Below are positions 1 to 64,000 of a DNA stretch of 64,000 nucleotides, piece after piece. The notes under the pieces are model-generated. The model did no database searches, was not told where the DNA came from, and saw nothing but the letters and a program-made list of their open reading frames with translations. Every line of letters starts with the position of its first letter. The first letter of the stretch is position 1. The DNA lies in contig NZ_JAJCVJ010000003.1 in the NCBI RefSeq assembly GCF_020567425.1, positions 186,001 to 250,000 of the forward strand, read 5' to 3'. Position numbers and translations under genes: made by a program. This stretch comes from Salinirubrum litoreum. GTDB lineage: Archaea; Halobacteriota; Halobacteria; Halobacteriales; Haloferacaceae.

Positions 1-777
1 ACCGCGTGGGCGGGGAAGACGTACGGCGAGATAGAGGCGATCGCAGACCGGGACGGCTCGATTCTCGTCCAACCGGTCGGCAGTATCGAACAGCACGGTC
101 TCCACCTCCCGGTGTCGACAGACACCATCTGTGCGGACGCGCTGGCACACGAGGGGGCGGCGACGGTCGCCGACGAGGTACCGATCGTCGTCGCCCCGGC
201 GCTCTGGGCCGGCAACTCACCGTACCACGTCTCCTTCCCCGGTCGGATCGACGTGGAGTTCACGACGCTCGTCGACGTCTACGCGCAACTGGCCGCCTCG
301 GCACTCGAGACGGGGTTCGACGCGCTACTGTTGCTCAACGGCCACGGCGGTAACCACAACGCGATCGGCGGCGCGAGCAAGGCGATCGGCCTCGAACACC
401 CGGACGTGGAGGTGCTGGCGATGACCTACTTCGGACTCGCCGCCCCGATCGTCGACGAGATCCGCGAGTCGGAGCCGGGCGGCATGAACCACGCCGGCGA
501 ACTGGAGACCTCGCTGATGCTCCACCTGCGACCCGACCTCGTCCGGGAGGACCTGATCGAGGGGACTCACCTCGACGAACCGTACACCCACGCGTACGAC
601 GACATGTTCGTCTCGGGGCCGCTCTCGGTCCACCGCCTCGAAGAGGAGTACTCCGAGACCGGCGCGGTTGGCGATCCACAGTTCGCCAGCGCGGAGGCGG
701 GCGAGACCATCTTCGAGTATCTCTGTGGGGAGATGGAGCTACTCCTGACCGAGATTCACGAACAGACCACTGGCTGA
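1..777 (+). CDS. Creatininase-family amidohydrolase, 5' truncated by window start
   Basis: The frame is already open at base 1, so the true start lies upstream; about 258 residues are visible. Family members hydrolyse small cyclic amides at a binuclear metal site. The expected ligands are present: the SIEQHGLHLP segment near residues 29-38 followed by STD, the LNGHGGN loop near 112-118, and an HAGELETS segment near 164-171 that supplies the Glu. Length and motif order match creatininase and the related FAPy-deformylase group. It converges on the phosphotriesterase-family gene that ends at 810, with a hairpin between them. The substrate cannot be told from sequence. A creatinase-like gene sits at the other end of the same island. 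Confidence 0.85.
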   Translation, partial: TAWAGKTYGEIEAIADRDGSILVQPVGSIEQHGLHLPVSTDTICADALAHEGAATVADEVPIVVAPALWAGNSPYHVSFPGRIDVEFTTLVDVYAQLAASALETGFDALLLLNGHGGNHNAIGGASKAIGLEHPDVEVLAMTYFGLAAPIVDEIRESEPGGMNHAGELETSLMLHLRPDLVREDLIEGTHLDEPYTHAYDDMFVSGPLSVHRLEEEYSETGAVGDPQFASAEAGETIFEYLCGEMELLLTEIHEQTTG

Positions 778-781
778 CCTG

Positions 782-805
782 CGGCGGACGACGCCGCGTC
801 CGCCG
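782..805. terminator. GC hairpin in convergent intergenic gap
   Basis: An 8-bp perfect inverted repeat (782-789 and 798-805) with an 8-nt loop fills the 32-nt gap between the ends of two convergent genes. There is no T-run, so if it ends transcription it does so by structure or by collision. Confidence 0.35.
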
Positions 806-809
806 GCCG

Positions 810-1889
810 TCACTCCGGCGCGCTCACGGTGAGCAGTCGCTGCGGGTTGTCCGTGAGGATGCGATCGATCGCGTCGTCCGGCACGCCCGCGCCCGCGAAC
901 ATCGGGAGGACGTTCGTGAGGACGTGGGCGTACCCGTGCCCGCCGTACCGTCGCAGGAGGTGTTTGAGGAAGATGTCGTGTGAGACCAGCAACTGGTCGG
1001 TGTAGCCGTCCGCGACGAGGTCGGCGACGTAGCCCGCCCGGTCGACGTCGGAGGGCTGGGCGTCCTCGGCGTCGGGGAAGTACAGTTCGTGGCCGAACAG
1101 GTCGAACTCGACGAAGGCACCCCGATCCAAGATCTGTCGCTGGTACTCCATCGACCCGCCGAGCCACTTCGACTGATCCATGTGACAGATGGCGACGCGG
1201 TCGAGCGGGAGTCCCTCCGCTGCCAGAATGTCGAGGATCTGGAGCGCGCGGCGGGACGGTGGCCACTCCGGATCGCGATCCGACGGCGGGTGGACGCTGA
1301 CGGGGACGCCGGTTCGCAACGACGCCCGCGCGCCGGCCCGCAACACCTTCGCCTCCTGTTCGTGGATCTCGCCGCTCGTCCCGATCTCGCCGAGGATCCC
1401 GGCTCGCACGTCCGTCTCGCCGATGCCGTCTCGCACGTCGGAGACGAACTCGTCTGCGATCTCGTCGGCGGTCATGTCGTCGATCCGATCGGGGTGTGCG
1501 TCCCGAGTGTAGAAGGCCGTACCGTGGATCGCAGTGACACCCGTCTCACGTGCGACGCCACGGACCCGCGCGGGGTCGTTCGCGGTTCCCTTCGGCGTGA
1601 CGTCGACGATCGTGTCGCCGCCGGCCCGGTAGTAGTCTCCGACCTCCGCGACGGCGTCCGCGAACGACTCCATCCGGAGGTTCGCCCGGTGCCGGGTCGG
1701 GTTCCGGCGGACGTACCAGAGGTTCTCCAGCGAGATCGGTTCGCGCGCGAGTTTCCGCTCGTACGCCGAGTCCGGGGGCTCGAACTTCCCCGACCACGAG
1801 GAGAACAGGTGCTCGTGTGGGAGCGTGACGCCGAGCGTCTCGGGGGCGACCGGCCCCTCGACGGTGATGGCACTGCCAACGTCTGACAT
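810..1889 (-). CDS. Phosphotriesterase-family hydrolase (lactonase-like), copy 1
   Basis: A 359-residue amidohydrolase-superfamily TIM barrel. The N-terminal HEHLF gives the HxH metal pair. GEIGTSG near residue 180 carries the bridging acidic residue that the phosphotriesterase homology proteins use in place of a carboxylated lysine. VSVHPPSD and ICHMDQSKW supply the two His, and LVSHD the Asp. All ligands appear intact. The ATG at 1889 is chosen because the family N-terminus (TVEGPVAPETLG, then HEHL) begins just after it, and a TTAA element lies about 25-30 nt upstream (1911-1920). It is divergent from an SDR gene. A paralogue lies at 23040-24149. Relatives hydrolyse lactones or phosphotriesters; the substrate here is unknown. 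Confidence 0.85.
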   Translation of the reverse strand: MSDVGSAITVEGPVAPETLGVTLPHEHLFSSWSGKFEPPDSAYERKLAREPISLENLWYVRRNPTRHRANLRMESFADAVAEVGDYYRAGGDTIVDVTPKGTANDPARVRGVARETGVTAIHGTAFYTRDAHPDRIDDMTADEIADEFVSDVRDGIGETDVRAGILGEIGTSGEIHEQEAKVLRAGARASLRTGVPVSVHPPSDRDPEWPPSRRALQILDILAAEGLPLDRVAICHMDQSKWLGGSMEYQRQILDRGAFVEFDLFGHELYFPDAEDAQPSDVDRAGYVADLVADGYTDQLLVSHDIFLKHLLRRYGGHGYAHVLTNVLPMFAGAGVPDDAIDRILTDNPQRLLTVSAPE

Positions 1890-2028
1890 GGCAGATCCGT
1901 GTCGCCGCGACCGCTTAACTGTGAGTGTCTCGTGGACCGGCACGGCCGTCGGAGGGGCTCGCCACGGCGACGGGGACGAGTCTGCTGGAGTGGAAACGCA
2001 CTTGTAGTCCGCCCAGGATGTAGTGGCT

Positions 2029-2817
2029 ATGGACCTCGAACTAGCGGGCGACGCGGCACTGGTGACTGCATCGAGTAGTGGGTTGGGAAAGGCCTCGGCG
2101 ACGGCACTCGCACGGGAAGGTGCGAACGTCGTCATCAACGGTCGTGACGAGGAGCGATTGGCCGAGGCGCGAGCCGAGATCGAGGCGGTCGCGACCGGCG
2201 AAGTCGTCGCCCAGCAGGGCGACCTCACCGCCGCCGAGGACGTCGAGGCGATGGTCCAGCGAACCGTCGACGAGTTCGGCGGGCTGGACCACCTGGTAAC
2301 CTCGGCTGGCGGCCCCCCGAGCGGCGCGTTCCTCGAGACGACAGACGAGGACTGGTACCAGGCGTTCGACCTGCTGGTGATGAGTGTCGTCCGACTGGTC
2401 CGAGCGGCCGAGCCACATCTGACCGAGGACGGTGGGACGATCGTCAACATCACGTCCCGCAGTGTCAAGGAGGCGATCGACTCGCTCGTCCTCTCGAACT
2501 CGGTCCGGATGAGCGTGATCGGACTGGAGAAGACGCTGTCGAAGGAACTCGCGCCGGACGTGCGGGTCAACGCCGTGCTCCCCGGGTCACACGAGACCAG
2601 TCGGATCGAGAACCTCGTCGAGGCGGCCGTCGAGCGCGGTGAGTTCGACTCCTACGAGGAGGGGATGCAGGCGCGCGGGGAGAGCGTCCCGATCGGTCGG
2701 ATCGGCGATCCGATGGAACTCGGCGACACCGTCGCGTACCTCTGTTCGCCACGCGCCGGCAACATCAACGGCCAGGCCGTCGTGATCGACGGCGGGTCCG
2801 GCAGCGCGAACCTGTAG
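2029..2817 (+). CDS. SDR-family oxidoreductase lacking catalytic Tyr/Lys
   Basis: A 262-residue Rossmann protein. The nucleotide-binding TASSSGLGKA segment is near residues 12-21. The usual YxxxK catalytic pair reads N-S-V-R-M after NITSRS, so Tyr is Asn and Lys is Arg. This is a recognisable divergent SDR subgroup normally annotated as 3-oxoacyl-ACP reductase; fatty-acid function is not implied. The C-terminal GNINGQAVVIDGG is typical. An in-frame GTG lies 6 nt earlier, but the ATG at 2029 is preferred. It is divergent from the phosphotriesterase-family gene and upstream of the aldo/keto reductase, and probably belongs to the same catabolic set. Confidence 0.85.
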   Translation: MDLELAGDAALVTASSSGLGKASATALAREGANVVINGRDEERLAEARAEIEAVATGEVVAQQGDLTAAEDVEAMVQRTVDEFGGLDHLVTSAGGPPSGAFLETTDEDWYQAFDLLVMSVVRLVRAAEPHLTEDGGTIVNITSRSVKEAIDSLVLSNSVRMSVIGLEKTLSKELAPDVRVNAVLPGSHETSRIENLVEAAVERGEFDSYEEGMQARGESVPIGRIGDPMELGDTVAYLCSPRAGNINGQAVVIDGGSGSANL

Positions 2818-2882
2818 GCCCGCGTCGATTCGCTGTCCCCCGGCGACCAATCCTTTTTACCACCACCACGAGAGAGAGCGGC

Positions 2883-3866
2883 ATGGCACTCGACACGGTA
2901 CCTCTCGGAGCGACCGGCCTGCAGGTGAGCGAACTGGCACTCGGGACCGCCCGGTTCGGCAGTGAACGTGACGACGGGACCGAGGAGATCGACCGCGACG
3001 CGGCACACGCGCTGCTCGACAGCTACGCCGACGCCGGCGGCAACTACGTCGACCTCGCCGACGTCTACGGCGGCGGGACGGCGGAGACGTACGTCGGCGA
3101 GTGGCTCACAGACCGTGACCGCGAGGCGTTCGTCCTCGCCTCGAAGATCTACTGGCCGACGCGGGAGGGCGATCCGAACGGCGGGGGACTCAACCGGAAA
3201 CACCTCCGGCGACAGATCGACGCGATCCTCGACAGACTGGGCACCGACTACCTCGATCTACTCTACGTCCACCGGTGGGACGACGCGACACCGGCCGAGG
3301 AGTTCATGCGAACGCTGGACGGCTTCGTCGCCGACGGCCGCGTCCACTATCTGGGCGCGTCGAACCGCGATCCGAACGCGTGGCAGGTAGCGATGGCGAA
3401 CGAGATCGCCCGACGAGAAGGGTACGAACCGTTCACCCAGACGCAGATCGTCTACAATCTCGTCGACCGGCAGGTCGAACCGGAGTACCTGCCGATGGTC
3501 GAGGAGTACGAGTTGGGGCTGATGCCGTTCTCGCCGCTCGCGGGCGGCTTCCTGACGGGCAAGTACCGTCGCGACGAGTCGCCGCCCGCCGGGTCGCGTG
3601 GCGGCCACGAGGAACGGTTCCGCGAGACGTACCTCACCGACGAGAACTTCGACGTCCTCGAAGTCGTTCGGGAGGTCGGCGACGCACTCGACGTCTCGCC
3701 GGTACAGGTCGCGCTCGCGTGGCTGCGAGCACATCCGAGGGTGACCGCGCCGGTGATCGGCCCACGCACCGAGGCGCAACTGACGGAGAATCTCGCGGCG
3801 GCCGACCTCGATCTCAGCGACGAGCAGTTCGCGCGTCTCGACGACGCCGCGCCGTCGCCGTACTGA
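2883..3866 (+). CDS. Aldo/keto reductase
   Basis: A 327-residue NAD(P)H-dependent (alpha/beta)8 oxidoreductase. The catalytic tetrad is visible: Asp-Tyr in the ADVYGGG segment near residues 59-65, Lys in VLASKIYWP, and His in LLYVHRWD. The C-terminal APVIGPRTEAQL resembles the NADP-binding loop. The family reduces aldehydes and ketones or oxidises alcohols; the substrate is unknown. A T-rich TATA element (about 2852-2860) lies about 27 nt before the ATG, so the mRNA is probably leaderless. The gene is followed by a 30-bp tandem repeat before the convergent M32 peptidase. Confidence 0.92.
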   Translation: MALDTVPLGATGLQVSELALGTARFGSERDDGTEEIDRDAAHALLDSYADAGGNYVDLADVYGGGTAETYVGEWLTDRDREAFVLASKIYWPTREGDPNGGGLNRKHLRRQIDAILDRLGTDYLDLLYVHRWDDATPAEEFMRTLDGFVADGRVHYLGASNRDPNAWQVAMANEIARREGYEPFTQTQIVYNLVDRQVEPEYLPMVEEYELGLMPFSPLAGGFLTGKYRRDESPPAGSRGGHEERFRETYLTDENFDVLEVVREVGDALDVSPVQVALAWLRAHPRVTAPVIGPRTEAQLTENLAAADLDLSDEQFARLDDAAPSPY

Positions 3867-3900
3867 ATCGGTTGCGTCGAGGGGGAGAGACACGCCGACT

Positions 3901-3990
3901 GTCCGCTCCGCCTCCGTCTCGCCGATGTGTGCCCGCTCCGCCTCCGTCTCGCCGCTGTGTGTCCACTCCGCCTGTGTCTTGCCGATGCGT
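3901..3990. repeat. Three tandem copies of a 30-bp unit
   Basis: Exact 30-nt periodicity covers 3901-3930, 3931-3960 and 3961-3990. The first two copies differ at two positions and the third at five or six. Each contains a CTCCGCCT-like core and ends in a TGTGT- or TGCGT-like tail. The array stops 3 nt before the stop codon of the minus-strand M32 gene (complement at 3994), so it would lie in that gene's 3' untranslated region. Confidence 0.9.
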
Positions 3991-3993
3991 TGA

Positions 3994-5532
3994 TCAGAGG
4001 TCGTATATCTCGCCGTACTTCTCGCGGGCGTACTCGACGAAGTAGTCCGCCGTCAGCGGTTCGCCGGTCGCCCGCTCGATCAACTCGTCCGTCTCGTAGC
4101 GCTGGCCGTGGCGGTGGACACGCTCGGTGAGCCACTCGTGGATCGGCTCGAAGGTCCCCTCCCGAACCAGACCGTCGACGTCGAGGTCCTCGCGCATCGT
4201 CGCGTCGAGTTGTGCGGCGAGGACGCTACCGATCGTGTACGTGATGAACGCGGGGATCTGGCCGGCCCAGTGTGGGTCCTGCAGCGGTCCCTCGGCGTCG
4301 GACTCCGGGCGCAGATCGAGGTACGCATCCAGCTTGTCTGCCCAGACCTCGGGCACCTCGTCGATCCCGATCTCCCCGGCGACGAGCGCCTGTTCGATCT
4401 CGGTCCGGAGGATGATGTGCATGTGGTAGGTGAGTTCGTCCGCAGCGACCCGGATGAGATTGTCCTCGTAGACCTGGTTGACACACTCGTAGGCCGCTCG
4501 CGGCGTGATCCCCGCCAGTTGCGGGAAGTGTTCCTGGACCGTCGGGAGGAAGTACTCCCAGAACGGCTCCGAGCGACCGATGTGGTTCTCGAAGAACCGC
4601 GACTGTGACTCGTGGACACCGAGCCCGCGCGGTTCTCCGATCGGGTCGCCGTAGTGGTCCTGCGGGAGTCCGTGTGTGTAGGCGGTGTGGCCGAACTCGT
4701 GGAGCACGCCCTGCAGTCCGTCCATCAACGTCTCCTCGCTGAACCGGGTGGTCACCCGGACGTCGTACTGCGTCCCGTACGAGAACGGATGCGGGGCGAG
4801 GTCGAGTCTGGCCCGGTCCCAGTCGAGCCCCAACAGCGAGAGCGTGTCTTCACAGAGTGCCCGTTGTGCCTCCGGATCGTAGGGGCCGTGTGCGGTGAAG
4901 GCGTCGGTCGCCACCGCCGCGTCGCTGTCGCGGATGTCCGCGATCAACGGGATCAGCGCCTCGCGGAGGTCGTCGAAGATCTCGTTCACCGTCTCCAGGT
5001 CGATGTACCGCTGGGCGTGATACCCCGACCGTTTCTGCCAGAGGGTCTCGAACGGGTCGGCTGCGGGAGCCACGTTGTCTGCCCACTCCATCCACGCGTC
5101 GACCACGCGCTCCATCGTCGGCGCGAACTGCGACCAGTCTTCCGCCGCTTTCGCCCGTTTCCAGTCCTCGTGTGCACCGGACGTGACGTCCGCGATGCGG
5201 TCGTTGAGCGCACTCGGAACGCTGGTCTCGACGTCGTACTCCCGGCGGACCTCTCTGACGACGACCGCTCGGTCCCGGTCCAGGTCGGCGTCGGCCAAGA
5301 CGTCGAGTGCCGCCCCGAGGTCGTCGTCGGTGCGATACCGGTGCTGTGCCGCAGCGATCGACGACCGCTGGCTCGCGCGGGCGGGCGCGCCGCCCTCGGG
5401 CATCATCACGTCCGAGTCCCACCGCATCGTGAAGTCGGTCTTCTCCAAGTCGAGGATCCGCCGACTCTTCTGCAGTACCGTCTCGTAGGCCTCGTCGGGG
5501 GACATCCCCTGGCCGTGGCTGTCTGTCGCCAT
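3994..5532 (-). CDS. Metallocarboxypeptidase, family M32
   Basis: A 512-residue carboxypeptidase that removes C-terminal residues. The zinc signature HEFGHTAYTHG sits mid-protein (about 283-293) and the third ligand and family motif follow as GVHESQSRFFENH. Both are intact, in contrast to the altered peptidase homologues nearby. Length matches the roughly 500-residue thermostable carboxypeptidase 1 family. It is probably cytoplasmic; no signal peptide is seen. The ATG at 5532 is supported by a TATA-like GATTTATACG (complement, about 5551-5560). It is divergent from the M28-like gene at 5646. Confidence 0.95.
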   Translation of the reverse strand: MATDSHGQGMSPDEAYETVLQKSRRILDLEKTDFTMRWDSDVMMPEGGAPARASQRSSIAAAQHRYRTDDDLGAALDVLADADLDRDRAVVVREVRREYDVETSVPSALNDRIADVTSGAHEDWKRAKAAEDWSQFAPTMERVVDAWMEWADNVAPAADPFETLWQKRSGYHAQRYIDLETVNEIFDDLREALIPLIADIRDSDAAVATDAFTAHGPYDPEAQRALCEDTLSLLGLDWDRARLDLAPHPFSYGTQYDVRVTTRFSEETLMDGLQGVLHEFGHTAYTHGLPQDHYGDPIGEPRGLGVHESQSRFFENHIGRSEPFWEYFLPTVQEHFPQLAGITPRAAYECVNQVYEDNLIRVAADELTYHMHIILRTEIEQALVAGEIGIDEVPEVWADKLDAYLDLRPESDAEGPLQDPHWAGQIPAFITYTIGSVLAAQLDATMREDLDVDGLVREGTFEPIHEWLTERVHRHGQRYETDELIERATGEPLTADYFVEYAREKYGEIYDL

Positions 5533-5645
5533 AGGGCACCTACCGCAGCAGGTCGTATAAATCCCGAAGGTGGCACCGGTTGGGCGGAATCTTCATTGGG
5601 GGGGTCTGAGAAGCGGGTAGTAATGCGATCTGGAGTGCTAGCCGC

Positions 5646-7568
5646 ATGAATCGAGAAGCGATGTTCGAGGCGGTCGACCGGGCGTTCGATCCGGAGCGGG
5701 CCCGCGAGACGGCCGTCGAGATGACACAGTACTACCGTGCGCCGGGGACCAGCGGGTTCCACGCCGCGATGGAGTACGTCGAGAGGGCGCTCACCGACGC
5801 CGGCCTCGACGTCTCCGTGGACCGACCGACGATGACGGACGCGTGGGAGCCGAACGACGCCCGCCTCTCCGTCGTCGCCCCCGAAGCGACGACCCTGATC
5901 GACTACGAGACCGCGCCGGCGTGCATCGCCTGGGCGTCGTCTGCCACCGACGGGCCGGAGCAGTTCGAGGTCGTGGACGTCGGGACCGGCGAACACGCCA
6001 CCGACTTCGAGGGGAAGGACCTCGACGGGAAGGTCGCGTTCGTCCACGGGACGGAGCGGCGGCCGGGGTGGTGGGAGGCGGCCAGGAACGCCGTCGACGC
6101 CGGTGCGCGTGGGATCATCACCGACTACATGCTCTATCAGACGCCCGGCGTCCGGGAACCGGAGTTGGTCCCGGAGGCGGCACAACTCCTGCGACTCCGG
6201 CCACCGGAGGCGTTCGTGAACGAGGACGTGTGGGCGTTCTCGATCCCGCACGCGGCCGCAGAGACACTCGACGGCTACCTCGCAGACGGACCGGTGACCG
6301 TCGAGGCGGACGTCGACGTCGACGTCTTCGACAGCGACCTGCCGTACGTCGAGGCGACGATTCCGGGGAGCGAGAAGCCGGACGAGACGATCCTGTTCTG
6401 CGGCCACGCCTCGGGGATCAAGCCCGGCGCGAACTGTGCGGAGGGGACCGGACTCGTGGTCGAACTGGCACGGGCACTCGAGTCGCTGGTCGAGGACGGC
6501 GAGTTCGAACCGAAGCGGTCGCTCACGTTCATCCTCGGCGGGGAAGGGCCGGTCTCCGAGCACTACCTCGACACGCACCCCGACGCGGCGGCGGACGTGG
6601 TGACCACGCTGACCTACTGTTCCACGGGCCACAAGCAACACGAGACCGAGTCGACGCTCCTGCTGTCGTCCTCGCCGGACTCGGTGCGCCACTACACGAA
6701 CGACTACCTCGCCGAGTTGGCGGAGTTGAGTCCGAAAGACGCAGACTGGATCGGCAAGGAGGGCGGCAAGGAACTGCCGCTCGTCAGCCTCACCCAGCAC
6801 TACTACACGCCGTGGAGTGACAACACGCGTTTCGCGGCCCTGGGCATCCCCGCACCGCTGTTCATGTCGTGGCCGGACCGCTGTTTCCACAGCCAACTGC
6901 TGACGAAAGACGTGATCGACCCCCGGGCGCTCCGCCGGTCGGCACTGATCTCGGGTGTCGCCGGTCTCGAACTCGCGACGGCCGACGATCGGACGGCCGA
7001 GTCGATCGCCCGTATCGTCGCAGGACGGGCGACCGACCGTCTCCGTCGCCTCGGCTCCCGCTACGCGACCGGCGAGAGCGACGACCGCGCCCGTCGGCAC
7101 ATCGAGTACGTCGGCGAACGGGACGTCGAGGCGCTACAGACGGCCGCAGAACTCGCCGACGGTGACGTGAGTGAGCGTCTCGACCGACTCGCAGAGAGTG
7201 TCGAAGAGACGGCCAGCCAGGAGGTCGACTCGCTGGAGGCTCCGGACCAACCGGACCGCGACCCTGCGGCCCAACGCGTCCCGGTCCGGACGGTCGAGGG
7301 GGGCGACGCACTCGTCGACCGCTGGACCGGCTTGGCGTACGACGACCTGCTCGCCGTCGCGGACGAACTCCACGAGGACGACCCCGAGGCTGGCTGGCGG
7401 TCGCTACGCGTCGTCTCGGACGAGGCGTGGAACTTCGTCGACGGGGAGCGAACCGTCGGAGAGATCGCGGACGCGGTCGGCTTCGAGTTCGGCCTGCGAG
7501 TCGACCCCGGACCGATCGAGACGATCCTCGAGGGCCACGCCGAGGGTGGCAACCTCCGGTTCGAGTAA
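5646..7568 (+). CDS. M28-like peptidase homologue with altered metal site
   Basis: A 640-residue protein. The order is a short N-terminal helix region, a protease-associated-like insert (about 110-230), an M28/aminopeptidase-like core (about 240-440), a charged linker, and a C-terminal module of about 60 residues with a small winged-helix look. The core is recognisable from CGHASGIKPGANC, WSDNTRFAALGIPAP and a final FHSQLLTKD. The M28 ligand pattern HxD...GAND reads HAS...GANC, and the later Asp position reads YCSTGH, so at least two acidic ligands are missing while both His remain. No signal peptide is seen, so it is probably cytoplasmic. It resembles DUF4910-type proteins. A peptidase activity should not be assumed. 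Confidence 0.75.
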   Translation: MNREAMFEAVDRAFDPERARETAVEMTQYYRAPGTSGFHAAMEYVERALTDAGLDVSVDRPTMTDAWEPNDARLSVVAPEATTLIDYETAPACIAWASSATDGPEQFEVVDVGTGEHATDFEGKDLDGKVAFVHGTERRPGWWEAARNAVDAGARGIITDYMLYQTPGVREPELVPEAAQLLRLRPPEAFVNEDVWAFSIPHAAAETLDGYLADGPVTVEADVDVDVFDSDLPYVEATIPGSEKPDETILFCGHASGIKPGANCAEGTGLVVELARALESLVEDGEFEPKRSLTFILGGEGPVSEHYLDTHPDAAADVVTTLTYCSTGHKQHETESTLLLSSSPDSVRHYTNDYLAELAELSPKDADWIGKEGGKELPLVSLTQHYYTPWSDNTRFAALGIPAPLFMSWPDRCFHSQLLTKDVIDPRALRRSALISGVAGLELATADDRTAESIARIVAGRATDRLRRLGSRYATGESDDRARRHIEYVGERDVEALQTAAELADGDVSERLDRLAESVEETASQEVDSLEAPDQPDRDPAAQRVPVRTVEGGDALVDRWTGLAYDDLLAVADELHEDDPEAGWRSLRVVSDEAWNFVDGERTVGEIADAVGFEFGLRVDPGPIETILEGHAEGGNLRFE

Positions 7569-7631
7569 CGGCCACACGGCGGCCTTCCCCGACGCCAATC
7601 TTTATTGTGCGTACCCGCACACCCGAAGACC

Positions 7632-8408
7632 ATGGGAATCGATCTCACCGACAGGACAGCCGTCGTGACCGGCGGTGCCAGCGGTATCGGTCGCGGGATC
7701 GCCGTCGAACTGGCACGCGAGGGTGCAGACGTGGTGGTCGCCGACGTCGACGACCAGCCGAACATGGACGAAGAACGGGAGCGCGGGACGACCGTCGACC
7801 TGGTCCGGGACCTCGGACGGGACGCCGAGTACGTCGAGACCGACGTCACGAGTGAGAGCGACGTGCAGGGGTTGATGGACGCCACCGCCGAGCGGTTCGG
7901 CGGCATCGACATCCTCGTGAACAACGCCGGGATCGCCGGGGGCGGATCGGCCCGCGAGACGAGCCTGGAGTTCTGGAACCGGGTCCTGGCGATCAACCTC
8001 ACCGGGGCGTTCCTCTGTGCGAAGTACGCGATTCCCCACCTCGTGGACTCCGAGCAGGCGCGGATCATCAACATCTCCTCGCAGGGGTCGAAACGGGCGA
8101 GCGGGACGAACACCGCCTACTGCGTCTCGAAGGCGGGGATCTCACACCTGACGAAGTCGCTGGCGGCCGAGTTGGGGCCGGAGGGCGTCAACGTCAACGC
8201 GATCATGCCGGGGCCGATCCGGACGGCGATGATGGCGGAGGTGCTGGACGACCCCGAGCGTCGGCAGGAGTACGTCGACCAGATGTGTGTCCCGTATCAC
8301 GGCTACCCGGAAGACATCGGGCGAGCCGCCGTCTTCCTCGCCAGCGAGGACGCCCGGTTCGTCGCCGGCCACGACCTCGCCGTCGAGGGTGGGTGGCTGG
8401 TCAACTGA
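7632..8408 (+). CDS. SDR-family oxidoreductase (FabG-like)
   Basis: A 258-residue NAD(P)-dependent dehydrogenase. It has GGASGIGRG at the N-terminus, NNAG near residue 97, NISSQGS for the catalytic Ser and AYCVSKAG for the Tyr-Lys pair, all intact. An insertion after beta-2 (acidic, near residues 40-60) is shared with the SDR at 22174, and both carry FLC(A/S)KYAIPHL, which marks them as close paralogues. The ATG at 7632 is used rather than the earlier ATG-less extension; a TATA element (TCTTTATTG, about 7598-7607) lies about 30 nt upstream. It converges on the hydantoinase-like gene with only 27 nt between. Confidence 0.92.
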   Translation: MGIDLTDRTAVVTGGASGIGRGIAVELAREGADVVVADVDDQPNMDEERERGTTVDLVRDLGRDAEYVETDVTSESDVQGLMDATAERFGGIDILVNNAGIAGGGSARETSLEFWNRVLAINLTGAFLCAKYAIPHLVDSEQARIINISSQGSKRASGTNTAYCVSKAGISHLTKSLAAELGPEGVNVNAIMPGPIRTAMMAEVLDDPERRQEYVDQMCVPYHGYPEDIGRAAVFLASEDARFVAGHDLAVEGGWLVN

Positions 8409-8435
8409 GGCCGGCCAGCGACTCTGTTCAGACGG

Positions 8436-9821
8436 TCACTCCGTCTTGTTCGACCAGTTCGGTACCTCGCGGGCGACGAACTCGCCGTAGCCGGCCGGCA
8501 CGTGGATCTCGCCGTCGTCGTAGACGGTCTCCCCGCGAACGAGCGTCGTCTCGACGCGGCCCGTGACCTCGCGACCCTCGTAGATGCTGAAGTCGGCCTT
8601 CGAGAAGTTGTCCTCGGGGTCGATCGTGTAGGTCGCGTCGGGATCGAAGACGACGATGTCGGCGTGCGTCCCGGGGTCGAGCGTGCCCTTGTTCGGCATC
8701 CCGTAGGTGTCTGCGATGTTGGTGCTCATCTTCTCGACGACGTACGAGGGGGAGTAGCCCCGGCGGTTGACCGCCTCGTCGAAGAAGACGGGCACCGAGG
8801 TCTGGAGTTGGTTGGCTCCGGACGTGGAGTCCCACCAGTTGTCCACCTCCTTCTTGTCGCGCGTGTACGAGCAGTGATCCGTCGAGATCAGGTCGAGCGT
8901 GCCCGAGTCGAGATACTCGTACATCGCCTCCACGTCGTCCGCCTCGCGGAGCGGCGGCGCGATCTTCACGAGGTTCCCGCGGCGATCGAACTCCGACTTG
9001 TCGTAGACCGTGTAGTGCGTGCAGGTCTCCGCACGGACCAGCGATCCGTCCTCGCGGAAGCCGTCGATGACTTCGGCGGCCGCCCGGGAGGTGGTGTGGA
9101 TCCCGAAGTACTTCGCGCCGTGGGCCTGCGCAGAGCGCAGGACGGTGTCGGCGGCCATCGCCTCGGCGTAGTCGGGACGCGACTCGGCGAAGTACTTCGG
9201 TTCGCTCTTCCCCTCGCGTTTCAGCCGTTCGACCAGGCGGTCACAGACGTCGGCTTCCTCGGTGTGGAAGACGCCGACGCCGCCGAGTTCGCCCAGACGC
9301 TCCATCACGAGGTTGATCAGCCCGTACCCGACCGGGAACGTCCCGCCGGTGAACATCTTGAAGGAGGTCACGCCGGCCTCGTGCGCGTCGGCCAACTCGT
9401 CGAGGACGCCCTCCTGGTCGTCCGTGATCCCACCGTGGAGCGCGTAGTCGACCACCGCCTTGCCCTCGGCTTTCTGTTGTTTGGCGCGGATTCCTTCCAT
9501 GAGCGACTGTGGCTCCTTGTGTGGCTGGTGGTCGACGTACATCCACGAGAAGTCCATGTACGTCGTGATCCCGCCCGCGGCGGCCGCCATCCCGGCGGTC
9601 TCGTGCGTGTCGATCGAGGAGCGGTCGTGGACGTGGGTCTGCGCGTCCATCAACCCGGGCATCACGTACTTCCCGGTGGCGTCGATCTCCTCGCGTGCGT
9701 CGGGTAACTTGTCGCGGTCGCCGACGGCGACGATCTGCTCGCCGTCGATGGCGACGCTGGCTTCGAACGTCTCGTCGGCGGTGACGACTGTCCCGCCGGC
9801 GATGAGTGTATCTACGACCAT
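8436..9821 (-). CDS. Hydantoinase/dihydropyrimidinase-like cyclic amidohydrolase
   Basis: A 461-residue protein. Family members open five- or six-membered cyclic amides. The lysine that becomes carboxylated is in SFKMFTGG (about 155), His ligands are in VFHTEEAD and FGIHTTSR, and the Asp is in ISTDHCS. The first HxH is unusual: the segment is GLMDAQTHVHD, so the first His of D-x-H-x-H is Gln61, with an extra His two residues after the normal second His. The ATG at 9821 is chosen over a TTG at 9842. It is the last gene of the opp-amidohydrolase-SDR-RidA run and is separated from RidA by a tandem repeat. The substrate is unknown. Confidence 0.87.
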   Translation of the reverse strand: MVVDTLIAGGTVVTADETFEASVAIDGEQIVAVGDRDKLPDAREEIDATGKYVMPGLMDAQTHVHDRSSIDTHETAGMAAAAGGITTYMDFSWMYVDHQPHKEPQSLMEGIRAKQQKAEGKAVVDYALHGGITDDQEGVLDELADAHEAGVTSFKMFTGGTFPVGYGLINLVMERLGELGGVGVFHTEEADVCDRLVERLKREGKSEPKYFAESRPDYAEAMAADTVLRSAQAHGAKYFGIHTTSRAAAEVIDGFREDGSLVRAETCTHYTVYDKSEFDRRGNLVKIAPPLREADDVEAMYEYLDSGTLDLISTDHCSYTRDKKEVDNWWDSTSGANQLQTSVPVFFDEAVNRRGYSPSYVVEKMSTNIADTYGMPNKGTLDPGTHADIVVFDPDATYTIDPEDNFSKADFSIYEGREVTGRVETTLVRGETVYDDGEIHVPAGYGEFVAREVPNWSNKTE

Positions 9822-9900
9822 CGATTCGAGAGGCGCGGTCAAACTACAAAAGTGTAGGTGTCGCGACGGCCGTGTCGGCGGACGGTCCCGCCGAGACTGG

Positions 9901-9998
9901 TCGTCAGTCGGACCGCGCCGTCACTCGGACCGCGTCGTCAGTCGGACCGCCCTGTCACTTGGACGCGTCGTCAGTCGGATCGCGCCGTCACTCGACGG
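9901..9998. repeat. Six tandem copies of a 17-bp unit
   Basis: The 17-nt unit TCGTCAGTCGGACCGCG alternates with a variant beginning CCGTCACTCGG, at 9901, 9918, 9935, 9952 (16 nt), 9968 and 9985. This gives a higher-order period of 33-34 nt. The last copy runs into the RidA stop codon (complement of TCA at 9988-9990). It therefore occupies the RidA 3' end and the promoter-proximal side of the hydantoinase-like gene. Confidence 0.88.
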
Positions 9999-10371
9999 CC
10001 GCGATCACGTCGATCTCGACGAGGATGTCGGGGTTCGCCATCTCCGCTCTGACGGCGGTCCGGGCGGGATACGGCTCGCTCATGAACTCCTCGTACACCT
10101 CGTTCATCGCGCCGAACGCGTCCATGTCGGTCATGAAGACGCCGGCGCGGATCACGTTGTCCATCGACGTGCCTGCCGCGTCGAGAATCGCCTCGACGTT
10201 CTCCAGGACCTGCCGCGTCTGCGGCCCGACGCCACCCTCGACCAAGTTCCCGGTCTCGGGATCGACCGGGACGTTTCCGGACACGTAGACCGTGTCGCCG
10301 TGTCGGATCGCCTGTGAGAGAGGTGCGCTACTCTCGTACGCCTCGCTGGTGCTGATCTCTTCGATTGGCAT
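9988..10371 (-). CDS. RidA-family enamine/imine deaminase
   Basis: A 127-residue YjgF/YER057c/UK114 protein. It has the family segments VYVSGNVPVDPETGN, QVLENVEAIL, RAGVFMTDMDAF and YPARTAVRAE, and ends VEIDVIAAVE. The active-site Arg (in ARTAVR) and Glu (in VEID) of the archetypal RidA group are present, which suggests it can hydrolyse reactive enamines or imines to carbonyls and ammonia. It forms trimers in known members. It lies between an SDR and a hydantoinase-like gene on the same strand; RidA members often accompany catabolic steps that release imines. The start at 10371 removes a non-homologous N-terminal extension. Confidence 0.92.
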   Translation of the reverse strand: MPIEEISTSEAYESSAPLSQAIRHGDTVYVSGNVPVDPETGNLVEGGVGPQTRQVLENVEAILDAAGTSMDNVIRAGVFMTDMDAFGAMNEVYEEFMSEPYPARTAVRAEMANPDILVEIDVIAAVE

Positions 10372-10436
10372 CTGCGTCCGCGACGACGCGGGGGGAGGAT
10401 ATGAAACTACGCCAGTCGGTACTGCGACCCGGCCGA

Positions 10437-11315
10437 CTACTCCAGCGGGTACCGCTTGCGGTCCAGGTTCTCGTGTTCGCCGAAGACCTCGGTGAACTTC
10501 GCCGCGACCGTCTCGGGGGTCCACCCACCCTCGCGGTAGGCGACGCGGGTCGCCTGCGGGTCGGAGACGAGCGCGATCATCTCGCCCGAGGCACGGATCG
10601 TGAGGCCGTTGACACCCTCGGCGGCGTCGCTCATCAGAAAGCCCACCGTCGGACCGACGTGTTTCGGGTCGGGGATGTCGCGTCCCTCGCTCTCGCTGGC
10701 CGGGAAGTAGGAGTTCTGGCGACTCTCCGCGCCGGGGACGAGCGCGTTCACCCGAATGCCCTGGTCCCGCAACTCGTCGGAGGCCGACCGGACGAAGCCG
10801 AGGACGCCGGCCTTCGCCGTCGCGTAGGGGAGTTGCCCGAAGCCGCCGACCGCCGCACCGCTGGAGACGCCGACGAAGGAGCGTTCCGCGTCGAGCGGGT
10901 GGTCCTCGGCGTGTCGGACGAGTGCCCGGAGTTGGGCCACGTGACTCCCGAGGTGGACGCCGAGCACCGCATCCCAGTCCTCGCGGTCGATCTCCGCGAT
11001 CGGATCGTTGCGGACGATGCCCGCGAAGTTGGCGACCCCGTCGACCCGCCCGAAGGTGTCGGAGGCGTCGGCGAGCAGTTCCTCGGCGTACGCCATCGAC
11101 GAAGCGTCCCCGTAGTGGGCCAGTGCCTCGCCGCCGGCCTCTCGGACCGCCTCGGCGGTCGTCTCTGCCGGTTCGGGGTCCGAGCCGTCACCCTCCGGGG
11201 AGGTTCCCAGATCGTTCACGACGACGTTCGCGCCGTACCGGCCGAGTTCGATCGCCACTGCCTCGCCGACGCCGTGGCCGCCGCCAGTGACGACGACCGT
11301 TCTGCCTGAGAGCAT
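10437..11315 (-). CDS. SDR-family oxidoreductase, long form
   Basis: A 292-residue NAD(P)-dependent oxidoreductase. TGGGHGVGEA near the N-terminus binds the nucleotide. NFAG replaces the usual NNAG. SSGAAVGGFGQLPYATAK carries the Ser, Tyr and Lys, all intact. The beta-2 loop has a polar insertion (GTSPEGDGSDPEP) and the C-terminus is longer than in FabG. These traits resemble the dehydrogenase domain of multifunctional peroxisomal hydratase-dehydrogenases. It lies 65 nt upstream of ridA and 70 nt downstream of the CodA-like gene on the same strand, so it is probably co-transcribed. It may oxidise a hydroxyl group produced in the pathway; the substrate is unknown. Confidence 0.9.
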   Translation of the reverse strand: MLSGRTVVVTGGGHGVGEAVAIELGRYGANVVVNDLGTSPEGDGSDPEPAETTAEAVREAGGEALAHYGDASSMAYAEELLADASDTFGRVDGVANFAGIVRNDPIAEIDREDWDAVLGVHLGSHVAQLRALVRHAEDHPLDAERSFVGVSSGAAVGGFGQLPYATAKAGVLGFVRSASDELRDQGIRVNALVPGAESRQNSYFPASESEGRDIPDPKHVGPTVGFLMSDAAEGVNGLTIRASGEMIALVSDPQATRVAYREGGWTPETVAAKFTEVFGEHENLDRKRYPLE

Positions 11316-11385
11316 ACTCGCCGGGTCACGCGGTCGGGGCTTAAGCCTGCGGGTCGGACACACCACGACGCCAGTGTCGGAGCGA

Positions 11386-12645
11386 TCAGCCGACGAATGT
11401 CCCGTTCTCGGCGACGAGTCGGCCGGCCTTCCAGACCTTCCGGCGCGACGCCCGGCGGACGATCGCCCACTCGGGGGATGGCTCGTCGAGGAGCACCAGA
11501 TCGGCGGGCGTCCCGACCTCGATCCCGTAGCCGTCGATCCCCATCGTCTCGGCCGAGCCGTGGGTGATCGTCCGCCAGAGGAGATCGAGTGCCGGGTTCG
11601 TCTCGCTCCACCGGTAGTCCCGGTCGAAGTGCCAGTCGCCGATCAGCACGTACGACGCGATCTGCGCCGCCTCGATCGGGTCAGCGTTGCCGTGCGGGTA
11701 GACGAAGTCCTGGTCGTTGTCGGTCCCGTGTGCGAGTCGGAGCGATCGGTCGATTCGGTCGATCGGCATGGACTGGCGGAGACTGTTGTAGCAGACGGTG
11801 ACGCCGATCCCGGCACCTGCGAGTCGGTCCAGCAACCCGTCGAGCCACCAGTCGGGGAGGTGAGCGAGCGCCCAGGCGTGGACGACGGTGACCCGCCCCT
11901 CGTAGCCGTGGTCCCGCGTCGCCTCGGCCAGTCGATCGAGCACGTAGTACCCCGCCGCCCCGCGACTCGTGACGTGGACGTCGAGGTCGACACCGTGGCT
12001 CGTCGCGGTGTCGAACCAGCGACCGATCGTCGCGTCGACGTTCCGTGGGGGACGGCCGCCGAGGAGGCCGATCGACCCGCCGAGGAGGACCTGTCCGTCG
12101 AGTCGGTCTCTCGCGCGGTCGATCGCCTCGGAGACGAGGGCGGCGGTGTCGGCGTCCTCGTCACCTGCGGCGTACGGGACGACCTGCAGATCGAGCGCAC
12201 AATCGAGACGGTCGGCCGCACGGAGGACCGCCGTCATCGTGTCGATCCCGACGGCCGTGTCGACGGTGACGTGACTCCGGACGTGGGTCGTCCCGGCGAC
12301 GACGGCCATCCGGAGGTTCTCGGCGATCCGATCCGTCAGATCGGCCACGCTCAGATCGCGGTAGTCGGCGTCGAACAGATCTCCGAGATACTCCGGCGAC
12401 TCGTTGGGTCGTTCGTTGGCGATCGGCCGACGCTCGCCGGTCGCCGCGAGCGCACGGTCGACGTGTTTGTGGGCGTCGGCGAAGCCGGGTGCGAGGAGGT
12501 TCCCGCCCGCGTCGACGACTTCGGCGGACTCCCCCGCCAGCGATCGGCCGACTGCGGTGATCTGCCCGCCCTCGACCCCGACGTCGACGACCGCGTCCCG
12601 GCCGCGAAGGTACGCGTTCCTGATCAGGAGATCGTACGTGGGCAT
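11386..12645 (-). CDS. CodA-like (cytosine deaminase type) amidohydrolase
   Basis: A 419-residue amidohydrolase. The N-terminal APGFADAHKHVDRA gives HxH. LDVHVTSRG gives the third His, VVHAWALAH a further His, and HGTDND the Asp. The stretch after that Asp (FVYPHGNADPIEAA) matches the layout of bacterial CodA after its metal-binding Asp. In CodA the third His is followed two residues later by the proton-shuttle Glu; here the equivalent of H-C-D-E reads H-V-T-S, so that Glu is missing. Deaminase activity is therefore doubtful and another C-N hydrolysis is possible. It follows the opp transporter genes in the same run. Confidence 0.82.
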   Translation of the reverse strand: MPTYDLLIRNAYLRGRDAVVDVGVEGGQITAVGRSLAGESAEVVDAGGNLLAPGFADAHKHVDRALAATGERRPIANERPNESPEYLGDLFDADYRDLSVADLTDRIAENLRMAVVAGTTHVRSHVTVDTAVGIDTMTAVLRAADRLDCALDLQVVPYAAGDEDADTAALVSEAIDRARDRLDGQVLLGGSIGLLGGRPPRNVDATIGRWFDTATSHGVDLDVHVTSRGAAGYYVLDRLAEATRDHGYEGRVTVVHAWALAHLPDWWLDGLLDRLAGAGIGVTVCYNSLRQSMPIDRIDRSLRLAHGTDNDQDFVYPHGNADPIEAAQIASYVLIGDWHFDRDYRWSETNPALDLLWRTITHGSAETMGIDGYGIEVGTPADLVLLDEPSPEWAIVRRASRRKVWKAGRLVAENGTFVG

Positions 12646-12744
12646 ACTGCACCGATGGCTGTGAGCGAGCAAATAGCCTCGGGAGAACGGGACCAGTGCA
12701 GGTTCGGCGCGGCGGCGTCGCCGAGCACCGACGACGGGTCGGTC

Positions 12745-13320
12745 TCAGTCACTCGTCTCGTGGTCGGTCGCGCGTCCGTGCCGAGTTCCGGGAGTCGCGT
12801 CCTGTGAGTCCGGAACGGTCGGCCCGAACGACGACAGGCCGAGGTCGGCCCGCATCGCAGTGACGACCCGACGGCTCCGGTCGAGCAGCGTCCCGACGGG
12901 ACGACGGTCAGGATCGGCGTCGTACCGGGCGAGGAAGTCGAGGTAGTCGTCGACCGCTTCGCGGACCGCCGGGTCGACGACGTGGTAGTGCCGTTGGAAC
13001 GTCTCCGTCAGGTCGGCCGCCGGAGTCTCGATCGCCGACTCCTTGCTCATCGCGTACTTGTGTTTCTCCACCGTGAACCGGTCGTCCTCGTCGAGTTCGA
13101 CCGCGAGGCGGTTCAGCGCGATCATCCGGGACATCACGGCCGAGTACGCGGCGAGTCGTTCCCGGCGGACGTACTCGGGGACACCGGCGAGGTGACGCCG
13201 GTACTGGACGGCGGCGAGGACGGCCGTGGACCCGGCGATCACGAGCAGTGCGACACTCGCAACGACGAGTGCCGTGGTGGCCGGATCGACAGCCACCTGA
13301 AGAACGGCCGGCACTGTCAC
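12745..13320 (-). CDS. Single-span membrane protein in the opp operon, unknown function
   Basis: A 191-residue protein that I do not recognise. One strong N-terminal membrane segment (about residues 15-40, rich in Val, Ala and Leu) is followed by a charged, mostly helical cytoplasmic region and a polar tail. The start is a GTG at 13320 that overlaps the oppF stop as GTGA, a layout typical of translational coupling. That overlap and the long open frame make it a credible gene despite weak codon evidence. Its place between oppF and the amidohydrolase suggests an accessory role in the uptake system, but nothing in the sequence shows one. Confidence 0.7.
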   Translation of the reverse strand: MTVPAVLQVAVDPATTALVVASVALLVIAGSTAVLAAVQYRRHLAGVPEYVRRERLAAYSAVMSRMIALNRLAVELDEDDRFTVEKHKYAMSKESAIETPAADLTETFQRHYHVVDPAVREAVDDYLDFLARYDADPDRRPVGTLLDRSRRVVTAMRADLGLSSFGPTVPDSQDATPGTRHGRATDHETSD

Positions 13321-14357
13321 CCCTCCTGGTCCGGGCGCGGTCGCTCGGTCGCCGGATCGTAGAGGTGACAGGCGACCTGCTGGTCGGTGGGATTCCCGTC
13401 GTCTTCGTCTGGCGAGAGCAGGGTGACGTTCTCGTCACAGCGGTCGAACCGGTAGGTACACCGATCCTTGAACGGACAACCCTCGCTCGCGCCGAACTTC
13501 TCCTGGACGTCCGGCGGGATGGTCACCCGTTCCCGGTCGGTCGTCGGGTCGACGCGGGGAACCGCAGCGAGCAACGACTGGGTGTAGGGGTGTTTCGGCG
13601 ACCTGAGGACCGCCTCGGCGTCGCCGATCTCCATGAGTTCGCCCCGGTACATGATGCCGATCCGGTCGCAGATGTACCGCAGCAGCGAGAGGTCGTGGGA
13701 GATGTAGAGGATGGTGACCGACTGCTCCTCGACGAGCCGTTTGAACACGCCGAGCACGCCGGCGCGGACCGACACGTCCAGCATCGACGTGGGTTCGTCG
13801 GCGACGAGGAACGCCGGATCGAGCACCATCGCTCGCGCGAGCGCGACGCGCTGGCGTTGCCCACCAGAGAGTTCGTGCGGGAACTGTTCGACGAACTGTT
13901 CCGGGGGCCTGAGTCCACACTGGGCCAGCGTGTCGAGTACCTTCGCGTCCCGCGACTCCTCGTCGCCGATGTCGTGGATCACCAGCGGTTCGCGGATCCA
14001 CCGTCCCACCCGGAACCGGTCGTTGATCGACGAGTAGGGGTCCTGAAACACCATCTGGACGTCACGGCGGTAGGCGGTCAGGTCGTCACCGCGCAGGGTC
14101 GCCACGTTCTGCGTCCCGTCGCCGAAGTGGATCGTCCCGTCGGAGGGGTCCTCGAGTCGGGCGAGACAGCGACCGGTCGTGGTCTTCCCACAACCGCTCT
14201 CGCCCGCGAGGCCGAATATCTCGCCCTCCTCGATCGAGAAGCTCACGCCGTCGACCGCGTGGACGTGTCGCTGGGTCCCGAGCAGTTCGGGGAGCAGTCC
14301 GGTCTCGACCGGGAAGCGTTTCTCTAAGTTCTCGACGTCTATCACAGTCGGTGCCAT
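13317..14357 (-). CDS. oppF: Oligopeptide/dipeptide ABC transporter ATPase, OppF type
   Basis: A 346-residue ATPase. The Walker A GESGCGKTTT (about 51-60), Q-loop MVFQDPYSS, signature LSGGQRQR, Walker B FLVADEPTS and switch-His ISHD are all intact. The C-terminal oligopeptide-transporter extension carries four Cys (GCPFKDRC, then C and C) as in OppD/DppF proteins that can bind an iron-sulfur cluster. The start overlaps the end of the oppD-type gene by 16 nt, and the stop overlaps the next gene as GTGA. With the other opp proteins it should energise uptake of peptide- or amide-like solutes. Confidence 0.95.
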   Translation of the reverse strand: MAPTVIDVENLEKRFPVETGLLPELLGTQRHVHAVDGVSFSIEEGEIFGLAGESGCGKTTTGRCLARLEDPSDGTIHFGDGTQNVATLRGDDLTAYRRDVQMVFQDPYSSINDRFRVGRWIREPLVIHDIGDEESRDAKVLDTLAQCGLRPPEQFVEQFPHELSGGQRQRVALARAMVLDPAFLVADEPTSMLDVSVRAGVLGVFKRLVEEQSVTILYISHDLSLLRYICDRIGIMYRGELMEIGDAEAVLRSPKHPYTQSLLAAVPRVDPTTDRERVTIPPDVQEKFGASEGCPFKDRCTYRFDRCDENVTLLSPDEDDGNPTDQQVACHLYDPATERPRPDQEG

Positions 14358-15370
14358 CGGTCTGTCTCCTCCATGATCCGCTCGTAGTTCTCGTCCAGAT
14401 CGAGTCCGTCCTCGGTGACGTAACACCGGGCAGACTGCCCGGACTCGCGCGGCGTGAGCGCTGGCCGCGCCTCCCGACACCGCTCCTCGCGGTAGGGACA
14501 CCGGTCGTAGAACCGACAGCCGGTCGGTGGGCTGTGCAGGTCGGGTGGCTCACCGGCCACCGTGATCAACTCGCTCTCGGCGTCCGCGAGCGACGGGAAA
14601 GCGTTCAACAACCCCTGCGTGTAGGGGTGTTCCGGTTCGGTGAAGACGGTCTCGAGGGGGCCGACCTCCACGAGTTCGCCCGCGTACATCACCCCGACGC
14701 GATCGCAGGTCTCCGCGACGACGCTGATGTCGTGCGTGATCATCAACAGGGAGTTGCCCGTCTCGTCCGTCAGCCGGTCGATCTGAGCGAGGATGTGGTC
14801 CTGGGTGATCACGTCCAGTGCGGTGGTGGGCTCGTCGGCGAGGATGAACGCCGGTTCGAGCGCGAGCGCCATCGCGATCATCACGCGCTGGCGCATCCCG
14901 CCCGAGAGTTGGTGCGGATACGACTCGGTGCGCTCGCTGTCGAGGCCCACCCGGTCGAGCAACCGTTCGGCCCGCCCCAGAGCCGACTGCTTCGAGACGT
15001 TCTCGTGTAAGCGGATGGCCTCCGCGATCTGGTCACCGACCGTGTAGACGGGGTCGAGCGCGTTCATCGCGCTCTGGGAGACGATAGCGAGGTCGCGCCA
15101 CCGGATCGAGCGCAGCGTCTTCGGGTCGGCCTCGGTCACCTCGACGGTTCGGTCGCCGTCCTCGAGTCGGATCGACCCCTCGACGACCGAGCCGTTCTCG
15201 GGCAACAGGCCGATCAGCGACTTCGCGACCGTCGTCTTCCCACAGCCTGACTCGCCGACGAGCCCGAGTCGTTGGCCGGCCGGGAGTTCGAAGGAGACGT
15301 CGTCGACCGCCCGCACCGGTCCCTCGTCGGTGGCGTACTCGATCGAGAGGTTCTCGACGACGAGTCTCAT
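14342..15370 (-). CDS. oppD: Oligopeptide/dipeptide ABC transporter ATPase, OppD type
   Basis: A 342-residue ATPase. Walker A GESGCGKTTV (about 37-46), Q-loop IVSQSAMNALDP, signature LSGGMRQR, Walker B FILADEPTT and ITHD are intact. The C-terminal extension has the four-Cys pattern (CRFYDRC, then C and C). The IVSQSAMNALDP Q-loop is the OppD/DppD version, which separates it from the partner ATPase. The start overlaps the stop of the upstream permease gene as ATGA, so translation is probably coupled. Confidence 0.95.
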   Translation of the reverse strand: MRLVVENLSIEYATDEGPVRAVDDVSFELPAGQRLGLVGESGCGKTTVAKSLIGLLPENGSVVEGSIRLEDGDRTVEVTEADPKTLRSIRWRDLAIVSQSAMNALDPVYTVGDQIAEAIRLHENVSKQSALGRAERLLDRVGLDSERTESYPHQLSGGMRQRVMIAMALALEPAFILADEPTTALDVITQDHILAQIDRLTDETGNSLLMITHDISVVAETCDRVGVMYAGELVEVGPLETVFTEPEHPYTQGLLNAFPSLADAESELITVAGEPPDLHSPPTGCRFYDRCPYREERCREARPALTPRESGQSARCYVTEDGLDLDENYERIMEETDRWHRL

Positions 15371-16308
15371 TGGCCACGACTCCTGAGTTTCGGGTTGACT
15401 ACTTCTTCGATCCCCTGCCCGAGGAAGTACGTCGCGAGGACGAACCCGATGATCAACAGGCCCGGCGCGGCGATCCAGAGCCAGAGTTCCTGCTGGATCG
15501 CGTTCGCGGTGTGGGCGTTGTTCAACACGCGGCCCCAACTGATCGCGTCGGGGTCGCCGAAGCCGATGAACGACAGGCCGGCCTCGGCGATGATCGCCCA
15601 CCCGACCGCGAACACGGAGTAGAGCATCGTGATCGGCAGGACCTTCGGGAAGATGTGGTGGAGCACGATCCGGGCGTCGGACGCGCCACTCGCGACGGCG
15701 GCATCGATCATCGGCTGTTCTTTGATCGACACGACCTCCGAGCGTATCACCCGTGCGGTGTCACGCCAGAGGAGCGCCGAGATGGCGACGACGATGCTCA
15801 GGTGGCCCCGCCCGAGGACGAGGATCAGCACGATGACGAAGGGGAGAAACGGGAGGCCGTAGGCGACGTCGACGGCGCGCATGAACAGGTTCTCGACGCG
15901 CCCGCCACGGTAGCCCGCCACGATGCCGATCAGCGTCCCGACGCCCGCGACGACGACGGCGGTCGAGAGTCCGACGAGGAACGCGATCCGCGTCCCGTAC
16001 ACGAGTCGTGAGAACAGGGGGTACGCCGAGTCCGTGGTGCCGAGCGGGGTCGAGACGGACGGGCCACCGCCCTTCACCCAGCCCTCCTCGTCGGTGATCC
16101 GTTCGTTCGGGTCGTTCGGTGCGATGACCGGTGCCGCGACGGCCAACACGACGAACAGCAGGAGGATCACGGCTCCGATCTTCGCCATGTCGTTCGCCAG
16201 GACGACGCCCAGCGTGCGTTCGATCTGTTCGATTCGGCGGGTCGAGACGTACGGTACACGCCTGGCGGTTTGGGCGAGTATCGTGAGAGTGCGGTCTTTG
16301 GCGCTCAT
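15367..16308 (-). CDS. oppC: ABC transporter permease, OppC/DppC type
   Basis: A 313-residue inner permease subunit. An N-terminal cytoplasmic segment is followed by a first membrane helix (about 37-60), a loop with WVKGGGPSVSTPLGTTDSAY (the usual HPLGTD-like region of DppC), and five more helices. The EAA-like coupling loop reads DAAVASGASDARIVLHHIFP. The gene starts 5 nt after the stop of the oppB gene and overlaps the next ATPase as ATGA, as expected of an operon. Confidence 0.94.
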   Translation of the reverse strand: MSAKDRTLTILAQTARRVPYVSTRRIEQIERTLGVVLANDMAKIGAVILLLFVVLAVAAPVIAPNDPNERITDEEGWVKGGGPSVSTPLGTTDSAYPLFSRLVYGTRIAFLVGLSTAVVVAGVGTLIGIVAGYRGGRVENLFMRAVDVAYGLPFLPFVIVLILVLGRGHLSIVVAISALLWRDTARVIRSEVVSIKEQPMIDAAVASGASDARIVLHHIFPKVLPITMLYSVFAVGWAIIAEAGLSFIGFGDPDAISWGRVLNNAHTANAIQQELWLWIAAPGLLIIGFVLATYFLGQGIEEVVNPKLRSRGQ

Positions 16309-16313
16309 TGGTA

Positions 16314-17288
16314 TCAGTCGTAGGTCACGCGGGGGTCGAGGTAGCCGTAGGTGAGGTCGACGAGCAGGTTCATCAGCAGGATGACGCCGGCCATCATCAG
16401 GAAGGAGAACTGTGCGACGGGGAAGTCACCCCGGAAGACGGAGTTGACCATCAGTCGGCCGATGCCGGGGTACGAGAACACCGTCTCGACGAGGAGGTTC
16501 CCGCCGAAGGAGTAGCCGATGGCGACCCCGAAAGCGGTGGTCACGGGCAGGAGCGCGTTCCGCGCGGCGTGTCGGTACATGATCCGACTCTCGCTGGCCC
16601 CCTTCGCTCTGACCATCTCGATGAACTCCTCGTTCATCACCTCGAACAGGCTGGTCCGCATCAACAGCAGTGGGAGTCCCATCAGGTACAGCGTCATCGA
16701 GGCGATGGGCAACACGATGTGGCTGTAGAACGCGGGCATGGTCACCAGTTCGAGGTGGCTGTCGAACTCCGTCCCCGGCGGGAGCATCCCGGACATCGGG
16801 AACAGGCCGAGCACACTCCCGAACACGAACAGCAGGACGAGACCGAGCCAGAATCGCGGGGTGGAGCGGAACACGAGCGCCAGCGTCAGTCCGACCCGTT
16901 CGCGGGAGTTGCCCCGGTTCCAGCCGAGGTAGACCCCGCCGATGACGCCGAAGAAGTAGCCGATCACGATCGACGGGATCGTCAAGAAGAGGCTGTTGTA
17001 CAGGCGTTCGACGACGATGTCACCCACCGGCGAGGAGTAGTAGAAGCTCCGCCCGAACTCGAGCGTGACGATGTTGACGAGGTAGTTGTAGTACTGCACG
17101 TAGAGCGGTTCGTCGAGTCCGAACGACGCCCGGACCGCCTCGATCTGCTCCGGGGACATGTTGTCCGAGATGTGGAGTCCGATCGGCGATCCCACCTGCC
17201 GGAAGAGGAAAAAGAGGATCGTCGCGATGACGAAGAACGTGAGTACTGTGCCGACGGTTCGTCTGGCCGCGTACCTGCGAAGTGACAT
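16314..17288 (-). CDS. oppB: ABC transporter permease, OppB/DppB type
   Basis: A 324-residue permease with six predicted membrane helices. The N-terminal MSLRRYAARRTVGTVLTFFV is typical of DppB, as is the EAA loop near IEMVRAKGASESRIMYRHA. It also has ETVFSYPGIGRL and ends with DLTYGYLDPR. It is the first gene of a nine-gene minus-strand run that ends at 8436. A TATA-like GATTTAATTC (complement, about 17330-17340) lies about 45 nt upstream. It is divergent from the substrate-binding protein gene, and the 199-nt shared region probably holds both promoters. Confidence 0.95.
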   Translation of the reverse strand: MSLRRYAARRTVGTVLTFFVIATILFFLFRQVGSPIGLHISDNMSPEQIEAVRASFGLDEPLYVQYYNYLVNIVTLEFGRSFYYSSPVGDIVVERLYNSLFLTIPSIVIGYFFGVIGGVYLGWNRGNSRERVGLTLALVFRSTPRFWLGLVLLFVFGSVLGLFPMSGMLPPGTEFDSHLELVTMPAFYSHIVLPIASMTLYLMGLPLLLMRTSLFEVMNEEFIEMVRAKGASESRIMYRHAARNALLPVTTAFGVAIGYSFGGNLLVETVFSYPGIGRLMVNSVFRGDFPVAQFSFLMMAGVILLMNLLVDLTYGYLDPRVTYD

Positions 17289-17416
17289 GGGTGGCTGTGT
17301 CCGGTCTACGTGGTATCGTGCTTCGCCGGGAATTAAATCTTGTGGCGCGTCAACAGTTGACACATCGCTGAAACCGGAGAGACCGAACCGCACCAATCGA
17401 CGGAGACGGACGAATT

Positions 17417-17426
17417 CTACCGGTAG
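17417..17426. promoter_or_regulatory. 10-bp palindrome in opp/SBP divergent promoter region
   Basis: CTACCGGTAG is perfectly self-complementary and lies about 35 nt upstream of the SBP TATA box in the divergent region between oppB and the SBP gene. It could be an operator; a 10-bp palindrome alone is weak evidence. Confidence 0.3.
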
Positions 17427-17448
17427 ACAGGTCAGAACCGGAATATGA

Positions 17449-17460
17449 GATAAATATAAG
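17449..17460 (+). promoter_or_regulatory. TATA box of the substrate-binding protein gene
   Basis: GATAAATATAAG is the clearest TATA element in the opp divergent region and is centred about 33 nt before the ATG at 17488. This gives a leader of only a few bases. Binding-protein genes usually need strong expression, which fits. Confidence 0.7.
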
Positions 17461-17487
17461 ACACGGTGTTGCAAAGCTGATCATGGT

Positions 17488-19269
17488 ATGCCAAGACATA
17501 GCTATATCGGTCACGACGAGTCGACCGAAACCACAGCACAGAATCGGAGTCGTCGATGGCTGATGAAGGCGGCCGGAGCGCTCGGACTCGGGGCGGTAAC
17601 GTCGCTCGCTGGCTGCAGCGGTGACGGTGGTGCCAACGTCTCGGATCTGACGGAGGTCCCGGAGATGGTCATGTGGGGACCGACTCCGGAGATGGGCACG
17701 GAGAACCAGACGGCCGAACTCGCCTTCGAGGCGATGGCCGAGGAACTCCCGCTCCCGATCACGTTCGAGGCGCGGCGACACAGCAGGAGTGTCGAGGACG
17801 CCTTCTTCAACCACGACTTCCACGCCTGGTACAGTATGTTCACGCTCAGGCCGGAACGGGTAGACCCACACGCGCTCCTCGTGAGCAACCTGATGTCGAA
17901 CGAGACGGCCTGTGGCTCGTTCAACATCAGCGAGTACGAGAACGAGACCGCACAGGAACTGTTCGAGGAGTCTGCCCGGACCCTCGACCGCGACGCGCGA
18001 CGCGAGGTCATCCACCGCATCCAGGACGAACTCGCGACCGTGGAGGGCGACATCCCGTTCAGTTCGGAGCGAGGCCTCGTCTTCCCCGTCTTCCCGCAAC
18101 TGTACAACAGCGCGCTGTTCGGGAACATCACCGAGACCAGCGGGCTCGGCATCCGTAACATCTGGACGTTCAACGAGTGTACCGTCGAGGGCGATCAGGG
18201 GACGATGATCGTCGTCCTCACCTCGGAGTCGGCGAATCTGAACCCGCTGATCTCCGAGGCCGGCAACCGGAGTGCCGTCAGGAACGTCTACGACAGCCTG
18301 ACGAAGATGGGTCCGGACGGCCAGCCGGAACCGTGGCTGGCGACCGACTGGGAGGCGTCGGAGGACAACCTCCAGTTCACGTTCAACATTCGGTCGGGCC
18401 ACTCGTTCCACGACGGCGAACCGCTCACCGCCGAGGACGTCCGGTTCTCCTACGAGTACCACGCCGAACACAGCCCCTTCTTCGGCGGTGCCGTCTCGAA
18501 CATCACCAGCGTCGAGGCCCCGGACGACACGACGGTCGTGTTCGGGCTCGAAGAGCCGTTCGCGCCGATCTTCACGCAGACGTTCAACCGGATTCCGATC
18601 CTCCCACAGCACATCTGGGAGAACGTCCCGGAGGACGTGGACGCACAGGAGGCCTTCGAGTGGTCGCCCACCGAGGAGGGCGCGTTCGTCGGGAGCGGAC
18701 ACATGGAGTTCGAGAACTGGCGACGCGGCTCGGAGATCGTCCTCAGCCGAAACGACGACCACTGGCGACCCGCCAACCTCGACGGGATCATCTTCAACGT
18801 CATCACCAACACCCAGGCGATCATCAGCGGGCTGGAACAGGGCGACTACCACCTCCTCTGGCAACTCAGCGGTGCCGATCCGACGACGCTCGTCGAGTTG
18901 GCCGAGAACAACGACAACCTCGAACTGGTCGAGGTGCTGAGCACGGGGAGCCGAGCGATGATCATGAACACGAAGTTCGGACCGTTCAGCTTCCCCGAGG
19001 TCCGGGCGGCCGTCGAGTCGGTCGTCCCGAAGGGTGTCATCAGAAACGAGGTCTGGGACGGACTCGCCGAGGAGGGGCACGGCCAGTACTCGCCGGCGGT
19101 CTCGTTCTGGCACAACCCCGACCAGAAGAAGTGGGGTGCAGAGTACACCGGCCGCGAGGAAGCGATCACCATGCTCGAGGAGCGTGGCTTCGTCTTCGAG
19201 AACGGGACGGCCTACTACCCCGACGGGGAGGCACCACCGGAGCAACTCGACGGGTACGGGTGCGAGTAG
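17488..19269 (+). CDS. Substrate-binding lipoprotein (SBP_bac_5 family), apparently circularly permuted
   Basis: A 593-residue Tat lipoprotein. SRRWLMKAAG is the twin-arginine motif and LAGC (Cys43) the lipobox. Residues about 60-215 look like the part normally C-terminal in peptide-binding proteins: a DPH...L segment, SEYENETAQELFEE, then DRDARREVIHRIQDEL. From about 238 the normal N-terminal part begins (TMIVVLTSESANLNPL, the PEPWLATDW segment, FHDGEPLTAEDV, then FEPF-type and RNDDHWRPANLD segments). The chain ends at the Y-x-G-R-E-E-A-x-x-M-L-E-E-R-G-F stage, exactly where ordinary members continue into what is found here at the N-terminus. It should feed the opp permease; the ligand is unknown. 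Confidence 0.9.
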   Translation: MPRHSYIGHDESTETTAQNRSRRWLMKAAGALGLGAVTSLAGCSGDGGANVSDLTEVPEMVMWGPTPEMGTENQTAELAFEAMAEELPLPITFEARRHSRSVEDAFFNHDFHAWYSMFTLRPERVDPHALLVSNLMSNETACGSFNISEYENETAQELFEESARTLDRDARREVIHRIQDELATVEGDIPFSSERGLVFPVFPQLYNSALFGNITETSGLGIRNIWTFNECTVEGDQGTMIVVLTSESANLNPLISEAGNRSAVRNVYDSLTKMGPDGQPEPWLATDWEASEDNLQFTFNIRSGHSFHDGEPLTAEDVRFSYEYHAEHSPFFGGAVSNITSVEAPDDTTVVFGLEEPFAPIFTQTFNRIPILPQHIWENVPEDVDAQEAFEWSPTEEGAFVGSGHMEFENWRRGSEIVLSRNDDHWRPANLDGIIFNVITNTQAIISGLEQGDYHLLWQLSGADPTTLVELAENNDNLELVEVLSTGSRAMIMNTKFGPFSFPEVRAAVESVVPKGVIRNEVWDGLAEEGHGQYSPAVSFWHNPDQKKWGAEYTGREEAITMLEERGFVFENGTAYYPDGEAPPEQLDGYGCE

Positions 19270-19345
19270 CGGCGACCCTCTACGTGTCGAACGCCTGCCG
19301 ATCCGACGTCGCCCCGGCTCGGACAGGTTCGACCGTCGGTCCGGC

Positions 19346-20845
19346 TCAGTTCTCTCCGACCCGCTCGGCGTACGCCAGTAGCATCTCCGCGTGAGACAGT
19401 TCACACTCGACCAGTCCACCGACCGTGTCGGTCCCGTCGACGACGAAGAACTCGTCTGCGCCCTCGCTGTTCTCGCCGTATCCCAGCCCGACGCCGTACA
19501 GCAGTGGAATCTCGAACTTCGTCCCGAAGACGGCCCACGGCACACCGCCGGCCGAGAACGGCCAGAGGGTCAGTTTCCTGTCGTGCCGCTCCACGACCGC
19601 CCGTACCGCGTCCACGAGATCCGAGTCGGGGTCGGTCTTACACCACGTGTGCTGACCGGACACGTCGAGGTCGACGTCCTCGAACCCGTGGTCGTCCAGG
19701 TGGTCGCGGAGTTGTCCTCTGACGACTGCGGGGTCGTACCCACGGGGCATGCGGAGGTCGAAGGTGGCGCGGCCGTCGCCGGGCATCGTGAACGGCTTCG
19801 TGTTCGTCCCCGGGCCGAGGTAGCCGGACGCGATCCCCTGGATGTTGAACGATTCGGGGCTGTAGAAGTGCTGGACGAACGCTTCGACGACGTCCTCCTG
19901 GAGGTCGTCTTTGAGACGGGAGACCTCGCCGTCACCACGACTCAGGCCGGGCAGGTGTCGCCAGAGTTCCGCGCGGGGCGTGTCGGTGTTCGCGTCGAGT
20001 TCGTCTACGAACGCCTCGATCTCGTCGCGTTCGGCTTCGGTCGGCGGGTCGTACTGATCGTAGTAGCCGTCGATCTCGATCTCGCGGCCGTTGTCGGCGG
20101 TGAGCGACGCGAGTGCGTCGACCAGCCGCCACGCGGGGCTGTCGACGGTGGCGTTGCTCATCGCGTGGATCGAGCCGCCCTCTGGTCCGTGTCCCCACGC
20201 CTCGCCCGAGACCTCCATATCGAAGTACAGCGCGGATTTGTACCCCAGCGAGCCCGTGACGTTGCCGTCACTGCCCTCGCCCGCGAGCGGACAGAGACAG
20301 GCGTCGGCCGCGTCGATCCGGTCTTCGTACTCGGCGAGCATGTCGTAGTAGTAGGGACTCCCGTTGATCTCCTCGGCTTCGAGCAGGAACATCACGTTCA
20401 CCGGGAGGTCGCCCAGCGCCGCCTTCGTCGCCGTCAGGGCGTTGAGCCAGGCGACGTAGGCTCCCTTGACCTTGACCGAGCCACGCCCGTAGATCACCCG
20501 CCCGTACTCGTCGTGGTCGACGAGTTCGCCGCCGAAGGGGTCGTAGGTCCAGTCGTCCTCGTCGCCGACCGGGCGCGTGTCCAACATCCCGTAGTTGACG
20601 ACCGTCGTGTCCGCGCCGGCGTCGTAGTAGCCCCAGACACCGGGTGCGCCGTCGGTCTCGACGAGTTCCGCCTCCTCACACCCGAGGTCGTCGAGGTACT
20701 CGACCATCAGCTCTGCAATCTCTCGCAGACCCTGGTGTTCCACGCTGACGCTCGGCTGCTGTACCGCACGCTGGATACGGGAGATGTGATCGTCGAGATC
20801 GGCTTCGATCTGCTCGCGAATCGCTTGGCTGGCTTCTGTCTGCAT
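19346..20845 (-). CDS. M20-family peptidase homologue with most metal ligands replaced
   Basis: A 499-residue protein with the M20 fold: a catalytic domain split by a lid domain (about 205-370). The closest layout I recognise is the CNDP dipeptidase group. The five usual di-zinc ligands are H, D, E/E, D and H. Here the GHLD position reads YGMLD (His to Met87), GRGSTDDKG reads GRGSVKVKG (Asp to Lys), the LLEAEEING acidic pair is kept, the next Asp position reads CLCPLAG, and the last His position reads VVDGTDT. So only the glutamates remain. Classical zinc peptidase activity is unlikely. It converges on the binding-protein gene and may bind or process an imported compound differently. Confidence 0.8.
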   Translation of the reverse strand: MQTEASQAIREQIEADLDDHISRIQRAVQQPSVSVEHQGLREIAELMVEYLDDLGCEEAELVETDGAPGVWGYYDAGADTTVVNYGMLDTRPVGDEDDWTYDPFGGELVDHDEYGRVIYGRGSVKVKGAYVAWLNALTATKAALGDLPVNVMFLLEAEEINGSPYYYDMLAEYEDRIDAADACLCPLAGEGSDGNVTGSLGYKSALYFDMEVSGEAWGHGPEGGSIHAMSNATVDSPAWRLVDALASLTADNGREIEIDGYYDQYDPPTEAERDEIEAFVDELDANTDTPRAELWRHLPGLSRGDGEVSRLKDDLQEDVVEAFVQHFYSPESFNIQGIASGYLGPGTNTKPFTMPGDGRATFDLRMPRGYDPAVVRGQLRDHLDDHGFEDVDLDVSGQHTWCKTDPDSDLVDAVRAVVERHDRKLTLWPFSAGGVPWAVFGTKFEIPLLYGVGLGYGENSEGADEFFVVDGTDTVGGLVECELSHAEMLLAYAERVGEN

Positions 20846-20957
20846 CGGCTCACCGTTGTCGACCCACCTACTAATCGTTACGCCTTGCGGGGGGTCACCA
20901 GTCGGAAGAGCAGCGCCGCTCTGGAGCGATCGAATCGGGAGTAGTCGACGCGCAGTC

Positions 20958-21971
20958 TCAGTCTTCTTCGGGACGCGACGCGAGCCTCGCCTGGTGGACG
21001 GACGGGTCGTTCACTTGATTCTGGAACCCGTCCGTGTGGCCCTCCGCGAGTCGCTCGACGTTCGCGGCGACGATGTCGGCGAGTCGGTCCCAGTGTCTGG
21101 GCGTGTGCCCGCCCATGTGCGGCGTGATGAGGACGTTTCCCATCTTCCAGAGCGGGTGGTCCGGCGGGAGCGGTTCGGGATCCGTGACGTCCATCGCCGC
21201 CCCGCTGATGTCCTCCTTCTGAATCGCCGCGAGCAGCGCGTCCGTATCGATCACCGGGCCGCGACACACGTTGACGATGTGTGCTCTCGGTGGCAACGTG
21301 TTCAACTCGGACTCGCCGATCAGGTGTCGTGTCGTCTCCGAGAGCGGGGTCGAGAGGACGAGATAGTCGGTTCGGGACAGCGCGTCGTGGAACGCCTCCT
21401 CGTCGAAGCCGATCACCTCGTCAGTCGGACCGCCCTTCTCCGGCGTGTACCGGACGCCGATGGAGTGGACGCCCATCCCCTCGAGTCGCTGGACGAACTC
21501 GGTCCCGATCGCGCCCAGTCCGACCACCGTCACCGTACTCCCGGTCAGTTCGCCCGCCTTGTAGTGTCGCCATTCGTCGTTCAGCTTCCGTCTCCAGCCC
21601 TCGTGGAGGTTTCTAGCGAACATGAGACAGTAGCCGAGCGCCTGTTCGGCGATCCCGGGGGCGTGGATCCCCGCGGCGTTCGCGAGGACGATGCCACGGT
21701 CGTCCATCTCGTCCACCGGGAGGTGGTTGTACCCCGACGAAGCGGCCACGAACAGTCGAAGCTCCTCTGCGTGATCCAGCAGATCCTCGGTCAAGGTGAC
21801 GCCGGTCGCCACGGAGGCTGATTCGATCAGTGATCGTTCTTGGGCGGGTGTTCGCGCGTGTGCGATGTCGTGATCGGGAAGTTTCTCGGCCAACGTGTCC
21901 GCATAAGCCTTCGTCGAGAGTCCTTCAGTGTTCTTCCGAAGTACGACGATGTCGGGGGTAAATCGAGTCAT
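20958..21971 (-). CDS. D-2-hydroxyacid dehydrogenase (NAD-dependent)
   Basis: A 337-residue protein with two Rossmann-type domains. The NAD-binding motif is VVGLGAIGTE (about 150-159). The catalytic triad is visible as NVCRGP (Arg), DPEPLP (Glu) and TPHMGG (His). The family interconverts D-2-hydroxyacids and 2-oxoacids; relatives are annotated as phosphoglycerate or glyoxylate/hydroxypyruvate reductases. The specific substrate cannot be read. It is divergent from the SDR at 22174 across an AT-rich palindromic region, so the two are probably co-regulated. The ATG at 21971 gives a normal N-terminal substrate-binding domain. Confidence 0.93.
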   Translation of the reverse strand: MTRFTPDIVVLRKNTEGLSTKAYADTLAEKLPDHDIAHARTPAQERSLIESASVATGVTLTEDLLDHAEELRLFVAASSGYNHLPVDEMDDRGIVLANAAGIHAPGIAEQALGYCLMFARNLHEGWRRKLNDEWRHYKAGELTGSTVTVVGLGAIGTEFVQRLEGMGVHSIGVRYTPEKGGPTDEVIGFDEEAFHDALSRTDYLVLSTPLSETTRHLIGESELNTLPPRAHIVNVCRGPVIDTDALLAAIQKEDISGAAMDVTDPEPLPPDHPLWKMGNVLITPHMGGHTPRHWDRLADIVAANVERLAEGHTDGFQNQVNDPSVHQARLASRPEED

Positions 21972-22052
21972 GGTTGGGCTTCGTGGTTGAATCTCCGACG
22001 ACCCGCAGCTACAACGAGTCGCGTCTTCGTACCACTGACCACTGTTTGGGCT

Positions 22053-22086
22053 GATATATATGCTTTGGAAAGATATCTGATATATC
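22053..22086. promoter_or_regulatory. AT-rich palindromic operator candidate between divergent genes
   Basis: Arms GATATAT (22053-22059) and ATATATC (22080-22086) flank a central GATATC (22072-22077). It is the only strongly AT-rich stretch in the 202-nt gap and lies about midway between the starts of the hydroxyacid dehydrogenase and SDR genes. It could be a regulator site for both promoters; the SDR gene has its own TATA-like GTTAAC near 22144. Confidence 0.45.
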
Positions 22087-22173
22087 GTCGAGAGGTCCTC
22101 TGCCCGCAGTGCAGGTGGCTCCCTGCTGCAGTACCCGGCACAGTTAACTCACTGCTCTCAGAAAATCGGGCGT

Positions 22174-22950
22174 ATGCGACTCGAAGGAATGCGTGCGCTC
22201 GTCACAGGCGGGGCCTCGGGTATCGGTCGTGGGATCGCAATCGAACTGGCCGAGGCGGGGGCGGATGTCGCCGTCGGTGACGTCCGAGAGGAACCGCTGA
22301 TGGACTTCAAAGAGACTCCGACTCACGAAAGAGTCGAGGAACTCGGTCGACGGGGGCTGTTCTACCAGACCGACGTCTCGGACGAAGCCGAAGTGGAAGC
22401 ACTCGTCGAGGCGACCGTCGACGAGTTCGGCGGCCTGGACATCCTGGTCAACAACGCCGGGACGAACATCGAAGGGAGCGTCGAACACCAGTCGTACGAA
22501 GACTGGCGGAAGGTACTCTCGGTCAATCTCGACGCTGTCTTCCTCTGTTCGAAGTACGCCATCCCGCATCTCCGAGCGAGCGACCGGGGCCGGATCGTCA
22601 ACATCTCCTCGCAGGTCGCGTTCGTCGCGTGGCCACGGAACGCGGCGTACGACACCTCGAAAGCCGCCGTCTCGCACCTGACTCGTCAGATGGCGGTCGA
22701 TCTGTCACCCGACGACGTCACGGTCAACGCGATCTGTCCCGGCCCGATCAAGACGAAGAAGATGAAAGAGAGCCTGGCCGACTTCGAGATCAAACACCGG
22801 TACGACGAGAAGGTCCTCACCTCGTTCGTCGGCGAACCGGAGGACATCGGCCAAGCCGCCGTCTTCCTCTGTAGCGACGCCGGTCGGTACGTCAACGGTC
22901 ACAACCTCGTCGTCGACGGCGGGTGGCTGGCGGGTGATTTTTTCGGGTAG
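22174..22950 (+). CDS. SDR-family oxidoreductase (FabG-like), paralogue of 7632 gene
   Basis: A 258-residue protein. GGASGIGRG, NNAG, NISSQVA and AYDTSKAA show an intact Ser-Tyr-Lys active site. It shares with the SDR at 7632 an acidic insertion after beta-2 and the run SKYAIPHL, so they are likely paralogues in one pathway. The C-terminus ends GDFFG after the usual VVDGGWLAG. It is divergent from a D-2-hydroxyacid dehydrogenase, which fits oxidation of neighbouring hydroxyl groups, although this is inference. A CAGTTAAC promoter element lies about 27-30 nt upstream. Confidence 0.92.
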   Translation: MRLEGMRALVTGGASGIGRGIAIELAEAGADVAVGDVREEPLMDFKETPTHERVEELGRRGLFYQTDVSDEAEVEALVEATVDEFGGLDILVNNAGTNIEGSVEHQSYEDWRKVLSVNLDAVFLCSKYAIPHLRASDRGRIVNISSQVAFVAWPRNAAYDTSKAAVSHLTRQMAVDLSPDDVTVNAICPGPIKTKKMKESLADFEIKHRYDEKVLTSFVGEPEDIGQAAVFLCSDAGRYVNGHNLVVDGGWLAGDFFG

Positions 22951-23039
22951 ACGACGGCGACGACCGAACACCGGTCGGATCCGCACCCGTCGCGGACGAC
23001 GAGGTACGGAGGCTCCTGACGCGGATGCTGCGGTGATGG

Positions 23040-24149
23040 CTACGCGGGCGCGGTGAACGTGAGGACGCGCCGAGGGTTCTCGACGACCAGTCGCCGCAGT
23101 GTCGCCTCGTCCATCCCGCGGGTGCGGAGTATCGGGAGGATGTTCTCCAAGATGTGTGCGTAGCCGTGCCCACCGTACTTCCGGAGGACCGTCTTGACGA
23201 ACACGTCGTGTGAGAGGAGCAGTCGGTCGTCGTAGCCCGACGAGACCATCTCCTCGACGTACCGAACCCGATCGAGATCGCTCGGTTGGGCGTCGTCGAC
23301 GATGGCGTGATACGCCTCGGGGTGGCCGAACAGATCGAACTCGACGTACGCGCCACGGTCGGCGATCTCCTTCTGGTAGGTCAGGTCCGACTCCAGCCAC
23401 TTCGACTGGTCGCGGTGGCAGATGATCACTCGGTCCGGCGGGAGCCCCTCCTCCTCGGCGATGTCGAGACACCACAGCGCCCGCTTCGAGGTCGGGTCCG
23501 CGTCGTCGCGGTGGAACGGCGTGTGGATCGACAGCGGGGCACCGGTTCGCCGTGCCGCACGGGCACCACCACGGATGCACTTCTCCTCTGCGGGGAGGAT
23601 TCGCTCGGACGCGCCGATCTCGCCGACGATCCCGGCTCGGACACCGGTGTCGTCGATCCCGGTGAGAACGTCGGCGACGAACTCGTCGGCGATCTCGTCG
23701 GCGTCCATCTCCGCGACGCGGTCCGGGTGGGAGTAGTGGACGTAGAACGCGGTCCCGTGGACGATCTGGACACCGGTCTCGCGGGCCACGCCGCGAACTC
23801 GCCGCGGGTCGCCGCCGACGTGCTTCGGCGTCACGTCGACGACCAGATCACCGCCGGCACGGGAGAAGTGCCCGAGTTCGTCGATCGCGTCCGCCAGCGA
23901 GTCGAGGCGGAGTGTCTCCTCGTGGCTGGTGAGGTTGTCACGCACCCAGGAGAGGTTCTCCAGGGTGATCGGCTCGCTGGCGGTGTGACGGTCGACGGCC
24001 GTGGACGGTCGGTCGAACTTGTCGGTGAAGTCGCCGAAGAGGTGCTCGTGCGGTAAGACCGGTCCGACCGACTCCGGATCGATCGGTCCCTCGACGGTGA
24101 CGATCGACCCCTCGTCGTCGCCGGGGTCGGCTCGCGGGAACAGCGTCAT
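23040..24149 (-). CDS. Phosphotriesterase-family hydrolase (lactonase-like), copy 2
   Basis: A 369-residue paralogue of the gene at 810-1889. The metal ligands appear complete: HEHLF near residue 34, GIVGEIGAS, LSIHTPFH, IICHRDQSKW and LLSHDVF. Both copies share DQSKW, FDLFGH and GGHGYAH. The N-terminus is about ten residues longer than copy 1. It follows the cyclase-family gene after only 7 nt on the same strand, so the two are almost certainly co-transcribed. Having two paralogues in one island suggests two chemically similar hydrolysis steps, or two stereoisomers or substrates. Confidence 0.87.
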   Translation of the reverse strand: MTLFPRADPGDDEGSIVTVEGPIDPESVGPVLPHEHLFGDFTDKFDRPSTAVDRHTASEPITLENLSWVRDNLTSHEETLRLDSLADAIDELGHFSRAGGDLVVDVTPKHVGGDPRRVRGVARETGVQIVHGTAFYVHYSHPDRVAEMDADEIADEFVADVLTGIDDTGVRAGIVGEIGASERILPAEEKCIRGGARAARRTGAPLSIHTPFHRDDADPTSKRALWCLDIAEEEGLPPDRVIICHRDQSKWLESDLTYQKEIADRGAYVEFDLFGHPEAYHAIVDDAQPSDLDRVRYVEEMVSSGYDDRLLLSHDVFVKTVLRKYGGHGYAHILENILPILRTRGMDEATLRRLVVENPRRVLTFTAPA

Positions 24150-24156
24150 CGCGACC

Positions 24157-24960
24157 TCACTCGCCGCCGTCCAGGATCGCGACGGGACGGACAGGTGACC
24201 CCGTCCCGTCGCGGATCTTCAGCGGAAACGCGGAGAACGTGAAGCGGTCGCCGGTCACCTTCCAGAGGTTGGCCATGTTCTCGTAGATCACGATCTCCTC
24301 GCGGGAGCACAGTGCGTGGATCGGGAAGTTGTAGTTGGGGTAGATGTTCGCCGGGTGGTCGACGCTGATCGAGTCGATGCCGATCGCCTTCGCCCCCTGG
24401 TCGACGAGGAACTCGCCTGCCGCCTCCTCGAGTCCGACGAACTTGCTCTCGTACCGGTGTTTCGCCTCCTTGTCCTCGAGCGAGTAGTTGTTTCGACGAT
24501 TGCCCGTCTCCAACAGGACGGTGTCGTCGTCCTCGATGGACAGTCCCTCGGCGTCCAGTTGCGCCTCGAGATCCGAGACCGTGATCGGGTCCGGATACTC
24601 GACGTCCGACAGATCGAGACAGATCGCCGACCCGTAGAACCAGTCGAGCGGCATCTCGTCGATCGACAGCTCCGAAGTCGGTTCGAGGTGATCGATCGAG
24701 TCGACGTGCGTCGGACCGTGTTCGCTGATCAGCAGGGTGCGGTTCATCGGCTGTTCCTCGTCGTACCCTTCACGCTGAGCGCGCAGGTGCCGGGTGACGT
24801 ACTCGGTCTCGCTGTCCATCCCCTTCTCTTCGAGTTCGGTCTTCACCTGGAACCCCCGGTCTTCGTGCGTGAGCGTGGTGAAAATTCGCGTGTCGTCGGC
24901 GGAGCCTGCGAGCGGCTGTCCTTCCTCTATGTGTCCGGAGAGGTCGATCAACTCTGGCAT
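24157..24960 (-). CDS. Cyclase-family hydrolase (kynurenine formamidase-like)
   Basis: A 267-residue protein of the metal-dependent cyclase/formamidase family. The defining H-x-G-T-H-x-D-x-P-x-H pattern is present as HGPTHVDSIDH (about 81-91), keeping every metal-binding residue while Gly and Pro are changed. Later, IDSISVDHPAN and FPIHALCSREEI correspond to the conserved second half. The family hydrolyses formamides, lactams or related amides. It is the first gene of a two-gene unit with the phosphotriesterase-family paralogue. A GAGTTAAGTAC promoter element (complement, about 24983-24993) precedes the ATG. Confidence 0.88.
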   Translation of the reverse strand: MPELIDLSGHIEEGQPLAGSADDTRIFTTLTHEDRGFQVKTELEEKGMDSETEYVTRHLRAQREGYDEEQPMNRTLLISEHGPTHVDSIDHLEPTSELSIDEMPLDWFYGSAICLDLSDVEYPDPITVSDLEAQLDAEGLSIEDDDTVLLETGNRRNNYSLEDKEAKHRYESKFVGLEEAAGEFLVDQGAKAIGIDSISVDHPANIYPNYNFPIHALCSREEIVIYENMANLWKVTGDRFTFSAFPLKIRDGTGSPVRPVAILDGGE

Positions 24961-25020
24961 ACGGATCGAACGTCACGAGGTGAGTACTTAACTCTGTACC
25001 CACCCCCCGGTCGGCCCAGC

Positions 25021-25090
25021 GAGTACGCCCTGCCAGTGGTCAGGCCTGACGAGTACGCCCTGCCAGTGGTCTCGCCTGACGATTACGCCC
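25021..25090. repeat. Tandem 30-bp repeat, 2.3 copies
   Basis: 25021-25050 and 25051-25080 are copies of a 30-nt unit starting GAGTACGCCCTGCCAGTGGT and differ at two positions. A third partial copy (25081-25090) starts GATTACGCCC and contains the stop codon of the minus-strand M19 gene (complement, 25083-25085). As with the arrays at 3901 and 9901, it sits at the 3' end of a minus-strand hydrolase gene. Confidence 0.88.
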
Positions 25091-26174
25091 AGACGGACTC
25101 GAACACGCGCAGGAGGTTCCCACCCATGATCAGTCGGATCTCGTCGTCGGTGTAGCCGCGAGCGACGAGACCGTGGGTGAGGTTGTGGAGTTCCGTGTAT
25201 CGAGACAAGCCGTCGGGATACGGGTCCATGCGGTCGGTCGGACCGGCACCGTAGACCTCCGGGTGGGTCTTTCGCCAGACGTTGAGATTCGACCCCTGGC
25301 TGATCGATCCCTGATCGAGCGTCCGGTCGCTCATATCGCCCCCGAAGGCGACGCTCTCGACACCGCCGACGTCGACGGCGTGGTCGACGTGGTCTAACAC
25401 GTCGTGGACGGTCGCCGGCAGTACCTCGTGGGTGTCGGCGTCCCGCTTGATCACCGGCGGGAAGGGGGTGATACAGTTGACGCCTCCCTCGTCGGCGATC
25501 GCTGCGAGTTGCTCGTCGGTCTTCGCGCGCCCCTGGGAGTGAGCGAGCGCACGGCACCCGATGTGTGAGGCGATCACTGGGTCGGTCGAGCGCTCGACGA
25601 TCTCCGAGGTCGTCCGGTCGTTGGCGTGGGAGACGTCGATCACGATCCCGAGGTCGTTCAGTTCGGCGACCGCCTCTCGCCCGAGCATCGTCAGTCCGGC
25701 GTCGCGGTACTCACAGCAGCCGTCGCCGAGGGTGTTCCCCCGGTTGTAGGTGAGGTCGACGACCCGGACCCCGAGTTCGGCGATCGTCCGCAGTCGGGAC
25801 AGGTCGTTCCCGACCCAGTTCCCCCCCTGAAACCCGAGGATAATGCCGGTTCGGTCGGTCTCGGCCGCGTGGTCGATATCCTCGACAGACTCCACGAGTC
25901 GATAGATGTCGTCGTTCGCAGCGAGGCGTCGACGAGCGTCGGCGACGCCTGCGGCCGTCGCCTCGAAGTCGAAGTCGGGACCACCGACCGTGAGATTGCC
26001 CGCGACGATCCCGGCCTCGCGCAGGTGGTCTCGATACCCGGGGTCGTCCAAGTAGTACGTGCCGGCGACCAGGCCGTCGACGATACGCATCTCCTCGTGC
26101 AGGTCGCGCGCGCGATTCGCTTCGGTCTCTGTCAGATCGAACCAGTCGCTTGCCCCGTGGTACTCGGTGTCCAT
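25083..26174 (-). CDS. M19 (membrane dipeptidase) homologue with altered metal site
   Basis: A 363-residue TIM-barrel protein of the renal dipeptidase family. The later family blocks are clear: LTYNRGNTLGDGCCEY, VIDVSHANDRT and VIASHIGCRALAHSQGR, which keep the two His ligands. The first block, normally DGHND, reads VDGLVAG (about 32-38), and the bridging-Glu block reads GFQGG instead of GIEGG. Thus one metal site and the bridge appear lost. No signal peptide or lipobox is seen, so it is cytoplasmic. A TATA-like element (complement, about 26193-26200) lies about 23 nt upstream. Activity on dipeptides should not be assumed. Confidence 0.85.
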   Translation of the reverse strand: MDTEYHGASDWFDLTETEANRARDLHEEMRIVDGLVAGTYYLDDPGYRDHLREAGIVAGNLTVGGPDFDFEATAAGVADARRRLAANDDIYRLVESVEDIDHAAETDRTGIILGFQGGNWVGNDLSRLRTIAELGVRVVDLTYNRGNTLGDGCCEYRDAGLTMLGREAVAELNDLGIVIDVSHANDRTTSEIVERSTDPVIASHIGCRALAHSQGRAKTDEQLAAIADEGGVNCITPFPPVIKRDADTHEVLPATVHDVLDHVDHAVDVGGVESVAFGGDMSDRTLDQGSISQGSNLNVWRKTHPEVYGAGPTDRMDPYPDGLSRYTELHNLTHGLVARGYTDDEIRLIMGGNLLRVFESVWA

Positions 26175-26339
26175 ACTCGAGTCTCGAAGAGGAGGGTCCT
26201 AAAAGTGCGCATTCGGGGGACCCTCGCCGAGTGTCGGTCTCCGGGAGCTACGGCTCGCGGGGGTCGTGTCGCGTCCGCGCTCGGATCGCGCGCCGGTGCT
26301 GGCCGACACGTGACGCCGGACTGGTGTGGCGGGGGTGCG

Positions 26340-27143
26340 TTAGACGGTCGCGATGTCGCGGCTCAGTGTCTTCCGTAGATCGTCGATCACCTCGACCAGT
26401 TCGGCGAGTGCGGCGAGGATCGGGTGGGTCACCGGGCAGTCGCTGTAGAGGTACTCGGCCCACTCGAACCGCGTGTACTGTCCGACGAACTTCGAGTGAA
26501 ACTCCGACTGGCGGCGGTCGGCGATCGTGGTACACTCGTCTCTGAGTTCGCCGAGTCGACGGTGAGAGGTAGTCAACTCGTGAAACGACAGCGCCGGATA
26601 CGCGGACTCGATGGAGTCGACCTCCTCACCGATACGCGCCACCTGTTCTCCCATTGTCTCGACGATGGAGCACTCGTCGTCGAGTTTGCGGACGACCTTC
26701 TCACGAGCCGCGATCAGGTTCGCCGTCGCGCGGTCGATCATCGTGAGGAGATTCGGCGGCGGATCGGACGAGACGTAGACTGCCGTGGAGATATCCGGGC
26801 CGAGTTCCGCAGCCATGTGTTCTGCAGGAACGTCTTCGAGTTCGGTGGCGGCGTCGGTCGCCATCACCGTCTCCGCGTACGCCGTACGGATCCGGCGCTG
26901 GACCCGGCCGACGCGTTGCGTCGTCGTTCCCGCTCTCGCCGTCGTCGTTCCGGCCGGTCGTCCCGTCCCGTGCGTGGTCGCGTGGACACTCAGATCGGGG
27001 GTCGTGTCGTCCGCGAAGTCTCGGAGACGGCTCCGAAACTGTCGGAGCGCAGTCTTCTCGGCCTGGCATTTGCGTCGCTCGCTCGCGATTGCCTCGGCGG
27101 CAGTCGAGAGGTGCCGCTGTGGGTCCCTGTCGTGATCGGCCAT
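26340..27143 (-). CDS. Haloarchaeal coiled-coil protein of unknown function (DUF7260-like)
   Basis: A 267-residue acidic, mostly helical protein with no membrane segment. Charged heptad-like stretches occur at about 15-50, 150-190 and 195-220. The layout resembles a haloarchaeal family sometimes labelled DUF7260, but I recognise it only by overall look. It ends with a predicted amphipathic helix. It lies between the M19 homologue and the divergent amidohydrolase and has its own promoter-like GTTTAGATA (complement, about 27183-27191). A link to the surrounding hydrolases is not evident and it may be a bystander. Confidence 0.7.
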   Translation of the reverse strand: MADHDRDPQRHLSTAAEAIASERRKCQAEKTALRQFRSRLRDFADDTTPDLSVHATTHGTGRPAGTTTARAGTTTQRVGRVQRRIRTAYAETVMATDAATELEDVPAEHMAAELGPDISTAVYVSSDPPPNLLTMIDRATANLIAAREKVVRKLDDECSIVETMGEQVARIGEEVDSIESAYPALSFHELTTSHRRLGELRDECTTIADRRQSEFHSKFVGQYTRFEWAEYLYSDCPVTHPILAALAELVEVIDDLRKTLSRDIATV

Positions 27144-27264
27144 CTGTGTACACCTACGGTACCCCAGCCATTGGGAAGCACCTATCTAAACGTTTGGTTC
27201 ACGTTACCACGTATGTTCCCCGCGAGGTGAAGGTTTATCTCGGTCCGTAGAGTCGGGAGCATCG

Positions 27265-28500
27265 ATGCCTGACCAGACGATAGTCGCCTGTGGCACACTG
27301 ATCGACGGGGTCGCCGACGAACCGATGTCCGACGCGGCAGTCGTCGTCGAGGATGACAGGATACGCGCGGTGACGACCCTCGAAGACGCCCCCGACGACG
27401 CAGAGGTGATCGACCACTCCGACGAGGTGGTCGTCCCCGGCCTGATCGACGCGCACCTCCACCTCAAGGGGTGGCCGTCGATGGACCAGTCCGACTACCT
27501 CTCGTACGACGTCGCCGCCGGTGCTGCCAGGGCGACCGTCCACCTACGCCGACTGCTGGAGGCCGGGTTCACGACCGTTCGGGACGTCGACTCCCGGACC
27601 GCACTCGGGCTTCGGACCGCTGTCGAGGAGGGGTCGATTCCGGGCCCGCGTATCCACACGAGCCACCGGGCCATCTACCAGACCGGCGGCCACGGTGACG
27701 CGCACTACCTCCCGTACGAGTGGGTCGACCAGTACAACCCGTACGATCCGGCCCTCTGCGACGGGGCCGACGAGTGCCGAAAAGAAGCGCGAAAGCGGAT
27801 CCGCGAGGGGGTCGATCTGATCAAGATCGGGACCACCGGCGGCGTCCTCTCGGAGAAAGATCACCCCGAACAGGCGCAGATGACCGACGACGAGATCGCC
27901 GCCGTCACGCAGGAGGCACACCGCGTGGGGATCCCCGTCGCCGCGCACGCACAGGGTGCGACCGGGATCAAGAACGCCCTGCGAAACGGTGTCGATACGA
28001 TCGAACACGGCATCTACATCGACCGGGAAGGGATCGAGATGCTGGTCGACACCGACGGGGTGCTCGTCCCCACCCTCGCCATCGTCGATCGGATCTGTGA
28101 GGTGGGCGCGGACCACGGGATTCCGGAGTTCGGGCTGGTGAAGGCACGCGAGGCGCGGGAGGCGCACTTCGACGCGGTCCGGAGAGCGTACGACGCGGGG
28201 GCGACAATCGCACTGGGGACCGACTTCGTCGGCCCGGACCTCGTGCCGCACGGCGAGAACGCGATGGAGGCCGTGCTCTACGTCGAGGAGTGCGGGATGA
28301 CGCCGATAGACGCGCTCAAGACGGCGACCAGCGAGGCGGCGAAGACACTGAAACAGCAGGACGTCGGTGCAGTCGAACCCGGTCGGTACGCCGACCTCGT
28401 CGCACTCGACCGCGATCCGACCGAGGATATCACCGCCCTCCGGAACTCGATCACCGCCGTCTACAAGGGCGGCGACCGTGTGGACACGGGAGCGACCTAG
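27265..28500 (+). CDS. Amidohydrolase-family protein (prolidase/imidazolonepropionase-like)
   Basis: A 411-residue amidohydrolase. Its metal centre looks complete: PGLIDAHLHL (HxH, about 58-67), VDLIKIGTTGG (Lys), VAAHAQG (His), TIEHGIY (His) and ALGTDF (Asp). The arrangement is that of the Sgx9260-type Xaa-Pro/Xaa-Arg dipeptidases, which cut acyl-amino acid bonds. The C-terminal GRYADLVALDRDP is the usual composite beta-domain end. A TATA element (GGTTTATCTC, about 27231-27240) about 29 nt upstream points to a leaderless mRNA. It converges on the creatinase-like gene. Confidence 0.9.
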   Translation: MPDQTIVACGTLIDGVADEPMSDAAVVVEDDRIRAVTTLEDAPDDAEVIDHSDEVVVPGLIDAHLHLKGWPSMDQSDYLSYDVAAGAARATVHLRRLLEAGFTTVRDVDSRTALGLRTAVEEGSIPGPRIHTSHRAIYQTGGHGDAHYLPYEWVDQYNPYDPALCDGADECRKEARKRIREGVDLIKIGTTGGVLSEKDHPEQAQMTDDEIAAVTQEAHRVGIPVAAHAQGATGIKNALRNGVDTIEHGIYIDREGIEMLVDTDGVLVPTLAIVDRICEVGADHGIPEFGLVKAREAREAHFDAVRRAYDAGATIALGTDFVGPDLVPHGENAMEAVLYVEECGMTPIDALKTATSEAAKTLKQQDVGAVEPGRYADLVALDRDPTEDITALRNSITAVYKGGDRVDTGAT

Positions 28501-28574
28501 ACAGTTCGAGCGAGTCGATCACCCGTCGCGCGCGTGACGTCCAGTCGGCGCTCACTCCGGTGGAACCAGTCGGG

Positions 28575-29756
28575 TCAGATGCTGACGATGTTCGCATCGA
28601 GGCTCCGGTCCCAGTAGTTCAACAGTTCGGTCCCGTTCTCGGTGACGACGACCGGGTCGGAGTGGCGGAAACCACCCACGTCGGGGACGTAGATGCCGGG
28701 TTCGACCGTGAACACGTGGCCGACCTCCATCGTCTCCTCGGTGCCACGGTCGACGTACGGTGGCTCGTGCGACCCCATGCCGAGGCTGTGACCGACGTGG
28801 TGGAACGCCCGATCCTCGACCCCTTGCTCGACGAGGTAGTCCCAGACGGCCTGTGCGACCGTGCCGTACTCGACGCCGGCACCGGCCGTCTCGATCGCGA
28901 TCGACTGTGACTCGAGCATGATGTCGAAGTAGTGGCGCTGTTCGTCGTCCGGGTCGCCGATGAACATCGTCCGCTCGATCTCCGAGAGGTAGCCGTCGAC
29001 GTTCGCCTCGGCGGCAGTGACGATGGTATCGCCCTCCGCCAACTTCCGGTTGGTCGGATACGGGTGCGGTTCGGCGGTCTGTTCGGCACTGTGTAAGCCG
29101 GTGTGCGTCGGGCCCTCGAAGTAGATGCCCGTGCGCGGGACGTACCGCGTTCCGAGCGCGTCGAACATCGCCCGCGATGCCTCCATCGAGGCCTCCTGAC
29201 TGATCGTCCCCTGTGCGGCACCCGGTTGCATCCGGTCGACGAGATACTGGTGAGCGAGGTGCGACCACGTCGACGCCTCCCGCATCACCGCGACTTCGGC
29301 GTCGGACTTCGCCCACCGCATCCGGTCGACCCACGACTGGGACGAGACCTCGACGAACGACGAGAGCGACGGGCCCTCGTACCCCATCACGCCGGGCGCA
29401 CCGTCCATGTCTGCGGCCACCGACTCGATCCCGAGGTCGTCGAGCATCGCGACGGCCGTCGCCATCGGGTCTCCGCCGGGGTAGTCGAAGTAGTGGTAGA
29501 CGTCGTCGATGTGCGGATTCTCGTCCACGCGGATCACTTCGAGTTTCGGGACGGTGATCGCGACGCGGTCGTCGGTGACCGCGAGAACCACCGGCCGTTC
29601 GGTCTGTGCGTGATAGAAGTGTGTGAGGTACTCGATCGATCTGGCTCCGAACCACACGCCCGCGTCGACGTTCGCGTCGGCGATGCGGTCGCGAACGGCG
29701 TCGATCCGGCTGTGGAACTCTGACGCTGGGAGTGCAGTGATGGCTTCCATTGTCAT
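28575..29756 (-). CDS. Creatinase-like M24 (pita-bread fold) hydrolase
   Basis: A 393-residue two-domain M24 protein. It has creatinase rather than aminopeptidase P features. The metal ligands of M24 peptidases are replaced (SEIERT in place of SDxTRT, and FRHSD in place of RIED). The residues I associate with creatinase catalysis are kept: a His in EPHPYPTNRK, Glu in SEIERT and Glu in FTVEPG. The GGFRHSDPVVVTENG end and the closing NIVSI also align with creatinase. Creatinase hydrolyses creatine to sarcosine and urea without metal; the actual substrate here could differ. Two ATGs (29756 and 29750) are possible. A TATA-like CGTTTTTGAC lies at about 29789-29798 on the complement. Confidence 0.8.
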   Translation of the reverse strand: MTMEAITALPASEFHSRIDAVRDRIADANVDAGVWFGARSIEYLTHFYHAQTERPVVLAVTDDRVAITVPKLEVIRVDENPHIDDVYHYFDYPGGDPMATAVAMLDDLGIESVAADMDGAPGVMGYEGPSLSSFVEVSSQSWVDRMRWAKSDAEVAVMREASTWSHLAHQYLVDRMQPGAAQGTISQEASMEASRAMFDALGTRYVPRTGIYFEGPTHTGLHSAEQTAEPHPYPTNRKLAEGDTIVTAAEANVDGYLSEIERTMFIGDPDDEQRHYFDIMLESQSIAIETAGAGVEYGTVAQAVWDYLVEQGVEDRAFHHVGHSLGMGSHEPPYVDRGTEETMEVGHVFTVEPGIYVPDVGGFRHSDPVVVTENGTELLNYWDRSLDANIVSI

Positions 29757-30330
29757 CGCCCGACACTCACGGGCGTAGGTCAAAAACGTTCGCACGGCTG
29801 AGGCGTATCCGTCAGGCCCACGTCGAGGGACGTGTCGTCTGTTCGCCCGAACGGAGCGGGAGTAGCTGTCCTCGGGAGGCAACTCCGTTTCGCGGTGGGA
29901 AACCCACCGGCCCGAGAGACGATTTCGCCCAGTGAAACGATACGGCCGTGCAACTCTCCGGCCGCAGCGACCGGATCGACACGTTCGGGCCGTCTGCGGA
30001 ACACCGTCGGTAGCACTTCTGGACGTTGGAACCCCGTGCAGTCTATGGGTTCTGCGGTCGTTCCAGGCAGCGGTCGCCAGAGAGCTCACCCCAGACGCGC
30101 CAACGAGTGGCGTGACAACGAACCGCATGAACGGGTAGTCTGTCGGGAGACGTTTGAACTGACGAAATGTGGTAGTCAATGACAAACAAGGACTGAACGC
30201 GGTGGTCGACGGTAGCTCGAACGAGTATCACCGCCTCCCGATCCGTCTCGGATCTCGGATTCGTGGGCAATCTTCTCGTATATCCGGAACAATGTTTAAT
30301 AGCAGGGGCAAATATGGTCCACCTAGTCCA
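29757..30330. other. 574-nt gap without a convincing gene
   Basis: The gap separates the divergent creatinase-like and IclR genes. No frame shows a family motif or the usual haloarchaeal acidic composition. It holds a promoter for each side and is otherwise featureless to me. Its length leaves room for regulator sites. Confidence 0.5.
30294..30301 (+). promoter_or_regulatory. TATA box of the IclR-family gene
   Basis: GTTTAATA is centred about 33 nt before the ATG at 30331, in a locally AT-rich stretch. It supports that start over upstream in-frame codons. Confidence 0.6.
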
Positions 30331-31092
30331 ATGGCACAGTCCAAAAATACCGTTCGGTCGAGCGCGAAAACGCTCCGAATTCTGGAGGCGATCCACGAGT
30401 TGGGTGGCGTCGGAGTGACGGAACTGGCACGGTACCTCGACATGAGTAAAGCAACGGTCCACCACCACCTCAGTACCCTCGAGCAAAACGAGTACGTCGT
30501 CAACGACGGATCGACCTATCGGACCGGTCTGAAGCTGCTAGAGATGGGTGAACGGGCGCGACAACAGTCGGGGCTGTTCGAGATCGCGAAACACGACGTG
30601 GATGAACTGGCAGCACAGACGGGCGAACTGGCGAACTTGATGATGGAAGAGCACGGCAAAGGCGTGTACGTGCACATCGCATCGGGAGAGCAGGCGATTC
30701 GCCTCGACACGCGCGTCGGGACACGACAGTACCTCCACACGTCGGCGCTCGGGAAAGCGATCCTCGCTCACATGCCCGAACAGCGCTTCGAGGAGGTGAT
30801 CGACCGCCACGGGTTGCCAGCACAGACGCCGAACACGGTTACCGAGAAGGCGATGCTGGAGAAAGAACTCGACGAGATTCGGAAGCGAGGGGTCGCGTTC
30901 GACGGTGAAGAGCGCGCGGAGGGGATCCGGTGTGTCGCCGCTCCGATCACCGACAACGAGAACCAGTTAGTCGGTGCTGTGAGCGTGTCTGCCCCATCTG
31001 CTCGGATGAAACACGACCGGTTCCGGAACACGATCCCCGAGATGGTCCGAGACACCGCGACGGTGATCGGGATCAACGTCTCGTACTCCTGA
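30331..31092 (+). CDS. IclR-family transcriptional regulator
   Basis: A 253-residue regulator. The N-terminal winged helix (about 10-70) includes LRILEAIHELGGVGVTELAR and MSKATVHHHLSTLEQNEYV. The C-terminal GAF-like effector domain includes GKGVYVHIASGEQAIRLDTR, the family-typical LHTSALGKAILAHMP, and GIRCVAAPITDNENQLVGAVSVSAP. Family members sense small organic acids or sugars and control the neighbouring catabolic genes. It is the only classical local regulator at this edge of the island, so it is the best candidate to control it. The start is set by the helix-turn-helix onset and the TATA element. Confidence 0.94.
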   Translation: MAQSKNTVRSSAKTLRILEAIHELGGVGVTELARYLDMSKATVHHHLSTLEQNEYVVNDGSTYRTGLKLLEMGERARQQSGLFEIAKHDVDELAAQTGELANLMMEEHGKGVYVHIASGEQAIRLDTRVGTRQYLHTSALGKAILAHMPEQRFEEVIDRHGLPAQTPNTVTEKAMLEKELDEIRKRGVAFDGEERAEGIRCVAAPITDNENQLVGAVSVSAPSARMKHDRFRNTIPEMVRDTATVIGINVSYS

Positions 31093-31224
31093 GACGGGGG
31101 TGTCCGCCCACCGTCTGTTTGGCCAGGCGAAACAGTGGGTGGAAACGCGGGTCACCGACCTGTTCGGCCCAGAAGTTCTCGTGGCGTCTCCAACCCGGGG
31201 GGAGTCGTGGTCGAACCACCCGCC

Positions 31225-31246
31225 ATTACGGTCATAAGATTGTAAC
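31225..31246. promoter_or_regulatory. Operator-like element, copy 1 (ATTAC-N12-GTAAC)
   Basis: ATTAC at 31225-31229 and GTAAC at 31242-31246 form a near-palindrome around CATAAGATT. The copy at 31380 matches about 20 of 24 positions in the same orientation. Confidence 0.45.
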
Positions 31247-31379
31247 GGGGGTCCGACGGTCACCGACGGCGGGTCACGGTTCGCCGAATCCAGGCGCGAT
31301 CAGTCGAGGGGTGGAGGAACGTCGACCTGAGTTCGCCGGGGAGTCTCGTAGATGAGCAGAGCCGAGCACCCGACCGGGT

Positions 31380-31401
31380 ATTACGCGTATAAGATTGTAA
31401 T
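31380..31401. promoter_or_regulatory. Operator-like element, copy 2 (ATTAC-N12-GTAAT)
   Basis: ATTAC (31380-31384) and GTAAT (31397-31401) are perfect inverted arms around TATAAGATT. It lies 155 nt from copy 1 and about 185 nt before the SMC-related start. The TATAAG core could also act as a TATA box for a longer transcript. Confidence 0.45.
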
Positions 31402-31463
31402 GGCTTCCGCCGATCTCCCCTCCGAGATTACTCTCACAAAGTACAACCGAGTCACAACTCGAC

Positions 31464-31496
31464 TGTTCTGCATAAACCGTAGTGACGCACAGAACA
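31464..31496. promoter_or_regulatory. Inverted repeat TGTTCTG / CAGAACA
   Basis: Perfect 7-bp arms (31464-31470 and 31490-31496) are separated by 19 nt, about 90 nt upstream of the SMC-related gene. Similar TGTTCT/AGAACA arms occur before the Bat regulator gene (41663-41680) with a shorter spacer. This may be an operator or a hairpin. Confidence 0.35.
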
Positions 31497-31554
31497 AATC
31501 TGTTTTGGAAGTGGCCAGATTCGGCGAGCACGGCGGTCGTTCCATCACAAAACA

Positions 31555-31563
31555 CTTATTCTA
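31555..31563 (+). promoter_or_regulatory. TATA box of the SMC-related gene
   Basis: CTTATTCTA is centred 28 nt before the ATG at 31586, which implies a leaderless mRNA and decides that start over the earlier in-frame codon at 31352. Confidence 0.65.
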
Positions 31564-31585
31564 CTACCAAGCTATCCCTATCCTA

Positions 31586-33541
31586 ATGAGTACCCTACGA
31601 CAGGAGGGGCAGTCGATTCGCCTCAGTGCTCGTAACATCGGCGGTATCGACGAGACGACCGTGGAGTTCGAACCGGGGCTCACTATCTTGGAGGGTCGGA
31701 ACGCGACGAACCGAACGTCGCTGTTGCAGGCGATCAAAGCCGCCTGCGGGAGCCGTGACGTCTCGATCAAAAGTGACACCGACAGTGGGGAGGTCGAACT
31801 GACCGTCGGCGGGGAGACCTTTCGCCGAACGCTCTCCCGTGAGGGCGGGACGATCGTCGCGAGCGGCGACGAGTACCTCGACGACCCGGCGTTGGCAGAA
31901 CTGTTCGCGTTCCTGCTCGAGACGAACGAGGCTCGACAAGCGGTCGCCCGCGGCGAAGACCTCAGGGAGGTAATCGTCCGTCCGATCGACACGACCGCTA
32001 TCGAAGCAGAGATCAGACAGCTCGAGTCACGAAAGGAGCAGATCGACGATCGACTCGACCATCTCGACGAGATCGAACGACAACTCCCGTCACTCGAGGA
32101 GGATCGAACCCGCGTTCGGGAGAAGATCGAGGACAAGAGAGACGAACTCGAGGACGTCCGGGCCTCGATCGACGCGGCCGAGACCGACGTCGAATCGGAG
32201 CGGGAGGAGCAGCGAGCCGTCGAGGAGAAGCTCTCAGAGCTACAACAGCTCCGGAGCGAGTTAGAGGACGTCCGGTACGACATCGAGACCGAGCGTGAGA
32301 GCGAGGAAGCACTCCGCGAGGAACGGACGTCGCTGGAAGAAGACCTGGAAGAACTCCCGGCGAGTGGGACGAAGGACCCACAGGAGATCAACCGGGAGAT
32401 CGACTCACTCCGGTCCGAGCGTGAGCAACTGGAGCGGAAACTGACGGAACTGAACACGGTCATTCAGTTCAACGAGGAGATGCTCGAGGAGTCCAACCCA
32501 CATCTGCGAAGTGCCCTCGATGGCTCGGGGGAGACCGACCGAGGCGGCAGTCCGACCGACCGGTTGCTCGACGACACCGAGTCGGTCACCTGCTGGACGT
32601 GCGGATCTGTCGTCGACGCCGAGAAGATCGAGGACACTCTCGGTCTGCTGCAGGACGTCCGGAGCCAGACGGCGGGGGAGATGGACGAGATCGGAGCGCA
32701 GATCGACGAACTCGAATCCGAACGCCGGGAGATCGAACAGCGCCGGCAGCGGCGGTCTGACCTGCGCACTCGGATCGATCGGATCGACGGCGAGATCGAG
32801 GACCACGAGGCCGCGATCACCGCCCTGCAGGAGCGACGAGACGACCTCGAATCGACGGTCGCAGAGACCAAAGAGGAACTGGAGGCGCTTCGGACGGAGA
32901 GCCAGAACGAGGTCTTGGACCTCCACGAGGAGGCGAACGAGTTGGAGTTCGAGTTGGGGAGACTCCAGAACAAACTGGAGTCGACCACCGACCAGATCGA
33001 CGAGATCGAGTCGGAACTGGCGGAGCGAGAGGGACTCGAATCCGAGCGTCAGGAGGTGGCCGCCGAACTCAAAGACCTCCGGACGCGGATCGAGTCGATC
33101 CAGAACGAGGCAGTCGAACAGTTCAACACGCACATGGAAACCGTGCTGGACCTCCTCGAGTACGACAACATCGACCGGGTCTGGATCGAACGAGCCGAAC
33201 AGGAGGTCAGACAGGGCCGCTCGAAGCGTCGCCAGCCGACGTTCGATCTCCACATCGTCAGAAATCCGGCCGACGGCGGGGCGTACGAAGACGTCGCCGA
33301 GAACCTCAGTGAGAGCGAACGGGAAGTGATCGGGTTGGTGTTCGCGCTCGCAGGCTATCTCGTCCACGACGTCGACGAAGTCTGTCCGTTCATCCTCCTC
33401 GACTCACTGGAGGCGTTCGACTCCGAACGCATCGCGAAGTTGGTCTCGTACCTGACCGACCACAGTGAGTATCTCGTCGTGGCACTGCTCCCGGAAGACG
33501 CACAGGCGCTAGACGAGGGACAGCGGATCCTGGAGATCTGA
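31586..33541 (+). CDS. sph3: Archaea-specific SMC-related coiled-coil ATPase (Sph3-like)
   Basis: A 651-residue protein. The N-terminal head half has a degenerate Walker A, EGRNATNRTSLL, in which the usual Gly-Lys is Asn-Arg. This variant is typical of the haloarchaeal family. A long coiled coil (about 130-300) leads to a CWTCG zinc-hook-like apex near 337, and a second coil (about 360-530) returns to the C-terminal head half with LSESEREVIG and Walker B-like FILLDSLEAF. In Haloferax the homologue sits beside rdfA in a cell-shape locus, and rdfA follows here too. The symbol is given by family and neighbourhood. It may act on DNA or the envelope; its biochemical role is not shown. Confidence 0.87.
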   Translation: MSTLRQEGQSIRLSARNIGGIDETTVEFEPGLTILEGRNATNRTSLLQAIKAACGSRDVSIKSDTDSGEVELTVGGETFRRTLSREGGTIVASGDEYLDDPALAELFAFLLETNEARQAVARGEDLREVIVRPIDTTAIEAEIRQLESRKEQIDDRLDHLDEIERQLPSLEEDRTRVREKIEDKRDELEDVRASIDAAETDVESEREEQRAVEEKLSELQQLRSELEDVRYDIETERESEEALREERTSLEEDLEELPASGTKDPQEINREIDSLRSEREQLERKLTELNTVIQFNEEMLEESNPHLRSALDGSGETDRGGSPTDRLLDDTESVTCWTCGSVVDAEKIEDTLGLLQDVRSQTAGEMDEIGAQIDELESERREIEQRRQRRSDLRTRIDRIDGEIEDHEAAITALQERRDDLESTVAETKEELEALRTESQNEVLDLHEEANELEFELGRLQNKLESTTDQIDEIESELAEREGLESERQEVAAELKDLRTRIESIQNEAVEQFNTHMETVLDLLEYDNIDRVWIERAEQEVRQGRSKRRQPTFDLHIVRNPADGGAYEDVAENLSESEREVIGLVFALAGYLVHDVDEVCPFILLDSLEAFDSERIAKLVSYLTDHSEYLVVALLPEDAQALDEGQRILEI

Positions 33542-33909
33542 CACAGGCCCGGGAGACAGTTCGTTCAGAGGGAGAGTCGTGAACAGAGGCGGTCGTGAGC
33601 AAAGACAGTTGAGAGCAGAGACGAGCAATCGGAGCCATCGCGCGCGTGATCGGCGGTGACTGGTCGAACGTGTCACACCCGACGGCCCGGTAATCGAGAT
33701 TCGGGCCGATACACAGAGGGCTCGGGACGGATCGGATCGACAGTCGTAGGAAGCGGGCACTTCGAGGAGCTATCAAATTTCGATATATATTCAGAACTTT
33801 AGTATTCTGAGGATCGATCACCGACTGTCGGGTCGAGTCGACTCGTGGGTGACCGACCAGCGTCGGCCATCACGCGGCTGTTTTATTCTTGTGTCCCGAA
33901 CGAGTGGGT
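33542..33909. other. 368-nt gap between the SMC-related gene and rdfA
   Basis: The first part (33578-33626) holds about three degenerate 16-17-nt direct repeats of the CGTGAACAGAGG type just after the stop codon. An AT-rich stretch follows at about 33770-33812, with ATATATAT and a 6-bp hairpin (TCAGAA 33791-33796, TTCTGA 33805-33810) that may end the upstream transcript. The rdfA TATA box is at 33881-33888. No gene is seen. Confidence 0.6.
33791..33810. terminator. AT-rich hairpin between sph3 and rdfA
   Basis: TCAGAA and TTCTGA form a perfect 6-bp stem with an 8-nt loop within the most AT-rich stretch of the area, about 250 nt after the SMC-related stop. It may be a terminator or an operator. 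Confidence 0.35.
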
Positions 33910-34542
33910 ATGAGCGACGACACCGACGACGGTGTATCGACGGGACAGCAGGGAGGGAAGGTGCGACGGGTGATCGACAGGTACGGGCTCGAGGCGGCTG
34001 GAGAGGAACTCGAACGCTACTGGCTCGGCGAGGATGTCGACCGTCGAAGCCTGCGTGATCTCGCCGACTATCTCAACCGCCGGATCGTCCGAGCAGCGAT
34101 GACAGACGCCGGGTTGAATCCACTCGACGGCGAGGCGGCGAACACCTATCGACTGCTCACGGACGACGACGTCACCAGTGGGGAGCGAACGAAGGTCGAG
34201 CGCCACCTCAACAGAGCCGGCATCGACGTCGAACAGTTACGGAAGGACTTCGTCTCTCACCAGGCGGTTCACACGTACTTGCGGAAGCATCGGGGGGTGA
34301 GTCTCAGTTCTGACCCGGAGGAACCGCCGAGAGAGAAGGCGGTCAACACCATCCGGCGACTGAACTCACGAAGCAAAGCCGTCTCGGAGAAGACTGTCGA
34401 CTCCCTGCGTAACCAGGACGAAGTGACCATCGGAACGTACAGGATCACGGTCGACACCCGGATCGTCTGCCGTGAGTGTAACTCCCAGTACGACCTCACG
34501 GAGTTCTTGCAGACGGGCCACTGCAACTGCGTCGAAGACTGA
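33910..34542 (+). CDS. rdfA: Rod-determining factor RdfA homologue
   Basis: A 210-residue protein. The N-terminal KVRRVIDRYGLEAAGEELER and the WLGEDVDRRSLRDLADYLN segment are the family hallmarks. Helical repeats lead to a C-terminal zinc ribbon: CRECN (about 189-193), then HCNC near the end. In Haloferax volcanii RdfA is needed for the rod shape. The TATA box TTTTATTC (33881-33888) centred 26 nt upstream fixes the ATG at 33910 and suggests a separate leaderless transcript from the SMC-related gene. I did not identify a DdfA homologue in the window, but I know its sequence less well. Confidence 0.88.
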   Translation: MSDDTDDGVSTGQQGGKVRRVIDRYGLEAAGEELERYWLGEDVDRRSLRDLADYLNRRIVRAAMTDAGLNPLDGEAANTYRLLTDDDVTSGERTKVERHLNRAGIDVEQLRKDFVSHQAVHTYLRKHRGVSLSSDPEEPPREKAVNTIRRLNSRSKAVSEKTVDSLRNQDEVTIGTYRITVDTRIVCRECNSQYDLTEFLQTGHCNCVED

Positions 34543-34784
34543 CCCACCTATCATATCAGAATTTTGGTTGGAGTAGGAAACGAATATAATATTGATGTGT
34601 CTGTGGCCGTGTATCTGTGGGGGCGAGTGCCATCCAACACCAACCCGTCGGTGGTCGCAGATCTCACCGAAGCGAGACTCGCGGTCGAGAGCATCCTGTC
34701 TGTTCGTGGAGGGCCAAGGTGGTCACCGATATCGATCAGGTATAGCGTACACCGATAGCGTGTAGTCACAGTCTCTGACGTAGA

Positions 34785-34792
34785 TTTATACT
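34785..34792 (+). promoter_or_regulatory. TATA box of the unknown two-gene module
   Basis: TTTATACT is centred 27 nt before the ATG at 34816. This supports a leaderless mRNA and the reality of the small gene. Confidence 0.6.
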
Positions 34793-34815
34793 CGGTGCCT
34801 GCGGGCATCGGGTGT

Positions 34816-35103
34816 ATGCACACAGACAGCCCAGAGTCGCGAGCGCGCGGCAGCGAGAGGACCGCGACTGCGGCGGCCGTCGCCGTGAGCAACGCTCGGA
34901 CGGGCGACGACGTGCCGGCGACCGACACGGGCACACGAAACTGGAGTCGGACGCCCCTGATCTACCCCGACTCAGATCGTGTGAGTTCGGCGGTCGAAAG
35001 TCCAGTCAGACGTCTCGTCGGCCGGCCGAGAACCGAGTTCGACGACCTCACACGACCCCTCGAACGGGAAGCCGGACTGAAGACGCCGGAGGTGACGGCC
35101 TGA
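34816..35103 (+). CDS. Small protein of unknown function, first gene of a coupled pair
   Basis: A 95-residue polar protein with no membrane segment and no motif I recognise. An Ala-rich helix (about 15-30) is followed by a loop with NWSRTPLIYP and a charged C-terminal helix. The gene is supported by a well-placed TATA box and by its stop overlapping the next start as TGATG. It could act with the next product, possibly as a pair resembling plasmid or partition accessory proteins, but this is only a guess from size and arrangement. Confidence 0.6.
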   Translation: MHTDSPESRARGSERTATAAAVAVSNARTGDDVPATDTGTRNWSRTPLIYPDSDRVSSAVESPVRRLVGRPRTEFDDLTRPLEREAGLKTPEVTA

Positions 35104-35507
35104 TGGGACGCGAATCTGGACCCGGTGACGCCGACTCGGACGGGACTGCAGACGACGAGTCCACCACGGAACCGGCGGACGTCGACGGAGCAGAGTCGGT
35201 AGATCAGTCGGGAGAGCGAGACCAGGAAAGTGACGCGGACGACGAGCGAGAGGGTAGTCGTCCGACGTTGGACTCGATCCCGTACAAGCTTCGCCGGAGT
35301 CGGGTCAACGAGGGGCGTGCGCAGGTTCCGTTCTTCCTCCGCGAGGAGGTCGTCGAGGGAGAAGACGCGCTCAGGGCTGAACTTGAGGAGACTCTCGGTG
35401 AGGACGTCTACAAGTCGGACTATCGGGAGGCGGCGATGGTGGTCGCACAGCGGAATCCGGGCCTGGTCGCAGCGGTCTTGCGCGAGTGGGGATACGACCT
35501 GGACTAG
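35103..35507 (+). CDS. Acidic protein with conserved C-terminal domain, unknown function
   Basis: A 134-residue protein. The first 60 residues are a very acidic, probably disordered tail. The rest looks folded: SIPYKLRRSRVNEGRAQVPF, FLREEVVEGEDALRAELEE, then a helix containing SDYREAAMVVAQRNPGLV. The pattern recalls small haloarchaeal proteins found after ParA-type genes on replicons, but no ParA is present here and the match is impressionistic. The start overlaps the upstream stop by one base, so the pair is translationally coupled. Confidence 0.7.
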   Translation: MGRESGPGDADSDGTADDESTTEPADVDGAESVDQSGERDQESDADDEREGSRPTLDSIPYKLRRSRVNEGRAQVPFFLREEVVEGEDALRAELEETLGEDVYKSDYREAAMVVAQRNPGLVAAVLREWGYDLD

Positions 35508-35816
35508 ACGACAGAGAGTGCGAGACGGGACGGCTCCACCGTCGGGAGTCGAGACACCGACTTAGCGAAGCACCCACGGAGGCAGGATCGCCGCTGGTGA
35601 GACGTCGAGACAGTCCCGTCGAGAAGGGCGTGAAGATGTCGGCGTGACCGAATACGTTCGCCGTCGCTGTCGACTCCGCTGTTCTCGTCGGCTGTCGGTC
35701 GGCGTGTACGTGCGAGAAGTGAGAACGGAATCACGCCACGACAGCGGAACGAATCGATCCCGACCGGGCATCCGTCGCCGTAATCGCTATTATGACAGGG
35801 CCGGTATCTGACGTGT
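35508..35816. other. 309-nt gap with no gene
   Basis: I see no coding signal or strong structure, except for the TATA-like GCTATTATG (35786-35794), which is centred 27 nt before the next ATG. Confidence 0.5.
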
Positions 35817-36242
35817 ATGGACGATGAGAACTCGCCGGAGGCGGACGACCGCCCGGCTGTCACGACCAGGGAGGCCTTCCAGAAGACGCTACGGAAACTC
35901 GTCGTCGAGGCGGACGCGAACGGCGTCGACGTTCGTGGGAGCTGGCCAGTCGTCCGGGGTGACGAGACGAAGCAGTGGGACGTCGAGATCACCCGCCTCG
36001 CTCGGTCGTCGTCGGCTCACGTCGACACGACGGGCTCTCCGGTCGCGTCGATCGTCGAGGCGGTGGCGGCACGCGACGGCGTCGCGCCGACCGACCTCCC
36101 CCCGCTTCAGGACGCCATCGACCACGAGGTTCTCGACACGTTACTCGAGACGGACGACGGCGCTCGACGGCACGTCCGCTTCCAGTACTGTGGCTACGAG
36201 ATTACGGTCCGTGCCGACGGATCGATCCGTCTCGACGGGTGA
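35817..36242 (+). CDS. HalOD1 output domain protein
   Basis: A 141-residue protein. The C-terminal half (about 80-141) has the HalOD1 pattern: SIVEAVAARDGVAPTDLPPL, a DAIDHEVLDTLL helix, VRFQYCGYEITV and a final DGSIRL. The N-terminal half (TTREAFQKTLRKLVVEADANG, then VRGSWPV and WDVEITRL) is another small domain I have seen beside HalOD1 but cannot name. HalOD1 is found as an output module in haloarchaeal signal transduction. The adjacent minus-strand HTH gene and the Bat regulator make a signalling neighbourhood. A leaderless promoter is visible. Confidence 0.85.
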   Translation: MDDENSPEADDRPAVTTREAFQKTLRKLVVEADANGVDVRGSWPVVRGDETKQWDVEITRLARSSSAHVDTTGSPVASIVEAVAARDGVAPTDLPPLQDAIDHEVLDTLLETDDGARRHVRFQYCGYEITVRADGSIRLDG

Positions 36243-36266
36243 AGCCGACGCGGACCCCCGAGCCAC

Positions 36267-36833
36267 TCACGGCCATCCGTCGGGCAGTTCGTCTCGGTGT
36301 TCAGTCATCAGCCGAAGCACGGGTTCGATCTCCTCGAAGTTCGATCCTCGGTGAACGGTCTCTCCGTCACTCTCCCACTCGATGTAGCCTGCGTCAGCGA
36401 GCATCGGCAAGTGCGCGTGGTACAGTTCGGTCGTGAGGAGTTCGAGGTCGTCGTCCTCGGTCGCGAGGGCACCGATAGAGAACCCGCCCTCCTCGCGGGA
36501 CTCACGCTCGCTGACGAGCGTCAGGATGCGACGTCGGTACGGATGAGAGAGTGCGTCGAACAGCCGATCGAGCGGACGACCGGTGCCGCCGTCTGCGACG
36601 ACAGCCGGGTCGTCGAGGACGTTCGTCGCTCGCAGGACGGTGGCCATGCCTCGCCGGAGTTGCTGTGAGCTCTCGACGTTCGATCGACCGAGTTCGTCGG
36701 CGACCTCGTCGAGCGTCGCCGTCCGGGGGACCCCGAAATACCCCGTCTCGAGGGCGACTCTGAGCGTCTCTCGTTCGTCCACGGTCAGTACCCCAGTTGG
36801 ATTTCTCGTCTCAACGTCGTCAAATCGATCCAT
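36267..36833 (-). CDS. Regulator fusing an HTH_10-like and a DUF7344-like winged helix
   Basis: A 188-residue protein. Residues about 15-70 (LTVDERETLRVALETGYFGVP, ATLDEVADELGRS) match the Bat-type HTH_10 that is normally C-terminal in large sensors. Residues about 85-175 (LDRLFDALSHPYRRRILTLV, ELYHAHLPMLADAGYIEW) form an ArsR-like winged helix of the DUF7344 type. The protein therefore carries two DNA-binding domains and no sensor domain. It faces the HalOD1 gene tail to tail and lies 204 nt downstream of the Bat regulator on the same strand. The promoter-like GAATTTCG (complement, about 36855-36862) is close to the ATG. Confidence 0.85.
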   Translation of the reverse strand: MDRFDDVETRNPTGVLTVDERETLRVALETGYFGVPRTATLDEVADELGRSNVESSQQLRRGMATVLRATNVLDDPAVVADGGTGRPLDRLFDALSHPYRRRILTLVSERESREEGGFSIGALATEDDDLELLTTELYHAHLPMLADAGYIEWESDGETVHRGSNFEEIEPVLRLMTEHRDELPDGWP

Positions 36834-37037
36834 GTCTCGAACACCTCGCGAAATTCGTCTGGAAAGAGGGCCGGACCCCCGGACTGCGAGTTCTCCCCTC
36901 CCCGGCCAGGGATCACTCCCCAGTGTACAGTAATTCCTCGTAGCGGCCTATGCGTTGGCCCAAACAGGACAAACGTTCTCGACGCCGAGGTTTCACATGT
37001 GAGGCCCGGGCGTCGTCACGGCACGCCAGACGGGAGA

Positions 37038-40000
37038 CTACTCGCGTGGGTCGGTCTCGAAGAGGACCGCACAGAGACGCCGTTCGGCCGCACGGAGGTC
37101 CTCGGAGAAGGTCGGCTGGGAGACGCCGAGCAGTTCGGTGACCTCCTGTCCGTTACTGACCCGTGGCATCTCGAAGAACCCACTCAGATACGCCGTCTGC
37201 AGGACCTCCCGCTGGCGGTCTGTCAGGTGGTCTTCGAGCACGGCCACGAAGGACTGCCGGGTCTTCAGTGGCCGCTCTCGTGACGTGCGGGCGCGCAGGT
37301 CGAAGTCTGGGGCCCACTGGCGAAGTCGGTCCAGGTACTCGCGAACTGCGGCCGTGTGCGGGACGTCGAGAACGGCGGTTGCCACCCCGTCGTCGACGAC
37401 CAACGAGCGCACGACGGCCCCCTCGTCTGTGAGCCGCGCCGCCAGCGTCGGGTCGCTCACCCGCGCTCTGAACAACGACCCGTCGGCACAGCCGGTGAGA
37501 CAGTCGAACTCCTCGACCGCGAGCGAGCGCGCTGCGACGGTTCGAAGCTCCGCCGGCGAGACCCCACGTGCGACGAAGAAGACGTCGGCCTGGCCGCCGG
37601 ATCGGGGGACGATCCCCTGGTGTTCGATGGAACACTCCGCCTCGCCGGCGAGTCGACACAGGGGGGTGTCGGCGTCCTCGAACCGGAGCGTGAGTTCGAC
37701 GACGCTGTCCGTCTGTAACGTCGCCCGCGTCTCCCGGGCGTTGAGCGCGTGTGCGATCGTGGCACCGAGTTCCGACAGCACGTCCAGGTTGCGCTCGTCC
37801 TCGTCGGACTGCGGACGGTCGGCGTAGACGGTCAACACGCCGTACGTTGCATCCTCGTACACGAGCGGGATGCAGACCAGCGACCGGGCACCGCGTTCGA
37901 GTGTCGCTTCCCGCCACGGAGCGAAGCCACTGCTCGTGGCGATGTCGGCGACAGTCTGTAGGTCGCCAGTCTGGGCGGCACGGGCGATCGGGTCACGGGT
38001 GGTCGGGTCGTCGGCCACCGTGATCGAGAGGTCCTCGAGGTAGCCGCCGTCCACGCCGGCCCACGCCCGTGGTTCGATCGAGTCAGATCCCGGATCGTGC
38101 TCGCCGATCCAGGCGAACTCGTAGCGGTCGGAGTTCGCCAGTCGTTCGCAGACGGCGTCGTCGATCTCCTCGCGCGTGTCGGCGGCCACGAGCGCCTGGT
38201 TGATTTCGCGGATGAGCGTGTTGAGACTGTCGAGACGGACCAACTCTTCGTTCCGGTCCGCTAACTCCGCTTCGCCGGCGGCGCGGTCCCACGCGGTCTC
38301 GACGGTCGCGGCCACCATCTCGACGAGGTCGACCGTCCCCTCGTCGAAGGTGCCCGACCGGGGAGAACCGAGACACACGACGCCGTGGCGGCCCAGAGGC
38401 ACGAGCACGCGGCTTCCGAGCGAACCCCACGTGTCATCCTGACCGTCGAGATCGGTCGCCACCTCGATATCGCTCCCGACGAACGTCTGCCAGACCAACT
38501 CGGAGAGCTCGGTCGAGACGCTGATCGAGCCGGGGTCCACGTCCGGGGCCGTGTCGACAGCGTGTTGTTCGAGGTCACCGCGCTGGTCGTCGTATCGCCA
38601 GAGGGCGGCGTATTCGACGTCGAGAATGTCCCGCACGAGCCCGGCGATCCGGTCTTCGATCGTCGCCGACTCGGTATCGAGCAGGTCCCGGGTCACGGCG
38701 TTGAGCCGTTCGAGCGTCGCCCGCATCTCACGTTGGTCGTGAATGTCGGTCGCCGCGCCGAACCAGCGGCTGATCTCTCCATCGTTCCTCACCGGTCGCG
38801 CTTGGACGAGGAACCAGTGATACTCTCCATCGTGGCGCTGGATACGGTACTCCTGCCGGAGCGGCTCGCCCGCGTCGACCGCACGCTGGAAGTTTTCGAG
38901 GGACTGCTCGCGGTCTTCGGGGTGGATAGCGTTCAGCCACCCGTAGTCGGCGGCTTCCTCCATGGTCTGGCCGGTGTAGTCGAGCCATTGCTGATTGTAC
39001 CAGAACGTCGACCCCTCCGGATCGTTGCTCCACAGGAGGCTCGGCACGAGGTTCGCCACGGCGCGGAATCGCTCCTCGCTCTCACGGCGAGCCTGTTCGG
39101 CGTGCGCCCGCTCGACGGCCGCCCAGGTGCGCTCGGCGGTCTCATCGACCATTTCGATCTCGGTGTCGGTCCACTCGCGGGGTTTCGCGTTGTCGACGGC
39201 GAAAAACGCCACGAGACGGTCGTTCTTGACCAGCGGCACGGCGACGTTGGCGTAGCTGTCGAGTGTCGTGAACGTCGCTTCCCCCTCGTCGCTCAGTTGC
39301 TCGGTCGAGTCACAGTCGGTCAGGACGAGGCGATCGCCGGCACGAAGCGTCTCCGCGGTGTACTCGCCGAAGTCCGACAGACGGTGCTCGCCCACGGTCG
39401 AACTGACGTCGCTGCGGTAGTGATCGGCGTGAATCCGGAACGTCTCCTCGTCCTCGTCGACTTCGGCGTAGTGGGCGCGCGCGACGTCGAGCCACTCCCC
39501 GAGGACGCGTGCGGCCTCCCGCTGGATCGCTTCGGGATCCGAGAGTGGACGGATCGCGTCGGTGAGTTCGACGCGGAACGCGTCCAGTTCGGCCCGCGCT
39601 TCGAGTCTCTCCTCGGCCGCCTTTCGCTCGGTCAGATCGAGCGCAGAACACAGCAAGCCGGTGATCTCTCCGGAGTCGTCTCGGATCGGGGCCGCCGTGA
39701 GGTCGTAGGTCACCTGACCGGAGGGTAACTCGTAGGTCACCTCCTCGCGGACGCGCTCGCCGGTTTCCAGCGCCCGCAGTTTGGGTGCCCTGAGCGTCTC
39801 GGCCGCGTCGGGCGATAACAGTTCGTCATCACGCTTCCCTAGCACGTCCACCTCCTCGAAATCCTGATCCGGGTTCCGTATCCAGGTGTATCGAAGCTCC
39901 GTATCCAGTCGGAAGAGAACGAGCGGCGAGTGCTCCACCGCGACGTCGAGTCGTTCTTTTTCGGTCCGGAGATCGTCTTCGAGTTGCTTCCGCTCGGTGA

Positions 40001-41633
40001 TGTCGTCGACGAGACACGCGACGGCTCCGCCGTCCGACCTCCCGTACGGGAAGACGCGAACGTCGTACCAGCCAGCGTCGAGAGGGCCGTCAGTGACTTC
40101 GATCTCGAATCGTCTCGATTCGCCTGTCCGTTCCACCTCGTCCCAGACGTCGGAGCCGGGCACGTCGCCGTCGAGACCGAGGTCGGTCACTCGTTTTCCG
40201 ACGACGTCGGTCAATCCAGTGAACTCCTCGAACGCAGGGTTCGTCTCGACGAAGCGGTACGCCGCCAACTCGCCGCGATCCGGCGGACCCTCGTTTTCGC
40301 CGGATACCTGCTCGACGACGAAGAAGGCCGCTTCGATGGACTCGTTGAGAGAGTCGAACAGCCTGCGATAGCGCTGTTCGGACTCCCGAAGGGCATCTTC
40401 GGCACGAGCGCGTTCGAGCCGCGGGAACAGTCGCTTCGCCAGTTCCTGAACGAGTTCGACCTCGTCCTCACGCCACTCCCGGGGTGCTGTATCGGTGAGG
40501 CTGAGCAGGTACTCCCAGTCGCCCTCTCGGTGAAACGGGACGGTGATGAACGAGCGGACGTCGATAGTCTCGGTGGCGCGAGCGTCGGTGTACCCATCCT
40601 CGTGTGTGTCGGAGCTGACGATCGGGTGGCCGGCCCGGACCGCCTCGCGGAACGCGTCCGTCGAGAACTCCGAGAGACGTACCGTGTCGGGCACGGACCG
40701 CACGGTGTCGTCTTCCCACACGTAGAGGTGATCGACCGTATCGGCGTCTTCGTCGATCGAGCTCATGTTGTAGACGGCGACGTTCAGATAGTCGTTGATC
40801 CGCTCTCCGGCCGTCGCAACGATCTCTTCCGGCGAGGTGAGTTCGGTCAGTTCCGCATCGAGGGCTTCCAAGAAGGCAGTGTTTCGTTCCCGGCGCTTCC
40901 GGTCGGTGACGTCGACCGCGATATTGAACACCCCACCGACGGAGCCGTCTTCGAGCGGGATCGGACTGTAGACCGTGTCCCACCAGGTGTCTTCCATCTC
41001 GTCGGTTCGTTCGAGTGGGAGCAGAAACTCGTCGAGTCGGGCCGCCCCCTCGCCCGACAGGACCCGTTCGAGGGGCTGACCGAGCTTGTGCCACGCTTCC
41101 GCAAACACCGTCCGAGCCGGTTGGCCGAGCGCGTCGGGATGCTTCTCCCCGATAACGTCACGCGCTAGATCGTTGTACAACAGCGTCAGATCCTCACCCC
41201 AGTAGATGCCGATGGCTCGTTCCGCTCCGAGCATGATGTCGACGGCGACCCGCAACTCTGCCGGCCAGTCGTCCATCGGACCGAGTGGAGTGTCGCCCCA
41301 CTCGAACTCGCGGATGCGCTCGGCCATCTCGCTATCGGCGTCGAGTGGGGAAGCCCCGCCGTCTCGGAGTGTGACGGGACGGCGCTGGCCGGATGCGCCA
41401 CCGTTTCGGTGGCGAGCAGCGTCGACGGGCCGCCACCAGACGCGGCTGTTCGCGCCCACCTTCTTCGTTCGGAGTGGTCCCTCCGCGACGAGTGTGTCGA
41501 GTCGGTTGTAGATCGTCCGCTGGGTGCAGTCGAAGCCCTCTGCGACTTCCGGGGTCGTCACCGGTGTTCCGGGCGGGCCGAGGGCGTCGACCGTCTCCAG
41601 GACGTCGACGGCTGACGGTGCGGCCGAGGTCAT
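37038..41633 (-). CDS. Giant Bat-type multi-PAS/GAF transcriptional regulator
   Basis: A 1531-residue protein that I read as: winged helix (about 5-75), PAS (105-255), GAF (255-415), PAS (430-560), PAS (570-690), GAF (700-850), PAS (860-975), GAF (980-1125), GAF (1135-1295), bacterio-opsin-activator domain (1300-1465) and HTH_10 (1472-1525, LTDRQREVLQTAYLSGFFEM). PAS boundaries are marked by the usual ITERK/LTERK-type ends. No membrane segment is seen, so it should sense soluble or bound signals. It is far larger than typical Bat proteins and has DNA-binding domains at both ends. The ATG at 41633 is preferred to the GTG at 41639. A palindrome overlaps its promoter. Confidence 0.9.
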   Translation of the reverse strand: MTSAAPSAVDVLETVDALGPPGTPVTTPEVAEGFDCTQRTIYNRLDTLVAEGPLRTKKVGANSRVWWRPVDAARHRNGGASGQRRPVTLRDGGASPLDADSEMAERIREFEWGDTPLGPMDDWPAELRVAVDIMLGAERAIGIYWGEDLTLLYNDLARDVIGEKHPDALGQPARTVFAEAWHKLGQPLERVLSGEGAARLDEFLLPLERTDEMEDTWWDTVYSPIPLEDGSVGGVFNIAVDVTDRKRRERNTAFLEALDAELTELTSPEEIVATAGERINDYLNVAVYNMSSIDEDADTVDHLYVWEDDTVRSVPDTVRLSEFSTDAFREAVRAGHPIVSSDTHEDGYTDARATETIDVRSFITVPFHREGDWEYLLSLTDTAPREWREDEVELVQELAKRLFPRLERARAEDALRESEQRYRRLFDSLNESIEAAFFVVEQVSGENEGPPDRGELAAYRFVETNPAFEEFTGLTDVVGKRVTDLGLDGDVPGSDVWDEVERTGESRRFEIEVTDGPLDAGWYDVRVFPYGRSDGGAVACLVDDITERKQLEDDLRTEKERLDVAVEHSPLVLFRLDTELRYTWIRNPDQDFEEVDVLGKRDDELLSPDAAETLRAPKLRALETGERVREEVTYELPSGQVTYDLTAAPIRDDSGEITGLLCSALDLTERKAAEERLEARAELDAFRVELTDAIRPLSDPEAIQREAARVLGEWLDVARAHYAEVDEDEETFRIHADHYRSDVSSTVGEHRLSDFGEYTAETLRAGDRLVLTDCDSTEQLSDEGEATFTTLDSYANVAVPLVKNDRLVAFFAVDNAKPREWTDTEIEMVDETAERTWAAVERAHAEQARRESEERFRAVANLVPSLLWSNDPEGSTFWYNQQWLDYTGQTMEEAADYGWLNAIHPEDREQSLENFQRAVDAGEPLRQEYRIQRHDGEYHWFLVQARPVRNDGEISRWFGAATDIHDQREMRATLERLNAVTRDLLDTESATIEDRIAGLVRDILDVEYAALWRYDDQRGDLEQHAVDTAPDVDPGSISVSTELSELVWQTFVGSDIEVATDLDGQDDTWGSLGSRVLVPLGRHGVVCLGSPRSGTFDEGTVDLVEMVAATVETAWDRAAGEAELADRNEELVRLDSLNTLIREINQALVAADTREEIDDAVCERLANSDRYEFAWIGEHDPGSDSIEPRAWAGVDGGYLEDLSITVADDPTTRDPIARAAQTGDLQTVADIATSSGFAPWREATLERGARSLVCIPLVYEDATYGVLTVYADRPQSDEDERNLDVLSELGATIAHALNARETRATLQTDSVVELTLRFEDADTPLCRLAGEAECSIEHQGIVPRSGGQADVFFVARGVSPAELRTVAARSLAVEEFDCLTGCADGSLFRARVSDPTLAARLTDEGAVVRSLVVDDGVATAVLDVPHTAAVREYLDRLRQWAPDFDLRARTSRERPLKTRQSFVAVLEDHLTDRQREVLQTAYLSGFFEMPRVSNGQEVTELLGVSQPTFSEDLRAAERRLCAVLFETDPRE

Positions 41634-42032
41634 GAGCACTCATCACAGGTAACATGGAAAAGTGTTCTGTCGATAGAACAACTGGCCGTGTGGACACGAC
41701 GGGACTGGAGAGCGACCCGGGGTCCCGACGTCGGATCGCGACCGAGGGCGTCAGCCACGGACACGCCGCACGGTCGGTCCGATCCGGAGACCGTCGACGG
41801 AGCCTCGGACGCCGATCGACTCGGGCATCTCGCGCGTGGCGTGGGTCTCGGTGCTCGTTCGGCGTGCGTTCGTCAGGTCTCACCTGCGGGCTTCCCGCGC
41901 GGGACAGGAGTCACGCCACCGTCGAGTGGGGTGGCGATGGGAAACATCACGTTCACATCCCGTGCCAGAGTGGGGCAAACAGTTTTGTTCGCTTCGCGCG
42001 ACCATCGCGTCGAACGACAGGAGGAGGTCAGG
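41634..42032. other. 399-nt divergent gap between the Bat regulator and the pnt operon
   Basis: It holds the palindrome at 41663-41680, and a weak T-rich promoter (AGTTTTGTTC, about 41981-41990) that would give a 20-nt leader containing a Shine-Dalgarno before the 25-codon ORF. A long frame reads through in phase with pntA, but it lacks family similarity before 42107. Confidence 0.5.
41663..41680. promoter_or_regulatory. 18-bp palindrome TGTTCT-N6-AGAACA upstream of the Bat gene
   Basis: Perfect 6-bp arms (41663-41668 and 41675-41680) lie about 30-47 nt before the Bat gene start and overlap its probable TATA (ACTTTTCC on the complement). The position suits a repressor or an autoregulatory site. 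Confidence 0.5.
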
Positions 42033-42110
42033 ATGCACCCAACGACGGACCGACACCCAGCGGGACTCCCGGACGGCCACCACGGTCGCCTCTCCGAGGT
42101 GCGTCGATGA
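42033..42110 (+). CDS. 25-codon leader ORF coupled to pntA
   Basis: An ATG at 42033 follows GGAGG (42023-42027) at 5-nt spacing, unusually good for a haloarchaeon. The frame encodes 25 residues beginning MHPTTDRH, rich in His and Arg, and stops at TGA 42108-42110, which overlaps the pntA ATG as ATGA. It also contains the pntA Shine-Dalgarno (GAGGT, 42096-42100). Either it is a tiny protein or a translated leader that couples or tunes pntA expression. No homology could be checked. Confidence 0.5.
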   Translation: MHPTTDRHPAGLPDGHHGRLSEVRR

Positions 42111-43255
42111 TCGTCGGTGTCCCCGGTGAGACAGCCACCGACGAGTCTCGCGTCGCACTCATCCCGCCGGTCGCACAGAAACTGGTCGACCGGGGCCACA
42201 CCGTGACGATCACCACGCGGGCGGGTCGCGGGGCCGACTGGACTGACGAGCAGTACGCGGCCGCAGGGTGTGACGTGGTCGAGCGTCGAGCCGACGTGTT
42301 CGACCGGGCGGACGTCGTCCTGCAGGTGCGGGCACTCGGTGCAGTTCCCGACGCGCCGATGGATCCGTACCGCGAGGGGCAGACGGTCGTCGGCCTCCTC
42401 GGGCCGTACACCATCGACGACGAGACACTCGGCGTGCTGGCGACCCGCCGCGTCAGCGCCTTCGCGCTCGAACTCCTCCCGCGAATCGGGCGGGCACAGA
42501 GTATGGACGTGCTGACCTCGATGGCGAGCGTCGGCGGGTACAAGGCCGCCGTCATGGCAGCGGACGCCCTGCCGAGTCTGTTCCCGATGCAGACGACCGC
42601 CGCCGGGACGGTCAGACCGGCTGACGTCTTCGTGGTCGGCGCGGGCGTGGCCGGCCTTCAGGCGATCGCGACCGCCAGACGGCTCGGTGCACGCGTCCGT
42701 GCGTACGACATCAGACCGCCGGTCAGAGAGGAGGTCGAGAGCCTCGGTGCGGAGTTTCTCGAACTCGACGTCGAACCGACAGAGACCCCCGAGACTGACG
42801 GGTACGCCCGAGAGCAGGGTGCTGAGTTCTACCGAAAACAGCGCGAGGCCATGACCGCTGCGGTGGCGCGTGCAGACGTCGTGATCACCGCTGCGGCGGT
42901 CCCCGGCCGTCCGGCTCCGACACTCGTCACCGCCGAGATGGTCGAGGGGATGGACGCAGGCTCCGTCGTCGTCGACCTGGCGGCCGACAGCGGGGGCAAC
43001 TGTGAACCGACACGGCCGGGAGAGACGGTCGACTACGACGGTGTCGAGATTCTCGGCCCGAAGAACCTCCCGGCGAGGGTCTCACACACGGCGAGTCAAC
43101 TGTTCGCGACCAACCTCCGCAACTTCCTCGACGGTCTGCTCGTCGACGAGGAGTTGCACGTCGACCTCACGGACGAGGTCGTCGACGCGACGCTCCTCAC
43201 GCACGAGGGCACGGTTCGGCCACCGGCACGGGGAGGTGGGCCAGATGGGGGCTGA
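42107..43255 (+). CDS. pntA: NAD(P) transhydrogenase alpha subunit, NAD-binding part
   Basis: A 382-residue dI domain of proton-translocating transhydrogenase, which passes hydride between NAD(H) and NADP(H). The alanine-dehydrogenase-like start MIVGVPGETATDESRVALIP, the RIGRAQSMDVLTSMASVGGY segment, the NAD motif VVGAGVAGLQAIATARRLGA, then REQGAEFYRKQR and GRPAPTLVT are diagnostic. The ATG at 42107 is set by family alignment and a GAGGT at 6-nt spacing. The long upstream extension in frame is not part of the protein. The membrane part of alpha is encoded separately just downstream. Confidence 0.94.
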   Translation: MIVGVPGETATDESRVALIPPVAQKLVDRGHTVTITTRAGRGADWTDEQYAAAGCDVVERRADVFDRADVVLQVRALGAVPDAPMDPYREGQTVVGLLGPYTIDDETLGVLATRRVSAFALELLPRIGRAQSMDVLTSMASVGGYKAAVMAADALPSLFPMQTTAAGTVRPADVFVVGAGVAGLQAIATARRLGARVRAYDIRPPVREEVESLGAEFLELDVEPTETPETDGYAREQGAEFYRKQREAMTAAVARADVVITAAAVPGRPAPTLVTAEMVEGMDAGSVVVDLAADSGGNCEPTRPGETVDYDGVEILGPKNLPARVSHTASQLFATNLRNFLDGLLVDEELHVDLTDEVVDATLLTHEGTVRPPARGGGPDGG

Positions 43256-43273
43256 CCGACGGAGGAGTGGCTG

Positions 43274-43558
43274 ATGGCGTTCGTCGAGCACCTCACGCTG
43301 TTCGTCCTCGCCGCGTTCCTCGGCTACGAACTCATCACGAAGATCCCGGCGACCCTGCACACGCCGCTCATCTCCGGGACGAACGCCATCTCGGGGATCA
43401 CGCTCATCGGGTCGGTGCTCGTCGCCGGATCGGGCAACACCACGCTCGCGACCGTCCTCGGCTTTTTCGCCGTCGTGCTGGCGACGATCAACGTCGTCGG
43501 GGGCTACCTGATCAGCCAGAAGATGCTGAAGAGTTTCGGCCGACGGCGGGGTGACTGA
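43274..43558 (+). CDS. NAD(P) transhydrogenase alpha subunit, membrane part
   Basis: A 94-residue protein with three membrane helices. It has the family pattern GYELITKIPATLHTPLISGT, NAISGITLIGS and VVGGYLISQKML. This is the split C-terminal domain of PntA (often called PntAB or PntA2). It lies 18 nt after the first subunit and just before pntB, as in bacteria and archaea with the three-gene arrangement. It contributes to the proton channel. Confidence 0.93.
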   Translation: MAFVEHLTLFVLAAFLGYELITKIPATLHTPLISGTNAISGITLIGSVLVAGSGNTTLATVLGFFAVVLATINVVGGYLISQKMLKSFGRRRGD

Positions 43559-43560
43559 CC

Positions 43561-45015
43561 GTGGCTGGCCTCGCCGACGGACTCCCGCCGGAGACACTCC
43601 AGATCGCGTACCTCCTCGCGGGGGTCCTGTTCATCCTCGGACTCCAGCGGCTGACCCACCCACGGACCGCAGCGCGGGGGAACCTCATCTCGGCGTCGGG
43701 CATGGTGCTCGCCGTGGGAGCGACCGTGCTCTGGTTCGAGATTCTCTCGCCGCTGGTGCTGGCGGCCGCACTCCTCGTCGGTGCGGCCATCGGCACCTGG
43801 CTGGCGACGACCGTCGAGACGACCGACATGCCGCAACTCGTCGGCCTGTTCAACGGGTTCGGTGGGGGTGCATCCGCGCTCGTCGCGGGTGCCGAACTCG
43901 TCGATCAGGTCGGGACAGCCGGCACCGCGAGCGACCTCTCGGTCACGGTGACCGCCGCTGCGGGCGTCACCGGCCTCGTCGGCGCAGTCACGTTCTGTGG
44001 GAGTCTCGTGGCCGCCGGAAAGCTCCACGGCGTCCTCGAAGATCCGATCCGGTACTCCGGGGAGAACGTGGTCAAGGCCGTGACGCTCCTCGCTGCGGTC
44101 GTCGTCGGGGTGGCGCTCGTCACGCAGTCGCCGCGCTTCGGTCCGCTCCAGTTGGGCGCGTTCGCGACGCCGTACTGGGTGTTGCTCGCTCTCGCCTCGA
44201 TCCTCGGGGTGTTACTGGTCGTCCCGATCGGGGGTGCGGACATGCCCGTCGTGATCGCCCTGTTGAACGCGTGTTCGGGGCTGGCCGCCGCCTCGACGGG
44301 GTTCGTGCTGGACAACAGCGTGCTCATCATCGCCGGGACGCTCGTCGGTGCCTCGGGGATCATCCTGACCGTGATCATGTGCCGGTCGATGAATCGCTCG
44401 CTCCGGAACGTCCTCTTCAGCGAGTACGGGGGAGCGAGCGCGGCCGCCGGTCGGGACGGAACGGACGTCTACGAGGGGCGGGTCAAGTCGACGTCCCCCG
44501 AGGAGGTGGTGCTGTTACTCGAGACGGCCCGACGTGTCGTGATCGTCCCGGGCTACGGGATGGCCGTGGGGCAAGCCCAGCACGCCGTCGCGGAACTGGC
44601 GAACTTGCTGGAGGCCGACGGCATCGAGGTCGTCTTCGCCATCCACCCCGTCGCGGGCCGGATGCCGGGACACATGAACGTCCTGCTCGCCGAGGCGAAC
44701 ATCCCGTACGAACAGATGCAGGAACTCTCGGCGGTCAACCCGACGTTCTCACAGACCGATCTCGTTCTGGTGACGGGGGCCAACGACGTGGTGAACCCGA
44801 CCGCCTACAGCGGGGAGGAGAGTCCGATCGCCGGGATGCCGGTGTTGAACGTGTGGGAGGCCGAGACCGTCGTCGTCAACAAACGGAGTCTCAGTCCCGG
44901 CTACGCGGGCATCCCCAACCCGCTGTTCGCGGGAGACAACACGCTCATGCTGTTCGGCGACGCCCGTGAGTGCATGCAGGCGCTGGTCAACGAGTACAAA
45001 CAGACCCGCTCGTAG
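43561..45015 (+). CDS. pntB: NAD(P) transhydrogenase beta subunit
   Basis: A 484-residue protein. About eight or nine membrane helices (about 15-265) include GLFNGFGGGASALVAG. The NADP-binding dIII domain starts near 300 and has VVIVPGYGMAVGQAQHAV, VVFAIHPVAGRMPGHMNVLL, LVLVTGANDVVNP and VVNKRSLSPGYAGI, all conserved. The start is a GTG at 43561, 2 nt after the previous stop, so translation is coupled. Together the three proteins exchange proton gradient for NADPH, which could supply the many NAD(P)-dependent enzymes of the cell. Confidence 0.95.
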   Translation: MAGLADGLPPETLQIAYLLAGVLFILGLQRLTHPRTAARGNLISASGMVLAVGATVLWFEILSPLVLAAALLVGAAIGTWLATTVETTDMPQLVGLFNGFGGGASALVAGAELVDQVGTAGTASDLSVTVTAAAGVTGLVGAVTFCGSLVAAGKLHGVLEDPIRYSGENVVKAVTLLAAVVVGVALVTQSPRFGPLQLGAFATPYWVLLALASILGVLLVVPIGGADMPVVIALLNACSGLAAASTGFVLDNSVLIIAGTLVGASGIILTVIMCRSMNRSLRNVLFSEYGGASAAAGRDGTDVYEGRVKSTSPEEVVLLLETARRVVIVPGYGMAVGQAQHAVAELANLLEADGIEVVFAIHPVAGRMPGHMNVLLAEANIPYEQMQELSAVNPTFSQTDLVLVTGANDVVNPTAYSGEESPIAGMPVLNVWEAETVVVNKRSLSPGYAGIPNPLFAGDNTLMLFGDARECMQALVNEYKQTRS

Positions 45016-45024
45016 CGACCTCTC

Positions 45025-45042
45025 CTCTCGAGTCGGCGAGAG
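45025..45042. terminator. Hairpin in the convergent gap after pntB
   Basis: CTCTCG (45025-45030) and CGAGAG (45037-45042) form a 6-bp stem with a 6-nt loop in the 39-nt gap between pntB and the convergent CPBP gene. There is no T-run, so a terminator role is only inferred. Confidence 0.35.
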
Positions 45043-45054
45043 CACCCGAACGCC

Positions 45055-45747
45055 TCAGAGCATCGCCGGGAGCACGAGCAACACGAGTCCGTTGATGACA
45101 CCGTGAGTGAGCATGGTTACGACGACGTTCCGCCGCCAGACGTACACACCGACGAGGAACGTGGTGAACACCGACTGCGGGATGGCACCGACGAGTCCCC
45201 AGGCGGGAAGGTGGACCGCGAGGAAGACCAGACCGCTGACGACGCCGCCGATCCAGACGTTGCCAGTCAGTTCGGTCAGCCGTTCGATGGGGTAGCCACG
45301 CCAGAGTATCTCCTCGGTGACGACGGCCGTCCCGACGATTCCGACCTGCACCGGCAGGGAGAGCTCTGCGATCGCCGACAGCGTCGGCGGTGCCTGGAGA
45401 TCGAACACGGCAACCGCACCGCCGGTCACGAGGAGACCGATGACGGTGGCGAGCAGGCCGGCACCGATGCCGACCGCGACGTCCCGTCGGCCCGGGAGTT
45501 CGAGGCCGATCGAGGCGACATCTCGTCGCTCCCAGTAGACGACGAGTGTCACGATCGCCCCGGCGAGCACCCAACTGGACAGTGAGTTCGTCAGGAACGA
45601 CCGCGTCGCCGACGCCGCGATCCAGCGCGGGAGTTCGATCTGTCCGAGCACCACGACGCCGAACAGCGAGACGGCGAGACCGACGACGACGGCAGGCGAG
45701 AGGTCCCCCGAGTCGGTCTGATAGCTCTCGGCTCGTTTGGACGGCAT
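45055..45747 (-). CDS. CPBP-family intramembrane protein (Abi/Rce1 type)
   Basis: A 230-residue protein with about seven or eight membrane helices. The CPBP motifs are present: EEILWRG near residue 154, HLPAWG near 189 and a final THGVINGL. The family includes intramembrane glutamic proteases, but many members have other or unknown roles. The start is uncertain; ATG at 45747 (MPSKRAES) or 45774 are both possible. It is convergent with pntB and divergent from the PH-domain gene. No local substrate is evident. Two further CPBP domains occur within 8 kb. Confidence 0.85.
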   Translation of the reverse strand: MPSKRAESYQTDSGDLSPAVVVGLAVSLFGVVVLGQIELPRWIAASATRSFLTNSLSSWVLAGAIVTLVVYWERRDVASIGLELPGRRDVAVGIGAGLLATVIGLLVTGGAVAVFDLQAPPTLSAIAELSLPVQVGIVGTAVVTEEILWRGYPIERLTELTGNVWIGGVVSGLVFLAVHLPAWGLVGAIPQSVFTTFLVGVYVWRRNVVVTMLTHGVINGLVLLVLPAML

Positions 45748-45930
45748 ACGACAGACGTTCACGTGAGACAACATAGAGGTGGGGTCCCGTTCGGTCGTGA
45801 GGCCCGCGTTCGGGCGCTGACCAGCCCTCCGGTGACCCCCGGCCGCGACCGAGTGTCTGTCGCGCGTCAGATTCTCGGTCTCCGGGAGTCCACGTCGCGC
45901 TTCAATAGCGCCGGGCGCGTCTGTGCAGGT

Positions 45931-46536
45931 ATGAGACCCGAACACGAGTGGTTCACGCCCGAACAGTTACGCCGGTACTACTTCGCGTACGAAGCGGTCG
46001 CGGTCGTCGTCGTCCTTTCCGTCGTCGGTCTCCTCGCCGTCACGGGTGCCCTCGCGGCGATGCATCCGTGGGTACTCGCGGTCGGCGGTGGGGTCCTGCT
46101 GCTCGGCTTCGGCTACCTGACCTGGTGGGTTCCGGCATTCGCTCGAACCGCCGAGTACCGCTTCACCGACGACGAAGTCGAGTACCGACGCGGGGTCTTC
46201 TTCCGACAGCAGACCACCGTCCCGTACAACCGGATCACGAACGTCGGCACCGCACAGGGGCCGATCCAGCGACTGGTCAAATCGGGGGCCGTCAAGGTCC
46301 ACACCGCCGGCTTCGGTGGCCAGACGGGTGCCGAACTGACCGTCGACGGTGTCACCGACTTCCAGGAGATCCAAGAACAGATCCTCGGGAGGGTCAGAGC
46401 ACGACCCGGAACCGCGACCGAGGGCGACGACGTCGTCGAACCGACCGCGACAGCGGACAGCCCCGACGAGTCGACCGAACTCCTCGGAGAGATCCGCCGG
46501 ATCCGCGAACTGCTGGAGCACGGCCGGCAGGCCTGA
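45931..46536 (+). CDS. PH-domain membrane protein (YdbS-like)
   Basis: A 201-residue protein. The N-terminal HEWFTPEQLRRYYFAYEA precedes two membrane helices (about 20-45 and 48-70). A bacterial-type PH domain (bPH2) follows: FTDDEVEYRRGVFFRQQTTV, then PYNRITNVGTAQGPIQRL and VHTAGFGGQTGAELTVDGV. The C-terminal tail is acidic and ends in a short amphipathic helix. YdbS/YdbT proteins are membrane-associated with unclear function. A TTCAATAG element about 25-30 nt upstream suggests a leaderless mRNA starting at 45931. Confidence 0.9.
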   Translation: MRPEHEWFTPEQLRRYYFAYEAVAVVVVLSVVGLLAVTGALAAMHPWVLAVGGGVLLLGFGYLTWWVPAFARTAEYRFTDDEVEYRRGVFFRQQTTVPYNRITNVGTAQGPIQRLVKSGAVKVHTAGFGGQTGAELTVDGVTDFQEIQEQILGRVRARPGTATEGDDVVEPTATADSPDESTELLGEIRRIRELLEHGRQA

Positions 46537-46775
46537 AACGAGCACACGGCCGGTCCATCTCGCCGAGACTCGCGCCGACCGGGTACCGACGGGAAGGCCA
46601 CGACTTCGAACGACTGATCCACGAGCAGTGTCCCGACGGCGGGCCTGAACCGGACGGGACCGACCATGAGAACTGATCGGCAATACCCTACTCGTCGGTG
46701 ACCCCGTTCTAAAGACGGAGAAATCATGGTCGGGGTTTGACCACCGAGACGGTGATCACTACCCGGTGACCTGCC

Positions 46776-47042
46776 ATGCCAGAAATCGAGACACAGGCAG
46801 TGCAGAGCCGTACAGCGGTCGCCGGGTACCTCCGCGCCCTCGCCGAGCAACTCGAAGGGGACGACGAAGTCCACCTCGAACTCGGGGGGCAGTCGGTCAC
46901 GGTAGACCCGACCGAGCCACTCGTTCTCAAACTGGAGGGTGAGTGGGACCCGAGCGGCGAGGCCGGGACAGAGAGCATCGAGATCGAACTCGTCTGGGGC
47001 CCCGACGCCGACACCGACGAGACCGGCTCCGGTACTCGGTGA
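46776..47042 (+). CDS. Amphi-Trp domain protein
   Basis: An 88-residue acidic protein. The pattern SRTAVAGYLRALAEQLEG, then VHLELGGQSVTVDP and LKLEGEW is that of the amphi-Trp family. The small alpha/beta domain ends in a disordered acidic tail. Its function is unknown. It stands alone between the PH-domain gene and the ABC operon, and I see no clear promoter; the TTCTAAAG at about 46708-46715 is 60 nt upstream. Confidence 0.85.
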   Translation: MPEIETQAVQSRTAVAGYLRALAEQLEGDDEVHLELGGQSVTVDPTEPLVLKLEGEWDPSGEAGTESIEIELVWGPDADTDETGSGTR

Positions 47043-47120
47043 GTCACCCGGCGTCTGCTGGTTCTCGCCGCGTGGCAATCTGCTTCAATTGTTTTTAGCC
47101 TCGTTGACGTCTCTCCGGGT

Positions 47121-47936
47121 ATGACGAACAGGTCTCCGGTGGACGGTGCGGCTGGACTGCGTGACGACCAGACTCCACTGGCCATCGAGACCCGTGGGTT
47201 GACGAAGCGGTTCGGCGACCACGTGGCCGTCGACGGCCTCGACCTCTCGATCCCACGGGGGAGCGTCTACGGCTTCCTCGGGCCGAACGGGGCCGGGAAG
47301 ACGACGACGATGCGGATGCTGACGACGCTGTTGCCGCCTTCCGCCGGGACGGCGACGATCGCGGGGACGCCGCTGTCCGAGCGTGCGACGGTGACGCGCT
47401 CGCTCGGTTACCTCCCCGAGACGCCGCCGCTGTACGACGAACTCACCGGTCGCGAACAACTGTCCTACGTCGCGTTCTTGCACGACCTACCCGACGCGGT
47501 CGCCACGGAGCGCATCGAGTCGCTCCTGACACGACTCGACCTGCGTGAGGACGCGGACCGGCCGCTCTCGACGTACTCCAAGGGGATGCGCCAGAAGGTC
47601 GGACTCATCCAGGCGGTCCTCCACGAACCTGCCGTGCTGTTTCTCGACGAACCGACCAGCGGACTCGACCCGCGTGCTGCCCGGACGGTGCTCGACGTGA
47701 TCGAGGACCTCGTCGACGAGGAGACGACCGTCTTCCTCTCGACACACATCCTGTCGGTCGTCGACGAACTCGCCGACACCATCGGGGTCCTCCACGAGGG
47801 ACGACTGGTCGCCGAAGGGTCGCCGGGCGACCTCACACGCCGTGCCGAGACGGGCGAAGAACGGACCCTCGAACAGGCGTTCCTCGAGGTGACCGCCGAC
47901 CACGCCACGGCAGCGACGACCGGGGACAGCCCATGA
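47121..47936 (+). CDS. ABC transporter ATP-binding protein (Ccm/Nat exporter type)
   Basis: A 271-residue ATPase. Walker A GPNGAGKTTT (about 57-66), Q-loop YLPETPPLYDELTG, signature YSKGMRQKV, Walker B VLFLDEPTSGLD and switch LSTHIL are intact. The sequence is closest in type to ABC-2 exporters of the NatA/CcmA group. The stop overlaps the next gene as ATGA, so it is coupled to its permease. A TATA element (TTTTTAGC, 47092-47099) centred 26 nt upstream indicates a leaderless mRNA. The substrate is unknown. Confidence 0.94.
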   Translation: MTNRSPVDGAAGLRDDQTPLAIETRGLTKRFGDHVAVDGLDLSIPRGSVYGFLGPNGAGKTTTMRMLTTLLPPSAGTATIAGTPLSERATVTRSLGYLPETPPLYDELTGREQLSYVAFLHDLPDAVATERIESLLTRLDLREDADRPLSTYSKGMRQKVGLIQAVLHEPAVLFLDEPTSGLDPRAARTVLDVIEDLVDEETTVFLSTHILSVVDELADTIGVLHEGRLVAEGSPGDLTRRAETGEERTLEQAFLEVTADHATAATTGDSP

Positions 47937-50353
47937 GTTCGCTCGGCGACGACCTCCGCCACGGGGCCGGCATCGCGCGGGTCGAACTCAGGCGGTCGCT
48001 CCGGAAGTCCTTCGGCACCCGGAAGCGACAACTGGCGGTGCTCGCGTTCGTGGCGCTCTTCGCCCCGCTGCTGGTCTTCTGGGGAGACGTCGCCTACTCG
48101 GCGGGACAGGCCGCCGCCGGGCGCGGGATCTCCCTCGAGATACTCGGCATCCAACTGACACTGCTCGTCGTCGTCTTCGTCGTGATGGGTGCTTTGCGCG
48201 TCGTCCAGCAGGGACGTCCGGACGGCGACAGCCTCCTGTTGACGACGACGACGACACGCGCCATCCTCCTCGGGACGACGGCCCACGCGACCGTCCAACT
48301 CGTCGGGTTCGTCTTGGTGCCGACCGTCCTGTTCGCCGGGGGGTTCGCGCTCGGTGCCGGCCAACCACTGCTACTCCTGACGGCCGTGCTAGCGGTGCTC
48401 CCACTGTTCACGTGCGTCTCGCTACTAGGCACCGTTCTCGGTCAAGCGGTCGTCCTCGGGCTGTTGCGGAGTCGGTCGCTCCGCGCCGTGAGTCGGGGCT
48501 TCGGCGTCGTCCTCCTCGTGGCGTTGATGGGACTGAGCTACGCCGCGATGGCCCCGGTGATGGGCGCGACCGAACCACTCGCGCCGTTCGCGGTCGTCGC
48601 GACCCCCGCCACGCTTTACCTCGCGTTCGTCTTCGTCGGGACGCCCTTCGCGCCGTCACCGGGAGTCGGGAGCGGTCTGGTCGGACTCACGGTGCTGGTG
48701 AGCATCCCCGTGTTCTTCGCGGTCGCCACCCGTCTCGCGCCGCGACTCTGGTTCGCCGACGCGACGCCGTCAGGCCTGTTCCAGCGTGACGCCACCTCGA
48801 AGCGTGCCGACGTGTCGACGCCCACGGGCGACGTCTCCGGGCGAGTCGGGGCGACGTTCCCGCCTCGGGTCGGTCCCCGGCCGCTGTCGCTCGCGCTGGG
48901 GCTGTGGGTGCGCTGGCTCCGGATTCCGGTCCGGTTTACCAGCCTGTTCCCGCTGGTCATCGTCGCCGCCGTCGCGCTGTTCGGGACGATCACCGATCCC
49001 GAGACGCTGCCGCTGGTTGTCGGCGGCCTCCTCGTCTTCGTCGGGGCGTACGTCTCAGGCGGGGTCTTCGGGCTGAACCCGCTGGGCGAGGCGGGCGAGA
49101 TGCGGGTCGTCGAGACGCTGTCTGCGACCGGGCCGGCGACCCTCGTCGCGAGCCACGTGGTGGCCGGACTCCTCGTCGGGACGCCACTCGCAGTCGTGGG
49201 GTCGATCCTCCTCGCGCTGTCACTGGGGCTTCCTGCGCTACCGGCGGCCGCTGGGGTAGCACTCGCCGTCGTCCTGACTGTCGCCAGTGCGAGCGTCGCC
49301 GTCGCGATCGGGTCGGTCGTGCCGTCGACGGACGCCGAACGGACCTACCGAGGCTACGCGGTGGCGACGCCGAGTCAGTGGGCGCTGATCGGATACATAC
49401 TCGCCGTCGTGGTCCTCCTCGGCGTCACAACCGTGGGTGCGGTACTGGTCATGCTCGCCACCGATCCGGGGACTACCGGGCCGAGCTTCGTGGTCGGTGC
49501 CGCCGTCGCCGCCGGCACACTTCTTGCGGTCGGCTACGCCGGCGTCCGTGTGGCGACCCGTCGGTTCGGTGCCGGCCCGTACCGGGACTCCGACGACGCC
49601 GATGACTCGCTGTCGCCCCGCACGGACGACGACGCGACCGAACGGATTGCGCTCCGAACGACTGCGCTCACCCCACGCCAGCAGCGCAGAGGACTCGTTC
49701 TCCTCGGAACGTTCGTCGTCCTCCGTGCGGCCCTCGCCCGCGTCTGGGACCGGTACTTCCCCGGCGGGTACAGCAGTGATCCGCTCTTTCTCGCCTTCCT
49801 GGGCGGGCTCTTCCTGCTGCTCTCGGTCGGTCTCGTCTACCTCGGCTTCACGCGCTGGGTGGGCGTCGACCTCCGGGCGTGGTGGGTCGATCGGGGACGA
49901 CTCCGGGGAGACCTTGGCTGGGGTGTCCTCGGGGTCGTCGCCGTCCTCGTCGCCACCGTCGGCGGGACGCTCGCACTCACGCTCGCTTTCCCGGACCTGG
50001 CGTCGGCCGGGGGCACCGGCGCGGCACCAGCACCGACCGTCGCCGCCGAGGCCGCGAGCGGACTCGCGGTGAACCTGCTCCTCGGGTGGTTCTTCGGGTT
50101 CGCGATCGCCGCCTTCCAGGAGGAGACCCTGTTCAGAGGGTTCCTCCAGGGACTCCTCCAGGAGCGATACGGGCGGCTCGTCGCGATCGTGGGACAGGCG
50201 GCCGTCTTCGCACTCGCGCACCTCGGGTACTACCCGGTCTCCGCGTGGCCGCTCGTCGCCGTCGTCTTCTTGGTCGGCATCGTGCTCGGATGGCTCGTCG
50301 ACCGACGGGGCACGCTCCTCGCGGCCGGTATCGCGCACGGGGTCGTCGGCTGA
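47933..50353 (+). CDS. ABC permease fused to a CPBP intramembrane protease domain
   Basis: An 806-residue protein. Residues 1 to about 560 are an ABC-2-type permease with about 12 helices, including a large soluble loop near 285-325. After a charged linker (about 545-580), residues about 590-806 form a CPBP domain with FQEETLFRGFLQGLLQERYG (about 728-747), ALAHLGYYPV and a final AAGIAHGVVG. This joins exporter and membrane protease in one chain, as in NatB-type proteins carrying a C-terminal CPBP domain. It could process or exclude an exported peptide. The start overlaps the ATPase stop. Confidence 0.9.
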   Translation: MSSLGDDLRHGAGIARVELRRSLRKSFGTRKRQLAVLAFVALFAPLLVFWGDVAYSAGQAAAGRGISLEILGIQLTLLVVVFVVMGALRVVQQGRPDGDSLLLTTTTTRAILLGTTAHATVQLVGFVLVPTVLFAGGFALGAGQPLLLLTAVLAVLPLFTCVSLLGTVLGQAVVLGLLRSRSLRAVSRGFGVVLLVALMGLSYAAMAPVMGATEPLAPFAVVATPATLYLAFVFVGTPFAPSPGVGSGLVGLTVLVSIPVFFAVATRLAPRLWFADATPSGLFQRDATSKRADVSTPTGDVSGRVGATFPPRVGPRPLSLALGLWVRWLRIPVRFTSLFPLVIVAAVALFGTITDPETLPLVVGGLLVFVGAYVSGGVFGLNPLGEAGEMRVVETLSATGPATLVASHVVAGLLVGTPLAVVGSILLALSLGLPALPAAAGVALAVVLTVASASVAVAIGSVVPSTDAERTYRGYAVATPSQWALIGYILAVVVLLGVTTVGAVLVMLATDPGTTGPSFVVGAAVAAGTLLAVGYAGVRVATRRFGAGPYRDSDDADDSLSPRTDDDATERIALRTTALTPRQQRRGLVLLGTFVVLRAALARVWDRYFPGGYSSDPLFLAFLGGLFLLLSVGLVYLGFTRWVGVDLRAWWVDRGRLRGDLGWGVLGVVAVLVATVGGTLALTLAFPDLASAGGTGAAPAPTVAAEAASGLAVNLLLGWFFGFAIAAFQEETLFRGFLQGLLQERYGRLVAIVGQAAVFALAHLGYYPVSAWPLVAVVFLVGIVLGWLVDRRGTLLAAGIAHGVVG

Positions 50354-50486
50354 GAGAGTCACACCACGACTCCCGGTCCACATCGACTGCGGACTGGACG
50401 ACCCACGTCTCTGAACGCGCTCCGCTGATTCCCGGCGAGTGAGCCTCAACGTCGCCAACTATGGTCTCTCTCGACGACTCTCGTGT

Positions 50487-51509
50487 ATGTCTCAGGCATC
50501 TCTCACACGATCCGTCTGGACGCTCGACGCGGGTGACTACCCGGCGGACGGACCGATCGACGACGGGGCCCGGTTCCTGCTCAGGTACGCCATCCTCGCG
50601 CCGTCGAGTCACAACTCCCAGCCCTGGCGGTTCGACGTGCGTGGCGAGGAGATACACGTCGGCGCAGACGAGTCCCGCTGGCTCGAGGCCACCGATCCCG
50701 ACAAGCGTGAACTGTACCTCAGCGTGGGCTGTGCCGTCGAGAACTGCTGTATCGCGGCGGAACACTTCGGATTCGACCCGGTCGTCGAGTACCACGACCC
50801 CGACTCGGCGGACTACGTCGTGACCGTGCGACTCGAGGCGGGTGCGCCCGCGACGCCCCGCCCCGAAGGGTTGTTCGACGCACTCACGGCCCGGACGACG
50901 AGTCACGCGGTCTTCGACGGGCGGGCGCTCGACGCCGACAGCCGCGAGCGACTGGATGGCGTCGGCGGCGACGCGGGCGTCACGCTCCACCTCGTCGACG
51001 ACGCGGAGACGAGAGACGCGATCGCCAGACTGCAGGCGACCGCGGACCGCCGTCAGATGGACGATCCCGCGTATCGGCAGGAACTGGGCTACTGGATCGG
51101 TCTCGGCGCACTGGGCAGTTCTTGGATCGCCGCCCGGATCGGACAGGCGGTCGTCACCCACCTCGACATCGGGGATCGTGAGGCGGCGAAGAACTCGAAG
51201 TTGATCCAGAGCGCCCCGGTCGTCGCGGTGCTGAGTACGCCCGCGGACGGCCCGGTCGAACAGATCAAGACCGGACAGATCTTCGAGCGGATCGCCCTGC
51301 TGGCCAGTGCCGCGGGCGTCGCCGTCCATCCGATGAGTCAGACGCTCGAACGACCCGAGCTACGGTCGCGACTCCGCGACCGTCTGGCGACGGCCGAGAG
51401 CCCACAGCACCTCTTCCGACTCGGATACACCGAGGAGACGCCAGAGCACACACCTCGCTGGCCACTCGACGTGTTTCTGGACGACACACGAGTCGCTCCC
51501 GAGGAGTGA
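50487..51509 (+). CDS. Nitroreductase-family protein, Acg type
   Basis: A 340-residue two-lobed flavoprotein-like sequence. The N-terminal FLLRYAILAPSSHNSQPWRF is the FMN-binding signature, with LYLSVGCAVENCCIAAEHFG after it. The C-terminal lobe has QSAPVVAVLS, RIALLASAAGVAVHPMSQ and LFRLGY. The size and duplicated layout match Acg from mycobacteria, which is thought to bind FMN without normal reductase activity. The ATG at 50487 is chosen because homology begins soon after it. No operon partner is evident. Confidence 0.88.
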   Translation: MSQASLTRSVWTLDAGDYPADGPIDDGARFLLRYAILAPSSHNSQPWRFDVRGEEIHVGADESRWLEATDPDKRELYLSVGCAVENCCIAAEHFGFDPVVEYHDPDSADYVVTVRLEAGAPATPRPEGLFDALTARTTSHAVFDGRALDADSRERLDGVGGDAGVTLHLVDDAETRDAIARLQATADRRQMDDPAYRQELGYWIGLGALGSSWIAARIGQAVVTHLDIGDREAAKNSKLIQSAPVVAVLSTPADGPVEQIKTGQIFERIALLASAAGVAVHPMSQTLERPELRSRLRDRLATAESPQHLFRLGYTEETPEHTPRWPLDVFLDDTRVAPEE

Positions 51510-51650
51510 CTCGACGCGTCTCCTCCGCTCGGCGGTCGTCGCCGCCGTACTCGACTGCATCGACCCAGCCACTGCCGATCACTGTCGAACTCGTGGCCGG
51601 ATCGACCCAGCCGAGGGAGCGACGTCGTCCCGACTCGCTGTCGACCCACC

Positions 51651-52526
51651 TCACGACGGGGTGTCGCGCGGTCGGTCGGCCCGTTCACGATCGGTCGACG
51701 ACGCAGAGAGATCTAACCCCCCGTCGGGGAGCGGGTTCACCGAGAGTCGCTCGGTCCCGTACCGCCAGACCAGCAGTGCCACCACCGCCCAGACGACGCC
51801 GAGCAGGGCGACCTGTGAGGCCACCTCGCTCCCGACGACACCCCCGGCGGTCGTCACGGACACCGCGTTCGAGAGCGTGTGGAAGACGACGGCGACCAGC
51901 ACGCGGCCACCGGCGGCGTTGTAGAGCCACGTCGTGATCACGCTGATCCCGACCACGGCGGCCGCGTACAGAGCGAACGGCGTCCCCGCCTGTGAGCTTC
52001 CGGGCATCAGGAACAGCGGGACGTGCCAGACCGCCCAGATCACGCCGATGGCGATACTCGCCCAGAACGCCCCGACTCGACGCTGTAAGACCGGGAGCGC
52101 GAGACCGCGCCAGCCGGGTTCCTCCAGGCCGCCCCTGACGAGCGTCGCGAACACGACGGCCGGGAGCGCCGCCGCCGGCAGGAGACCGGCGCGGTCGAAC
52201 TGTGCGCCACCCGCGACGACGACCGCGATGGCACCCACGTAGAGGACGACCGGCACCAGCACGGCGGCGAGCCAGACTCCCGGCGGTGCCCGGACGTCGA
52301 CGAGCGCCCGGAGCCACGACCGGCCGTCGCCACCGAGTGTGGCGACGACGACGGCCGCGAGGAAGGGGCCGAGGCCGCCGAGCAGGAGCAACGGCGTCAC
52401 GAACGCGGACCGGCCGGTCTGGAGGTCGACGGCGACGACTCCCCACGGGATCCATGTCAGGAGGAACGTGAGGAGGACGAACGCGGCGAAGCGATGCCGG
52501 CGGACGAGAGAGCGTACTGATTCCAT
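51651..52526 (-). CDS. CPBP-family intramembrane protease
   Basis: A 291-residue protein with about eight helices. Motifs are EEPGWRGLALPVLQ (about 166-179), WAVWHVPLF and VVFHTLSNAV, which together form the proposed Glu-Glu-Arg/His site. The ATG at 52526 drops an unrelated upstream extension. The acidic C-terminal tail is polar. It lies tail to tail with the Acg-like gene and upstream of no obvious partner; the function is unknown. Confidence 0.9.
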   Translation of the reverse strand: MESVRSLVRRHRFAAFVLLTFLLTWIPWGVVAVDLQTGRSAFVTPLLLLGGLGPFLAAVVVATLGGDGRSWLRALVDVRAPPGVWLAAVLVPVVLYVGAIAVVVAGGAQFDRAGLLPAAALPAVVFATLVRGGLEEPGWRGLALPVLQRRVGAFWASIAIGVIWAVWHVPLFLMPGSSQAGTPFALYAAAVVGISVITTWLYNAAGGRVLVAVVFHTLSNAVSVTTAGGVVGSEVASQVALLGVVWAVVALLVWRYGTERLSVNPLPDGGLDLSASSTDRERADRPRDTPS

Positions 52527-52682
52527 GGGTAGATCACGGTCTCCCGTTCGTCGTCCACGGTGATAACCGCAGACGGCACCTCTCGATACCTGAGAACGAC
52601 GAACGCGGCAGTCGACCCCCACGACAACGGCTCACTGGTCTCGCTGGGTCGGTGTGGCCGGGAGCGCGTGACGCGACCGACC

Positions 52683-54635
52683 CTACAGCGGGAGGACACC
52701 GAGCAGTGACAGTTGCCAGGCGACCACGACCGCCGCGGCAGTCACGACCGTGTAGTGGACCCGGACGGGACGTGTCCAGTACTCGTCGCGCCACGCGAGG
52801 CCGGTTGCCACGACGGCACCGACCGTGCCCGCGAGCGCGACCCACCGGACGAGTTTCCCGGTCTGGAGTGCCAGCGACGGGGAGGCGGCCTCCGCGTTGA
52901 AGTCGAGCCACGCGAGCAGGAAGATCACCAGCACGGCGAGCCACAGCAGGCTGACGGTGCCGAGGAGCCAGTGTGCGGCGCGTTCGCGGTCGTCCGGGGC
53001 GTCGTGACCGCGCCAGCGTCGCCACAGCGGCCCCGCGAGCCAGAGCAGGAGGACGGAGGCGAAGCCGAGGACGCCAGCGCCGAGTCCGGTCTGTAGCACC
53101 GTCAGTCGCTCGTAGCACGGGACGCGCTCGTAGGTCGACGGCCCGAAGCTATCGAAGAACAGGTGTGTCGCCCGGCCCTCGTCGTCGTACTCGAAGACCA
53201 GCAGATCGCTGCCGCCGACTGCCTCGTAGACCCCTGGTCGGCGCTCGACCCACGTCTGCGTGGGTGCGCCGAGTCGGGTGGTCCTCAGAGAGCCGTCGTC
53301 GGTCGCCTCGACGGTGTAGGTGCGCGTCGTGACACCGAGGAGCCGTTCCCACGAGGACGTCGAGACGGTCAGCGACCGGTAGTCGCCGGTGAGGGCGCGC
53401 GCTCGGTCCGTGGCACCGGTCGGCGGGTCGACGGCAGGTGTGTCCGATCGCGGGTAGTAGCGATCGGTGAAGGCGTCGAGCAGTTCGAACCGGGCAGTCC
53501 CGCCGCCGGGCGCGTTGTAGACGACGAACAGGCCGAGGTCTCGCTCCGGGTAGAGCGCGAGCAGACTCGTGAACCGGGGCGTGTCCCCCCAGTGGCCGAC
53601 GATCCGCTCGTCGTTCCGGTCCATCTCGATGAAACCGAAGGCCATCCCGTTCAGTTCGGGGACGCGTTCGGACTTCGTGACCTGCCGACTGTGCATCTCG
53701 CGGACCGACTCCGCAGACAGGATGCGCTCCCCGCCGACAGCACCCTCGTTCAGGTGCGCGAGCATGAACTGCCCCATGTCCGCCCCGGTCGTCCGGAGCG
53801 AACCGCCCTCCGGCGGCAACGTCCACACCAGCGGCGGGTGGGCCTGATACCCGCCGTTCTGGTACGTGTAGCCGGTCGCGCGGTGCGGGTCCAGTCGCGC
53901 CGGGAGCGGTTGGGCGTAGGTCGTGTTCGCCATCCCCAGCGGCATGAAGATGCGCTCGTCGACCTGTTCGACGAAGGGCGTGTCGGCGGTCTCGGCGACG
54001 ACGTGGCCGGCGAGTGCCGTCCCGTAGTTCGAGTACGCGACGAACGCGCCCGGCGGGGAGACGCGGGCGGGCCGCTGGTCGGCAAGGATCTGGTCCATCG
54101 GCCTGATCTCGCCGGGGTCGTCTGCGACCATCCCGGCGAAGACGTCCTCGAACCCCGCAGTGTGCGTCCCGAGGTGTCGCAGGGTGACGGGCTCCGGGTA
54201 GGTGGGCGGGACGGACACCGCAGAGTCGGCGAGGTAGTCGTTCACGTCGCGGTCGAGGTCGAGTCGGCCGTCCTCGACGCCCTGCATCACGGCCGTCCAC
54301 GTGACGAGTTTGCCGGTCGAGCCGACGCTGAAGACGGTCTCGTCGGCGACGACCGGACGGCGTGTGTCGAGATCGGCGTAGCCGTACCCCTTCGCGAGTG
54401 CGATCTCGTCCTCGTGGACGAGGACGACCGTCGCCCCCGGGACGTGGTGGCGTTCGAGCTGTGCCGCCATCGTCTCGTCGAGCCACGCCTCGACGGCCTC
54501 GGGGTCGTCGAGACTCGGCTGCGCCTCGGACGCGACAGACGCGGCGGGTCGCTCGAACGAGGCGAGCGCCGGGCTACTCACGAGGGCGACGATCAGGAGC
54601 AGGACGGCGAGTGTGTGTCTCGATGTGTGTGTCAT
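52683..54635 (-). CDS. Membrane-anchored serine hydrolase (class C beta-lactamase family)
   Basis: A 650-residue protein. A Sec-type signal peptide (about 1-26) is followed by a penicillin-binding/beta-lactamase fold domain (about 45-390). It has SxxK as STGK (Ser106-Lys109), YSNYG for the Tyr-x-Asn box and HWGDTP for the third box. A second beta-rich domain (about 395-490) and four C-terminal helices (about 500-645) follow. This matches the serine hydrolase plus membrane-domain layout seen in archaea and bacteria, in which the enzyme faces outside. Archaea lack peptidoglycan, so it probably cleaves other esters or peptides. Confidence 0.92.
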   Translation of the reverse strand: MTHTSRHTLAVLLLIVALVSSPALASFERPAASVASEAQPSLDDPEAVEAWLDETMAAQLERHHVPGATVVLVHEDEIALAKGYGYADLDTRRPVVADETVFSVGSTGKLVTWTAVMQGVEDGRLDLDRDVNDYLADSAVSVPPTYPEPVTLRHLGTHTAGFEDVFAGMVADDPGEIRPMDQILADQRPARVSPPGAFVAYSNYGTALAGHVVAETADTPFVEQVDERIFMPLGMANTTYAQPLPARLDPHRATGYTYQNGGYQAHPPLVWTLPPEGGSLRTTGADMGQFMLAHLNEGAVGGERILSAESVREMHSRQVTKSERVPELNGMAFGFIEMDRNDERIVGHWGDTPRFTSLLALYPERDLGLFVVYNAPGGGTARFELLDAFTDRYYPRSDTPAVDPPTGATDRARALTGDYRSLTVSTSSWERLLGVTTRTYTVEATDDGSLRTTRLGAPTQTWVERRPGVYEAVGGSDLLVFEYDDEGRATHLFFDSFGPSTYERVPCYERLTVLQTGLGAGVLGFASVLLLWLAGPLWRRWRGHDAPDDRERAAHWLLGTVSLLWLAVLVIFLLAWLDFNAEAASPSLALQTGKLVRWVALAGTVGAVVATGLAWRDEYWTRPVRVHYTVVTAAAVVVAWQLSLLGVLPL

Positions 54636-54907
54636 TGGAGGGACGTCTGTGGGTGCGGTCGTCGGCGTCCACCGTCCGAAGCAGGCAGACGCGATACCGG
54701 CGGGGAGACGGAAGCGATCCGAGCGGGACGTCGCTTCGCGATCACCACCCGGGTCGGTGGTACTCGTCCCGTGCTCCCGGCGTCACTGACCGTCGAGACG
54801 ACGACTGCTACTATAAAATCGCCTACTGGTTGCCAGACGCTGAGAGTCGATGAGCGGAGTTGGCCTCGACGCTCGGCAGTCGATTCGGTGCTCGGAGTCC
54901 GATCCCG

Positions 54908-55339
54908 TCACCGAACGACGGTCACCGTCACCGGCGCGTCGCTGACGACCGTCGTCGCGACCGTCCCGAGCAGGCGCGAGACCAGACCGTTCGACTCGCC
55001 CCCGTGACCGCCCATGACGACGTGGTCCACGTCGCTCCCTTCGACGAACGCGAGGATGACCTCGGCTGGGTCGCCGGTCTCGATGACCGTCTCGACCTCC
55101 CGGTCGTACTCGGCTGCCCGCTCGGTGGCCTCCGCGATCATCTTCTCGGCTCGCTCACGGGCGTCGTCGAGACGCTCGTCCCCGCGCTCGCGAACCCCGC
55201 CTTCGCTCATCCCACTCCCGATGGGTGTGAGCACGTTGAGGACCGTGACCTCGCAGTCGAACGTCTCCAGGGCGTGTGAGAGCGCCTCGTCCGCGAGCGG
55301 CGAGCCATCCAGCGGGACGAGGACGTGTGCGGGTGCCAT
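54908..55339 (-). CDS. Universal stress protein (UspA family)
   Basis: A 143-residue single Usp domain. VLVPLDGSPLADEALSHAL begins the fold, and the ATP-binding pattern near the C-terminus reads MGGHGGESNGLVSRLLGTVA, followed by VSDAPVTVTVVR. The G-2x-G-9x-G spacing is close to ATP-binding Usp proteins, with Glu in place of one Gly position. A TATA element (complement GTTTTTACC, 55362-55370) centred 27 nt upstream fixes the ATG at 55339 over an upstream in-frame codon. It is cytoplasmic with a likely role in stress response. Confidence 0.93.
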   Translation of the reverse strand: MAPAHVLVPLDGSPLADEALSHALETFDCEVTVLNVLTPIGSGMSEGGVRERGDERLDDARERAEKMIAEATERAAEYDREVETVIETGDPAEVILAFVEGSDVDHVVMGGHGGESNGLVSRLLGTVATTVVSDAPVTVTVVR

Positions 55340-55502
55340 ACGCGACCGTAGGCAGACGACGGGTAAAAACACCGCACTCCCGGGGCCAGGACCGTCGCAG
55401 GCGAGCCACGCGGCGTGACTCCGGACGGTGGACCGACGACTGGTGGTGAACGCGTCGCCAGCAGTCGGGACGGAGTGGACGTCACCTGTCGGTCGAGTGG
55501 AC

Positions 55503-55826
55503 TCACCGACCGGTCGCGATCCGTAGCGAGTACGCGATACAGGCGAGACCGACCACCTGCGTCAGCCGAACCGCCAGGCGGACGACGTTCTGCAGGTGGA
55601 TCGGGACGATCCGGAACGCGATCAGGCCCTGCCCGGCGACGGCCAGCAGGTACGTCAACCCGAACAGCAGGATCATCCCGACCGAGAGCCACCGCATCGA
55701 GCGTTCCTCGTTCCGCCGGAGGCCACGATACGCCTGATAGCCGATGTAGAGGCCGATGATCGCCGACAGCGTCGCCGCGAGTCCGGCGAGCAGGCCGACG
55801 GGCGACCCGAAGCCGATCACCGCCAT
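55503..55826 (-). CDS. Small three-helix membrane protein paired with an HTH regulator (DUF7521-like)
   Basis: A 107-residue protein with three predicted helices (about 8-30, 45-67 and 80-102) and a basic loop YQAYRGLRRNEERS. It resembles haloarchaeal DUF7521 proteins, which are often encoded after an ArsR-like regulator. Its ATG overlaps the stop of the upstream HTH gene as ATGA, so the two are coupled and may act together as a membrane signal and regulator. The start is decided by that overlap. Confidence 0.8.
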   Translation of the reverse strand: MAVIGFGSPVGLLAGLAATLSAIIGLYIGYQAYRGLRRNEERSMRWLSVGMILLFGLTYLLAVAGQGLIAFRIVPIHLQNVVRLAVRLTQVVGLACIAYSLRIATGR

Positions 55827-56185
55827 CAGAACTTCCCCCACAGGCGAGTCAGTTGGTCGGCGACGTCGTCGCTCCGGCGGTCGACCTCCCACGAGATGTC
55901 GCCGTCCCTGATGGTGAGTTCGAACCGGTCGAGCCGTGAGACGTACACCGTCTCGTGGTGCCCGTCGGATCGTGGGCGCGTGCGCTCGGTCACGAGGTCG
56001 GCGTCGGTCAGCCGCTCGAGTCGCCGGTAGATCGACGACGTGGAGAGCCCACAGCGGTCGCTGAGTTCGTTCGCCGACCGTGGCTTCTCGCTCGTCGCGA
56101 TCAGGATCGACCGGACGTGCTCGTCGTCGAGCAGCGAGACGACGGTTGCGAGGTCGACGCCGGCCATCTCTCCGTCAGGTGTCAT
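55826..56185 (-). CDS. ArsR/TrmB-like winged-helix regulator
   Basis: A 119-residue regulator. The winged helix is clear: VSLLDDEHVRSILIATSEKP, ANELSDRCGLSTSSIYRRLE and LTDADLVTERTR. The C-terminal part is a beta-hairpin dimer region with DGDISWEVDRRSDD. It is translationally coupled to a small membrane protein gene. A TATA-like TACATAGTATG (56194-56204) is closer to an alternative ATG at 56167 (32 nt), so the true start may be that one, giving 113 residues. Confidence 0.87.
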   Translation of the reverse strand: MTPDGEMAGVDLATVVSLLDDEHVRSILIATSEKPRSANELSDRCGLSTSSIYRRLERLTDADLVTERTRPRSDGHHETVYVSRLDRFELTIRDGDISWEVDRRSDDVADQLTRLWGKF

Positions 56186-56276
56186 CTGCGTCGTACATAG
56201 TATGTTGGGGTCTGTTCGGGGGATGCGCGGCGTGGGCTCCGACGTTCCGGCACACGCCGCTGGGGAGACGGCGACG

Positions 56277-57527
56277 CTACGCATCGGTCTCCCCCCGCAG
56301 GTCGACACCGAGGAGGACGTGGAAGCCGACCTCCTCGGTCGAGTAGACGAGACTCACACCGGTCGCGTCGGGGTCGTCGCGCAGGTCGACCACGGCCTCC
56401 GTCCCCGCCTCGACGGTCTCCGTGCCGGTCCAGAGGTCTCGCTTGTCGATTCTCCCGGGTGCGGCGGGGCGGTGGACGTCGTAGAAGAGCCGATTCGCAG
56501 AGACGGCCTCACCGGCCTCGTGTCTGAAGGTGACGCGATCGTTCGAGGCGTCGGCGTCGACGCCCCACGTCACCTGTGGGAGTTGGTACTCGGGCGGGAC
56601 CGACTGGTCGCCCGACAGCGGGACCTGCGTCTCGACGGTGGCCAGTCTGCCGGCGAGTGCGACGTCGAACGCGTCGGCACCGTCGACGAACCGGTAGTCG
56701 TCTTCCCGCAGGGCTCGTTCGAGTGCGTCCGCGCTCGGCACCCGGTCGGGGTCGCGGTAGTGGTACTGGACGACCTGATAGGCGGTCTCCTCGTCGAATC
56801 TGATGGCGTCGGCCATCATCACCGGTCGACCCGTCGGGTCGTGGGTCGCCGTGTTGACGCCGAGGTACGGGTTCCCACCCGCGGCGGTCGAGAGGGCCTC
56901 GAACCCGTCGTTTGTGTCGTGGTACCGGGGCCGAGTGCCCCGGCCGGCGTCGACGAGTGCTTCCAGATCGGGCGAGTCGTGGTGGTACGCGCTCGTGAAG
57001 ACGACGGTGCCGTCACCGACGGCGACGCGACGGGGGACGTCCGAGCGGGCGAACACGGTGTAGCCGCGATACGCGCCCGTCTGCTCGTAGCCGGTGGAGT
57101 CGATCGTCTGGACGACGCGCTCCCGGTCGAAGGACGCCTCCGCGACGGTGCCGAAGGTCCCGCTGACGACCCGGTCGTAGGTCTCGAAGCCGACCCCGAC
57201 GTAGTCGAGACTCGCCTTGAGGCGTGCCCGCCCCCCGACGAACTTCGCCGGTGCGTCGGGGCGCGAGGCCGTCGACTGCATCGCGACGAAGTGGTAGTCG
57301 TCGACGTCGGTGTCGACGGCGGAGGGTGCCGGGAGCCAGCGCCGGTAGGCTGGGTCACCCGCTGGCGGGACGTCGAGACGACCGTATCGCTGGTCGTCGC
57401 CGAGTGGGGGGAGCCCCGAGAGACAGCCAGCGGTCGACAGGGACAGCGACGCCGCGAGTGCAGCACTACCCGTGAGGAATCGACGGCGGGAGCGATCAGT
57501 GGAGGGCCGATCTGTGTTGGGGGACAT
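56277..57527 (-). CDS. Tat-exported lipoprotein of unknown function
   Basis: A 416-residue protein. SRRRFLTGSAALAASLS is a twin-arginine signal and STAGC (Cys at about 34) is the lipobox, so the mature protein should be lipid-anchored outside the membrane. The body is a mixed alpha/beta fold without membrane segments and with several repeated YDRV/FARSD-like strands. I do not recognise the family beyond haloarchaeal hypothetical lipoproteins. No enzyme motif is visible. It stands upstream of the HTH/membrane pair on the same strand, but the 91-nt gap and separate promoter features argue for its own transcript. Confidence 0.88.
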   Translation of the reverse strand: MSPNTDRPSTDRSRRRFLTGSAALAASLSLSTAGCLSGLPPLGDDQRYGRLDVPPAGDPAYRRWLPAPSAVDTDVDDYHFVAMQSTASRPDAPAKFVGGRARLKASLDYVGVGFETYDRVVSGTFGTVAEASFDRERVVQTIDSTGYEQTGAYRGYTVFARSDVPRRVAVGDGTVVFTSAYHHDSPDLEALVDAGRGTRPRYHDTNDGFEALSTAAGGNPYLGVNTATHDPTGRPVMMADAIRFDEETAYQVVQYHYRDPDRVPSADALERALREDDYRFVDGADAFDVALAGRLATVETQVPLSGDQSVPPEYQLPQVTWGVDADASNDRVTFRHEAGEAVSANRLFYDVHRPAAPGRIDKRDLWTGTETVEAGTEAVVDLRDDPDATGVSLVYSTEEVGFHVLLGVDLRGETDA

Positions 57528-57542
57528 GCCGCAGTTCGAGAC

Positions 57543-58043
57543 TCACTCGCCGATACCGTATAAGCTCCACATCGACTGCGGGCCTGCGCACCCCGTCGAT
57601 GGATTTTTGTAATGGTTCGAGGTGAGAGGCTGCATCCGGCCCGAGTCGCAGTGCTCGGCGGCAGGAGTCTCCACTGGTCTCACTACCCGCGCGTGGTACC
57701 CGACTCGCTGGCCGCCGGACACGCCGAAGGCGGCTGGCTGCAAGTGCGAGAGTGCGAACCCCAGAGTGAGCAGCAGGAGTATCGGGACGACTGCGATCAC
57801 ACCGGAGAGCCCACCGGTCTTCGCTCCACGCTTCGGGGGCACCTTCTGGAGATACCCCGCGACCGCCCCGCCGAACAGGGGCGAGAGCCGTCCACGCAAG
57901 CAATGTACGATGAGTCTGACCGTTCGGAGGGGCGCTCCCGCTCCCCCGATTCGACGGCCTTCGGTCTCGTCGCCCCGTGGTGCCTCGCTCGGTGCTCCGT
58001 CCGCGAGACAGACGTGACGACACTCGGCATCCTCGCTGGACAT
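57543..58043 (-). pseudogene. Possible DUF5518-like membrane protein remnant
   Basis: The middle of this 166-codon frame (SPLFGGAVAGYLQ, then GAKTGGLSGVIAVVPILLLL) looks like the core of the haloarchaeal DUF5518 membrane family. The N-terminal 45 residues lack a membrane helix and have a composition unlike a coding sequence, and the C-terminal 60 residues lose the expected last helices. I read it as a degraded copy, possibly with frameshifts at both ends. It could instead be a real but divergent small membrane protein. Confidence 0.45.
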
Positions 58044-58122
58044 CGCTCACGTCGCCCTCCGAGTGGCCTCTCGGCAGTTCGGACAGCAGCTTCATCCGCG
58101 TGAGAAGCGTATCTATCCCGAG

Positions 58123-58956
58123 ATGCCGACAGTGCAGACCGGCGATATCGAGACCTACTACGAGACACGCGGTGAGGGCCCGCCCCTGCTCTTCGTCCAC
58201 GGCGCACTCTCCGACCACTCGGCAGCGGCCGCACAACTCGATGCCTTCAGCGAGGAATGTACGACGATCGCATACGACCTCCGCGGTCACGGGCAGACGG
58301 CGAACCCACGCGACGCGCCGTACTCCATCGACCTGTTGGCAGCCGACCTCGACGCGTTCATCACCGCTCTCGACCTCGACCACCCGGTACTCTGTGGTGT
58401 CTCGATGGGTGGCATGGTCGCACAGACGTACGCCAGCCGACACCCGGACGGACTCGGTGGCCTCGTTCTCGCCGACACGTTCACGCCGTCGTTCGTCGAC
58501 CGGCGGGACCGCTTCGAGCGGACCGTCCTGACGCGGGCGTCCCTGGAACTGCTTCGGCTGGTCGGCTACGAGCGTGCCATGGGGGCTCTCACCTGGCTCG
58601 GTCGGCGGATCGAGCGGAACCGGACCACGAGTCTCCGCCCGGAGCGGTTCCCTCCGATGGAGACGGCTGCTGCGGTCAACGCACTCCGAGCGGTGCTGTC
58701 CTTCCAGCACACCGACATCGACCTCCGGTCGATCACCGTCCCGACGTTGATCCTCTACGGTGAACACGAGACGTCCGTGATCCGTCGACACGTCCCCACG
58801 CTCGCCGCCGAGATACCCCGGGCGACCGTTCGGGAGGTCCCCGACGCCGGACACGCTTCCCCGTGGGACAACCCGGCGTTCTTCAACGACGCGATCCGGA
58901 CGTTCCTGACCGAGATCGTCTCGTCGCCAGCGGCGGGGAGTGAGCCACCCGAGTGA
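58123..58956 (+). CDS. Alpha/beta hydrolase
   Basis: A 277-residue protein. LLFVHGALSDH is the oxyanion loop, YDLRGHGQT the conserved strand-turn, GVSMGGMVAQTYA the nucleophile elbow (Ser near residue 95) and VPDAGHASPWDNP the catalytic His. The acidic residue position reads LYGEHETSV. Members include esterases, lactonases such as 3-oxoadipate enol-lactonase, and haloperoxidase-like enzymes. The ATG at 58123 precedes the family start by only a few residues. The substrate is unknown. Confidence 0.93.
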   Translation: MPTVQTGDIETYYETRGEGPPLLFVHGALSDHSAAAAQLDAFSEECTTIAYDLRGHGQTANPRDAPYSIDLLAADLDAFITALDLDHPVLCGVSMGGMVAQTYASRHPDGLGGLVLADTFTPSFVDRRDRFERTVLTRASLELLRLVGYERAMGALTWLGRRIERNRTTSLRPERFPPMETAAAVNALRAVLSFQHTDIDLRSITVPTLILYGEHETSVIRRHVPTLAAEIPRATVREVPDAGHASPWDNPAFFNDAIRTFLTEIVSSPAAGSEPPE

Positions 58957-59311
58957 GCGATCCTGTGTCCGTCTCACGTCGAGGATCGGAACGACTTCGG
59001 CCTCGAACCGACGCTTGAGTGCCTCGCCGGTCTCTGGCACCCGGAACGCGACGTGGCCCCAGTTGTCTCCCGTCGGTGGGACGAACGACGGGACAGTTGG
59101 TTCTCCGGACAGAGTCGACCACGGAGCAGTCCCTCTTTCAGTGCCGTGGCGGGTCTACGTGGTCGATCGCCGTGACGTTCGTCCCGAAGCAGTCTCCGAC
59201 CAGACGTGTACGCTCCCTGTCGAACGCGGTTCGGGTGGATACACGAGACGCATCTGCGCCCGACTCTCTGTGAGCACGAATAGTTATGCCGAAATCGTGC
59301 GTAGGGTTACC
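58957..59311. other. 355-nt gap before the FilR1-like regulator
   Basis: No gene is convincingly supported. A minus-strand frame near 58960-59110 has a stretch with GDNWGHVAFRVPETG that vaguely recalls a VOC-domain protein, but it has no start, no full domain and overlaps the upstream gene's 3' end. The promoter of the next gene (AATAGTTATG, about 59279-59288) ends the gap. Confidence 0.4.
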
Positions 59312-60118
59312 ATGCGGTCGAGCAGCTACTCACCGATCGACGACATCGCGTATCTCGCACGGTCCGATCACCGTGTCAGCACGCTCGTCGCGTTGACCGT
59401 CCGGCCCCGTACTCGTTCCGAACTCCGGGGGACGGTCGGTGTCTCACCGTCGACGATGCGGCGGACCCTGCGTGAGTTCGAGGAGCGCGACTGGATTCGC
59501 CGACCCGACCACGAATACGAGGCGACACAGCTCGGCGCGTACATCGCATCGGGGATGACAGCACTGAAAGAGCGCGTCGAACTCGAACAGCGTCTCCGAG
59601 ACGTCTGGCAGTGGCTCCCGGGCGAGGAGAGCGGGTTCACCGTCGAGATGTGTCCCGATGCGGTCGTGACGGTCGCCGAGGCCGACAACCCCTACGCCCC
59701 GATCAATCGGTTTCTCACGCTGCTCGACGAGAGCGATACACTCCGGTTCATCGGGTCCTCGCTCGTGCTGTTGGAACCGTGTCGTGACGAGTTCTGCGAG
59801 CACGTTATCGACGGACTGCAAGCGGAGATCATCGATCCGCCACGCGTCGCCGAGTACATCCGGTCGACGTATCCGGCGTTGTCGTCCGAGACCCTCGCCA
59901 GCGGGAATCTCACCGTCCGACTACTCGAGGACCTCCCGCCGTACGGCGTCGGTCTCTTCGACGACCGGATCGCCGTCTGTGGCCACGACCCCGACAGTGT
60001 AACAGTTCGGGTGTTGCTCGATACAGCCGACGAAGAAGCCCGAGAGTGGGCAGAATCGGAGTACGACTTCTACCGCCGCCAGACGCAAACTGCTCACTTC
60101 GGCCCCGTCCCTGACTGA
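59312..60118 (+). CDS. Helix-turn-helix regulator with FilR1-type middle domain
   Basis: A 268-residue regulator. The N-terminal winged helix (about 5-75) has IAYLARSDHRVSTLVALTV and VSPSTMRRTLREFEERDWI. The rest resembles the ligand-like domain of methanogenesis regulator FilR1 (DUF1724): residues about 115-150 (RFLTLLDESDTLRFIGSS), EEHVI-like FCEHVIDG and a final DDRIAVCGHD strand. Many paralogues occur in haloarchaea and their signals are mostly unknown. A TATA element centred about 28 nt upstream supports a leaderless start at 59312. Confidence 0.88.
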   Translation: MRSSSYSPIDDIAYLARSDHRVSTLVALTVRPRTRSELRGTVGVSPSTMRRTLREFEERDWIRRPDHEYEATQLGAYIASGMTALKERVELEQRLRDVWQWLPGEESGFTVEMCPDAVVTVAEADNPYAPINRFLTLLDESDTLRFIGSSLVLLEPCRDEFCEHVIDGLQAEIIDPPRVAEYIRSTYPALSSETLASGNLTVRLLEDLPPYGVGLFDDRIAVCGHDPDSVTVRVLLDTADEEAREWAESEYDFYRRQTQTAHFGPVPD

Positions 60119-60559
60119 GCGAGTGCCGTTCTCACTGTCGACCGAGACCACTCGTCTCCCGAACCTCTCGACGTCGTTCGGTTCGTCTCACTCGCTCTGA
60201 GTCGTGTGTTCGGTCGGTCGGCCTGTCCACCTGGTGCGTTTTCACCAGCAGTTGCACGGCCACCAGGTGCTGCCTGCTCACCACGAATTGGGCACCGTGG
60301 CACCGGCCACTCGCCTGTCACGGGGTAGCTACCTAACGCTCGGAGCCGGATCGAGACTGCGGATCGGCAACTGAAGATCATGACTCGAGCGAACCGGTGC
60401 GATCGTGTGGTGTCGACCCGGAGTGGCGATTCCTTCTTCGCCCCGACTACGAAGCCAGAACGCTCGTGGGAGTGGAGATCAGAGCGTGTGGTTCGTCGGC
60501 AGACGCACACGGACGTGCCCCCGCAGCGAGCACTCTGCTCGAGCAGGTGGTGAGAGGCT
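60119..60559. other. 441-nt gap with an inverted repeat
   Basis: No gene is seen. Arms CACCTGGTG (60228-60236) and CACCAGGTG (60261-60269) are perfectly complementary with a 24-nt loop containing a further CACCAG. They could form a hairpin after the upstream gene or an operator. The rest looks like ordinary spacer. Confidence 0.5.
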
Positions 60560-61642
60560 ATGCCAACTAAACCAGTACCTAACACAGACGACATCGACGA
60601 ACAGCAATTAGCGGAGGTCGTAGAAACGTCACTCGTCGACCTCGGTGCGACAGTTCACGCCGCACTGGCCATCATCGGCGACGAACTCGGGCTCTACGCG
60701 ACACTCGACGAGAAAGGACCGCTCTCCGCAGAGGAACTGGCCGCGGAGACGGAGACGGCAGAACGGTACGTGAGAGAGTGGTTACGAGCAGAGGCAGCAG
60801 GCGGCTACGTGACGCACGACGCCGCAAGCGGCCGATACGAACTCTCACCCGAACAGGCGTACGTCCTGGCCAACGAGGACAGCCCGGTGTTCATGCCGGG
60901 TGCGTTTCAGTTGGTCTCGGCAGTCGCCAAGATCGAACCCGAACTCCGCGAAGCGTTCCGAACCGGCGACGGTATCGGCTGGCACGAACACGACGAAGAC
61001 GTGTTCCACGGCACAGAACGCTTCTTCGGCCCCTCCTACGGTGCGAACCTGCTGTCCTGGATCGAGGCACTCGACGGTGTGGACTCGGCGCTGGACGCGG
61101 GTGGCCGGATCGCCGACGTAGGGTGTGGTCACGGTGCGCCGACAGTCCGCATGGCAGAAGCGTATCCCGACTCGACAGCCATCGGCTTCGACTACCACGA
61201 GTCGTCGATCGAGGTGGCGCGCGACCGGGCGAAGACGGCCGGCGTCGCCGATCGCGTCGACTTTGCGGTCGCTACTGCGCGGGAGTACGAGGGAACTGAC
61301 TACGACCTCGTCACGATGTTCAACTGCTTCCACGACATGGGTGACCCAGTCGGTGTCGCAGCGCACGTCCGTGAGACGCTCGCCGACGACGGGTCCTGGA
61401 TGATCGTCGAACCCTACGCCAGCGACCACCTCGAAGAGAACTTCACGCCGTACGGTCGCCTCGCGTATTCGATCTCGACGCTTGCGTGTACGCCCAACTC
61501 CCTCAGTCAGGACGTCGGGTACGCACTCGGCGCGCAGGCCGGAGAGGCAGAGACCCGATCGGTCGTCACCGAGGGTGGGTTCTCGACCTTCCGTCGTGTC
61601 GCGGAGACACCGACGAGTCTGGTCTACGAGGCCATCCCGTAA
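60560..61642 (+). CDS. SAM-dependent methyltransferase with N-terminal winged helix
   Basis: A 360-residue protein. Residues about 25-105 form a winged-helix dimerisation-like domain (LAIIGDELGLYATLDEKGPL, RYVREWLRAEAAGGYV). The class I Rossmann domain begins near 170: RIADVGCGHGAPTVRMAEAY is motif I, AIGFDYHESSIEVAR follows, and DLVTMFNCFHDMGDP is motif IV. The layout matches Rv2258c-like small-molecule methyltransferases. The methyl acceptor is unknown. The ATG at 60560 follows GGTGAGAGG, a fair Shine-Dalgarno-like run. Confidence 0.93.
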   Translation: MPTKPVPNTDDIDEQQLAEVVETSLVDLGATVHAALAIIGDELGLYATLDEKGPLSAEELAAETETAERYVREWLRAEAAGGYVTHDAASGRYELSPEQAYVLANEDSPVFMPGAFQLVSAVAKIEPELREAFRTGDGIGWHEHDEDVFHGTERFFGPSYGANLLSWIEALDGVDSALDAGGRIADVGCGHGAPTVRMAEAYPDSTAIGFDYHESSIEVARDRAKTAGVADRVDFAVATAREYEGTDYDLVTMFNCFHDMGDPVGVAAHVRETLADDGSWMIVEPYASDHLEENFTPYGRLAYSISTLACTPNSLSQDVGYALGAQAGEAETRSVVTEGGFSTFRRVAETPTSLVYEAIP

Positions 61643-61736
61643 CTCACGGTGCGACCGGTCGCTTCGTTCCCTGAGGGAGAAGACCAGGCCGGCACCTCCT
61701 CGCTGACACCGCACCGATGCAGTGACCGATAGCCCG

Positions 61737-62792
61737 CTACACCGGCGTGTCCGACGTGATCACGACCTTCCCCGTCGCGTGGCCGGCTTCGAGATACCGG
61801 ATGGCCTCGGGTACCTCGCGGAGCGGGTACTGGCGGTCGACGACGGGCGTGACGTCGTCCGACTCGAGTAACTGAGCCACGAACGCCAGGTCCGCAGGGT
61901 CGGGCTGGAGCGTGAATCCCCCGAACCGCTGCGTCCCGATGGCCGAGAGGAGCGGCCCGCCGAGCATCGCGCTCACGAACCGCCGCGTCGGGCCGCCGAC
62001 CATGACGTACCGGCCGGTCGGCGTGAGCACACGCCGGTAGGCACGCATCGGGTGCGAACCTGCCGTATCGACGATGAGGTCGTACTGCGTCCCGGCGGTG
62101 GTGACGTCGGTCGTCGTGTAGTCGACGACGTGGTCCGCACCGATCGAGCGGACCAGGTCCGCCTTCGCGGTGCTGCACACTCCGGTCACCTCTGCACCGA
62201 GGTACTTCGCGATCTGTACCGCGAACGTCCCGACGCCACCCGAGGCACCGTTGATCAAGACGTGTTCGCCGGCCTGTAACTGGCCGGCGTCGCGGAGTGC
62301 CTGGAGGGCAGCGACGGCAGACGTCGGTATCGTAGCAGCCATCTCGAAGGGGACGGACGCCGGTTTCCTGACCAGTGCGGTCGCCGGGACGCAGACGTAC
62401 TCGGCGAAGCCACCGAAGCCGTGTTCCGAGAGGTCGGCGAGCACCGCATCACCCACCACGAAGCCGGTGACGTTCCGGCCGACTGCCTCGACGCTCCCCG
62501 CGACGTCGACACCGACCGTCGGGAACTTCGGTCGTCGGTAGCCGCCGTAGACGAGTCGGACGAGGAGCGGCGACCCGCGCATGAGGTGCCAGTCACCGAC
62601 ACCGACCGACGCGGCGACGACGCGGACAAGCACCTCGTCGTCGTCCGGCACGGGCTTCTCGACAGTCGTGAACGACAGGACCTCGGGTCCGCCGTACGTC
62701 AACTGGACGATCGCGTGCATCCGGGTCTCTTCGATGTCGGGGGCTTCCGATATCGCGGTGTCGGGGGTCGGCTGGAATTCGTCCGCCGCCAT
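61737..62792 (-). CDS. MDR-family NAD(P)-dependent oxidoreductase (quinone reductase-like)
   Basis: A 351-residue zinc-independent medium-chain reductase. The GroES-like half has YGGPEVLSF, GVGDWHLMRG and GVDVAGSVEAVG. The Rossmann half has INGASGGVGTFAVQIAKYLG, VTGVCSTAKADLVRSIGADH and a final HATGKVVI. It resembles the plant ceQORH/Rtn4ip1 group that acts on quinones or enones. The start at 62792 is preferred to the ATG at 62720 because GGAGGT lies 6 nt upstream and the preceding small ORF ends there as TGATG. The extra 24 residues are acidic and probably flexible. Confidence 0.9.
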   Translation of the reverse strand: MAADEFQPTPDTAISEAPDIEETRMHAIVQLTYGGPEVLSFTTVEKPVPDDDEVLVRVVAASVGVGDWHLMRGSPLLVRLVYGGYRRPKFPTVGVDVAGSVEAVGRNVTGFVVGDAVLADLSEHGFGGFAEYVCVPATALVRKPASVPFEMAATIPTSAVAALQALRDAGQLQAGEHVLINGASGGVGTFAVQIAKYLGAEVTGVCSTAKADLVRSIGADHVVDYTTTDVTTAGTQYDLIVDTAGSHPMRAYRRVLTPTGRYVMVGGPTRRFVSAMLGGPLLSAIGTQRFGGFTLQPDPADLAFVAQLLESDDVTPVVDRQYPLREVPEAIRYLEAGHATGKVVITSDTPV

Positions 62793-62953
62793 CACGCCAC
62801 CTCCGGCGTCGCCGGGTTCTGTGCGCTGATTCCTCGGACCAGCGGGGACAAGATCAGGACCATCTCGCCGCCGACGGCAGTCACACTGTTCGATACGCTC
62901 CGGACGCGACGCGACTGGTGCGTCCCGCACACTTCGGCTGTCGTGGTTGCCAT
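62792..62953 (-). CDS. Small ORF coupled to the MDR oxidoreductase
   Basis: A 53-codon frame begins with ATG at 62953 after GAGGT at 6-nt spacing and stops with TGA that overlaps the next ATG as TGATG. The product starts MATTTAEVCG, has a short hydrophobic stretch (MVLILSPLV, about residues 31-39) and no motif I recognise. The Shine-Dalgarno and overlap suggest it is translated; whether the peptide itself matters is unknown. Confidence 0.45.
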   Translation of the reverse strand: MATTTAEVCGTHQSRRVRSVSNSVTAVGGEMVLILSPLVRGISAQNPATPEVA

Positions 62954-63223
62954 TGATACACCTCTGGAGTCCGTCTGAACGATTCCGAGGGGCTGAAGCG
63001 CCGAGAAACAGCGATTCGGTCACTGGGGACCGTCGGAACGGAATGAGATTCACTGACGCGCCCAGAGAGCATAATCGTTTCCGCGAAGTCGTCGGTGACC
63101 CGACCGACCGTCGCTCTCGGGCAGTGAGTCCAGGCCGCGGTCGACGGGACGCCCCGACGTCGAGATCGTCTGCTGGGTCCTCCCGGCGGAACGGTCACGT
63201 TCTCGGGACGCCTCTCCACTCGG

Positions 63224-63808
63224 ATGAGTCGTACACCACACGATACCGATCTTCCGGAGCAGTCGTCCGACACCGACTCCTCGACGACCGAGTACCCGCG
63301 CACTGTCGTCGATTCGTCGACCGGGGCCAGTATCACGTTCCGCGAACGGGGCACCGACGACCGAGGGTCCTATCTGGTGATGGACGGCGTCCTCCCGCCG
63401 GGAGTCGGCAGTGGCCCGGCCCGCATCCACCCGCGCGCCGAGGCAGTGTCCGAGGTGATCGAGGGCCGTGCCGTCGTCACGATACGTGACGAGGAGACGG
63501 TACTGTTACCCGGCGAGTCGGTCGCCATCGCCGCAGGCGACCCACACACGATCCGCAACTGGGACGATGCGTCTCTCGTCGTGCGGACGACACTGCGGCC
63601 ACCCGGCGAGTTCGAATCCGCGATCCGGGGGCTGTACGGACTCGGCGCTGGCGGTCGACCGGACCTGCTCGGCGTCGCCGCAGTGCTGTATCACCACCGG
63701 GAAGACGTTCAGATCGCGGCACTGCCCTGGAGGGTGCAACGCCCGGTGTTACGTCTCCTCACAGCAGTCGCCGGCGTCCTCGGCCGTGACCCGTCGGCGG
63801 ACCGCTGA
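63224..63808 (+). CDS. Cupin-domain protein
   Basis: A 194-residue protein. The cupin core spans about 35-130: a glycine-rich first motif (GVGSGPARIHPRAEAVSEVI), EGRAVVTIRD, VLLPGESVAIAAGDPHTIRN and a final beta strand. The first His pair of a metal site reads H-P-R-A-E and the last His is in GDPHTI, so a metal may bind. The C-terminal 60 residues (LGVAAVLYHHREDVQIAALP) are helical and common in haloarchaeal cupins that sit near membrane proteins. The role is unknown. Confidence 0.88.
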   Translation: MSRTPHDTDLPEQSSDTDSSTTEYPRTVVDSSTGASITFRERGTDDRGSYLVMDGVLPPGVGSGPARIHPRAEAVSEVIEGRAVVTIRDEETVLLPGESVAIAAGDPHTIRNWDDASLVVRTTLRPPGEFESAIRGLYGLGAGGRPDLLGVAAVLYHHREDVQIAALPWRVQRPVLRLLTAVAGVLGRDPSADR

Positions 63809-63900
63809 GTCGCTCACGAGCGTCCGGGCCTGGGCTCTCGGGGACCGATACGGCGCAGGTTAAGCTCTCTGGCGTCGATACAGTCTCTCGTGGTGACCTA

Positions 63901-64000
63901 ATGGCCTCTGCGAGTGGTGTGGCAGTGGGGGGTACCGAACCGTCTGTCCGGACGAACAGGTGGAATCTACGACGGATCGGCGGTATCGCCGCCCTGACCG
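63901..64000 (+). CDS. Start of a gene cut by the window end
   Basis: An ATG at 63901 opens a frame that stays open to base 64000: 33 residues beginning MASASGVAV and ending RRIGGIAALT. A polar start followed by R-R-I-G-G-I-A-A-L is typical of the first helix of a small haloarchaeal membrane protein, such as DUF4386-type proteins found after cupin genes. Only the N-terminus is visible, so this is tentative. Confidence 0.5.
   Translation, partial: MASASGVAVGGTEPSVRTNRWNLRRIGGIAALT

Follow-up and report, generated by a model that had tools for sequence, protein, structure and literature searches.

Does the product of one long reading frame in this haloarchaeal DNA carry the two parts of a peptide-binding protein in exchanged order, or is it a shortened protein with a foreign N-terminal domain? 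The frame lies in a window of 64,000 nucleotides, the whole stretch that was analysed, which is part of contig 3 of the 4.06-Mb genome of Salinirubrum litoreum. The frame is complete and open (Table 1). A sequence-only reading had proposed a circular permutation, in which the normal C-terminal part of an SBP_bac_5 protein directly follows the lipobox.

Table 1. Coordinates of the permuted binding protein, its parts and its neighbours in the window, and of the two further permuted genes of the genome
Feature	Position	Strand	Basis
SBP_bac_5 substrate-binding lipoprotein, circularly permuted, 593 aa	17488..19269	+	Pfam and profile comparisons
Tat-type signal, RR at residues 22-23; lipobox LAGC ending at C43	17488..17616	+	read in sequence; kept in relatives
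Residues 56-235, C-terminal segment of normal-order family-5 proteins (DppA about 345-500)	17653..18192	+	
Junction at about residue 236, old C-terminus into old N-terminus	18193..18201	+	
Residues 236-593, N-terminal segment of normal-order proteins; last element, helix preceding the break	18193..19266	+	
Divergent intergenic region with TATA-like stretch ATAAATATAA at 17450-17459	17289..17487	.	sequence
DppB-like permease, divergent from the SBP gene	16314..17288	-	Pfam BPD_transp_1 and BPD_transp_1_N
DppC-like permease	15367..16308	-	Pfam BPD_transp_1 and OppC_N
DppD-like ATPase	14342..15370	-	Pfam ABC_tran and oligo_HPY; start inferred
DppF-like ATPase	13317..14357	-	Pfam ABC_tran and oligo_HPY; start inferred
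Catabolic region around the importer	3994-31092		M32, M20 and M19 peptidases, several amidohydrolases, IclR regulator
Further window genes	3994-31092		phosphotriesterase-family protein, cyclase, SDR, 2-hydroxyacid dehydrogenase
L002, permuted SBP, same genome	G000:C3:257136-257921		profile match spans the order-change point
L008, permuted SBP, same genome	G000:C2:398052-398936		

A Pfam search revealed that SBP_bac_5 (PF00496) matches residues 279-569 alone, at profile positions 1-279 of 368 (E 1e-53), with a score of 183 bits against the curated cut-off of 32.4. As the match stops at position 279, the last quarter of the profile is missing from its expected place. The starts of the NCBIfam models and of the solved family-5 structures align from about residue 238. 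Residues 56-235 alone gave no significant match to solved structures or profiles, with structure matches at chance level, and rescanning the swapped protein with Pfam and NCBIfam yielded a match no longer than before. Therefore, the single window protein has diverged too far to reveal the relation, and relatives were needed to test the permutation.

Profile comparison of the family gave a clear answer. Alignment by hhalign of eight permuted proteins with eight normal proteins of the same genome produced two crossed blocks with scores of 405 and 100, and a swap at residue 236 turned these into one alignment of 467 columns with a score of 490. With 41 permuted and 18 normal proteins, the unswapped profiles again aligned in two blocks, query 173-510 with template 48-385 (score 673) and query 4-171 with template 389-548 (score 239, E 1e-29), so that the family shows no normal end-to-end alignment. 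After the swap at residue 236, the two profiles aligned end to end in a single block over 494 columns (score 909, E 7e-117). The full-length match that the sequence-only reading had expected after a swap was thus obtained for the family, but not for the single diverged window sequence. When the swap point was varied in 40-residue steps, the top scores fell at the points nearest the 236 junction, close to the residues 215-235 at which the break had been anticipated. The gap in the template between the crossed blocks runs merely from 385 to 389, indicating that no part is missing, as had also been noted. Half-profiles match once each, the N-terminal part before the C-terminal part in permuted reading frames and in the opposite order in normal ones. 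These are the general marks of a circular permutation: each part once, one break point, and an end-to-end match after the swap only. Since the SBP_bac_5 regions are out of their normal linear order unless swapped, the protein is a permuted variant of the family and not an ordinary member. The comparisons thus support the assignment of the window product, by sequence, as a circular permutant of SBP_bac_5.

The N-terminal segment itself decides against a truncated binding protein, which would have an added, unrelated domain in its first 180 residues and would have lost its normal C-terminal part. The shortened matches of Pfam and NCBIfam and the silence of residues 56-235 on their own are what such a protein would give. 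However, 29 of 31 N-terminal halves of relatives are recognised by Pfam as SBP_bac_5 by themselves, and those of ten relatives match profile positions of about 290-366, so that together with positions 1-279 in the window protein all regions of the profile are accounted for. The N-terminal profile matches normal-order binding proteins at their C-terminal ends (E down to 8e-28) and solved structures in their C-terminal thirds only, including 8efz 337-490 (E 5e-20), AppA 361-495, DppA 356-496 and OppA 375-485; the solved Dpp, Opp and Nik proteins are matched at their C-terminal ends only. The segment after the lipobox is therefore the C-terminal part of family 5, as the sequence-only reading had held, and residues 236-593 end at the helix that normally precedes it. 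Given the relatives' Pfam matches, the solved-structure matches and the swapped alignment, in which nothing is missing, we reject the truncated form and consider it extremely improbable.

The permuted order is not confined to this gene. Three permuted binding proteins are encoded in the S. litoreum genome, namely the window protein, L002 and L008. The latter two belong to distant sub-branches of the permuted family. In L002, the lipobox is followed by a long glycine-rich linker, and a dppB gene lies directly downstream. Ten other family-5 proteins were found in the genome; seven have the normal order (one weakly), and the remaining three have a C-terminal segment so diverged that it escapes detection. 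Full-length collinear relatives in other genomes of the same family are at most 48% identical. A scan of named genomes, for which a closer sequence set was used because the eight-member alignment was too diverse, found permuted relatives in Natronococcus, Martelella, Oceanobacillus, Pararhodobacter, Halanaerobiales, Spirochaeta, Billgrantia and Desulfobacteraceae, and plasmid-borne ones in Nitratireductor, Roseomonas, Ketogulonicigenium and Haladaptatus. For wider counts, a profile spanning the junction was calibrated on known cases, which gave one piece with E <1e-30 for permuted and two pieces with E >1e-26 for normal proteins. At an E-value of 1e-30, permuted genes occur in at least 215 of 292 Halobacteria genomes (at least 64 of 77 genera). 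The corresponding genome counts are at least 15 of 250 for Thermoproteota (the GTDB phylum of L102), at least 19 of 249 for Bacillota, the phylum of Oceanobacillus, and at least 8 of 190 for Alphaproteobacteria, the class of Martelella. All of them are lower bounds, with the best few candidates per genome scored. The permuted form is thus an old and widespread family and extends well beyond the single case first noticed. The records looked at are labelled simply 'ABC transporter substrate-binding protein'. Two loci showed individual defects: an apparent frameshift near the C-terminal end in L083 (Halolamina pelagica CDK2), and in L054 (uncultured archaeon A07HR67) a C-part in an open frame with no N-part detected.

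Circular permutation by tandem duplication passes through fusions of tandem genes, and a recent rearrangement or an assembly error joining two tandem binding-protein genes into a pseudogene or chimera would resemble a step on that route. Nevertheless, the permuted order is identical in about 100 loci of independent archaeal and bacterial genomes, with frames and signal peptides intact, and a whole clade carries it. The signal peptides also fit their hosts, being of the Tat lipoprotein type in haloarchaea and of the Sec type in Pseudomonadota, with a lipobox in Oceanobacillus. The collinear relatives refute the pseudogene or chimera, to which we give next to no credence.

The predicted structure of the permuted protein is in keeping with these comparisons. 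An AlphaFold2 model of the window protein, built with 41 permuted sequences, has a pLDDT of 85.6 and a pTM of 0.84, with the confident part beginning at about residue 50 and extending nearly to the C-terminus. Foldseek with the full model matched AppA, NikZ, DppA and OppA partially, over 378 columns with a TM of 0.45, the alignments being partial because the method keeps the chain order. Structure prediction, which had been suggested as a check, thus gave a confident model but only partial alignments that depend on chain order. The N-terminal half modelled alone was poor, and its Foldseek matches, nearly all of them to family-5 binding proteins, were not significant. Taken together, the predictions support one compact fold of family 5, and a normal fold is suggested for the permuted protein. 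The junction-spanning profile gave a one-piece match to no solved chain listed, and therefore a permuted member with a solved structure apparently does not exist. Profile alignment to solved structures places the break of the main form at about DppA residue 345. This position is within domain III, which we take to span about residues 261-479 of DppA; this would put the two new termini, together with the lipid, on the C-lobe. The homology of the N-terminal profile to C-terminal ends agrees with the earlier suggestion that the lipid anchor sits on a different part of the fold, here on a different lobe.

A tree on the segment with the same order in both forms placed 79 of 80 permuted proteins in one clade (SH-aLRT 98). 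The main form occurs in Halobacteria, bacteria and some Thermoproteota, and Thermoproteota also contain a second permuted form, represented by 11 proteins (L142-L145, L147, L149, L150 and L153-L156). In this form the signal is followed by the second part of the C-segment, the N-segment and the first part of the C-segment, each present once. As in the main form, the old C-terminus is fused to the old N-terminus with every segment in single copy, whereas the chain is cut at about DppA 200-206 and most members end in a stalk and a C-terminal transmembrane helix. A location of this second break at the hinge of domains I and III was rejected on the same mapping. Other Thermoproteota proteins (L102/L138, L140, L146, L148, L151 and L152) combine the main permuted order with a C-terminal transmembrane anchor, which in L140 and L146 is preceded by stalk domains. 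A normal-order protein from a Nitrospirota MAG, L139 (the same gene as L109), scores unusually high with both halves against permuted profiles, and in trees it is the normal-order protein closest to one permuted group or another.

The permutation may have arisen several times, in the main form, in the second form of Thermoproteota and perhaps in others, and not once; we rate this at slightly under an even chance. Two break points are known, and the best trees place the Thermoproteota permuted proteins outside the main clade. On the other hand, trees that unite all permuted proteins in one clade were not rejected (AU p 0.144 and 0.319), and the branches are long; L102 as an independent event was likewise not confirmed (AU p 0.144). 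The two forms may stem from a single tandem fusion that was trimmed in two ways, or from more than one event. In either case, the permuted order likely originated by tandem duplication with in-frame fusion followed by loss of the outer parts; the expected intermediate, a reading frame with a duplicated segment, was not seen among the loci examined. A more far-reaching reading, which we consider less likely than not, is that the cluster C fold was permuted more than once, at two loops, and that these variants persisted because their new tether position changes how the anchored receptor and its permease meet.

The permuted gene is linked to importer genes. In the window, the two oligopeptide-type permeases and two ATPases are divergent from the binding-protein gene and not directly downstream of it, and the TATA-like stretch in the intergenic region may be a promoter element. 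Among the 53 permuted loci with flanks, dppB is directly downstream in 46, and a complete set of dppB, C, D and F is found in 46. In a DppB tree, the partners of permuted and of normal binding proteins separate by a single change (support 69), and none of 500 shuffles gave so low a number of changes. This linkage bears on the idea that the permuted proteins are mainly sensors or scavenging receptors which the new tether holds off the permease. Many binding proteins do serve receptors as well as importers, and the lipid anchor would be on another lobe. Nevertheless, the adjacent dppB, the complete importers and the permeases that form a group of their own, even at a support of only 69, make a mainly sensory role very unlikely. 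For the permuted protein as a binding protein of the importer, the neighbouring genes indicate the kind of ligand. The M32 peptidase near the importer is an M32 carboxypeptidase and the M19 enzyme an M19 dipeptidase, the Ketogulonicigenium locus has oxoprolinase/hydantoinase genes and M20 and M28 peptidases as neighbours, and the Haladaptatus locus has a dipeptide epimerase and a D-aminoacylase. On these neighbours, a small peptide or amino-acid derivative would be the likeliest ligand class.

Based on these results, we propose with a probability of about 0.93 that the window encodes a naturally permuted SBP_bac_5 (cluster C) lipoprotein serving the adjacent DppBCDF-like importer. After the Tat signal, the lipobox and a short linker, the chain would start inside domain III of the C-lobe and run through the normal C-terminus. 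A direct junction would then connect to the normal N-terminus, from which the chain would continue through domain II and the first half of domain III to its end at the helix before the break. As the cyclic order of the elements is unchanged, a normal bilobed fold with a normal cleft is expected. The lipid tether would have moved from the N-lobe to the C-lobe, and a small peptide or amino-acid derivative would be captured and passed to DppBC by the usual Venus-flytrap cycle. Most likely, then, the permuted protein works as an ordinary peptide-type binding protein with its anchor on the C-lobe. The analysis shows the permutation, its inheritance across a large family and its linkage to dppBCDF, and from these we infer the normal fold, the tether position, the transport function and the ligand class.

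The DppA signal peptide presumably has 28 residues, with Arg383 and Asp436 of the precursor as mature residues 355 and 408. In the E. coli complex, the scoop of DppB enters the cleft between the lobes and contacts Arg383 and Asp436 of DppA (precursor numbering), which also bind the dipeptide (PMC12136057). Mature residue 355 falls at the edge of the relocated segment and residue 408 inside it, so that the part contacting ligand and scoop would lie next to the tether. Capture and delivery are expected to be normal, with the tethered protein differently oriented; any advantage of this is speculation. The authors of the TpMglB-2 study made a comparable suggestion, namely that a permuted order may be suited to binding proteins with an anchor (PMC4990184). 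However, the Pseudomonadota members are Sec-secreted and apparently unanchored, which argues against anchoring as the full account of the permutation.

Comparison with known systems places the family in cluster C. DppA, OppA, AppA and NikA (PF00496, cluster C) contain the same fold segments, each once and in the same cyclic order, and share the dppBCDF partners, whereas the permuted chain starts at about DppA 345 and ends just before it, and carries the signal and lipid anchor on the C-lobe segment. The importer architecture of E. coli DppABCDF is shared as well, including the location of Arg383 and Asp436 relative to the moved segment (PMC12136057), but DppA has the normal order and an arginine equivalent to Arg383 is not clearly kept in the permuted family (consensus, by eye). 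TpMglB-2 (Tp0684) of Treponema pallidum is a circularly permuted cluster B, or type I, glucose-binding lipoprotein, termed 'cluster Bc' (PMC4990184). Both are natural permutations of a tethered binding protein of an ABC importer with the two termini in one lobe, while TpMglB-2 belongs to the cluster B sugar class, has another break and is found in treponemes and many Gram-positive bacteria (PMC4990184). The present family belongs to cluster C, in archaea and bacteria, and the sequence and structure matches of the window protein are to family 5 and not to the cluster B sugar-binding fold. Natural permutation of an importer binding protein is thus already published for cluster B (PMC4990184); for SBP_bac_5 and peptide-binding proteins we found no report of a natural permutant in an incompletely covered literature, which is weak evidence, and the SBP_bac_5 case would be what is new here.

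Few importer receptors have been studied as much as the SBP_bac_5 proteins. Even so, roughly three quarters of the haloarchaeal genomes sampled, and several bacterial phyla, contain a permuted branch that carries only a generic annotation in the records looked at. Profile methods read permuted binding proteins as truncated, which calls for caution with such matches. The family offers a natural experiment on whether the termini and tether point of a binding protein matter for docking on the permease, and another on the origin of permutations in large two-lobed proteins. In addition, the breaks that evolution has accepted in the cluster C fold could guide the design of biosensors.
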